34,624 bases of DNA, taken from the NCBI GenBank assembly GCA_001920875.1, contig MNKP01000188.1:1-34624 (forward strand). The letters are read 5' to 3'. The notes beneath the pieces are model-generated. The model saw only the letters and a program-made list of their open reading frames with translations, was not told the origin of the DNA and did no database searches. A program made the position numbers and the translations under genes. This document shows, in pieces, positions 1-34,624 of the stretch. Source of the stretch: Acidobacteria bacterium 13_1_20CM_2_55_15 (lineage in GTDB: Bacteria > Acidobacteriota > Terriglobia > 20CM-2-55-15). Each line of letters opens with the position of its first letter. Positions within the stretch are counted from its first letter, which is position 1.

Positions 1-394
1 GCCGGCGGCGCGAAGCCGTTTTTGAACTCTGCTGAATCATCCGGCGCTCAATTTTAAATAGAAAGCGGAGGATCATCTTGCGATCTTTTTCGGAGATGTC
101 CATGAATTCCAGGCCAATCACCGGCCATCTCTTCCATTTCACGACAGGATAAACGACCGGCATGCCTTCGTCCTGCAGCACAAGGACGGCGGGTCCAACA
201 ATCTGCCCTTCATCAAAGCGATCAAAGTCTTTCGCGCATACAATCCTGGCGCCGCCGCCGCCGAGCTCGTCGACGATAGGATCGATCTTGACCCCGTCCA
301 TCGTCAGAAGCAGATAAGCCGGTTCGTCGGCAATCATCGACAGCCGGAACACCGATCGTTCCGACTGCGCATTAACCTGCTGCGTTGAGTTCAT
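1..394 (-). CDS. PilZ domain protein (partial, C-terminus cut by window edge)
   Basis: Reading the minus strand from the ATG at 394 gives an open frame of 131 codons that leaves the window at position 1. It has the hallmarks of a stand-alone PilZ c-di-GMP receptor. An RxxxR motif lies at residues 13-17 (RSVFR). A (D/N)xSxxG-like turn follows at 42-48 (DELGGGG, with Leu where Ser is usual). The end has the typical PilZ pattern of a Gly-Leu-Glu-Phe strand (94-97) followed by a charged amphipathic helix (101-119). Such proteins bind c-di-GMP and switch motility, polysaccharide or secretion outputs; the partner cannot be told here. It is divergent from hom, and a diguanylate cyclase lies 1.5 kb away. 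No clear ribosome binding site is seen before the ATG. The altered Ser position may weaken ligand binding. Confidence 0.75.
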   Translation of the reverse strand, partial: MNSTQQVNAQSERSVFRLSMIADEPAYLLLTMDGVKIDPIVDELGGGGARIVCAKDFDRFDEGQIVGPAVLVLQDEGMPVVYPVVKWKRWPVIGLEFMDISEKDRKMILRFLFKIERRMIQQSSKTASRRR

Positions 395-454
395 GGGACT
401 ATAAATCGGCAGAACCGTCCTGAATCTTTAGGGTTTTCCGCCTTTTGCTAGCGC

Positions 455-460
455 TATACT
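455..460 (+). promoter_or_regulatory. Possible -10 element (TATACT) for hom
   Basis: TATACT lies in the short divergent gap between the PilZ gene and hom, about 80 bases before the preferred hom ATG. No convincing -35 hexamer sits at the right distance. The call rests on the -10 match and position only. Confidence 0.3.
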
Positions 461-539
461 GCGAGATTCTGTGGCTCCGAAGGAAAGTGAGATAGCCGGC
501 GGTTATAAAGGCGTGAGTCGGGCCACTACAGAGAAACAC

Positions 540-1874
540 ATGAAGCAAAAGATCAATGTTGGAATCATCGGTTTGGGGACGGTTGGCAGCGGTGCGTTTC
601 GCATCTTGCGGGACAACGCGGAATTGATCCGCCATCGAGTCGGCGTCCCTGTGGAGGTGACCAAAATCGCAGTCCGTGATGCTACACGCGACCGCGGAGT
701 CGCCATTCCCGCAGGAGTGCTGACGACCAATCCGTCGCAGGTCATCGACGACCCGAACATCGACATCGTGATCGAGTTAATCGGCGGCTATGAGCCCGCT
801 AGAGAACTCATACTCGCCGCCATCGCCCGGGGCAAACACGTCGTTACAGCGAACAAGGCTCTGCTGGCGGCTGACGGAGCCGAGATCCATGAGGCAGCGC
901 GGCGGGCCGGAGTCAGCATCGGTTACGAGGCGAGCGTCGGCGGCGGCATTCCGGTCATTAAGGCTCTGAAAGAGGCTCTGGCTGCAAATCGAATCCTGTC
1001 GATTTATGGAATCATCAACGGAACATCCAATTACATTCTGACAAAGATGACCGAGGAGGAGCGTTCGTTCGCCGATGTTCTGGCTGAAGCTCAGCGTGCC
1101 GGCTATGCTGAAGCGGACCCCACGTTCGATGTAGGCGGTATCGACACTGCCCACAAGCTGGCGATCCTCGTCAATCTGGCCTTTGGCGCGCACGTGAATT
1201 TGAAAGATATTTATACCGAAGGCATCACCTTGATCAGTCCCCTGGATATCGACTTCGGCAAGGTGCTCGGATACAAACTGAAGCTGCTGGCGATCGCAAA
1301 AATGCATGAAGGTGGACAAGCCGAGGCGCGCGTTCACCCAACCATGGTTCCGGATGATTATCCGATCGCGAAAGTCGCCGGCGTCTACAACGCCATCCAA
1401 ATCGTCGGGAATGCATGCGACGACATCATGCTCTATGGACGCGGGGCCGGTTCAATGCCGACCGGCAGCGCAGTGGTTGCCGATGTTATGGATATTGCGC
1501 GGCGTCAAATACTGATCGAGCCGTCCCGACGGGCGCAGCCACCCCTCCTCGAATTACCCGCCGGCAACGCAACATCCGATGCGGCCCTCGCCCTTCAACC
1601 GATGGAGTCGATTGTCAGTTTGTATTACTTCCGATTTATGGCGCTCGACCAGCCTGGAGTGTTAGCTCAGATTTCCGGCATCCTGGGGCGCCACAGGATC
1701 AGCATTGCCCAAATGATCCAGCGGGGGCGCAAGCAAGGCGGCTCTGTGCCACTCGTGATCATGACGCATAAGGCGCTCGAGCGAGATATTCAAAAGGCGC
1801 TCGTCGAAATAAAGTCGCTATCGTGCATTACGGAAGATCCCATCTTGATCCGTGTTGAAGGAGAGGAACCCTAG
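540..1874 (+). CDS. hom: Homoserine dehydrogenase with C-terminal ACT domain
   Basis: Homoserine dehydrogenase reduces aspartate semialdehyde to homoserine with NAD(P)H, the branch point to threonine, methionine and isoleucine. The 444-residue protein has the dinucleotide-binding GLGTVG loop at residues 11-16. It has the family Lys in TANKALL (K106), the substrate-site motif NGTSNYIL at 160-167 and the conserved GGIDTAHK stretch at 199-206. An ACT domain at about 366-436 should provide feedback control, probably by threonine. The length fits the monofunctional family; no aspartate kinase is fused. The frame is open back to a GTG at 471, but I chose the ATG at 540 because the extra 23 residues do not resemble the family and the Rossmann strand starts right after it. 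ilvA, which uses the threonine made downstream of this step, is about 6 kb away. Confidence 0.95.
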   Translation: MKQKINVGIIGLGTVGSGAFRILRDNAELIRHRVGVPVEVTKIAVRDATRDRGVAIPAGVLTTNPSQVIDDPNIDIVIELIGGYEPARELILAAIARGKHVVTANKALLAADGAEIHEAARRAGVSIGYEASVGGGIPVIKALKEALAANRILSIYGIINGTSNYILTKMTEEERSFADVLAEAQRAGYAEADPTFDVGGIDTAHKLAILVNLAFGAHVNLKDIYTEGITLISPLDIDFGKVLGYKLKLLAIAKMHEGGQAEARVHPTMVPDDYPIAKVAGVYNAIQIVGNACDDIMLYGRGAGSMPTGSAVVADVMDIARRQILIEPSRRAQPPLLELPAGNATSDAALALQPMESIVSLYYFRFMALDQPGVLAQISGILGRHRISIAQMIQRGRKQGGSVPLVIMTHKALERDIQKALVEIKSLSCITEDPILIRVEGEEP

Positions 1875-1894
1875 AAACTGCAGATTGAAATCCG

Positions 1895-1907
1895 AGATTT
1901 GAAATCT
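1895..1907. repeat. 13-bp palindrome between convergent genes
   Basis: A perfect palindrome (agattt-g-aaatct) sits in the 31-base gap between the convergent hom and GGDEF genes and overlaps the GGDEF stop codon. A related half (gattgaaatc) lies just before it. It could form a weak hairpin on either transcript, but no T-run follows, so terminator function is unproven. Confidence 0.3.
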
Positions 1908-3162
1908 AAGCGCTGTGGTTTAGGCTCTGAAAAGCCCGTGCACAGTTTTTAGACGAGCGTTTGGAGGCGTAGAGTGCTTGATCGGCTTCAGCGACCAGGG
2001 TTTCGAAATGGCTTCCTCGATGGTACTCGGAAAGTCCAATGCTTACCGTCACCGGAGCTGCAGTATATCCAAGCGAGGTGAGGATATCTGCACTTTCAAC
2101 TTTATGCAGAATTTTCTCCGCCACATGCATTGCGCCCTCCAGGTTCGTACCAGGTAACGCCACTCCAAATTCATCACCGCCGCAGCGGAACACGAAGTCT
2201 GTGTTTCGAACAGACTGCTTGAGTAAGACCGCAATTTGGGACAGGACTTTGTTTCCGACGACATGGCCGAACGTGTCATTCACCACCTTGAAGCTGTCGA
2301 TATCGATCATGAGCAGCGACAGCGGCGTTGTATACCGCTCCGCACGGGCGGTTTCTCGTCCCAGGACCTCATGAAAAAAGCGCGTATTGTAAGCGCCTGT
2401 GAGTGGATCGGTAATAGCCGTTCGCTGAAGCTCAGCAAATAATCCCGCATTTTCCAAGGCAATCGCTGTAAAGTCCGCCAGTGCGGAAGCTGTTGCAACA
2501 TCGTCGTCGTTGAAAATCCTCGTTTCGGCTCCCAGTGAAACGAAGGCGCCAAGCACAATATCTTTCGTCTGGATCGGCACGGCAAGCAGCGACGCGAGCG
2601 AATGCTTGTCGACGAAGCTTCTCAGTTCAGCAGGAATATTGGCCTGCTGAAGATTGGAAATGACCAACGGCTGCCGGCGCGTGAAAAGCTCCGAGAGCAG
2701 GTCGCCGCCTACTCCCTGGCTTCGAAGGTTGACAAGCGATATCAACATCTTCACGAGCCGGCCGGGGTCCTTTGAAAAAGTGGACTCCAGCCGAATCTGG
2801 CCCTCATCACCCGATAAAACAATGAACGCCGTGTCGCCCAATACATCAGTGGATTTCGAAACGACGCGATCCAGCAATTCGTCCATCTGAACCGATGACG
2901 AAAAGAGCCGAATCAAGTCACTAAGTAGTTCAGCCCGATGGACTTGTTCCTCGAGCTTGTGCAGCAGACGCCGGTAAAGTAAAAGTATTCCGGGATTCTT
3001 CTCCTCCGAGGTGATAATGACGGTGTCCGACTCTTTGATGTTCGAAAGATTATTTTCGGTGTGGGCTGTGACAATATCGTCGCTGACGCGTTCCTGAAGA
3101 ATTTCCCGTAGCTCCTTACATTGCTGGGGATCCGTCCCCAAAATAAAGATAGTGTGCGCCAT
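1906..3162 (-). CDS. GAF-GGDEF diguanylate cyclase
   Basis: This 418-residue soluble protein should make cyclic di-GMP from two GTP. An N-terminal stretch (1-80) resembles a degenerate receiver-like fold and is followed by a short helical linker. A GAF-like sensory domain covers about 85-245 and the GGDEF domain about 250-408. The catalytic GGDEF motif is intact at 328-332. The allosteric inhibition site RxxD (RNTD, 319-322) lies exactly five residues before it, so product inhibition is expected. The GAF ligand is unknown. No membrane segment is seen. The start is the ATG at 3162, with AGGA directly before it, unusually close for a ribosome binding site. A PilZ receptor at the window start is a possible, unproven, partner. 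Confidence 0.93.
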   Translation of the reverse strand: MAHTIFILGTDPQQCKELREILQERVSDDIVTAHTENNLSNIKESDTVIITSEEKNPGILLLYRRLLHKLEEQVHRAELLSDLIRLFSSSVQMDELLDRVVSKSTDVLGDTAFIVLSGDEGQIRLESTFSKDPGRLVKMLISLVNLRSQGVGGDLLSELFTRRQPLVISNLQQANIPAELRSFVDKHSLASLLAVPIQTKDIVLGAFVSLGAETRIFNDDDVATASALADFTAIALENAGLFAELQRTAITDPLTGAYNTRFFHEVLGRETARAERYTTPLSLLMIDIDSFKVVNDTFGHVVGNKVLSQIAVLLKQSVRNTDFVFRCGGDEFGVALPGTNLEGAMHVAEKILHKVESADILTSLGYTAAPVTVSIGLSEYHRGSHFETLVAEADQALYASKRSSKNCARAFQSLNHSA

Positions 3163-3348
3163 TCCTATTCGCCGACCTTAAAGCTTCCTTCGAGAACCTA
3201 TCGTAAGTAAGAAGCTGCGCCGGACAAATGAAAAAGTGCACGTATGGATGAAATTCAATACAATCCTGTCGGACCATTGACAAAAATTTATGTGTGACTG
3301 CCGCCAGGCCGTACGGCGGACAGTCCATTGAGTGTTATTGCGGCTTCA

Positions 3349-3510
3349 TCAGGCGGCTGACTGCTCGGGCAGATCCACTAACTCCCATTCCGAAAGACCT
3401 TTGCATTTGTGGCATCGGGGGAAGCTTGCGTCTTTGTCCAGCGCGACTTCTTCCCCGCAACATTCTGAAGCATATAGTCCTGGTTCGATGACGTCTTGTC
3501 CGGTCTTCAT
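3349..3510 (-). CDS. Small zinc-ribbon-like protein (53 aa)
   Basis: A 53-residue ORF on the minus strand between the GGDEF and dihydropyrimidinase genes. Four cysteines in two knuckles (C17 and C18, then C33 and C36 as CHKC), with a Phe-Pro just before the second knuckle and a Trp after it, match small rubredoxin-like zinc ribbon proteins. A strong ribosome binding site (ggggag) lies five bases before the ATG, which supports real translation. The first knuckle is CC followed by Gly rather than the usual CxxC, so metal binding by that half may be atypical. The function is unknown. It is co-oriented with the GGDEF gene but 186 bases away, and I see nothing else in that gap. Confidence 0.65.
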   Translation of the reverse strand: MKTGQDVIEPGLYASECCGEEVALDKDASFPRCHKCKGLSEWELVDLPEQSAA

Positions 3511-3662
3511 TTCACTCCCCTGTCGCGGTCTGTCTTACATGCTTGCACACTGAGCGCCAAATCGGAAATTCGCGGGGTCACAACAGTAGGTTTCGTATTT
3601 TGCCAACAAAAACCCTCAAAGTTCACAACAGGGAATTCGCCGTCTGACCCCAAATTTCCTGA

Positions 3663-3668
3663 TATATT
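3663..3668 (+). promoter_or_regulatory. Possible -10 element (TATATT) eight bases before the dihydropyrimidinase start
   Basis: TATATT ends eight bases before the ATG at 3677 and no ribosome binding site is present, so a leaderless or nearly leaderless mRNA is possible. The -35 region is not convincing. Confidence 0.3.
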
Positions 3669-3676
3669 GGCCGGCG

Positions 3677-5062
3677 ATGAAAATCCTCATCCGCAACGGA
3701 CATGTCGTGACTGCCGTCGATTCCTACACGGCCGATATTCTCGTCGATGGCTCTGCAGTCGTGCTTATAGGGCAGGACCTGCAGAAGATTTCCGGTGCTC
3801 TCGATAAAACCGTCGATGCTACCGGCAAACTTGTTATTCCCGGCGGAATCGACCCCCACACACACATGGATCTGCCTTTCGGCGGCACGTCGTCATCCGA
3901 CGATTTTGAAACCGGAACCCGTGCAGCCGCTTTCGGTGGCACCACGACGATCATCGACTTCGCAGTGCAATATCGTGGCCAATCGTTGAATCAAGCCTTG
4001 GATGTTTGGTTTTCGAAAGCGCAGGGAAAAGCGGCGATCGACTACGGATTCCACATGATCCTGACCGACTTGCCCGACCAACGCCTGGCGGAAATAAAAA
4101 ACCTCATCCAGCAGGGGGTCTCCAGCTTCAAGCTATTCATGGCGTACCCGGGAATTTTTCTCGTCGACGACGGGATAATTTTCAAGGCAATGACAGCCGC
4201 CGCTGAAGCCGGCGGTTTGATCTGCATGCACGCGGAAAATGGCGTCGTCATCGATGTGCTGGTCAGGAGGGCGCTCGCGGAAGGGAAAACGGCCCCGAAA
4301 TACCACGCCTTGACCCGTCCGACACGCGCTGAAGCCGAGGGTGTCCACCGAGCGATCGCCATTGCCGAGATGGCAAATTCTCCCGTCTATATCGTCCATC
4401 TGAGTTGCTACGAGGCGCTGAAGGAAGTCCAGGCTGCGCGTGACCTCGGTCTGCCCGCGTATGCCGAAACGTGCCCTCAGTACCTGTTCCTCGATTACGC
4501 CTGTTACGAACAAGACGGCTTCGAGGGCGCGAAGTACGTCATGACCCCACCCTTGCGGGATAAATCCAATCAGGAACAGCTCTGGAAGGGGCTCCGCGGA
4601 AACGATCTCCAGGTGCTTTCCACCGACCACTGTCCGTTTTGTTTCAAAGAGCAAAAGGAACTTGGGCGCAATGACTTCAGCAAAATTCCAAACGGGGGTC
4701 CTGGCGTCGAGCATCGCATGAGCCTAATTTACGATGGAGGAGTGGTTCAGGGACGGATCAATCTGAACCGCTTCGTCGAGCTGACATCGACCGCAGCGGC
4801 GAAGATTTTTGGGCTCTTTCCTAAGAAGGGCACCATCGCCGTTGGGTCTGATGCGGACATCGTGATCTTCGATCCGAACCGAGAGCAGACCATCAGCGTG
4901 AAGACCCACCACATGCGTGTAGACTACAGTGCGTATGAAGGCCGGAGGGTTCGCGGCGTAGTCGAGACGGTGCTGTCTCGCGGAAACATTGTCGTGGAGA
5001 ATGGGGAATTCAAAGGGAAGCCCGGATACGGCCAATTCGTTCGTAGAGGGACGGTACATTAA
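3677..5062 (+). CDS. hydA: Dihydropyrimidinase / D-hydantoinase
   Basis: A 461-residue cyclic amidohydrolase that opens dihydrouracil, dihydrothymine or 5-substituted hydantoins to N-carbamoyl amino acids. All metal ligands of the binuclear zinc site are visible. They are H61 and H63 (DPHTHMD), the carbamylated Lys K152 (SSFKLFMAYPG), H185 (MHAENG), H241 (IVHLS) and D317 (STDHCP). The length and the N-terminal strand (start at ATG 3677) match the family. The next gene encodes the enzyme for the following step, N-carbamoyl-beta-amino acid hydrolysis, after a 51-base gap, so pyrimidine catabolism is the likely role. A hydantoin-specific role cannot be excluded from sequence. No ribosome binding site is seen before the ATG. 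Confidence 0.93.
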   Translation: MKILIRNGHVVTAVDSYTADILVDGSAVVLIGQDLQKISGALDKTVDATGKLVIPGGIDPHTHMDLPFGGTSSSDDFETGTRAAAFGGTTTIIDFAVQYRGQSLNQALDVWFSKAQGKAAIDYGFHMILTDLPDQRLAEIKNLIQQGVSSFKLFMAYPGIFLVDDGIIFKAMTAAAEAGGLICMHAENGVVIDVLVRRALAEGKTAPKYHALTRPTRAEAEGVHRAIAIAEMANSPVYIVHLSCYEALKEVQAARDLGLPAYAETCPQYLFLDYACYEQDGFEGAKYVMTPPLRDKSNQEQLWKGLRGNDLQVLSTDHCPFCFKEQKELGRNDFSKIPNGGPGVEHRMSLIYDGGVVQGRINLNRFVELTSTAAAKIFGLFPKKGTIAVGSDADIVIFDPNREQTISVKTHHMRVDYSAYEGRRVRGVVETVLSRGNIVVENGEFKGKPGYGQFVRRGTVH

Positions 5063-5113
5063 TCATTCTTCATTAATCAATTCTCATCTCTCAATCGATG
5101 TTTAGGAGAACTT

Positions 5114-5983
5114 ATGGCACGCATCGTTAGGTGTGCGTTGATTCAGGCCACCTGCTCCACGCCGACAGAAGAACCGCTGGAAAAGATCAAGCGTGAAGCG
5201 ATCGAAAAGCATCTCAAACTGATTGACGAGGCCGCGCGAAAGGGCGCAAAGATTTTGTGCATGCAGGAAATTTTCACCGGTCCTTACTTCTGCGCCGAAC
5301 AGTCGCCGCGCTGGTATGGAATGGTGGAAAAAATTCCGGACGGCCCCACCGTTCATCTGATGCGGGAAATGGCCCAGAAGCATGCCATGGCGATGATCGT
5401 TCCGATTTACGAGGAAGACATCAAGGGTGTTTATTACAACACTGCCGCGGTTGTCGATGCCGACGGCAAGTATCTTGGAAAATATCGAAAGCACCACATT
5501 CCACACTGTGCCCCAGGCTTTTGGGAGAAGTTCTACTTCAAGCCCGGCAATCTCGGCTATCCCGTGTTCAAGACGCAATTCGCAGATATTGGAGTCTACA
5601 TCTGCTACGATCGTCACTTTCCGGAAGGAGCGCGGGCTTTAGGGCTGAACGGGGCGGAGATCGTATTCAATCCGTCGGCAACTGTTGCCGGTTTGAGCGA
5701 ATACTTGTGGAAGCTCGAGCAGCCCGCGCATGCCGTGGCAAACGGGTATTTCCTCGGCGCTATTAATCGTGTCGGTCACGAGTACCCGTGGGATATCGGA
5801 GAATTCTACGGACAAAGTTATTTCTGTACGCCGCGCGGGAAAATCATCGCCGAGGGATCGCGGGACAAGGAAGAAGTTGTCGTGGCCGATCTCAACCTCG
5901 ACGAGATTCAAGAAGTGCGTAATGTGTGGCAATTCTTCCGCGATCGCCGGCCGGAGTCCTATGGCGACCTGGTGAAGGAGTAA
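5114..5983 (+). CDS. Beta-ureidopropionase (nitrilase superfamily N-carbamoyl amidohydrolase)
   Basis: This 289-residue protein is expected to hydrolyse N-carbamoyl-beta-alanine (or N-carbamoyl-beta-aminoisobutyrate) to the beta-amino acid, CO2 and ammonia. The Glu-Lys-Cys triad of the nitrilase superfamily is intact: E52 (CMQEIF), K126 (GKYRKHHIP) and C164 (YICYDRHFPEG). The FKPGNLGYPVF region at 142-152 resembles beta-ureidopropionases more than generic nitrilases. N-carbamoylputrescine amidases are close relatives and are the main alternative, but the neighbouring dihydropyrimidinase favours the pyrimidine role. A good ribosome binding site (aggaga) lies five bases before the ATG. It is followed 25 bases later by the LLM oxidoreductase, so the three genes are probably one transcript. 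Confidence 0.9.
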   Translation: MARIVRCALIQATCSTPTEEPLEKIKREAIEKHLKLIDEAARKGAKILCMQEIFTGPYFCAEQSPRWYGMVEKIPDGPTVHLMREMAQKHAMAMIVPIYEEDIKGVYYNTAAVVDADGKYLGKYRKHHIPHCAPGFWEKFYFKPGNLGYPVFKTQFADIGVYICYDRHFPEGARALGLNGAEIVFNPSATVAGLSEYLWKLEQPAHAVANGYFLGAINRVGHEYPWDIGEFYGQSYFCTPRGKIIAEGSRDKEEVVVADLNLDEIQEVRNVWQFFRDRRPESYGDLVKE

Positions 5984-6008
5984 GGTGCGTGAACCTTAAG
6001 GAGATGTG

Positions 6009-7049
6009 ATGTTGGAATTTGCTTTTACGTTGAAGCCGGACATGAATCCGGAAAGAGTCATCGCGCTGACGCGACAGGCCGAGAACGCGGGTTTCGCTTG
6101 CGGTTGGGTATTCGACTCTCACGTTTTATGGCAGGATCCATATCCGCTGCTGACGCTTATGGCCGCCAATACCCGGCGAATGCGTTTCGGTACGTGTGTC
6201 ACGAACCCCGTCGTACGGGATCCCACAGTCACCGCCAGCTTGCTTGCGACGCTGAATCGTATCTCCGGCGGCAGAATGGACTGTGGAATCGGTCGCGGCG
6301 ACAGTTCGCGCCGTGTCATGGGGAAACGGCCGACGACTTTGGAAAATCTCGAGCAAACCGTCCAGATCATTCGAGCTCTGAACAGTGGAAAGCAAATCAC
6401 GTACGAAGGCCATCCGATACAAATGCCTTGGGCCGATGGCGGCGTTCCTCCGGTGTGGGTCGCGGCCTACGGACCCAAAGCCTTACGTTGCGCCGGACGT
6501 ATCGGTGACGGAGTCATTCTCCAATTCTCCGATCCTCATCTGATCAAGTGGTGTCTTGGTTTCGTCAAACAAGGATCGGAAGAAGCGGGCCGGGACTTCT
6601 CGAAGATCAAAGTGATGAGCGCAACTGCCGTCTGGGTCTCCGAAGACAAGAAGACGGCTCGCGAACGTGTACGATGGTTTCCGGCGCTCGTTTCGAATCA
6701 CGTCGTCGATCTCGTATCGCGTTACAAGCCGGAAGAACTACCTCCCGAACTTACCTCTTATATAGGCGATCGAAAGGGTTACAACTATCTTCATCACGCC
6801 GAGGTCGGCAGCAGCAACGCCGAATTTGTAACCGACGAGGTCGTCGACCGATTCTGTATGGTGGGGAATATTACAGACCACATCCGAAAGCTCGAACAAT
6901 TGCGTTCCCTGGGCGTAACGCAATTCAACATCTATTTAATGTGCGGTGACGAGGAAGAGACTCTCGAAATCTACGGCCGCGACATCATCCCGGAGTTTGC
7001 AGACGGAACTAGCCATAAAAAGGCACAAAAGATCACAAAAGATTTATAA
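6009..7049 (+). CDS. LLM-class flavin/F420-dependent oxidoreductase (TIGR03842-like)
   Basis: A 346-residue luciferase-like TIM-barrel protein. Several stretches match the TIGR03842 group from memory: FDSHVLWQDPYPLLTLMA near the N-terminus, SGGRMDCGIGRGDSSRR in the middle, and WFPALVSNHVVDLV and HHAEVGSSNAEFVTDEVVD further on. Members use FMN or coenzyme F420; which one applies cannot be decided here. The ATG at 6009 has aaggaga five bases upstream; the GTG one codon before is unlikely. It sits in a pyrimidine-catabolic cluster, and RutA, the uracil ring-opening monooxygenase, belongs to the same broad superfamily, so a role in preparing or oxidising a pyrimidine-like substrate is plausible. 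The last 12 codons coincide with a half-copy of an intergenic repeat and look like a recent tail. Confidence 0.85.
   Translation: MLEFAFTLKPDMNPERVIALTRQAENAGFACGWVFDSHVLWQDPYPLLTLMAANTRRMRFGTCVTNPVVRDPTVTASLLATLNRISGGRMDCGIGRGDSSRRVMGKRPTTLENLEQTVQIIRALNSGKQITYEGHPIQMPWADGGVPPVWVAAYGPKALRCAGRIGDGVILQFSDPHLIKWCLGFVKQGSEEAGRDFSKIKVMSATAVWVSEDKKTARERVRWFPALVSNHVVDLVSRYKPEELPPELTSYIGDRKGYNYLHHAEVGSSNAEFVTDEVVDRFCMVGNITDHIRKLEQLRSLGVTQFNIYLMCGDEEETLEIYGRDIIPEFADGTSHKKAQKITKDL
7011..7047 (+). repeat. Half-copy of the gccacaaaaaggcacaaaa repeat inside the LLM gene end
   Basis: gccataaaaaggcacaaaa differs by one base from the left arm of the inverted repeat at 9044-9108, and similarity continues into cacaa. 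Only one arm is present. It encodes the C-terminal SHKKAQKITKDL of the LLM protein and lies next to the stop codon. Confidence 0.65.
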
Positions 7050-7146
7050 GTTTTGCGTCGAAACCCAATACCGCTGCAGCACCTGGAGAAGCCGAAGCAT
7101 CCGCCACCCCACAATATGTGATAGTGTAGGTCTTCAAGGAGACCGC

Positions 7147-7356
7147 ATGGGCCAACTAGGGCTTCCTGAGCTAATTATCATCGCCATTATCGCGTTGCTC
7201 ATTTTCGGCCCGAAAAAATTACCGGATCTTGGAGCCGGCCTCGGAAAAGCGATCCGGGATTTCAAAGGGGCGATAAGCGAGGACTCGCCAAAAGACGAGA
7301 AAAAGACAGAAGAGAAAAAAGAAGAGAAAAAAGAAGAACCGCAACCGACGAAATAA
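7147..7356 (+). CDS. tatA: Sec-independent translocase subunit TatA/E
   Basis: A 69-residue TatA-family protein that oligomerises in the inner membrane to pass folded Tat substrates. It has one N-terminal membrane helix (about 6-20, PELIIIAIIALLIFG), the conserved FGPKKLPDLG hinge (20-29), an amphipathic helix (GAGLGKAIRDFKGAI) and a long Lys/Glu-rich tail. The frame is open far upstream, but the ATG at 7147 is preceded by aaggag with a five-base gap and starts exactly where the family starts. No tatB or tatC is adjacent. The window holds at least two likely Tat substrates (the molybdenum hydroxylase large subunit and the DUF1501 protein). It lies 97 bases after the LLM gene and may have its own promoter. 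Confidence 0.95.
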   Translation: MGQLGLPELIIIAIIALLIFGPKKLPDLGAGLGKAIRDFKGAISEDSPKDEKKTEEKKEEKKEEPQPTK

Positions 7357-7392
7357 GAGTCTCAAATTTTGACTAGACTTGCGACCCTCACC

Positions 7393-7430
7393 CGGCGCTT
7401 TGCGCCGCCCTCTCCCAGAGGGAGAGGGCG
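7393..7430. repeat. Double hairpin REP-like element between tatA and ilvA
   Basis: Two adjacent inverted repeats fill the convergent gap: cggcgc-ttt-gcgccg (7393-7407) and cgccctctccc-aga-gggagagggcg (7406-7430), both perfect. The second abuts the ilvA stop codon. The ccctctccc/gggagaggg type is widespread as an intergenic repeat in bacterial genomes. It may end transcription from both sides, though there is no T-run. Confidence 0.7.
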
Positions 7431-8966
7431 TTAGCTCTTCCTCGTCGGTTGCAGGAATCGATTGTAGGCATCATTTCCATCTTCGATCTGGAACCGGTAG
7501 CCTAGATCCTTCAGAAAACCTTCAAACGCCTGATCTTCCTCAGGCGGCACCTCTAACGCCGCCAGGACCCGGCCGAAATCGGAACCGTGATTCCTGTAGT
7601 GGAAGAGTGAAATATTCCAGCGGCCGCCAAGCGTATCCAGAAACTGGAGCAGGGCGCCCGGTCGCTCGGGAAATTCAAACCGGCAAAGACGCTCGCGTTT
7701 CACATCACGGGCGTGCCCGCCCACCATATATCGCACGTGAAGTTTTGCCAGTTCGTTGTCCGACAGGTCTGTTGCCTCATAGCCTTGCCGCAGAAGTCCG
7801 GCCCTGACCTGCGCAGCGTCTTCACGGCTGCCGACGCTGACACCGACGAAAACATCGGCGCGCTGCCGGTCGTTAAGACGGTAGTTGAATTCCGTAATTA
7901 CGCGCCTGCCGAGCGCCGCGCAAAATTGGCGGAACGATCCGGGCCGTTCCGGAATGGTTACGGCGAATAACGCTTCTCGCGACTCGCCCAATTCCGCTCG
8001 CTCGGCAACGAACCGAAGGCGGTCGAAGTTCATGTTGGCGCCACTTAACAGTGCGACAAAGTGTTTCCCTCGTTCGCCTGTACGTTCTACATAAGCTTTG
8101 AGTCCCGCGACGGCGAGTGCCCCCGCCGGCTCGACAATGGTGCGCGTATCATCGAAGATATCTTTGATTGCGCCGCAAATCTCATCGTTGTTCACAGTAA
8201 CGATTCGCTCGACCGTCGCTTGAACGATGGGAAACGTGTAGCTTCCCACCTGCCTCACGGCAACACCATCGGCAAACAAACCCGGGGTTTCAAGGCTTAC
8301 CGGATGCCCGGCCCTCAGGGCGCGATTCATTGCATCGGAATCGACAGGCTCGACCCCGATCACGCGGACCTCCGGCATGACGGACTTCACGTAGGCGCCA
8401 ATGCCGGCGATAAGCCCGCCCCCTCCCACCGGCACGAAGATCGCTGCCAGGTTACTAGGATGCTGGCGCACGATTTCGTCGGCGATCGTGCCTTGACCGG
8501 CGATGACCAGCGGATCGTCGAAAGGATGGACGAAGATAAGTCCACGTTCTTTGGCAAGCCGGTCGCAATGAAGTTGAGCCTCCGAATAGTGATCGCCCAC
8601 AAGCACGACCTCCGCATCGAGCGCCTCGACTGCTTCCACTTTGATATCGGGCGTGGTTTTTGGCATCACGATGACGGCGTGTATCCCGAGATGCTTCGCG
8701 GACAGAGCTACACCTTGCGCGTGATTGCCGGCGCTTGCGGTGATCACGCCGGCTGTCCGCTCAGCCTCTGACAGTCGCGCGATACGGTTGTAGGCTCCCC
8801 GGATCTTGAAACTGAACACAGGCTGTTGATCCTCGCGTTTCAGCCAGACCGTGTTATCGACGCGTTGGGAAAGTCTTGGGGCAACATCGAGTGATGTTTC
8901 CCGCGCGACTTCATACACGCGGCTGGTCAGTATCGCCCGCAATAGTTCATCAAAACGTAAAGACAT
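7431..8966 (-). CDS. ilvA: Threonine dehydratase, biosynthetic type
   Basis: A PLP enzyme that deaminates threonine to 2-oxobutanoate, the first step to isoleucine. The 511-residue length and two tandem C-terminal ACT-like regulatory domains (about 330-415 and 425-500) mark the feedback-regulated biosynthetic form rather than the short catabolic one. The PLP Lys is K54 (FSFKIRGA), the SAGNHAQG phosphate/substrate loop is at 78-85 and the glycine loop GGGGL at 181-185. The start at ATG 8966 places the family RVYEVA stretch at residues 16-21, as expected. No clear ribosome binding site is seen. It lies downstream of the molybdenum hydroxylase genes, but a large inverted repeat separates them, so co-transcription is doubtful. 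Confidence 0.95.
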   Translation of the reverse strand: MSLRFDELLRAILTSRVYEVARETSLDVAPRLSQRVDNTVWLKREDQQPVFSFKIRGAYNRIARLSEAERTAGVITASAGNHAQGVALSAKHLGIHAVIVMPKTTPDIKVEAVEALDAEVVLVGDHYSEAQLHCDRLAKERGLIFVHPFDDPLVIAGQGTIADEIVRQHPSNLAAIFVPVGGGGLIAGIGAYVKSVMPEVRVIGVEPVDSDAMNRALRAGHPVSLETPGLFADGVAVRQVGSYTFPIVQATVERIVTVNNDEICGAIKDIFDDTRTIVEPAGALAVAGLKAYVERTGERGKHFVALLSGANMNFDRLRFVAERAELGESREALFAVTIPERPGSFRQFCAALGRRVITEFNYRLNDRQRADVFVGVSVGSREDAAQVRAGLLRQGYEATDLSDNELAKLHVRYMVGGHARDVKRERLCRFEFPERPGALLQFLDTLGGRWNISLFHYRNHGSDFGRVLAALEVPPEEDQAFEGFLKDLGYRFQIEDGNDAYNRFLQPTRKS

Positions 8967-9043
8967 AAAAGACTTATTTCGGTCCGACCAGCGTCAACCA
9001 ATGACCATCCGGATTTCGATTCCCATCTCTCGTCAGGTATCCG

Positions 9044-9108
9044 GCCACAAAAAGGCACAAAATTCACAAGAAAGTGAAACTCTCGTGAATTTTGTGCCTT
9101 TTTGTGGC
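9044..9108. repeat. Perfect 24-bp inverted repeat (gccacaaaaaggcacaaaa family)
   Basis: The left arm at 9044-9067 and the right arm at 9085-9108 are exact reverse complements over 24 bases, with a 17-base loop. It starts 16 bases past the stop of the molybdenum hydroxylase large subunit and ends before ilvA, both on the minus strand. It may act as a terminator or mRNA 3' stabiliser. A half-copy lies at 7011-7047, so it is a dispersed repeat, not just a local terminator. Confidence 0.8.
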
Positions 9109-9124
9109 TACTTCTTCCTGTCTT

Positions 9125-11245
9125 TTAGCCTCTCACCGGCACCTCGAGCCGGAGCGGGACCCGCCGCAGCCTGATGCCAGTCGCGTCGAAGACTGCATTC
9201 GCCACGGCGGCGGCCACCGGCGCAGTCGAAGCTTCTCCGGCACCCAGCGGCGGAAGCGCTGGCCTGTCGATGAGCGCGACATCGAGGGATGGCACGTCCG
9301 GGAAACTCAGGATCGGATAGCTGGCCCAATCGACGCTCGTCACGCGTGATCGATCGAATTTCACTTCCTCGTGAAGCGCTCGTCCGAGCGTTTGCAGAAT
9401 CGAGCCTTCGATTTGGTTGCGCAATCCATCGGGATTCACGATCAGTCCGCCGTCGTGGGCGCAGGCGATGCGGCGTACGTTGATTTTGCCTGTATTGCGA
9501 TCGACCGCGACTTCCATGGCGATCGCAACATAGTTCTCTGCCTGCTTATAACGGGCATAGGCGAATCCGCGCCCGGTGAGTACGTTGCCATTGATGGGGC
9601 GGCGATTCGGCGACGGCCGTCCTTCCCATCCGATCATTTCCGCAGCGCCCTTGATCACATCGAGCGCGCGCGGATCCGTCAAGCCCCGCAGCCGGAATTC
9701 GACAGCGTCGACTCCTGCGGCCGCCGCAAGTTCGTCGGTGAAACTTTCGACGGCGAAAACGTTGGCTACCTTGCCGGGTGCGCGAAGATTCGAGGGGCGC
9801 AAGGGCGTGCCCTTCAAATAATGTACGACCACGCGGACGTTTGAAGCGGCGTACGGCGGATCACCGTTCTGAGACATCAAGCCCGCGCCCTGGCCGTGCG
9901 GCTGCGTGATGCCCGCCCCATCCACCGAGACCAGGGGACGGTTGCCTTGAATATTCATAGGCAGCCACATGTGCGTCTCCCATGCCGCGATCCGATTGTC
10001 GTTATCGAGGCCGCCGCGTATTTCCAGGACCTGCGGCGGTCCTTTGGGATCCCACGCGTGTTCATCTTCGCGCATCCACTGCACGCGTACAGGTTTTCCG
10101 ATTGCCCGGGATAGCAGCAGCGCATCGGCAGCCGCATCGTCGTTGCCGTTACCGCCGTAGGAACCAGACCCATCGAGGAAAATGACCCGCAGTTTGTCCT
10201 CGGGAATTCCGAATATTCGTGAGAAGTTCGCCCGCATGCCGTGCGGCCCTTGGGACGCTGTCCAGATCGTGGTTCCTTCGGGCCGAACATCAGCGACCGC
10301 GCACGACGGACCGAGCGACGCGTGGCTCTGAATCGGCCATGCGTACAAGGCCGACAGCTGTTTGGTGGTGCCAGGCAAAGCGGCCGCCGGATCGCCTTTG
10401 TTCACGATGGTTTCATCATGATCCGGAACGCTTTCGCGGACGTGCCGGTCCAGGTTGTCACTGCCGGGTAGCCCTTGTTCTTCGGTCCAGGTGACTTTGA
10501 GCTCCTTCGCAGCCCGAATTGCGACCCATTCATCGGGAGCAACGATACCGAGAAAATTCTGAATCCGGACAACGCGGGCGCCGGGGATCGTTCGAATCGA
10601 AGACTCGTCGAGCGACATCAGCTTCGCACCAATCGATGGCGGATGGATCACGCGTCCATGCAGCATGCCGGGAAGCGAAAAGTCCTGTACATAGACGTTG
10701 CGGCCGGTGCATTTATCCGGAACGTCCGGGCGCAAGATCGGCCTGCCGACGATCGTGTAGGTCTTCGGATCTTTCAGCGGAGCATTGGGATCGACCTTCA
10801 GATTGAGCCGCTTTCCGCCGGCGAGCGCGCCAATATTCGTTCCAGGCTGCGCGCCCAGTTTCATCAGCGCCTGGCGCGCTGTAGCGGCCGCCCGCCGGAG
10901 CTCGACACCTCCTTGCGGGATACCGGTGCTGCCTCCGGTTCCGCCGTGGTTGGGCGTGATTGCGGTGTCGCCTTCGACAACCGTAACTCGATCCACAGGG
11001 ATGTCGAGTTCTTCGGCAACCATCTGGCTCATCGCGATCCGTAAGCCTGTGCCGACATCGACCTTGCTTGTGTAAATGGTCACGGAGCCGTCTCGGTGAA
11101 TCGCAAGGAAGCTGTCGACTTCGCGCGGATCGACAGGTTTCCCCAGATCCGAAATTTGAGCCGAACTCGTGTTTGGGAGAGCTCCATCAAAAGCAAAGCT
11201 CACGATGATGGCGCCGCCTGTTCGGAGGAAATCGCGTCTTTTCAT
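9125..11245 (-). CDS. Molybdopterin-dependent hydroxylase large subunit (xanthine dehydrogenase/IorB family), Tat-exported
   Basis: A 706-residue molybdenum hydroxylase catalytic subunit related to isoquinoline 1-oxidoreductase beta and periplasmic aldehyde oxidoreductases. The N-terminus is a Tat signal (RRDFLRTGG at 3-11, then a hydrophobic stretch and an Ala-Gln cleavage region near 29-30). The catalytic Glu of the family is at residue 671 in GAGEAST. Glycine-rich cofactor-binding segments (HGGTGGST, GSGSYGGNGNDD) are present. It hydroxylates an aldehyde or N-heterocycle; the substrate is not deducible. The 2Fe-2S subunit gene ends 9 bases upstream, and aggagg precedes the ATG. No cytochrome c subunit, which often completes such periplasmic enzymes, is adjacent. 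MoCo maturation genes are not in the window. Confidence 0.9.
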   Translation of the reverse strand: MKRRDFLRTGGAIIVSFAFDGALPNTSSAQISDLGKPVDPREVDSFLAIHRDGSVTIYTSKVDVGTGLRIAMSQMVAEELDIPVDRVTVVEGDTAITPNHGGTGGSTGIPQGGVELRRAAATARQALMKLGAQPGTNIGALAGGKRLNLKVDPNAPLKDPKTYTIVGRPILRPDVPDKCTGRNVYVQDFSLPGMLHGRVIHPPSIGAKLMSLDESSIRTIPGARVVRIQNFLGIVAPDEWVAIRAAKELKVTWTEEQGLPGSDNLDRHVRESVPDHDETIVNKGDPAAALPGTTKQLSALYAWPIQSHASLGPSCAVADVRPEGTTIWTASQGPHGMRANFSRIFGIPEDKLRVIFLDGSGSYGGNGNDDAAADALLLSRAIGKPVRVQWMREDEHAWDPKGPPQVLEIRGGLDNDNRIAAWETHMWLPMNIQGNRPLVSVDGAGITQPHGQGAGLMSQNGDPPYAASNVRVVVHYLKGTPLRPSNLRAPGKVANVFAVESFTDELAAAAGVDAVEFRLRGLTDPRALDVIKGAAEMIGWEGRPSPNRRPINGNVLTGRGFAYARYKQAENYVAIAMEVAVDRNTGKINVRRIACAHDGGLIVNPDGLRNQIEGSILQTLGRALHEEVKFDRSRVTSVDWASYPILSFPDVPSLDVALIDRPALPPLGAGEASTAPVAAAVANAVFDATGIRLRRVPLRLEVPVRG

Positions 11246-11254
11246 TGCCGCCTC

Positions 11255-11716
11255 CTATGCCTTCGCCGCGCGGAGTACGGCGGCTAGAATTCGAGTGTAG
11301 GTTGCGCACCGGCAAAGATTCCGTCCGAGGCCCTGCTTGACCTGTTCGGCTGTCGGATGCGGAGTTTGGCGGAGCAATGATTTTGCCGTCATGATCATTC
11401 CGTTGGTGCAGTACCCGCACTGGGCCGCTTGTTCTCGGATGAACGCGGCCTGCACCGGATCGGGTTTCTCAGGAGAACCCAATCCTTCTATCGTTGTGAT
11501 CGCGTGTCCTTCTGCCTGCTTGACGGAGGTGATGCAGGAACGGGTCGCTTTCCCATCGATCAGTACCGTACACGCTCCACATTGTCCGAGCCCGCATCCG
11601 AATTTCGGACCGTGCAGGCCCATCGAATTCCGAAGAACGTAGAGCAGCGGCTGCGCTGGATCCCACGACTCCACTGTCACAGCGCGGCCATTAACCCGGA
11701 GTTTGAAGTTCGGCAT
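11255..11716 (-). CDS. 2Fe-2S subunit of molybdenum hydroxylase
   Basis: This 153-residue electron-transfer subunit carries two [2Fe-2S] clusters between the molybdenum site and an acceptor. The plant-ferredoxin-type cluster ligands are C41, C46, C49 and C61 (CGLGQCGAC). The second cluster ligands are C100, C103, C135 and C137 (CGYC and CRC). The length is typical. A strong ribosome binding site (aaggagg) overlaps the stop codon of the small upstream ORF. It has no signal peptide and should be exported by hitch-hiking with the Tat-signal large subunit encoded next, as known for this family. Confidence 0.95.
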   Translation of the reverse strand: MPNFKLRVNGRAVTVESWDPAQPLLYVLRNSMGLHGPKFGCGLGQCGACTVLIDGKATRSCITSVKQAEGHAITTIEGLGSPEKPDPVQAAFIREQAAQCGYCTNGMIMTAKSLLRQTPHPTAEQVKQGLGRNLCRCATYTRILAAVLRAAKA

Positions 11717-11725
11717 TTGTCCTCC

Positions 11726-11893
11726 TTATCTCAACTCGGCCAGAGCCCCATCAAGACCGCGATCCATGTGCAATTGCTCCCAATGGAACTCTTTTCGCAA
11801 CATCTGAGCGATCTCATCTCTGGATTTCTTCGCGACGATCATTTCATGAATACGGTTCCGCAGCGTGAGCGTGCTGTCGCGAAATTTCGCCAT
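11726..11893 (-). CDS. Small hypothetical protein (55 aa), possible remnant of a metallo-beta-lactamase C-terminus
   Basis: A 55-codon frame ends 9 bases before the 2Fe-2S subunit, and its stop overlaps that gene's ribosome binding site, so it looks like the first cistron of the operon. The sequence has a protein-like helical pattern (MAKFRDSTLTLRNRIHEMI, then a Lys-Ser-Arg-Asp-Glu turn and an FHW motif). It resembles, from memory, the C-terminal helical segment of secreted metallo-beta-lactamase-fold hydrolases, in which a TK-x(3)-M-x-FRD-type stretch follows the last GHG motif. In frame just upstream is TPNVTTKRE and then a stop codon. It could therefore be a truncated gene remnant rather than a functional small protein. 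Ribosome binding before its ATG is weak (gagag). Confidence 0.45.
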   Translation of the reverse strand: MAKFRDSTLTLRNRIHEMIVAKKSRDEIAQMLRKEFHWEQLHMDRGLDGALAELR

Positions 11894-11970
11894 CTCTCGC
11901 TTCGTCGTGACGTTCGGCGTCTATGACCGCCGCTCGAGCGCTCATGAGATTGCCTAGATTAATCCACTCC

Positions 11971-12663
11971 TCAGGCAAGGTCAAAAAGAAGGACTTCGCC
12001 TTTGCCGGACAACTGCACGGCCGTCTCGGCGCTGTACGCAGCGCCGTCGCCGGCCTGCAACGACACGCCGTTGGCCTGCACATTCCCGCGGGCAATCTGC
12101 AGCCATGCGTGCCTGCCGGTTTTGATCTCGTATTCCAGAACCTGATGATCATCTAGAACAGCGGCACACAACTTCGCGTCCTGCTGAATCTGGACAGCCG
12201 ACTCGGACGGATTCCGCGAGGCGATGAGAAGCCACTTGCCGCGCATGTTATCGTGGTCGATTTTCTTCTGCTCATAACTGGGCTGTATGTGCAGCACCTC
12301 CGGCATTATCCAGATCTGAAGCAGGTGCACCGGTTCGGTTTGTGAAGCGTTGAACTCACTGTGCCTCACACCCGTGCCTGCGCTCATGCGCTGAATCTCG
12401 CCCACACGGATGACCGAGCCGGTTCCGATGCTGTCTTTGTGCTGTAGCGCCCCGTCGAGAATGTAGGTGAGGATCTCCATATCGCGGTGGCCATGCGTAG
12501 GGAACCCGCTTCCTGGTGCCACCCGATCTTCATTGATAACCCGCAATGAGCGGAATCCCATGTAGTTTGGGTCATAGTACGTATCGAACGAAAACGTGTG
12601 ATACGTGTCCAGCCAGCCGTGGTTTGCATGGCCGCGTTCGTTTCGATGCCGAATGGAGATCAT
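11971..12663 (-). CDS. Pirin family bicupin protein
   Basis: A 230-residue pirin/YhhW-type bicupin. The iron-binding residues are visible in the N-terminal cupin: H57 and H59 (THGHRDME), H101 and E103 (VRHSEFN). Bacterial members include quercetin 2,3-dioxygenases and regulators that bind metabolic enzymes; the substrate cannot be assigned. The length is normal. The start at ATG 12663 fits the family N-terminus (ISIRHRNERGHANHGWLDTY). There is no ribosome binding site, but a TATAGT hexamer ends seven bases upstream, suggesting a leaderless message. It is followed by the 55-codon ORF and the molybdenum hydroxylase on the same strand after 77 bases. Confidence 0.92.
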   Translation of the reverse strand: MISIRHRNERGHANHGWLDTYHTFSFDTYYDPNYMGFRSLRVINEDRVAPGSGFPTHGHRDMEILTYILDGALQHKDSIGTGSVIRVGEIQRMSAGTGVRHSEFNASQTEPVHLLQIWIMPEVLHIQPSYEQKKIDHDNMRGKWLLIASRNPSESAVQIQQDAKLCAAVLDDHQVLEYEIKTGRHAWLQIARGNVQANGVSLQAGDGAAYSAETAVQLSGKGEVLLFDLA

Positions 12664-12670
12664 GATAGTA

Positions 12671-12676
12671 ACTATA
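12671..12676 (-). promoter_or_regulatory. Possible -10 element (TATAGT) seven bases before the pirin start
   Basis: Read on the minus strand, TATAGT ends seven bases before the pirin ATG and no ribosome binding site intervenes. A weak -35 (TCGTCG) lies 17 bases upstream. Confidence 0.3.
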
Positions 12677-12714
12677 CGGCGAAATATGGTCGTCGACGAG
12701 CCATGGCAGCGAGA

Positions 12715-13617
12715 TCACCTTGCCGCCGCTTTTTTCTTTTCCACTTCAACAGCCTTTGCCGCCTCGTCTTGCGCGCGCTTGACCCATTTTGCAAATGTCG
12801 CCGGATCGACAAAGGGGTGAGGATCGCCAGGCTTGCGCGACTTCAGCATCATGCCGCGCTCCAATACACCGCCGCCGGGATAGCCGTCGTCGCCAGCCCA
12901 GCTATGGATCTGCAGGTTCACCTGGACACCCTGAATTTGCGCAACTTTATTGGCGCTCTGGAGCGACTCTTCCGCGTCTGCGAGCCCGCCTCGATAACCT
13001 GCTCCGCCCCATACGATGGCTTTGTACGGAGTGCGGCCATCATAGACGGTGATACCCTCGGTCGTGAGCACGCCCGGTGTGTGCCCCGGAGTCTGGTGGA
13101 ATTTGAGCGACTGACCACCCAGACTTAGCGTGTCGCCTTCCTTCACCACCATGTCGCGCTTGGGCACACGCGGTGCCGGCCCGCCCTTTGCGTCCGGACG
13201 GCTGCCGACCTGTTCGATCATCTTCCAATCTTGTTCGACTGCAACCACCCGCGCGCCCGACGCTTCTTGGATCTTTGCAGCCCCGCCGAAATGATCGAGA
13301 TGCCCGTGGCTCAAAATGATGTATTTGATCGTCTTCGGATCGACACTGACTTTGCGGATGTTGCTAATGACCCGGTCGACATAGGGTTCCTGAGCTGTGT
13401 CGAACAGGATGTTCCCTTCCGGCGTCGTCAGCAGCCACACAGAGACATAGCCCGGTCCAATATAATAAAGGTTGTCGAACACCTTGAAGGGTTCGATCTT
13501 CTGAAACTCCACATCATTGGCGCGGGTGACTCGATAGGTTTTGCTGAGCGGTTCCGCCGCTGTTTGAGCTGCGGCCGAAGTGACGCTGTAAAAGCCGAGC
13601 AGAAGCACCACGACCAT
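12715..13617 (-). CDS. Secreted metallo-beta-lactamase-fold hydrolase, subclass B3-like
   Basis: A 300-residue MBL-fold protein with a hydrophobic leader (MVVVLLLGFYSVTSAAAQ) and a likely cleavage near residue 18. The zinc-binding HxHxDH motif is H104, H106, D108 and H109 (SHGHLDHFGG), followed by H179 (TPGHTPG) and a candidate final His at H238 (IHSWAGDDG). The arrangement and the long C-terminal part resemble subclass B3 beta-lactamases, which many environmental bacteria carry. Beta-lactam hydrolysis is possible, but lactonase or another esterase activity fits equally well. The leader has no positively charged n-region, which is odd, yet an in-frame stop five codons upstream rules out an earlier start. 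A small hypothetical ORF ends 12 bases before it. Confidence 0.85.
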   Translation of the reverse strand: MVVVLLLGFYSVTSAAAQTAAEPLSKTYRVTRANDVEFQKIEPFKVFDNLYYIGPGYVSVWLLTTPEGNILFDTAQEPYVDRVISNIRKVSVDPKTIKYIILSHGHLDHFGGAAKIQEASGARVVAVEQDWKMIEQVGSRPDAKGGPAPRVPKRDMVVKEGDTLSLGGQSLKFHQTPGHTPGVLTTEGITVYDGRTPYKAIVWGGAGYRGGLADAEESLQSANKVAQIQGVQVNLQIHSWAGDDGYPGGGVLERGMMLKSRKPGDPHPFVDPATFAKWVKRAQDEAAKAVEVEKKKAAAR

Positions 13618-13629
13618 CAGCGCACAACA

Positions 13630-13821
13630 TCATCTGCTTCCTGACGACTGGATGAACTCCATCGTTCGATTCAATTCTTCCAGGTGTACTGAAGTCACGC
13701 AATTCGCGGCCATAAACACGGCCGAATCCGCCGCGTAGCCGTGAAACCGAAGCACGCGGAACCGCAGGAGGCCGAGCGACGTGCTTTTGATTAAAGTGAC
13801 AAGCTTGTTCAGTGCTGGCAT
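13630..13821 (-). CDS. Hypothetical small protein (63 aa)
   Basis: An open frame between the MBL gene and the divergent VWA gene, ending 12 bases before the MBL start. The C-terminal 45 residues look protein-like (LRFHGYAADSAVF, then NCVTSVHLEEL) with codon use similar to the neighbours, but I recognise no family. The ATG at 13821 overlaps a TATAAT hexamer and has no ribosome binding site. Translation might instead begin at an internal GTG (13755). It is reported because of its position and composition, not because of a homologue. Confidence 0.35.
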   Translation of the reverse strand: MPALNKLVTLIKSTSLGLLRFRVLRFHGYAADSAVFMAANCVTSVHLEELNRTMEFIQSSGSR

Positions 13822-13837
13822 TATACAGCAACGTGGC

Positions 13838-14824
13838 ATGATCAGCTCGGCTATCAATCGGACCGTGGTTGCGTTGCTTCTTCTCCTGGCGGCGCAAGAA
13901 ACGTTGCGGGTGAACGTGTCGCTGGTGACGGTGGGCGTACAGGTTACCGATTGGCTCGGCCGCGATGTTCGCGGTTTGAAAGTGGAGAATTTTTCAATCT
14001 TCGACAACGGCGTTCCGCAGAAGATTGAATCTTTCTCGGACGAAGAACAGCCGATTACGCTCGGCATTCTCCTCGACCGAAGCGACAGCATGTCGTACAA
14101 CGCAAAGCTCGATCGGGCGAAGGAAGCGGCCGTGGCTCTGGTCAGATCCGCGCGGGACGGCAGCGAGTACTTCTACTTACCATTCGACGATCATGTGAAG
14201 CTTCAAGCGGACCTGACGTCGGATCCGCACCAAATCGAAACCGCGATCGCCGGTACAACATTGGGCGGTGGAACCGCTCTGTATGACGCCGTTCTCGAAG
14301 GTTTGAGCCGGTCCGCGACGGCCCACCAGCCCCGGCAAGTGCTTGTCATCATCTCCGACGGCGCCGATCAGCACAGCATCCACCCACTCGCAGAGGTCAT
14401 CCGGAAGGTTCGGGACGCAAAGCTACAGGTTTACACGATCGGGTATTTCGGCAAGGACGAGGAACCGTTTTTCCGCCGGTCCGGCCAAAAGTTGACCTTG
14501 ATCGATGGCCGCGAGGTCGACAACCCGCGATATGTCCTCCGGCGGCTTGCGACCGATTCCGGAGCCGAGGCTTTTTTCCCCCGATCCGACAAGGAACTTG
14601 CGGAGGCGGTCCGGAAAATTGCGCACGATCTCCGGACCCAATACACGTTGTCCTTTTATCCGCCTGTTTCTGTCAATGACAACGAGTACCACCAGCTGCG
14701 CGTCGACGTGCGCGGCGGAAGATACGGGGTGCGGGCGCGACCCGGCTACAGCACGTCTTCCAATTCTTCGTCGAGTTTTTTACGTCCGGCTCAACCTGGC
14801 CAATCCCAATCCCGCTCCGATTAA
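13838..14824 (+). CDS. VWFA-related protein of the acidobacterial type
   Basis: A 328-residue protein with a signal peptide or membrane anchor (VVALLLLLAAQ at 10-20), a short beta domain (about 25-66: RVNVSLVTVGVQVTD, then FDNG) and a von Willebrand factor A domain (about 72-310). The MIDAS metal site is present: D80, S82 and S84 (DRSDS), T146 (GGTALYD) and D174 (ISDGAD). This arrangement matches the VWFA-related family known mainly from Acidobacteria (TIGR03436), which occurs in many paralogues and probably mediates cell-surface interactions. I chose ATG 13838 rather than 13781 because it gives a proper leader. The Ser-rich last 15 codons overlap the convergent LysE gene by 45 bases. Confidence 0.88.
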   Translation: MISSAINRTVVALLLLLAAQETLRVNVSLVTVGVQVTDWLGRDVRGLKVENFSIFDNGVPQKIESFSDEEQPITLGILLDRSDSMSYNAKLDRAKEAAVALVRSARDGSEYFYLPFDDHVKLQADLTSDPHQIETAIAGTTLGGGTALYDAVLEGLSRSATAHQPRQVLVIISDGADQHSIHPLAEVIRKVRDAKLQVYTIGYFGKDEEPFFRRSGQKLTLIDGREVDNPRYVLRRLATDSGAEAFFPRSDKELAEAVRKIAHDLRTQYTLSFYPPVSVNDNEYHQLRVDVRGGRYGVRARPGYSTSSNSSSSFLRPAQPGQSQSRSD

Positions 14825-15406
14825 CAGCGACCCCGCAATGCGATTCGAAATTTTCTCGAAACGCGGGTTCTTGACGGCCGACAATGTTCGGCCGGCCAGT
14901 TGTCCGTACCCGAACAATATGAAGAATTCAACGACAATCGAACTGAGGCCGAGAATCACGATCTGTGCGGCAATCGAATGGTTCGTATCGATAAACTGCG
15001 GCAGGATCGCCGTGAAAAAAAGGAGGGCCTTCGGGTTGGCACCCTGGAGCAGGAAACCGTCCGCCCAGATCCGCCAATTGGAACTGCCGGCAGATTTGTT
15101 TTCAGGCACCGCCAGGAGGGGAGATTTCGAAAAAAAGGATTGGAGGCCGAGGTAGATCAGATAGGCCGCACCGGCCCACTTGATGAGAAAGAACAGATCA
15201 TAGGAAGCCATGATGATGGCGCCCAGACTCGTTGCCGAAAGCGCGAAGTACATTGCGTTCGTCGAAAGGATTCCCAAGCTCGCCCAAACGGATTTCGCTG
15301 CCCCCCGCCGCACCGCTTGAGACAAGACGAACAATACGGCGGGTCCCGGCGTCACGCTGAGCACTGCTTCTGTGATGACAAAGAAAAGCCAGGTTTCGAA
15401 TTTCAA
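14780..15406 (-). CDS. LysE/RhtB family amino acid exporter
   Basis: A 208-residue inner-membrane exporter with about six hydrophobic helices. The family signature is at the N-terminus (TEAVLSVTPGPAVLFVL). The second half has the GANPKALLFFTAILPQFID motif usual in RhtB proteins. The natural substrate may be homoserine, threonine or another neutral amino acid. The start is a TTG at 15406; no ATG exists near the N-terminus and the family sequence begins right there, so TTG is well supported although no clear ribosome binding site is present. The 3' end overlaps the VWA gene tail by 45 bases in convergent orientation. Confidence 0.92.
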   Translation of the reverse strand: MKFETWLFFVITEAVLSVTPGPAVLFVLSQAVRRGAAKSVWASLGILSTNAMYFALSATSLGAIIMASYDLFFLIKWAGAAYLIYLGLQSFFSKSPLLAVPENKSAGSSNWRIWADGFLLQGANPKALLFFTAILPQFIDTNHSIAAQIVILGLSSIVVEFFILFGYGQLAGRTLSAVKNPRFEKISNRIAGSLLIGAGLGLARLSRT

Positions 15407-15634
15407 GGGGAATTCAGCGCCTGGCGGGCAGTTTCTATTTGAATTCTTCGAACCATCTCTCCTTCACCAAGAGGTCTAGAGCGATCGACGTGATTCTCCA
15501 CTCTACAGCGAACGTAAAATGTGCTCATCCGGTTTTGCGTGTTGAACTTCATACCGAAACCCGCTTGAAGATGGCCGGAAAACGCTATGTTAAACTAACC
15601 GGTTTTTGTTCGGTTAGGAAGGAGTAATACCGCC

Positions 15635-17020
15635 ATGAGTTCCCAAGTCTCGCAACCCAAAAGCTTGGAGGAAATCTTGCAAACGGTGAGAAATCCGGTT
15701 GAATTGTTGCGGAATTCTCAAATCGGTCCATACGCGTTTCCCGTCGTGCGGCACGAGTTCACGAACTGGAGGGATGAGCAGCGTTCCTGGCGCGAGACCT
15801 GTGCACTCTTCGATCAGTCCCATCATATGACGGACGTTTATGTCGAGGGGTCTGATGCGCTCAAGGTCTTTTCGGATCTTGGCATCAATAGCTTCAAGAA
15901 TTTCAAAATCAATCAAGCGAAACAATTCGTCGCCTGCAATCACGCTGGATATGTGATCGGTGATGCCATCCTTTTTTACCTGTCCGAGAACAAATTCAAT
16001 CTCGTCGGCCGGCCGCCCGCCGGCAATTGGGTGCAATACAACGTAGAGACTGGCCGTTATAACGCATCGGCGGAAAGAGACGAAAGGTCTGCCGCCAATC
16101 AGGGACGACGGAAGTCGTTTCGATATCAGGTTCAAGGTCCCAGCGCGCTGAAGGTCATGGAAAAAGTGACAGGAAAACCAGCACCGGATATCAAGTTCTT
16201 CAATATGGATGTATTCCGAATTGCGGGCTGCGATGTTCGCGCATTGCGTCATGGGATGGTCGGACAGCCGGGCTGGGAACTCTTTGGCCCTTGGGAATAC
16301 GGCCAAGAAGTCCGAAACGCGATTGCAGAAGCCGGTCGAGAGTATGGGCTCCGGCAAGTCGGCGCACGAACGTATCCGACGACATGCCTCGAATCGGGAT
16401 GGATTCCATCACCACTTCCCGCGATTTATACGGACGAACAGATGAAGCCTTACCGTCAATGGTTAACCGCGAAGAGCTACGAGGCGATGGCTTCACTTGG
16501 GGGCAGCTTTTATTCGGAAAAGATCACAGACTACTACCTGACTCCGTATGACCTCGGCTATGGTCCCTTCGTCAAGTTTGACCATGATTTCGTCGGAAGA
16601 GGGGCGCTCGAAAAAATTGCGGGCGGGCCCAATCGGAAGAAGGTGACGCTGGTCTGGAATGGCGACGACGTCTCTCGGGTGTGGAGCTCGCTCGTTCATC
16701 CTGGGGACATCGCCAAATATATCGACTTACCTCTGGCGAACTACGCGACATTGCCGTTTGATAAGGTTCTAAAGTCGGGGAAGATCGTCGGCTTGTCCAC
16801 GTACACCGGATACACCTATAACGAACGGGCAATGGTCTCGCTAGCCGTGCTCGACAACGAGCAAAGTGAGCCCGGCACTCAGGTTACCGTCGTTTGGGGG
16901 GAAGACGGGCGCGGCTCGTCGAAGCCGACCGTCGAACGCCACGTGCAGGCAGAAATCCGCGCGACAGTCGCTCCTGCACCGATCTCTGAGGTTGCGCGGA
17001 CCGCGTATCGTCCGAAATGA
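15635..17020 (+). CDS. Tetrahydrofolate-dependent aryl O-demethylase of the LigM/DesA type (GcvT fold)
   Basis: A 461-residue GcvT-like protein. Similarity to vanillate/3-O-methylgallate O-demethylase LigM and syringate demethylase DesA runs the full length by my recollection of those sequences. Shared stretches include EFTNWRDEQRSWRETC, FDQSHHM, GYVIGDAILFYL, LESGWIPSPLPAIYT and LGYGPFVKFDHDFVGR. Such enzymes move the aryl methyl group to tetrahydrofolate. By that alignment H64, R126 and Y247 correspond to LigM H60, R122 and Y247, but the position of Tyr31 is Phe35 here. The substrate may therefore differ. Aggaaggag lies ten bases before the ATG. No ring-cleavage, ligH or metF genes adjoin it. 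A plain glycine-cleavage T protein role is unlikely. Confidence 0.8.
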   Translation: MSSQVSQPKSLEEILQTVRNPVELLRNSQIGPYAFPVVRHEFTNWRDEQRSWRETCALFDQSHHMTDVYVEGSDALKVFSDLGINSFKNFKINQAKQFVACNHAGYVIGDAILFYLSENKFNLVGRPPAGNWVQYNVETGRYNASAERDERSAANQGRRKSFRYQVQGPSALKVMEKVTGKPAPDIKFFNMDVFRIAGCDVRALRHGMVGQPGWELFGPWEYGQEVRNAIAEAGREYGLRQVGARTYPTTCLESGWIPSPLPAIYTDEQMKPYRQWLTAKSYEAMASLGGSFYSEKITDYYLTPYDLGYGPFVKFDHDFVGRGALEKIAGGPNRKKVTLVWNGDDVSRVWSSLVHPGDIAKYIDLPLANYATLPFDKVLKSGKIVGLSTYTGYTYNERAMVSLAVLDNEQSEPGTQVTVVWGEDGRGSSKPTVERHVQAEIRATVAPAPISEVARTAYRPK

Positions 17021-17035
17021 GGTAAGGGAGAAGTT

Positions 17036-17062
17036 ATTCCCCTCCTCGCAGAGGAGGGGAAT
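17036..17062. repeat. attcccctcctc hairpin repeat, copy 1
   Basis: A perfect 12-bp stem with a 3-base loop (attcccctcctc-gca-gaggaggggaat) in the 48-base gap between the convergent demethylase and DUF1501 genes. Other copies are at 20248, 22743 and 31041. Confidence 0.85.
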
Positions 17063-17068
17063 GTTGCG

Positions 17069-18295
17069 TCAGCTAAACATGTCGAAGGCTTCGAACTCGC
17101 CGTTCAGGATCGCAGGGGTTCCCTTGAAGCCGAGCCAACCGGAAATCATTGTGGCGTAGACGCGGCGAAAATCGGTCGTGTAGACAAGATTGTCACCTTC
17201 GTCGAGCTGCGTGAGACTTGGAATCTTGCCGTGGTGACCGCCTTTCACCTTTTTGCCTGCGACGAACATCAGGTTGGCCGCCCCATGATCCGTTCCGAGA
17301 TTTGAATTCTCCGGCACTCGGCGGCCGAATTCAGAGAACATCATCACAACAACGTCGTTGCTCCTGCCGATGCGCTCGACATCGGTCATGAATGCCGAGA
17401 CTGCGTCGGATGTGTACGTCAGTAGCCGTTGATGCAGATCGCCCTGGAAGACGTGAGTGTCAAACGCATTGTTGCGGTACGAAACGTAGTAGAGCCGCGT
17501 CGGCATCCCGGCATTGATCAGCGCCGCCACTTTCGGAAGATCCAATCCGCCGGTGATGCCGTAATCGACCGGTGATTTGTAATTCGTCCAGGCTTCTTTC
17601 ACCAGCGCGGATGCGCTTTTCGCGCTTCTGGCAATATCGAGCAGAAACCTTCGCGACGGATTATCCACCGTACCTGTATCCGCCACGCGAGCGAAAACGT
17701 CGCGCTCTTCGTAAAAGCCCTCTCGAGAAAATTTGTTCGGATCATCGAAGACGAGCGGCGTATGCAGCTTGCTTCGAACGGCCAGCGATTGGCGGGCATC
17801 AATATTGACAAGGAAGTTCGTGGGCGCCTGCGGCGCCATGGCGTCCGCCAGCCGGCCGACCCATCCGTATTCGTCTCCACGGTTGGGGGCGGCGGTGTGC
17901 CAGTAGGCCATCGACGTAAAGTGCGAAAATGACGGGTTCGCATACCCGCAGCCGTGAACGATCGCAAGCTTGCCCTCCTTATATAAGCGTTCGAAACCGG
18001 CCATACCGGAATTGAATCCAAAGTGTTCGTCGATCTTACGAACGCGGGCCGGACGTAATCCGATTTTCGGACGATGGCGATAGTAGGCATCGTCTCCATA
18101 AGGCACCACCGTGTTGAGCCCGTCGTTGCCCCCGGATAGCTCCAGGACGACAAGGATTCGGCCATCGCCCGACGTTTGGGAACCTAACGCTTGCGCAGCA
18201 CGCGCAAACAAAGGCGGTACGGGCAGCAGGCCGCTCGCGCCGATTCCAATTCCGTACAGGCCGGCTTTCAAGAGTTCTCTGCGTGTTGTTTTCAT
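17069..18295 (-). CDS. DUF1501 family protein, Tat-exported
   Basis: A 408-residue DUF1501 protein, related at fold level to sulfatases and alkaline phosphatases, with a Tat signal (TRRELLKAGLYG at 4-15). Recognisable stretches are LVVLELSGGNDGLNTVVPY (about 49-67) and FSEFGRRVPENSNLGTDHG in the C-terminal part, which holds the conserved Glu, Arg, Asp and His of the family. The biochemical role is not known. DUF1501 genes are almost always paired with a DUF1800 gene, as here: that gene ends 13 bases upstream. A ribosome binding site (aagga) precedes the ATG. The product is probably periplasmic or extracellular. Confidence 0.92.
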   Translation of the reverse strand: MKTTRRELLKAGLYGIGIGASGLLPVPPLFARAAQALGSQTSGDGRILVVLELSGGNDGLNTVVPYGDDAYYRHRPKIGLRPARVRKIDEHFGFNSGMAGFERLYKEGKLAIVHGCGYANPSFSHFTSMAYWHTAAPNRGDEYGWVGRLADAMAPQAPTNFLVNIDARQSLAVRSKLHTPLVFDDPNKFSREGFYEERDVFARVADTGTVDNPSRRFLLDIARSAKSASALVKEAWTNYKSPVDYGITGGLDLPKVAALINAGMPTRLYYVSYRNNAFDTHVFQGDLHQRLLTYTSDAVSAFMTDVERIGRSNDVVVMMFSEFGRRVPENSNLGTDHGAANLMFVAGKKVKGGHHGKIPSLTQLDEGDNLVYTTDFRRVYATMISGWLGFKGTPAILNGEFEAFDMFS

Positions 18296-18308
18296 AGTTG
18301 TTCCTTCG

Positions 18309-20138
18309 TCAGCTCAACTGAAATTCGGGCTCGCTCATTAACAGGTGTAAGAAGAGCCGCAGCGGGTCTTCCATAAATGTTTTCGCTACCTCCGCGTCGG
18401 ATGTGCCCAATTGCTTATTCAAAAAGGCGATCAATTCTTTCCTCTTCTCTTCCACCGGAGGCACGCGCATGAATCTGCGAATGAAATAATCCACGATCTC
18501 GGTGGTGTTCTTCAAACCGGCGTTCCCGACCATACGCGTCAGGTCAATGTTTGCGGTATTCCGCGGAATAGCCTTGACTCGTTCAATTGCCATCTGCCAG
18601 CCGCGGAAGCTGCCGTAGCGCGTATTGAAGTCTTCATCGCGATCCGCGAGCATGTTCGCTTCGGCTAATCCGCCTTCGCTGCCCCGATCCGGCATTGTCG
18701 CCGTCGAGATATCTAAGCCGGCCCTGATTTTATCGGCGACAATTCGAATGTCGGCCGAAGGGTTTGCCCGATCGGGTGGAATGAAGTTGATATCGGGAAA
18801 CAGCACATCGCGGATAAAGTTCCCGCGTTCGAGCAAGAGGCCCGGCGTCATCCAACTCCGTCCCTCCGGCCACCCCGCCACCGTTGGGGGCGAAAACAGC
18901 CGCTGGCCAAGCACGCCGGTTGCGACGTTGAAATCCGGAACACCCGGAACCTCCGTGAGGCCCAATTTCTTGAAAGTCGAGAGCGCGAGTTGAACCGGGC
19001 TCTTGATTTGCGTCCCCACCGAGGCAGGGCTGTAGAAGTCGCGCGAAAGAAAGATCGTTTCAAGCAGCGGCGCAATTTGGTAGCCATTATTCCGCAGAAC
19101 AGCACCGAGCTTTTCCTGAATTTCGGGAGTCATCTCCTGGCGAACGAAAAATCGATAGATCTTTCCCGCGATAAAACGCGCCGTGACCGGCTGTTTCAGG
19201 ATGATGTCGATCACATCCACCCCATCGAAGTTGCCCGTGTTTCCGAGAAACGTCTTCGGATCCTCGTCGTGCTGCTCTTTATGAACGACGAACTGCAGAT
19301 CGACGTAATTCCAGCCAGTGAAAGCGCGCGCCGCCTCGCGCACATCCTTTTCCGAATAGTTGCCGACGCCCATCGTGAACAATTCCATGATCTCGCGGGC
19401 AAAGTTCTCATTGGGCGCGCCCTTCACGTTCACGCCGGCGTCGAGGAACGACAACATTGCGGGGTCTTGCGCAACAGCCACGAGCAGATCGTGAAAATTT
19501 CCGGTTCCCTTTTTCTGGAACAGCTCGAGCTGACCGAGAGTTTTCCGGTAATCGCGGATCTTTGCTTCGTTCACCGCAAAGTGGCCGTGCCAGAACAACG
19601 TCATCTTTTCCTCCAGCGGGTGGCGGGTCTGAAGCATGCGATTCGCCCACCAGTAAGCAACACGCTGGGTTTCCAAAACACTCGCGCGCAGCCAGTAGAA
19701 GAATTTATTCACGATCGGTTGTATCGGACGATCCCCGCCCGGTTTGACTTTGATGCCGAGCGCCTCACCTTTTTCCTTGGCCAATTTCGTCACGGCCGGG
19801 CGACTTTCGGGAAAAGGCTCGAGTCCGGGATCGTGGACTCCCGAATGGTCGAATGGCGGAAGATTGTTCTCGATATTTTGAAAGTACACCAGGCGCCGGA
19901 CGGCTTCACTGGGCGTCAATCGGGCCAACGCCTCGATCTCTTCCGGAGTTCCGCCAAAGCCGGCCCGTTCCAAAAGATGCGCTGCAAAATCGTAATTCCA
20001 ATCGGATGGAGCGATCGGTGTAAGATCATTCTGCCATTGGACCGGACCGCTTCTCTGCGCCAGAGCCGCGACTGAGCCGTACGCCGTTATGATGGAGATA
20101 AAAACTGCGGCGGCGAACCACTTCGCTCTTCGATACAT
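18309..20138 (-). CDS. DUF1800 family protein, secreted
   Basis: A 609-residue DUF1800 protein with a Sec-type leader (KWFAAAVFISIITAYGSVAALAQ, cleavage near residue 28). The family features are clear: the DFAAHLLERAGFGGTPEEI start, TLFWHGHFAVNE, NFAREIMELFTMGVGNYSE, ARAFTGW, and AGWPEGRSWMTPGLLLERGNF near the C-terminus. The function is unknown; it probably works with the DUF1501 partner encoded directly downstream. A good ribosome binding site (aaggag) precedes the ATG. The divergent gap upstream contains palindromic sites that could be operators for this operon. Confidence 0.92.
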   Translation of the reverse strand: MYRRAKWFAAAVFISIITAYGSVAALAQRSGPVQWQNDLTPIAPSDWNYDFAAHLLERAGFGGTPEEIEALARLTPSEAVRRLVYFQNIENNLPPFDHSGVHDPGLEPFPESRPAVTKLAKEKGEALGIKVKPGGDRPIQPIVNKFFYWLRASVLETQRVAYWWANRMLQTRHPLEEKMTLFWHGHFAVNEAKIRDYRKTLGQLELFQKKGTGNFHDLLVAVAQDPAMLSFLDAGVNVKGAPNENFAREIMELFTMGVGNYSEKDVREAARAFTGWNYVDLQFVVHKEQHDEDPKTFLGNTGNFDGVDVIDIILKQPVTARFIAGKIYRFFVRQEMTPEIQEKLGAVLRNNGYQIAPLLETIFLSRDFYSPASVGTQIKSPVQLALSTFKKLGLTEVPGVPDFNVATGVLGQRLFSPPTVAGWPEGRSWMTPGLLLERGNFIRDVLFPDINFIPPDRANPSADIRIVADKIRAGLDISTATMPDRGSEGGLAEANMLADRDEDFNTRYGSFRGWQMAIERVKAIPRNTANIDLTRMVGNAGLKNTTEIVDYFIRRFMRVPPVEEKRKELIAFLNKQLGTSDAEVAKTFMEDPLRLFLHLLMSEPEFQLS

Positions 20139-20206
20139 GTCAAAACTCCTTCGTCGGGCTGGGTACGTGGAAGCATTGTAGTCCCGGGATCAGATATGCA
20201 GCAAGT

Positions 20207-20233
20207 TACATGAATGTACGTTACTGGTGTAAC
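20207..20233. promoter_or_regulatory. Paired palindromes in the divergent DUF1800 / 20287 gene gap
   Basis: TACAT-ga-ATGTA (20207-20218) and GTTAC-tggt-GTAAC (20220-20233) stand side by side. TACGTTAC and TACGTCAC recur 18 bases apart across and beyond the second site. They are located between two divergent start codons (20138 and 20287), where an operator would be expected. No regulator gene adjoins them. Confidence 0.4.
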
Positions 20234-20247
20234 ATACGTCACGGAAT

Positions 20248-20274
20248 ATTCCCCTCCTCTGCGCGGAGTGGAAT
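20248..20274. repeat. attcccctcctc hairpin repeat, copy 2 (degenerate)
   Basis: The left arm is exact (attcccctcctc), while the right arm (gcggagtggaat) has two mismatches with the family. It lies 12 bases before the start of the secreted hypothetical, so unlike the other copies it is in a 5' leader. Confidence 0.6.
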
Positions 20275-20286
20275 GCGCTCTGATCT

Positions 20287-20895
20287 ATGACGCACAAGTT
20301 TCTTTTCCCCGTTTGGCTGGTTATTGCAGCCTTGCCCGGGCTCGGTCAGGACCGGTTGTACCCGGTGACCACCACCAAAGGGTTTCCCATTGTCCTGACG
20401 ACCGACCGCTCCTCCTTTGTTGTCGAGAAAGCTTTTCAGCACAAGCTCACGTTGGGCTATCCGTCGGACGGCAGGTTTCGCCCGGATACGGAAGCCCCGC
20501 TCATCGTACTTTGGTTGAGAGTTCAAAGCCTCTCACCGCGACCTATGGAGCTGAGTACCGCCGAGTTCACCTGCAAGGACGAGGATGGCCGAACGTGTTC
20601 AGCTCTAACACCGGAGGAAGCGACAAATCGAATCCTTGCGGAAGACAGCGGCTCGCTCGGCACAAAAACGCTCCGCAGCCTGTCGCTGGGACGCGTCGGC
20701 GGTAAGCCATCCGAGGATCAGTTGAGGGCGGACCTCCAGCGGTATAGTTTGCAGTCTTCGCAAATCCTGCCAAGTGGTGTTAAGGAGGGCATGATCTATT
20801 TTGAAAAGCCGCCGCGAAAAAACTATACCGTGAGCATCACTCTTGGCGATCTCTGGTCTCAACCCTTCGTTTTTTCGACCTCCCGGCAGAAGTAG
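20287..20895 (+). CDS. Secreted hypothetical protein
   Basis: A 202-residue protein with a signal peptide (residues 1 to about 20, FLFPVWLVIAALPGLGQ). The remainder reads as a beta-rich exported domain with TEAPLIVLWLRVQSLSPRP in the middle and QILPSGVKEGMIYFEKPP near the end. That last pattern resembles DUF4352-like immunoglobulin-type exported proteins, but I cannot name a family with certainty. No ribosome binding site precedes the ATG. The phosphodiesterase-like gene starts 9 bases after its stop, so the two are probably translated from one message. Confidence 0.7.
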   Translation: MTHKFLFPVWLVIAALPGLGQDRLYPVTTTKGFPIVLTTDRSSFVVEKAFQHKLTLGYPSDGRFRPDTEAPLIVLWLRVQSLSPRPMELSTAEFTCKDEDGRTCSALTPEEATNRILAEDSGSLGTKTLRSLSLGRVGGKPSEDQLRADLQRYSLQSSQILPSGVKEGMIYFEKPPRKNYTVSITLGDLWSQPFVFSTSRQK

Positions 20896-20904
20896 AGACG
20901 CCTC

Positions 20905-22731
20905 TTGAAAACAATTGTTTCTACCACAGCACTCGCTTTGACGTTGGTCTGGACCGCAGCCGCGGTTCGATCCGCAGGGGGGCGCCAGAACAATGTCGTG
21001 TTGTTCGTTGCAGACGGGCTCCGCGGTGGAATGGTCGATGCTCATAGCGCGCCGCATATGGCGGCTCTCGGTGAACGAGGAGTGTCGTTCCCGAACAGCC
21101 ATTCGGTGATGCCGACCTTCACGATGGCCAATGCTTCTGCCATGGCAACCGGGCACTATCCGGGCGACACAGGTGTTTTTAGCAACACGATCTATGTCGC
21201 CTTTCCGGTGCCCGCTGCTGCGGGCAATGTGACGCCGTTTTTGGAAAATGATGCTGTTCTTGGCGCGCTGGACGAACATTTTGGGGGGGACTACCTCAAC
21301 GAGACAACGCTTTTGAAAGCCGCAAATGATAAGGGATTCAGCACAGCGGCTGTGGGAAAGCTTGGTCCGGCGCTCCTGTGGGATCACACCGATCGTGTGG
21401 CCATGCGCACGACCATCATTGATGATTCAACGGGAAGCCCGAACGGAATACCATTGCCGGCGGATATCGTCGAAGCGATCAAGGAGGCCGGCTTGCCTCT
21501 CGTTTCTCCTTCTCGCGGCCCTAACGGACAGGCCGGTACTTTTACCGTACCGGGAACCAAATCGGCGAACATCCAGCAGCAGAGTTATTTTGCCGATTTG
21601 GTGACAAAGGTACTCCTGCCGATGTTCAAGAAACGCGGCAAACCGTTCTTTCTTGTTTTCTGGTCCCGTGATCCTGATGGCACGCAGCATAACCAGGGCG
21701 ACAGCCTGAATCAATTCAAGCCGGGAATCAACGGCCCCACATCGCTCGCAGCGATTAAGAATGCGGACGACGTCGTTGGAAAGATTCAAACGGCGTTGTC
21801 CGAACTCGGAATGGCCGCCTCCACGAACATTTTCGTCACAGCGGACCACGGTTTCTCAACCATCTCGACGGAAAGCGAAACCAGCCCCGCCGCGCGCGTC
21901 TCTTACAAGGACGTTCTTCCCGGCCATCTGCCCGCGGGATTTCTGGCATTGGATCTGGGGAAGGCATTGGGTCTACCCGTGTTCGATCCGGACGACAAGA
22001 ACTCCCGAATTCTTCCAGGATCACATTCCGTTCGCGGCAATGGCCTGATCGGCGAAGATTCCACCCGGCCCAATGTCGTTGTCGCAGCGAATGGAGGCTC
22101 GGATCTGATCTACCTGCCTTCGATGGACCGTGACCTTGCGAAACGGATCGTACGCATTCTTTTCGAGCAGGACTACGTGAGCGGCGTTTTCGTGAACGAC
22201 GGCTTGGACCGGATTCCCGGCACTTTACCGCTATCCGCGATCAACCTGAAAGGCCGCAGTCTCACACCGGTACCCACGCTTGCGGTGAACTTCCGGACCT
22301 TCGATAGTGGTTGCGGCAAGCCGTCCAACTGTGGTGTCGTCGTTGCCGATACGTTTTATCAGCAGGGCCAAGGCCAGCACGGCAGTTTTGGCCGCGCCGA
22401 TACGTTCAACTTCATGGCCGCAGTTGGGCCCGACTTCAAGCATGGCTTCGTGGATCCAGCGCCGGTTAGCAATGCGGACGTCGGCCAAACGCTCGGCGAA
22501 ATTCTTGGACTCCGAATCAAACCACGCGGCAGGTTGGTTGGCCGCGTCATCCGCGAAGCATTGCCCGGGGGCACAACACCGCGTTTTGCAGCCCGGACGC
22601 TCGTCTCAGAACCGGGCCACAACGGCCTGGCGACAATCCTTAATTACCAAATTCTGGGCGACACGAAATATTTCGATGCAGCGGGCTTCAGTGGGCGCAC
22701 GCTTGGATTGACGACTCCTCCGGGAAGATAG
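20905..22731 (+). CDS. Secreted alkaline phosphatase superfamily protein (nucleotide pyrophosphatase/phosphodiesterase-like)
   Basis: A 608-residue exported hydrolase with a leader (ALALTLVWTAAAV at 10-21). The binuclear metal and nucleophile positions of the NPP group are present: D37 (FVADGLR), the nucleophile T73 (MPTFTMANASAMATGHYP), D258 and H262 (RDPDGTQHNQGD), D314 and H315 (VTADHGF) and H492 (GQGQHGSFGR). It should cleave a phosphodiester or phosphonate ester outside the cytoplasm; the substrate is unknown. The start is a TTG at 20905, 9 bases after the previous stop, because the leader begins there and no ATG lies nearby. The length is normal for secreted members of the superfamily. 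Confidence 0.85.
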   Translation: MKTIVSTTALALTLVWTAAAVRSAGGRQNNVVLFVADGLRGGMVDAHSAPHMAALGERGVSFPNSHSVMPTFTMANASAMATGHYPGDTGVFSNTIYVAFPVPAAAGNVTPFLENDAVLGALDEHFGGDYLNETTLLKAANDKGFSTAAVGKLGPALLWDHTDRVAMRTTIIDDSTGSPNGIPLPADIVEAIKEAGLPLVSPSRGPNGQAGTFTVPGTKSANIQQQSYFADLVTKVLLPMFKKRGKPFFLVFWSRDPDGTQHNQGDSLNQFKPGINGPTSLAAIKNADDVVGKIQTALSELGMAASTNIFVTADHGFSTISTESETSPAARVSYKDVLPGHLPAGFLALDLGKALGLPVFDPDDKNSRILPGSHSVRGNGLIGEDSTRPNVVVAANGGSDLIYLPSMDRDLAKRIVRILFEQDYVSGVFVNDGLDRIPGTLPLSAINLKGRSLTPVPTLAVNFRTFDSGCGKPSNCGVVVADTFYQQGQGQHGSFGRADTFNFMAAVGPDFKHGFVDPAPVSNADVGQTLGEILGLRIKPRGRLVGRVIREALPGGTTPRFAARTLVSEPGHNGLATILNYQILGDTKYFDAAGFSGRTLGLTTPPGR

Positions 22732-22742
22732 CGGCGCCCTCC

Positions 22743-22769
22743 ATTCCCCTCCTCTGCGAGGAGGGGAAT
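22743..22769. repeat. attcccctcctc hairpin repeat, copy 3
   Basis: A perfect 12-bp stem with a tgc loop fills the convergent gap between the phosphodiesterase-like gene and the M24 gene. Position and symmetry fit a bidirectional terminator, but there is no T-tract. Confidence 0.85.
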
Positions 22770-22775
22770 ATGGGG

Positions 22776-24083
22776 TCAGTAGCGGTTGGCGATAGGCAAC
22801 TCCTTCGCTGGATAAAGCGAAATGATCTTCGCTCCTTCGGGTGTCAGAACCACCATCTCTTCAATGCGCGCAGCAGAAATTCCGTCGGTAGCTGGGCAGA
22901 AGGTTTCAACTGCAAAGACCATGCCTGCTTTCAGCTCGTAAGGTTCGATGAATGAGTTCAGCCGGGAAATGAGCGGCCGCTCGTGGAGGCCAAGTCCGAG
23001 CCCATGGCAGAAGTTGAGACCGAATGCCGCCATCTCACTTTCGAAACCGATATCGGAGGCTTTGGGCAACTGTTCGGCGGCCTTGTCGGTGCCGAGGCCC
23101 GGCTTGAGCATGGCGATCGCGTCGTCCATCCATTGGCGCGCGCGCTTATAGGCATCGCGCTGCGATTGCGTCGCGCTGCCGACGGTGAATGTGCGGTAAT
23201 AGCACGTGCGATAGCCGATGAAGGAATGGATGATGTCGAAATACGCCTGATCGCCCGGACGGATCAGCCGGTCGGTGAAGTTGTGCGGATGCGGGCTGCA
23301 GCGCTCGCCCGAAATCGAATTGATCGCTTCGACACAATCGGATCCCATTTCATACAAACGTTTCGTTGCGAGCGCGACGATCTGGCTTTCCTTCACACCG
23401 GGCTTCAGTTCGGCGGCGATATCCTGGTACACGCCATCCACCATGCTCGATGCGATGTTCAGCAGCGTGATCTCGTCGTGGCTTTTGATCTCACGCGCGG
23501 CGAGCATCATCTGCTGGCCGTCGCGGACCTCGATGCCTTGTTCCTGCAGGGCGAACAGCATCGGGGGTTCGCATACGTCGAGGCCCAGCGGCATATCCGC
23601 GACGCCCTCCTGCTCGAGAAGGTCTTTGATTTCCTTTGCGGCTTGTTTGAATAAGCCGACCTCGGGTCCGATCGCTCCCCGCATTCCGGGATTCCCGGCG
23701 CGAATATGATCCTCGTGCAGCCAAGGGCAATAAATGCGATGATGACGCGCCGCGGATCCGAAGTCCCAAACCCAAGGATCGCCGGTTCCCGTCAGCAGGC
23801 AATACCGGATCAGCTTGTCACGAGCCCATTCGCCGATAACAGTGCTCGAGATGTAACGGATATTGTATTGATCAAAAGAGAGCATCGCGCCCATGCCGGA
23901 CTCTGCCAGCGCCTCGCGCGTGCGGGCGAGCCGATACCGGTGCAAACGCCGGAAGTCGACGCGCTCTTCGAAATCCACTTGCGTCGTTCCGGGAGCCTGA
24001 AGCGGCCGGTGCCACCGGTGCCCCGGTTTGAGATCGTCTTCGTTGACGGGCAGGAATTCGGGCCTGTTGAGTTTCTTTGCCAT
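22776..24083 (-). CDS. M24 family (aminopeptidase P/creatinase fold) protein with altered metal site
   Basis: A 435-residue pita-bread-fold protein with the N-terminal creatinase domain (about 45-190) and the M24 catalytic domain (about 200-430). Metal-ligand positions D283 (YFDIIHS), H360 and H367 (CHGLGLGLHERP), E393 (AVETF) and E408 (ARIEEM) are visible. The second Asp, expected 11 residues after D283, is C294 (GYRTCYYRTF). This argues against ordinary dipeptidase activity and for a creatinase-, ectoine hydrolase- or DddP-like C-N or C-S cleaving role. It is the last gene of a six-gene catabolic operon, 9 bases after E2. Gagagga precedes its ATG. Confidence 0.85.
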   Translation of the reverse strand: MAKKLNRPEFLPVNEDDLKPGHRWHRPLQAPGTTQVDFEERVDFRRLHRYRLARTREALAESGMGAMLSFDQYNIRYISSTVIGEWARDKLIRYCLLTGTGDPWVWDFGSAARHHRIYCPWLHEDHIRAGNPGMRGAIGPEVGLFKQAAKEIKDLLEQEGVADMPLGLDVCEPPMLFALQEQGIEVRDGQQMMLAAREIKSHDEITLLNIASSMVDGVYQDIAAELKPGVKESQIVALATKRLYEMGSDCVEAINSISGERCSPHPHNFTDRLIRPGDQAYFDIIHSFIGYRTCYYRTFTVGSATQSQRDAYKRARQWMDDAIAMLKPGLGTDKAAEQLPKASDIGFESEMAAFGLNFCHGLGLGLHERPLISRLNSFIEPYELKAGMVFAVETFCPATDGISAARIEEMVVLTPEGAKIISLYPAKELPIANRY

Positions 24084-24092
24084 GATTCCTCT

Positions 24093-25268
24093 CTATCCAG
24101 ATCCATTGATCCATTGTCCCGGCGTGCGCAGCGCGTCGGCCAGATCGTTGAGAAAAAGTGCTGCTCGAGCGCCGTCGACGACGCGATGATCACCGGAAAG
24201 CGTCAGTGTCATCATCGGGCGGACGGCGGGTTGACCATTGAGCGCAATAACGCGATCCGCGATGCGACCCACAGCGAGAATCGCGGCCTGAGGCGGCGCG
24301 ATGATGGCGTTGAACGCATCGACGTTATACATGCCGAGATTGGTGATCGTGAATGTGCCGCCGGCTACGTCGCCCGGTCTTAGCCGTCCGTTACGGGCGC
24401 GATCGGTCAGTTCCTTCCGCTGAGATGCAATCTCAGTGATCCCTGTTTTGTCGGCATTCGGAATTACTGCTCCAACTACACCATCCTGAACTGCCATGGC
24501 AACACTAATATTGATGCTGGAATTCAGACGGATGGCGCCGCTGTCCCATGTTGCATTCAGCTTCGGATGTTTTGTGAGCACTCTCGCGACGAGCGCAACC
24601 AGGAGATCGGTGTGGGTGACGGTTTTAGACCCCAACGTTTCGCGGAGGTCGATCAAGGCGCCGGCATCCACGTCCCGAACGAGGAAGAAGTGCGGAACTT
24701 GAGTCCAGCTTTGAGTTGTGCGCTCGGCCATTAACCGGGCAACGGCGCTGAGCGTGGAGGGCGCTGCGACGGGCGTTGGGGCGGACGGGGCTTCGGCGGC
24801 TTTGAGAACATCTTCGCTCGTGATGACGCCATCGGGCCCTCGGCCAACGATTTTCGTTATGTCGACGCCTTTCTCTTTGGCGAGGCGGCGCGCCTTGGGA
24901 GAGATTTGTGGAGAATTGGAACCCAGTTCTGTAGGGGCGGTCTGCGACCGCCCAGGGCGCTCATAGAGCGCCCCTACAGCCGCACGGGCCGCAGGAGGCG
25001 CCGCAAGCGGCTCTGCGGGAGGTTGTTCGCCGGGCGAGACGAGCCAGGCGATGGTTTGGCCCACGGGAACCACATCACCTTCGCGCGATTTCACGCCAGC
25101 AAGGACACCGTCCGCGGTGGCCTCGACTTCGACGACCGCCTTATCCGTCTCCACTTCAAGAAGGATTTCGCCTTTGCTGACGGTATCGCCTTCTTTTTTC
25201 AGCCAGGAGACAATCTTTCCGGTTTCTTGCGCCATTTCGAGCGCAGGCATCACGATGCTGGTAGCCAT
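24093..25268 (-). CDS. 2-oxoacid dehydrogenase complex E2 (dihydrolipoamide acyltransferase)
   Basis: A 391-residue E2 core subunit. The N-terminal lipoyl domain (1-78) has the lipoylated Lys at 43 (EVETDKAVVEVEA). A linker follows (80-120), then the E1/E3-binding domain (about 122-157, SPKARRLAKEKGVDITKIVG). The C-terminal acyltransferase domain has the catalytic His361 and Asp365 (SGDHRVVDG). It passes the acyl group from E1 to CoA. Residues 97-113 of the linker are encoded by a palindromic repeat element. E1 subunits are encoded directly upstream; no E3 is present, so the housekeeping E3 is presumably shared. The acyl group (acetyl, propionyl or branched) is not deducible. Confidence 0.93.
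   Translation of the reverse strand: MATSIVMPALEMAQETGKIVSWLKKEGDTVSKGEILLEVETDKAVVEVEATADGVLAGVKSREGDVVPVGQTIAWLVSPGEQPPAEPLAAPPAARAAVGALYERPGRSQTAPTELGSNSPQISPKARRLAKEKGVDITKIVGRGPDGVITSEDVLKAAEAPSAPTPVAAPSTLSAVARLMAERTTQSWTQVPHFFLVRDVDAGALIDLRETLGSKTVTHTDLLVALVARVLTKHPKLNATWDSGAIRLNSSINISVAMAVQDGVVGAVIPNADKTGITEIASQRKELTDRARNGRLRPGDVAGGTFTITNLGMYNVDAFNAIIAPPQAAILAVGRIADRVIALNGQPAVRPMMTLTLSGDHRVVDGARAALFLNDLADALRTPGQWINGSG
24930..24978. repeat. tgtaggggcg two-hairpin element inside the E2 gene
   Basis: A 49-bp element with 10-bp terminal inverted repeats (tgtaggggcg...cgcccctaca) enclosing two perfect 8-bp hairpins with 3-base loops (24935-24953 and 24955-24973). This pattern is common as an intergenic repeat in many bacteria. 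Here it is read in frame as residues 97-113 of E2. No target duplication is obvious. Confidence 0.8.
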
Positions 25269-26255
25269 TTATCGGCCGCAAAGTGCTTTTGCCGCTTCGA
25301 ATACCGTCTGTTCGTTGGGAACAGTCGCGTCTTCGAGCGGCGGTGAAAATGGAATGGGAACGTGCATCGCTCCGATACGCTTTACCGGCGCTTCCAGATC
25401 GAAGAATGCCCCTTCGGCAATCACGGATGCGATTTCCGCCGTCACTCCATATCGTCCATATCCTTCATCGACGACGATCACGCGCGAGGTTTTCTTCGCG
25501 GATGCGATCAGTGCCTTTTCGTCCAGCGGCCAGACGGTGCGAGGATCGATGACCTCCGCGCTGATGTCGTGCTCCTCCAGCATTTGGGCCGCGCCTAACG
25601 CAACCTGCACCATGCTGCTCGTCGCCACGATAGTGATGTCCGTGCCCTCGCGCTTCACGTCAGCGACGCCAAACGGAATCGTGTAGTCCTCCGCAGGCAC
25701 GGAGCCCTTCAGCTTGTACATCATCTTGTCTTCGAAGAAGACCACCGGATTGTCGTCGCGAATCGCGCTCTTCAGGAGACCTTTCGCGTCGTACGGTGTC
25801 GATGGCAGTGCAACCTTCAATCCGGGAATGTGGCAAAACCATGCGTGCAGCGACTGCGAGTGTTGCGCAGCCGAGCGGCGTGTCGCGCCGAGCGTGGCGC
25901 GCATGACCATTGGCACCTTCCACTTGCCGCCGGACATGTAATGGACTTTCGCGGCCTGGTTCACCATCTGGTCCATGACGAGGGTGGAGAAGTCGCCGAA
26001 CATGATATCGACGATGGGACGCATGCCCGTCATTGCGGCGCCGACGGCAATACCTGTAAATCCGGCTTCGGATATCGGCGTATCCAAGACGCGTTCTGTG
26101 CCGAATTCGTCGACCAAACCTGTAAGGACCTTGAACACGGTGCCCGCTTCCGCAATGTCTTCACCGCAAATGAAAACGCGAGGATCGCGGCGCATTTCTT
26201 CCGCCATGGCTTCGCGGACTGCTTCGGCCATTGTGAGTTCTCGAGTTTCAGGCAT
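25269..26255 (-). CDS. 2-oxoacid dehydrogenase E1 beta subunit
   Basis: A 328-residue transketolase-like beta subunit that completes the thiamine diphosphate site together with E1 alpha. Family stretches are EDIAEAGTVFKVLTGL, TPISEAGFTGIAVGAAMTG (with the Glu that activates the TPP aminopyrimidine), HSQSLHAWF and IDPRTVWPLD. The length fits the alpha2beta2 type seen in acetoin, pyruvate and branched-chain complexes. The frame opens further upstream, but ATG 26255 matches the family start. It overlaps the E1 alpha stop by 8 bases, with aggacg upstream, so translation is probably coupled. The E2 gene starts right at its stop codon. Confidence 0.93.
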   Translation of the reverse strand: MPETRELTMAEAVREAMAEEMRRDPRVFICGEDIAEAGTVFKVLTGLVDEFGTERVLDTPISEAGFTGIAVGAAMTGMRPIVDIMFGDFSTLVMDQMVNQAAKVHYMSGGKWKVPMVMRATLGATRRSAAQHSQSLHAWFCHIPGLKVALPSTPYDAKGLLKSAIRDDNPVVFFEDKMMYKLKGSVPAEDYTIPFGVADVKREGTDITIVATSSMVQVALGAAQMLEEHDISAEVIDPRTVWPLDEKALIASAKKTSRVIVVDEGYGRYGVTAEIASVIAEGAFFDLEAPVKRIGAMHVPIPFSPPLEDATVPNEQTVFEAAKALCGR

Positions 26256-27246
26256 AAACGTCCTGGTCCGCTTTGTCCGGAGCCGGATAGGGAGCAGCGA
26301 TCGCAAATTGGACCGCCTTCTCCACTTCCGACTTCACTTCCGATCGAATCTGATCGAAGCGAGCGCGATCGGCAAGATTCTGAGAGATCATCCAATCACT
26401 GAGTAAATGGATCGGGTCCCGCTCGGTCTTCCACATCTGCTCTTCCTGCTTCGACCGATAGTATTCACGATTGATGTCGCCGACGTGGTGTCCCATGAAC
26501 CGATATGTGTTGCACAGTAAAAACGTTGGGCCGGCGCCCAAGCGAGTTCGGTCCACGATCGCCTTGGCCATTTGGTAAACGGCGCGCACGTCCTGTCCAT
26601 CCACCGTTAGGGCGGGCAGACCGAAGGCTACGGCACGCGTCAACATATCACCTGCGGCCGTTTCTGAATTATGGGTGTATTCGTTATAGAGGTTGTTTTC
26701 GCAGACGTAGATGACGGGAAGTTTCCAAAGTGACGCCATGTTCATCACTTCATACAGCAAGCCTTGTCCAAGCGCGCCGTCGCCGAAGAAGCACACCGCG
26801 ACTTGCCCGGTCTTCAAACGTTTCGCGGAAAGGGCCGCGCCCGTTGCGATTCCTGCGCTGCCGCCGACGATGGCATTGGCTCCGAGGTTTCCCGTATCCG
26901 GGTCCGCAATGTGCATGGAGCCGCCCTTTCCTTTACAGTAGCCGGCTTCTTTGCCGAGCAATTCGGCAAACATTCTGTCGAGTGCAGCACCTTTGGCGAG
27001 ACAGTGTCCGTGGCCCCGATGGGTGCTCGTGATGTAATCGGCCGGCTCGAGCGCCGCACAGACGCCAACGGCAACCGCTTCTTCGCCTATATAAAGGTGG
27101 GCGAGACCGGGCATCAGAGCGCGAGTATAGAGGTCATTGACCTGCTCTTCGAAGAGCCGGATCATGACCATCCGCCGGTACATGTGAAGCCACTGTTGGG
27201 CCTCAATTTCGGACTGAGTTTTTGGCCGATCGACAGCGGTTGTCAT
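26248..27246 (-). CDS. 2-oxoacid dehydrogenase E1 alpha subunit
   Basis: A 332-residue thiamine diphosphate-binding subunit that decarboxylates a 2-oxoacid (or acetoin-like substrate) and transfers the acyl to the lipoyl group of E2. The TPP motif runs from GDG (155-157) to the paired Asn at 184-185. The HRGHGHCLAKG and CKGKGGSMHI loops are conserved, and YRFMGHHVGD is the regulatory loop region. The size is close to acetoin dehydrogenase and pyruvate dehydrogenase alpha chains, which I cannot separate by eye. Its ATG overlaps the stop of the upstream dehydrogenase by four bases, showing tight coupling in the operon. Confidence 0.93.
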   Translation of the reverse strand: MTTAVDRPKTQSEIEAQQWLHMYRRMVMIRLFEEQVNDLYTRALMPGLAHLYIGEEAVAVGVCAALEPADYITSTHRGHGHCLAKGAALDRMFAELLGKEAGYCKGKGGSMHIADPDTGNLGANAIVGGSAGIATGAALSAKRLKTGQVAVCFFGDGALGQGLLYEVMNMASLWKLPVIYVCENNLYNEYTHNSETAAGDMLTRAVAFGLPALTVDGQDVRAVYQMAKAIVDRTRLGAGPTFLLCNTYRFMGHHVGDINREYYRSKQEEQMWKTERDPIHLLSDWMISQNLADRARFDQIRSEVKSEVEKAVQFAIAAPYPAPDKADQDVYA

Positions 27247-28124
27247 TTTGAAACTCCAGATATCTTTTCCAATACCTTGAAGATGATCGCGAAGTCTTGC
27301 TCGGCAAGGCCCATGGCGCGCGCAGCCGTGAGGAATTCATTCGCGATGGAAGTTGTCGGCAGCGGCACTTGGACTTGCCGGCCCAGCTCCAGAGCGAGCT
27401 GCATGTCCTTCTGCATCATGTTCACGTTGAACCATGCCTCATCGGGCATCTTCAACACGAACGGTCCGCGATATTGAAGCATCGGCGAGGCCGCGACGCT
27501 GTTCAAGAGCACCTCCAGCGCAACTTCCCGCGGGATTCCGCTCTTTTCGGCAAGTAAAACGCCTTCAGTGAAGGCCAATAGCTGTACGGGCAAAGCGAGG
27601 TTGGTCGCAATCTTCATCACCAGGGCCAGTCCATTTTCGCCGACGTACGTGACCTTCGGTCCAAGATCGAGCAGCAGCGGCTTGACGCGCTCAAACGTCT
27701 CCGGCCGGCCACCGACCATGACGGAGAGCTTTCCCTGTTGGATCGTGAGGACGCTTCCCGACACAGGCGCGTCAACCATGTCAGCGCCCGTTTCGCGAAC
27801 TCTAGCCGCAAGAGCGCGGGAGACGGCGGGACTGGCGGTGCTCATGTCGATCCACACTTTACCCGGACCGAGTCCCTCGATGATGCCGTTCGGACCTTCA
27901 GCAATTCGGGAGAGCGCTTCGGAGTTCGTCACCATTGAAAGAACGAAATCCGTGGAGGCGGCGACGGCACGCGGAGAATCGGCGAACTTCAGCCCTTTAT
28001 CAATGAGCCACTGGGCTTTGGAACGCGTTCGGTTGTAGCCCGTGACGGGGTGGCCTTTTTCGAGGAAACGATTCACCATCTGGCCGCCCATCGTCCCCAA
28101 ACCGACATATCCGATATTTGCCAT
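27243..28124 (-). CDS. 3-hydroxyisobutyrate dehydrogenase family NAD(P)-dependent oxidoreductase
   Basis: A 293-residue beta-hydroxyacid dehydrogenase. It has the dinucleotide-binding GLGTMG at 8-13, the substrate-binding DAPVSGS at 118-124 and the catalytic Lys K171 (MKIATN). Such enzymes interconvert 3-hydroxyacids and semialdehydes (3-hydroxyisobutyrate, 3-hydroxypropionate, tartronate, 4-hydroxybutyrate). The adjacent semialdehyde-type aldehyde dehydrogenase suggests that the two act in sequence on one alcohol/aldehyde/acid series. Its ATG follows the aldehyde dehydrogenase stop with no gap, and its stop overlaps the E1 alpha start. Confidence 0.92.
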   Translation of the reverse strand: MANIGYVGLGTMGGQMVNRFLEKGHPVTGYNRTRSKAQWLIDKGLKFADSPRAVAASTDFVLSMVTNSEALSRIAEGPNGIIEGLGPGKVWIDMSTASPAVSRALAARVRETGADMVDAPVSGSVLTIQQGKLSVMVGGRPETFERVKPLLLDLGPKVTYVGENGLALVMKIATNLALPVQLLAFTEGVLLAEKSGIPREVALEVLLNSVAASPMLQYRGPFVLKMPDEAWFNVNMMQKDMQLALELGRQVQVPLPTTSIANEFLTAARAMGLAEQDFAIIFKVLEKISGVSK

Positions 28125-29489
28125 TTACTCCACCCAAACCGTCTTGATATTCGTAAACTCCCGTATCCCGTGGACTCCAAGCTCGCGGCCGTGGCCGGAG
28201 GATTTTACACCGCCAAAAGGCATTCGAGGATCGGAAACCACCATCTTGTTGATGAAAACCATTCCGGCCTGGATCTCGTTTTCGAACTGTTCGCGCTCTT
28301 GGGGATCGTTGGTCCAGGCGCTGGCCCCCAGTCCAAATCTGGAATCGTTGGCGAGCCGGATGGCGTCATCAATATTCTTCACGCGAAACACGGAAGCCAC
28401 AGGACCGAAGAATTCCTCACGATAGGCGGGCGAATCCTTCGGGATGTTCGTCAGGACGGTCGGCTCGTAATAATTTCCAGGACGCTCGATGGGCCTGCCG
28501 CCGGTTAAGACACGCGCGCCCGCCTGGATTGTCTTCTGAACGTCGGCGTGAAGCGATTTCACCGCATCGGCCGTGGAAAGCGGGCCGAGCTCGGTTTGCG
28601 AATCCATCGGATCGCCGACTTTGAGGGACTTCATTCTGGACACGAAGCCGCTTTCGAATTTTTCGGCGATTTCGTCCAGGACGATAAATCGCTTCGCGGC
28701 AATGCACGACTGCCCGTTGTTGATAATCCGGGCTTCCACGGCAGTCGCGATGGCTTGATCCACACTTGCATTACGAGTAACGATGAATGGATCGCTGCCG
28801 CCTAGCTCCAGTACGACCTTCTTTATGCGTTTCGCCGCAGACACACCCACCTGAATGCCGGCACCTTCACTACCGGTCAATGTGGCGGCAGCGACGCGAT
28901 CATCCGACAAAACCCCATCGACCTGCTGTGCGCCGATCAGCAGGGTTTGGAAAGCCCCTTGGGGAAAACCGGCGTGTGACAAAATCTCTTCGATCTTGAG
29001 CGCGCATTGCGGCACATTGGACGCATGTTTCAGCAGTCCGACGTTTCCTGCCATCAATCCCGGAGCAATGAAGCGGAAAACTTGCCAGAACGGGAAATTC
29101 CACGGCATCACCGCCAAGACGACTCCGAGCGGTTGATACCGAATAAAGCTTTTCTTTGCAGGCGTTTCGACAACTTCATCGGCTAGAAACCGTTCGGCGT
29201 TCTCGGCGTAGTACCGGCAGACCCATGCGCATTTGGCCGCTTCAGCGACAGCCGACTTCAATGTTTTGCCCATTTCTGTCGTCATCAGGCGGCCGAGCGC
29301 CTCTTTTTCAGCTTCCAGAATTTCGCCGGCTCGGGCCATCGTTCGGGCACGTTCACTGAATGAAAGTTTTCGGAATTTTGAAAAGGTATCCGCGGCAAGC
29401 TGCAGCTTTTTCTCGATTTGGGCATCCGAGAGCGGTTCGAACGTTTTCAGAACCTGTCCCGTCGCTGGATTAATGCTTGCAATAGCCAT
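28125..29489 (-). CDS. NAD(P)-dependent aldehyde dehydrogenase, succinate-semialdehyde dehydrogenase-like
   Basis: A 454-residue aldehyde dehydrogenase starting with the SINPATGQVL motif typical of succinate-semialdehyde and related short-form enzymes. Catalytic residues are intact: N131 (PWNFPFW), the general base E228 (LELGGSDPF) and the nucleophile C262 (NNGQSCIAAKRF). It is the first gene of the six-gene reverse operon. Ggaaggag lies upstream of the ATG, though with an unusually long spacing of about 13 bases. The likely substrate is a semialdehyde made by the next gene's dehydrogenase, but the exact aldehyde is unknown. The divergent gap to the coiled-coil gene should carry the operon promoter; I could not identify it firmly. 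Confidence 0.93.
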   Translation of the reverse strand: MAIASINPATGQVLKTFEPLSDAQIEKKLQLAADTFSKFRKLSFSERARTMARAGEILEAEKEALGRLMTTEMGKTLKSAVAEAAKCAWVCRYYAENAERFLADEVVETPAKKSFIRYQPLGVVLAVMPWNFPFWQVFRFIAPGLMAGNVGLLKHASNVPQCALKIEEILSHAGFPQGAFQTLLIGAQQVDGVLSDDRVAAATLTGSEGAGIQVGVSAAKRIKKVVLELGGSDPFIVTRNASVDQAIATAVEARIINNGQSCIAAKRFIVLDEIAEKFESGFVSRMKSLKVGDPMDSQTELGPLSTADAVKSLHADVQKTIQAGARVLTGGRPIERPGNYYEPTVLTNIPKDSPAYREEFFGPVASVFRVKNIDDAIRLANDSRFGLGASAWTNDPQEREQFENEIQAGMVFINKMVVSDPRMPFGGVKSSGHGRELGVHGIREFTNIKTVWVE

Positions 29490-29587
29490 AATGGTTTTGC
29501 TTCTCCTTCCGAATTGGACCAGACTAGTCGAAAAGTCCGTTGCGGATCAAGCAGGCTCCTGAGATACCATCGTTAATTCAAAAACCA

Positions 29588-31021
29588 ATGTCCACACCTA
29601 CCCGCTCCCCCGAAAACGAGAAAGAACAACCGGCGATACCGCCGGAAACATTCGCGGCTCTGCGCGCTGAAATCGAGCGACTGTTGACGGAGATCGAGGC
29701 GCTCGGAGCAGGCCTCAAACAGAACTTTGAGCGGTCGATATCGACCGTTGCTGTCGCTGTTGAGGACCAGATTAAGCAGGCTGTACGTGCGGCCGAACGC
29801 GTAGCGCGGACGCAAACGCAACTGGAACTCCGTACAAAGTACGGCAAAGAGTTCGAGATGGCTATGGCTGAAACGGCGTTGATGGAGCGCCGGCTTCAGA
29901 TTGCGAACAAACAGTTCGAAGAGCAAAAGCGCAATACGGCGGCGAAGCTTGAGGAAACCGAACAGGCTCTCAGCAAATCTCAAGCCGATTACCGCCAAAT
30001 GGCCGATGAACTACGGGAACTCCAGGATAAGCTGCAACAGGCCGCCGAGAAGCTGTCCGCAAGCGAGCAGAGTCTTGCCGAAGCGCAGGCTCAGGCCCGT
30101 CAGCTCAGCGCGGAAAAGATCGAGATTGAAACAAGACTCCAACAGTCCGAGGACAAGCGTATCGAGGCGCAGCAATCGGTTAAACGGCTGCTGGCAGACA
30201 CGGGTCAAGCGGAAACGGGAAGGAAAGAGCTGGAAACTCAGCTCAAGGAAGCCCAAAGGCGGCGCTCGGAGGTAGAGGAAGCCCTTATCAAATTGCAGGC
30301 AGAGTTGAAGCTTACAGAGGCTGAAGCTTCAGCGGCAAAGGGTGAATTTGAAACCCGGCTGAAGGAAACGTCTGCCAGTCTTTTCGAAACCGAGCTCGCT
30401 TTGGGCAAGCTCCGTATGGATTTAAATCAGCTTCAAGGTGAAAACCAGCGGCTGGAAAGCAAGCTGGGCGATGCCGCGGCACATCGAAGTGATGCCGAAA
30501 TCCGCCTGCGGGAGGCAGCCGAACGCTTTGCCCTGGCCGAAGAATCGATCTCGTCGTTGCGACAGGAAACAAACCGGGCAAACGCAGGACGCACAGAACT
30601 CGAAGCCAAGCTAAAAGAAGTTACAAAGAGCCGCGCGGAACTTGAAGAACGGTCAAATCAGACTGAGGCGGCGCGGTCGCAACTCGAGGCGCAGTTAAGG
30701 GTCGACCGCGATCGCTGTTTCTTGCTGGAACAAGAGGTCCAAAAGCTTGAAGCAGAATTGCGAGCCAAAGCGGCGTCTGCCGCGGCTGCTCCTTGGCAGG
30801 AAATTACAGCACCTGGTCACGGTTCCGGCTTGACGACTGATTCCTCGAAGATACTGGAGGAGGTGGCTCGCAGCGAAGTCAGGCTCGCTGAAGTCCTCAA
30901 GCTGATCGACGATCCGGCGTCTGCGCTTTCCACAGTCATGCGTAAAAACGTCGAGAAAACTGAGATCGAGGCTTACCTCAGGGGTATTCGCTTCGCTACC
31001 GGTGAGACTGAATCCAACTAG
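29588..31021 (+). CDS. Long coiled-coil protein
   Basis: A 477-residue protein that is almost entirely Glu/Lys/Gln/Ala/Leu-rich heptads from about residue 20 to 410, with repeated patterns such as LEAKLKE, LETQLKEAQ and TRLKE. An Ala/Gly/Ser/Thr break near 415-435 is followed by a short C-terminal helical domain (EEVARSEVRLAEVLKLIDD to the end). No signal peptide, membrane helix or catalytic motif is seen. It may be a structural or scaffold protein; I recognise no specific family. The frame opens at a TTG at 29540, but ATG 29588 is the more natural start. No ribosome binding site is visible. It is divergent from the catabolic operon and ends at a hairpin repeat. Confidence 0.75.
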   Translation: MSTPTRSPENEKEQPAIPPETFAALRAEIERLLTEIEALGAGLKQNFERSISTVAVAVEDQIKQAVRAAERVARTQTQLELRTKYGKEFEMAMAETALMERRLQIANKQFEEQKRNTAAKLEETEQALSKSQADYRQMADELRELQDKLQQAAEKLSASEQSLAEAQAQARQLSAEKIEIETRLQQSEDKRIEAQQSVKRLLADTGQAETGRKELETQLKEAQRRRSEVEEALIKLQAELKLTEAEASAAKGEFETRLKETSASLFETELALGKLRMDLNQLQGENQRLESKLGDAAAHRSDAEIRLREAAERFALAEESISSLRQETNRANAGRTELEAKLKEVTKSRAELEERSNQTEAARSQLEAQLRVDRDRCFLLEQEVQKLEAELRAKAASAAAAPWQEITAPGHGSGLTTDSSKILEEVARSEVRLAEVLKLIDDPASALSTVMRKNVEKTEIEAYLRGIRFATGETESN

Positions 31022-31040
31022 GGTGATTGGAGTTGCCGAA

Positions 31041-31075
31041 CCGCATTCCCCTCCTCGCAGAGGAGGGGAATGCGG
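31041..31075. repeat. attcccctcctc hairpin repeat, copy 4 (longest stem)
   Basis: A perfect 16-bp stem (31041-31056 with 31060-31075) and a gca loop, 19 bases after the coiled-coil stop. The extra four base pairs beyond the common core show that this copy was extended or that flanking bases co-vary. Confidence 0.85.
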
Positions 31076-31152
31076 CTCGCCCTTAAACATTGCACCCACT
31101 TCTCATTTTCATCTATCCTCTCGGCTACGATTGCTGAAATAGGAAGGTATAA

Positions 31153-32064
31153 ATGATGCGTCTGATTCCATTTGTTCCTTTTGTGCTTATCGCAGTTGCC
31201 TCACTGGGGGTGGAGGCCGGGCAGGTCCGCTCGATCTCGGACCGTGTGTACTCCGATGCGCAGGCATCGCGTGGGCAGGACATTTACAAATCGCAATGCG
31301 CCGAATGTCACGGCAATGCAATGGAAGGAGTGAGCGGGCCGCCGCTCGTCGGCGACGATTTTCTTGCGAACTGGAGTGCGCGGCCCTTGACGAATCTTGT
31401 GGACAAGATTCAGAAGACGATGCCGTTCACGTCGCCCGGAAGTCTTTCGCGGCCTCAATCCATCGATCTCGCTGCGTACATTCTCCGGAGCGGAAAATTT
31501 CCTGCCGGACAAACAGAACTCAATGAGGCCGCGCTGGCTCAGATTGCGTTTCCGGCCGCGCAGTCGTCTGCAGCGCCTACGGTGACGTCCTCCGGCGGTT
31601 CTCTTCCCCCGCCTGAGGGAAATCTGGCGGAGTTGATGCGGGCCATTGCGTTTCCCAATGCGAACATCATTTTTAATACCCAGCTCAAAGATCCGGGAGC
31701 CCAAGCGAAAAAGGAACTGGCGAAATCACCTTTTGACTACGTTGAGTGGGGAGCCACCGTTTACCCCGGATGGTTGGCCATTGATCAGGCCGCCGTTGCG
31801 CTTACCGAGAGTGCGCCTCTTCTCTTGACTCCCGGACGCAAATGTCAAAATGGCCGGCCTGTACCCGTCGATCGCGCCGACTGGAAACAGTACGTTGCGG
31901 CCTTGGTAGAGGTGGGGAAGCTCGCTCATCAGTTGTCACAAAAGAGAGACTACGACGCGTTCCTGGACATCAGCGAAAAATTGAACGACGCGTGTGCAAA
32001 CTGCCACAAGGTTTATCGGGACAAGGGGGGTGCGGAAGGGAGCGGAGCAACCCGATGCCAGTAA
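31153..32064 (+). CDS. Two-module c-type cytochrome (class I plus cytochrome c'-like)
   Basis: A 303-residue exported protein (leader 1 to about 22). The N-terminal module has a class I heme site C49-x2-C52-H53 (CAECHG) and a likely axial Met at M90 (KTMPFTSPGS), as in small monoheme cytochromes. After a Pro/Ser linker (135-157), a C-terminal module (about 158-292) carries a heme motif near its very end, C281-x2-C284-H285 (CANCHKVYRD). That layout is typical of four-helix cytochrome c'/c556. It should be a diheme periplasmic electron carrier. A good ribosome binding site (aggaagg) precedes ATG 31153. The DUF6152-type gene follows 16 bases later. Confidence 0.88.
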   Translation: MMRLIPFVPFVLIAVASLGVEAGQVRSISDRVYSDAQASRGQDIYKSQCAECHGNAMEGVSGPPLVGDDFLANWSARPLTNLVDKIQKTMPFTSPGSLSRPQSIDLAAYILRSGKFPAGQTELNEAALAQIAFPAAQSSAAPTVTSSGGSLPPPEGNLAELMRAIAFPNANIIFNTQLKDPGAQAKKELAKSPFDYVEWGATVYPGWLAIDQAAVALTESAPLLLTPGRKCQNGRPVPVDRADWKQYVAALVEVGKLAHQLSQKRDYDAFLDISEKLNDACANCHKVYRDKGGAEGSGATRCQ

Positions 32065-32080
32065 TTGAAGGAGGGCGAGC

Positions 32081-32482
32081 ATGCGATTAAAATCAGCTTT
32101 TGGTCTTGCGGCGACTTGTGCTGTTGTGTTCATTTTGCCGGCGTGGTCACACCATTCCCACGGCAATTACGTCGACACGTTCATGGACATTGAGGGTATC
32201 GTCAAGGAAGTACACCTGATCGTCCCCCATTCCTGGGTCTACTTAGAAGTCAAGGATGCCAGCGGCGAACCGCAAATCTGGGCTTTGGAAGCAACCGGCC
32301 GCGTCGGCCTTCAAAGAGCGGGTGTGACGACCGATACCGTCAAGCCCGGCGACACCGTCAAGGCACGATGCCATCGCCTCAAGGATGGATCTAACGGCTG
32401 TCTTTTGGGATTCCTGAAACACAAGGACGGCAAGGTCGTCGACTGGGACGGCAATAACGCGCTCGCGCCCACAGATTTTTAG
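32081..32482 (+). CDS. Exported DUF6152-type protein
   Basis: A 133-residue secreted small protein with a leader (FGLAATCAVVFILPAWS, cleavage near residue 23) that leaves HHSHGNY at the mature N-terminus. The rest is a beta-barrel-like pattern: MDIEGIVKEVHLIVPHSWVYLEVKD, then a Leu-Glu-Ala strand and PGDTVKARCHRLKDGSNG. This fits the DUF6152 family as I recall it. The function is unknown; the His cluster may bind metal. It is encoded right after the diheme cytochrome with a ggaggg ribosome binding site, so a joint role is likely. Confidence 0.8.
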   Translation: MRLKSAFGLAATCAVVFILPAWSHHSHGNYVDTFMDIEGIVKEVHLIVPHSWVYLEVKDASGEPQIWALEATGRVGLQRAGVTTDTVKPGDTVKARCHRLKDGSNGCLLGFLKHKDGKVVDWDGNNALAPTDF

Positions 32483-32483
32483 C

Positions 32484-32532
32484 CAATTCGGGGACAGACA
32501 CCTCGGTGATTGAGGTGTCTGTCCCCGAATTG
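32484..32532. repeat. Perfect 21-bp inverted repeat (ggggacagacacc family)
   Basis: Arms at 32484-32504 and 32512-32532 are exact reverse complements around a 7-base loop, directly after the DUF6152 stop. The ggggacagacacc core is a frequent dispersed palindrome in several phyla and is often found with REP-associated tyrosine transposases (from memory); no such transposase gene is in this window. Confidence 0.85.
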
Positions 32533-32558
32533 TCCCCCCTGGGAGTCGAATCTTCCTT

Positions 32559-33443
32559 ATGAAAGTCGGTTTCATTGGCTTAGGCCGCATGGGCAAAGGA
32601 ATGGCGCGCCGCATTCTCGGCGGAGGCCACGATCTGGCCGTTTACGACATTGTGCGCGAAGCGACCACGGAGCTCGGCGCGGCAGGCGCGAGAATCGCGT
32701 CATCGGTTTCAGATGTGTCAAAAGGACGTGACGTGGTGATCACGATGCTGGTTGAAGATGAAAGCGTGATCAACGTGGTTCTTGGTCCCGGCGGGCTGCG
32801 GGACTCGTTTCCGCCGGGATCAATCCATCTGGCGATGGGGACATACGGAGTGGCTGCGATTCGAACTTTGGCGGATGCTCATGCGAAAGCGAATCAAGTT
32901 CTGGTGGCCGCCCCCGTTTTGGGCCGCCCGGACCTTGCGGCTTCAGGCCAACTTGGAATCGTAGCTGCCGGTCCCTCCGGCGCCGTGCGGCGATGCGATC
33001 CGCTGTTTCAAGTCATTGGCCGCCGGACTTTCGAGGCCGGCGAGAAGCCGGAATTTGCCACGGCGATCAAGTTGGCCAACAATCTCGTGCTTGGCGCTGC
33101 TATCGTGGCGCAAGCGGAGGCCTTCTCGCTTATACGCAAATACGGAGTCGCACCGCAGGTCATGTACGATGTGATGACCGATGGACTATTCGCCGGAGCA
33201 CCGGCGTATAAGGGTTACGGCAAGACGATGGTCGATGAAACGTACGACAAGGTCGGATCTCCGGTTCAAGTCGGAATCAAAGACGCCAATCTGATATTGG
33301 CGGCAGCGGATCTGGCTCGCGTTCCACTACCGACCCTGGATATTTACCGCGATCGTCTTTTGGGTGCGATTGCACACGGCGATGGAAACAAGGACCAGGC
33401 GGTTCTCGCGCGAGAGCAGGCGCGAGCATGCGGGCTGGAATAA
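32559..33443 (+). CDS. NAD(P)-dependent beta-hydroxyacid dehydrogenase-like oxidoreductase
   Basis: A 294-residue member of the 3-hydroxyisobutyrate dehydrogenase superfamily, with the Rossmann loop GLGRMG at 7-12 and the catalytic Lys K171 (IKLANN). The substrate-binding loop is AAPVLGRP (117-124) rather than the usual DAPVSGG, which suggests a substrate unlike that of the copy at 27243. No clear ribosome binding site is seen just before ATG 32559. The eboE gene follows after 27 bases, so this reductase may act on the metabolite handled by the ebo system. The exact substrate is unknown. Confidence 0.88.
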   Translation: MKVGFIGLGRMGKGMARRILGGGHDLAVYDIVREATTELGAAGARIASSVSDVSKGRDVVITMLVEDESVINVVLGPGGLRDSFPPGSIHLAMGTYGVAAIRTLADAHAKANQVLVAAPVLGRPDLAASGQLGIVAAGPSGAVRRCDPLFQVIGRRTFEAGEKPEFATAIKLANNLVLGAAIVAQAEAFSLIRKYGVAPQVMYDVMTDGLFAGAPAYKGYGKTMVDETYDKVGSPVQVGIKDANLILAAADLARVPLPTLDIYRDRLLGAIAHGDGNKDQAVLAREQARACGLE

Positions 33444-33470
33444 GTACAGTTAGCAATCAGGAGCAATCAT

Positions 33471-34624
33471 ATGGATCTGGGCAAAGGTCTCGGCCATCTG
33501 ACATATTCGACACTGGTTCATCCCGGCGACAATTGGAGCGAAATCTGGAACAGCCTGACGACATATGTTCCCAAAGTGAAAGAGCGCATCGCGCCAAAGG
33601 AACGATTCGGTGTGTCCTTGCGCCTGGCGGCGGAGTCGGCACAAACGCTCGTCAGCAATCGGGCCGAGCGCGACAAGCTGAAGAGGTTTCTCGACGACAA
33701 TGACATGTATCTCTACACGGTGAATGCGTTTCCTTACGGTCCTTTCAAGGGACGCATCGTCAAAGAGCAAGTCTACGAACCGGACTGGCGCACCGAAGAA
33801 CGGACGCAATACACAATCAATGTTGCTGAGATCCTGGCGGATGTCGCGCCCGAAGGAACGGCGCCCTCGATCCAGAGTCCACCTCTCGGGTTCAAGCCGC
33901 GCGTCACCGGACCCGAGGTCGTTGCCGAATTCACGGAACATGTGCTGCGCGTTGTGGCGCACCTCGTGGAACTCCAGGACCGAAGTGGCCGTACTGTTGG
34001 CCTGGCGCTCGAACCCGAACCGTATTGCTTCCTCGAAACGACCGACGAGGTCGTGGACTATTTCACCCATCACCTGTATTCGGGAACGGCTGCGGCCAGG
34101 GTTGCGAAGCTTGCCGGAATTCCAATTTCCGAGGCGCACTCAGCACTGCGGCGTCATCTGGGCACGGTGTTCGACATTTGCCATCAAGCCGTCGAATACG
34201 AAAACATTTCGGTCTCGCTGCAGAAGCTCGTCGATGCGGGCATTCCCGTTTTCAAGCTGCAGGAGGCAGCCGCCATTTACGTGTCCCAGGTGACTGAGAA
34301 AGCCATCGACGTGTTGCATCGCTACGCTCAAACCATTTATCTGACCCAGACGCTGGAGAAAAAAGACGGCAAGTTCACGATGTTCCTCAATCTCGAAGAC
34401 GCTTTCGCCGCGTGGAAGTCGAACCCGGGTCCGCGCGAATGGCGGACACATATTCACGTGCCCGTGTTTTTGGATGACCTCGGACCTTTTCGGACTACGC
34501 GCTTTGCTATTGAGGATGCTCTCCGGTTCCACAAAGCCAATCCGGTGTCTCGACAGCTCGAGATCGAGACGTATACGTGGGATGTACTCCCGGACAGCCT
34601 CAAAACCGGCGATATCGTGGATTA
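33471..34624 (+). CDS. eboE: Metabolite traffic protein EboE (partial, C-terminus cut by window edge)
   Basis: An open frame of 384 codons running off the right edge, with aggag eight bases before the ATG. It matches EboE, a xylose-isomerase-like TIM-barrel protein of ebo clusters, from memory: GHLTYSTLVHPGDNW at the start, TVNAFPYGPFKG, VYEPDWRTEERTQYT, ALEPEP, FDICHQAVEYE, REWRTHIHVPVF and LEIETYTWDVLP near the cut end. Little seems missing, as the family ends soon after that motif. Ebo clusters are implicated in trafficking of precursors to the periplasm (scytonemin in cyanobacteria, lipid-linked products elsewhere). The other ebo genes, if present, must lie beyond the window. The gene upstream is a reductase rather than a standard ebo member. 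Confidence 0.9.
   Translation, partial: MDLGKGLGHLTYSTLVHPGDNWSEIWNSLTTYVPKVKERIAPKERFGVSLRLAAESAQTLVSNRAERDKLKRFLDDNDMYLYTVNAFPYGPFKGRIVKEQVYEPDWRTEERTQYTINVAEILADVAPEGTAPSIQSPPLGFKPRVTGPEVVAEFTEHVLRVVAHLVELQDRSGRTVGLALEPEPYCFLETTDEVVDYFTHHLYSGTAAARVAKLAGIPISEAHSALRRHLGTVFDICHQAVEYENISVSLQKLVDAGIPVFKLQEAAAIYVSQVTEKAIDVLHRYAQTIYLTQTLEKKDGKFTMFLNLEDAFAAWKSNPGPREWRTHIHVPVFLDDLGPFRTTRFAIEDALRFHKANPVSRQLEIETYTWDVLPDSLKTGDIVD

Follow-up and report, generated by a model that had tools for sequence, protein, structure and literature searches.

A head-to-head dimer of GTAG-type REPs translated in frame within the predicted disordered linker of an acidobacterial E2 acyltransferase

The window, which is the whole stretch of 34,624 nucleotides that was analysed, carries on its minus strand a gene for a dihydrolipoamide acyltransferase (E2) of 391 residues (24093–25268), the nearest named relatives of which come from metagenome assemblies of soil Acidobacteria ('gp5'). 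The domain order is typical, with a lipoyl domain (residues 5–74, 25047–25256; PF00364) followed by an E3-binding domain of the E1/E3 type (residues 121–155, 24804–24908; PF02817) and a catalytic domain (residues 173–386, 24111–24752; PF00198). The first two domains are joined by an inter-domain linker (residues 88–117, 24918–25007) that is predicted to be disordered, given that the AlphaFold model assigns these residues a pLDDT below 50, and the element described here lies, according to this model, wholly inside it.

The element is located at 24930–24978 and reads TGTAGGGGCGGTCTGCGACCGCCCAGGGCGCTCATAGAGCGCCCCTACA, a perfect 49-bp palindromic dimer that is bounded by a perfect 10-bp terminal inverted repeat, TGTAGGGGCG, on the left (24930–24939, plus strand) and on the right (24969–24978, minus strand). 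Half 1 (24930–24953, plus strand) consists of a T and a GTAG foot (24931–24934) followed by the hairpin GGGCGGTC-TGC-GACCGCCC (24935–24942/24946–24953), and has 0 mismatches to the REP pattern of the genome. Half 2 is inverted (24955–24978, minus strand), with its GTAG foot at 24974–24977 and the hairpin GGGCGCTC-TAT-GAGCGCCC (24955–24962/24966–24973), a GCTC/GAGC stem variant that is also found at contigs C33, C95, C103, C137, C197 and C204. Both halves thus follow the scheme T + GTAG + GGGCGNTC-NNN-GANCGCCC, each hairpin having a perfect 8-bp stem and a 3-nt loop, with a spacer of 1 bp between the two hairpins and 84% complementarity between the 25-nt arms of the dimer. The flanking C and G belong to the palindrome, extending it to 51 bp or 17 codons. 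A terminal GTAG adjoining a stem within the 6–13 bp range and a short loop are the marks of GTAG-type REPs, and the element is a head-to-head dimer of such REPs. The first-pass annotation had described a 49-bp element with 10-bp terminal inverted repeats and two 8-bp hairpins in the coding sequence, sitting in a flexible linker that joins the lipoyl domain to the E1/E3-binding domain; the sequence, hairpin and repeat checks confirm the former, and the domain boundaries and predicted disorder agree with the latter. Small corrections are that the gene is located on the minus strand and that the flanking bases make the palindrome 17 codons long; the element covers codons 98–113 entirely, translated as VGALYERPGRSQTAPT, and only the third base of codon 97.

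Repeats of this kind are dispersed through the genome, as well as through the genus. In the assembly that contains the window (G000; 3.44 Mb in 211 contigs, 82% complete), the half-element has 49 forward and 36 reverse matches with at most three mismatches, about 85 in total, compared with one and one for a reversed-pattern control, and there are six perfect pairs of terminal repeats. A scenario in which the element occurs nowhere else is therefore excluded. The 49-bp dimer itself, which usually pairs a GGTC stem on one side with a GCTC stem on the other, is present in 13 copies across five of six genomes examined in the genus with 0 control matches, and G001 carries a 51-bp relative with perfect ends. 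Beyond the genus, the exact 49-bp dimer was found in 0 of 198 sampled other genomes of the phylum. The family is mostly extragenic, as had been supposed: about 7 of 52 elements of the genome are located in coding sequence, and the E2 copy is among these exceptions. We note that G000 also contains a different near-perfect palindrome of 66–68 bp (TGTAGGGGCGGTCTATTCCTTGAGGCTGCG..., L005, C158:33721–33786), likewise found in G005 (C529:6226–6293), which has the same terminal repeats around another core, and that a mixed form in G005 (C599:10058–10121) joins the TGTAGGGGCGGTCTATTCCTTGAGGCTGCG-type core to the GCGAAGCGCAAGCGCG stretch of the G003 E2 and UDG elements.

Within E2, a related element is seen in the closest species, G003 (89% identity), where a decayed form that is 24 bp longer occupies the same codon position and frame. 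The element is absent from the E2 of G001, G004 and more distant genomes, and among 80 E2 orthologues from another collection it is present only in L086, the G003 orthologue; the E2 N-terminus was sought in G005 and G002 and not found. Because the site is common to G000 and G003, the element probably entered the linker in the common ancestor of the two species. The 14 element codons that align between the two species show 4 synonymous differences and 0 nonsynonymous ones (P about 0.01 for this pair), the corresponding counts for the rest of the linker being 11.5 and 11.5. The G003 palindrome has been lost with the shared residues kept, and, as the shared codons changed only synonymously, the peptide has outlived the palindrome in this species.

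The linker bearing the element comprises 41 residues, compared with a median of 42 (range 30–61) in 28 orthologues that do not bear it. With no lengthening, the element either took the place of earlier linker residues or its arrival was offset by a later loss. The empty orthologues were compared for a simple insertion and for a target-site duplication of the kind that marks a MITE; they are too divergent at this site to show one, the bases flanking the element are the C and G of the palindrome, and the lengths do not fit a simple gain of 17 residues. From a linker that is no longer than its element-free counterparts, no discrete insertion step can be traced. The element did bring a tyrosine into the linker, a residue contained in 0 of the 28 other linkers. 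The proposal of the first-pass annotation that a repeat was recruited as protein linker is therefore reasonable insofar as the sister species keeps the residues with changed codons, and distant orthologues do lack the element; the expected net insertion did not materialize, and the same residues are encoded by other codons only through synonymous drift of a recognizable repeat. Nor is the case exceptional.

Indeed, about ten other genes of the genus carry in-frame elements, as judged by the codon bias of the sequence on either side of each element and by alignment of orthologues. In G000 these are the genes for UDG, SpoIID (within the signal peptide), AddA, AddB and a membrane protein, with a further, less certain, signal-peptide case on C200; elsewhere they include TreS-maltokinase (G005), an S58 peptidase and CobB (G003) and genes of G002. 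A copy on C192 (L206) was initially suggested to be coding by its open reading frame, and was discarded since the G003 homologue has stops. Nearly all in-frame copies are read in the GTA frame, which gives VGA(V/L)Y(D/E)RP or a variant of it. A 49-bp dimer with TAT and ATA loops has a stop in every frame, such that fully open copies require a changed loop or a change in length. Short dimers are found in coding locations more often (8 of 19, three of the eight being called coding by homology) than long ones (1 of 18; Fisher P = 0.019). Element positions are orthologous between species, four in the case of SpoIID, at least four for UDG and four for TreS-maltokinase, and in the TreS-maltokinase of G003 much of the peptide is kept with changed wobble bases and a ruined palindrome.

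Several of these genes merit separate description. Two related, very long open reading frames of G002, L223 (C454) and L323 (C609), bear elements at the same site, one a dimer of 72 bp and the other a form of 48 bp, separated by an in-frame deletion of 24 bp; the pair shows directly how a dimer shrinks within a gene. On L212 (G000 C204), neighbouring AddA-like (478–3705) and AddB-like (3732–6260) genes each contain a REP-derived in-frame stretch, of about 34 and 39 residues, where the orthologues of other species are mostly shorter; these stretches agree with the enrichment of REPs that has been reported for repair genes. In the CobB orthologue of G000 itself (L270, C145:5300–6350), about 50 additional residues (FGRGRRDSQRAG...) occupy precisely the position of the REP dimer of G003; no REP is clearly recognizable among them, and the site resembles a hot spot for extra sequence.

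Pooled over the coding copies, the elements show 42 synonymous and 37 nonsynonymous changes, compared with 19 and 37 for non-coding copies when these are translated in that frame (one-sided P = 0.02), in a test that leaves out the loop codons and pools related lineages against a consensus of our choosing. An initial test of the synonymous excess that lacked a control was too optimistic, since loop bases vary freely, and removal of the loop codons weakened P to 0.02. Because the lineages are not independent, the pooled excess is moderate evidence of constraint at the protein level. This excess of synonymous changes in coding compared with non-coding copies bears on the possibility that the element is purely a neutral passenger, that is, a selfish repeat that the linker tolerates and whose peptide is under no constraint. 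Such a passenger would sit comfortably in a linker that is predicted to be disordered and is highly variable, and, with most REPs being intergenic, those within genes would be expected where harm is small. The codon-level excess, together with the elements of SpoIID, UDG, TreS-maltokinase and E2 that stay in frame at matching positions in several species, leads us to regard an entirely neutral history as less likely than not.

A role for the hairpins at the level of RNA or DNA, for example in slowing ribosomes between domains or in mRNA processing, with the peptide being incidental, appears improbable. The two 8-bp hairpins are GC-rich, and the element is predicted to fold stably as RNA (z = -4.3, with 0 of 200 shuffles equally stable). 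Moreover, the G000 palindrome has remained perfect even though the E2 cores of G000 and G003 are separated by a dS of about 0.65, a mild hint that the structure is maintained or that another copy has refreshed it. However, the sister species has lost the E2 palindrome and retained the shared residues, so the hairpins are no conserved requirement; the wobble changes that destroy the palindrome in the G003 TreS-maltokinase leave much of the peptide in place, and every other E2 orthologue manages without the element. Finally, that biased codons of an Ala/Pro/Gly/Arg-rich linker would have produced the palindrome by chance, with no repeat involved, can be set aside even for a GC-rich gene with low-complexity linkers, given exact family members in genome and genus as opposed to zero controls and a tyrosine foreign to the other 28 linkers.

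We therefore favour, with a probability of about 0.88, the interpretation that the element is a non-autonomous dimer of GTAG REPs, similar to a REPIN and belonging to a genus-specific family, that entered the E2 linker in the common ancestor and has since been evolving as protein. On this model, a dimer copy would have entered the disordered linker through the RAYT-driven spread of its family. Its survival there may reflect a tolerant site and the GTA frame of the dimer, which is free of stops once TGC/GCA takes the place of TAT/ATA in one of the loops. The encoded peptide, being short, hydrophilic and presumably unstructured, could then serve as linker in place of Ala/Pro-rich sequence, and its later evolution as protein, under what may be weak selection on the peptide, would allow the sister palindrome to decay synonymously with the shared residues staying.

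Candidate mobilizing enzymes are present in the sister genome G003, where two tyrosine transposases pass the model for REP-associated tyrosine transposases (NF047646) above its cut-off; the one that was compared with solved structures has a weak match to TnpArep (4er8). Both are flanked on each side by sibling REP subfamilies (GTAGCGGCG, GTAGGCGCG), and no RAYT with the exact GTAGGGGCG subfamily was found. We note that the open frames of the two genes (L083:1360–1989 and L084:1318–1905) run into their own 5' REP (TVAAVYDRRR and VVGAVCDRA, respectively), so that the start codons are uncertain. As a search of G000, which is 82% complete, found no RAYT, we only infer that a RAYT mobilized the family of the E2 element.

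A broader and more tentative proposal, which we consider possible and would not yet favour, is that the REP dimers of this genus have repeatedly been domesticated as linkers and signal-peptide tails, with short dimers that have an open GTA frame being retained in frame within conserved enzymes, inherited by daughter species at the same positions, shrinking in frame and coming under selection at the level of amino acids. If so, a selfish repeat would be a regular source of linker sequence. With several genes and species of the genus available for comparison, the idea of a recruited repeat becomes testable by codon evolution and need not remain an anecdote. For annotation, VGA(V/L)Y(D/E)RPG-like peptides in this genus should be taken as derived from mobile repeats and not as homologous domains.

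Translated palindromic repeats, including REPs, are already known. The organization of the E2 element resembles REPINs, in which two inverted REPs act as one unit and which, like REPs, are mainly extragenic (PMC3116915); the inverted pair is a shared feature, RAYT genes flanked by REPs of sibling subfamilies are present in the sister genome, and the genome of the element itself yielded no RAYT. With regard to translation, a parallel in behaviour is provided by the Rickettsia palindromic elements, which are translated in frame in unrelated conserved genes, some in more than one species, and which were described earlier than the intragenic GTAG REPs (PMC10969869, PMC3733652). About ten other unrelated genes are affected here in the same manner, but the foot is GTAG and not the CGTC that characterizes RPE-4 and RPE-6 (PMC3733652), RPE-1 being a longer element; the acidobacterial element works like an RPE and is not one. 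In structure, the element matches the intragenic GTAG REPs described in 2013, which include dimers encoding 20–30 residues and are often inserted in frame in DNA repair genes such as those of the RecBCD and UvrD types (PMC3733652). Common to both are the GTAG foot, a short stem closed by a 3-nt loop and head-to-head pairing, with spacers of 1–2 bp in some families such as O. terrae GTAG-17 (PMC3733652, 2013), and AddA, AddB and UDG are also affected here. Acidobacteria are not among the phyla given for GTAG repeats in that survey (PMC3733652), so that translated REP elements are here extended to a further phylum. The present study also adds the linker of E2 as a host site, the finding that elements of several genes are kept at orthologous sites in different species, and a codon-level test.
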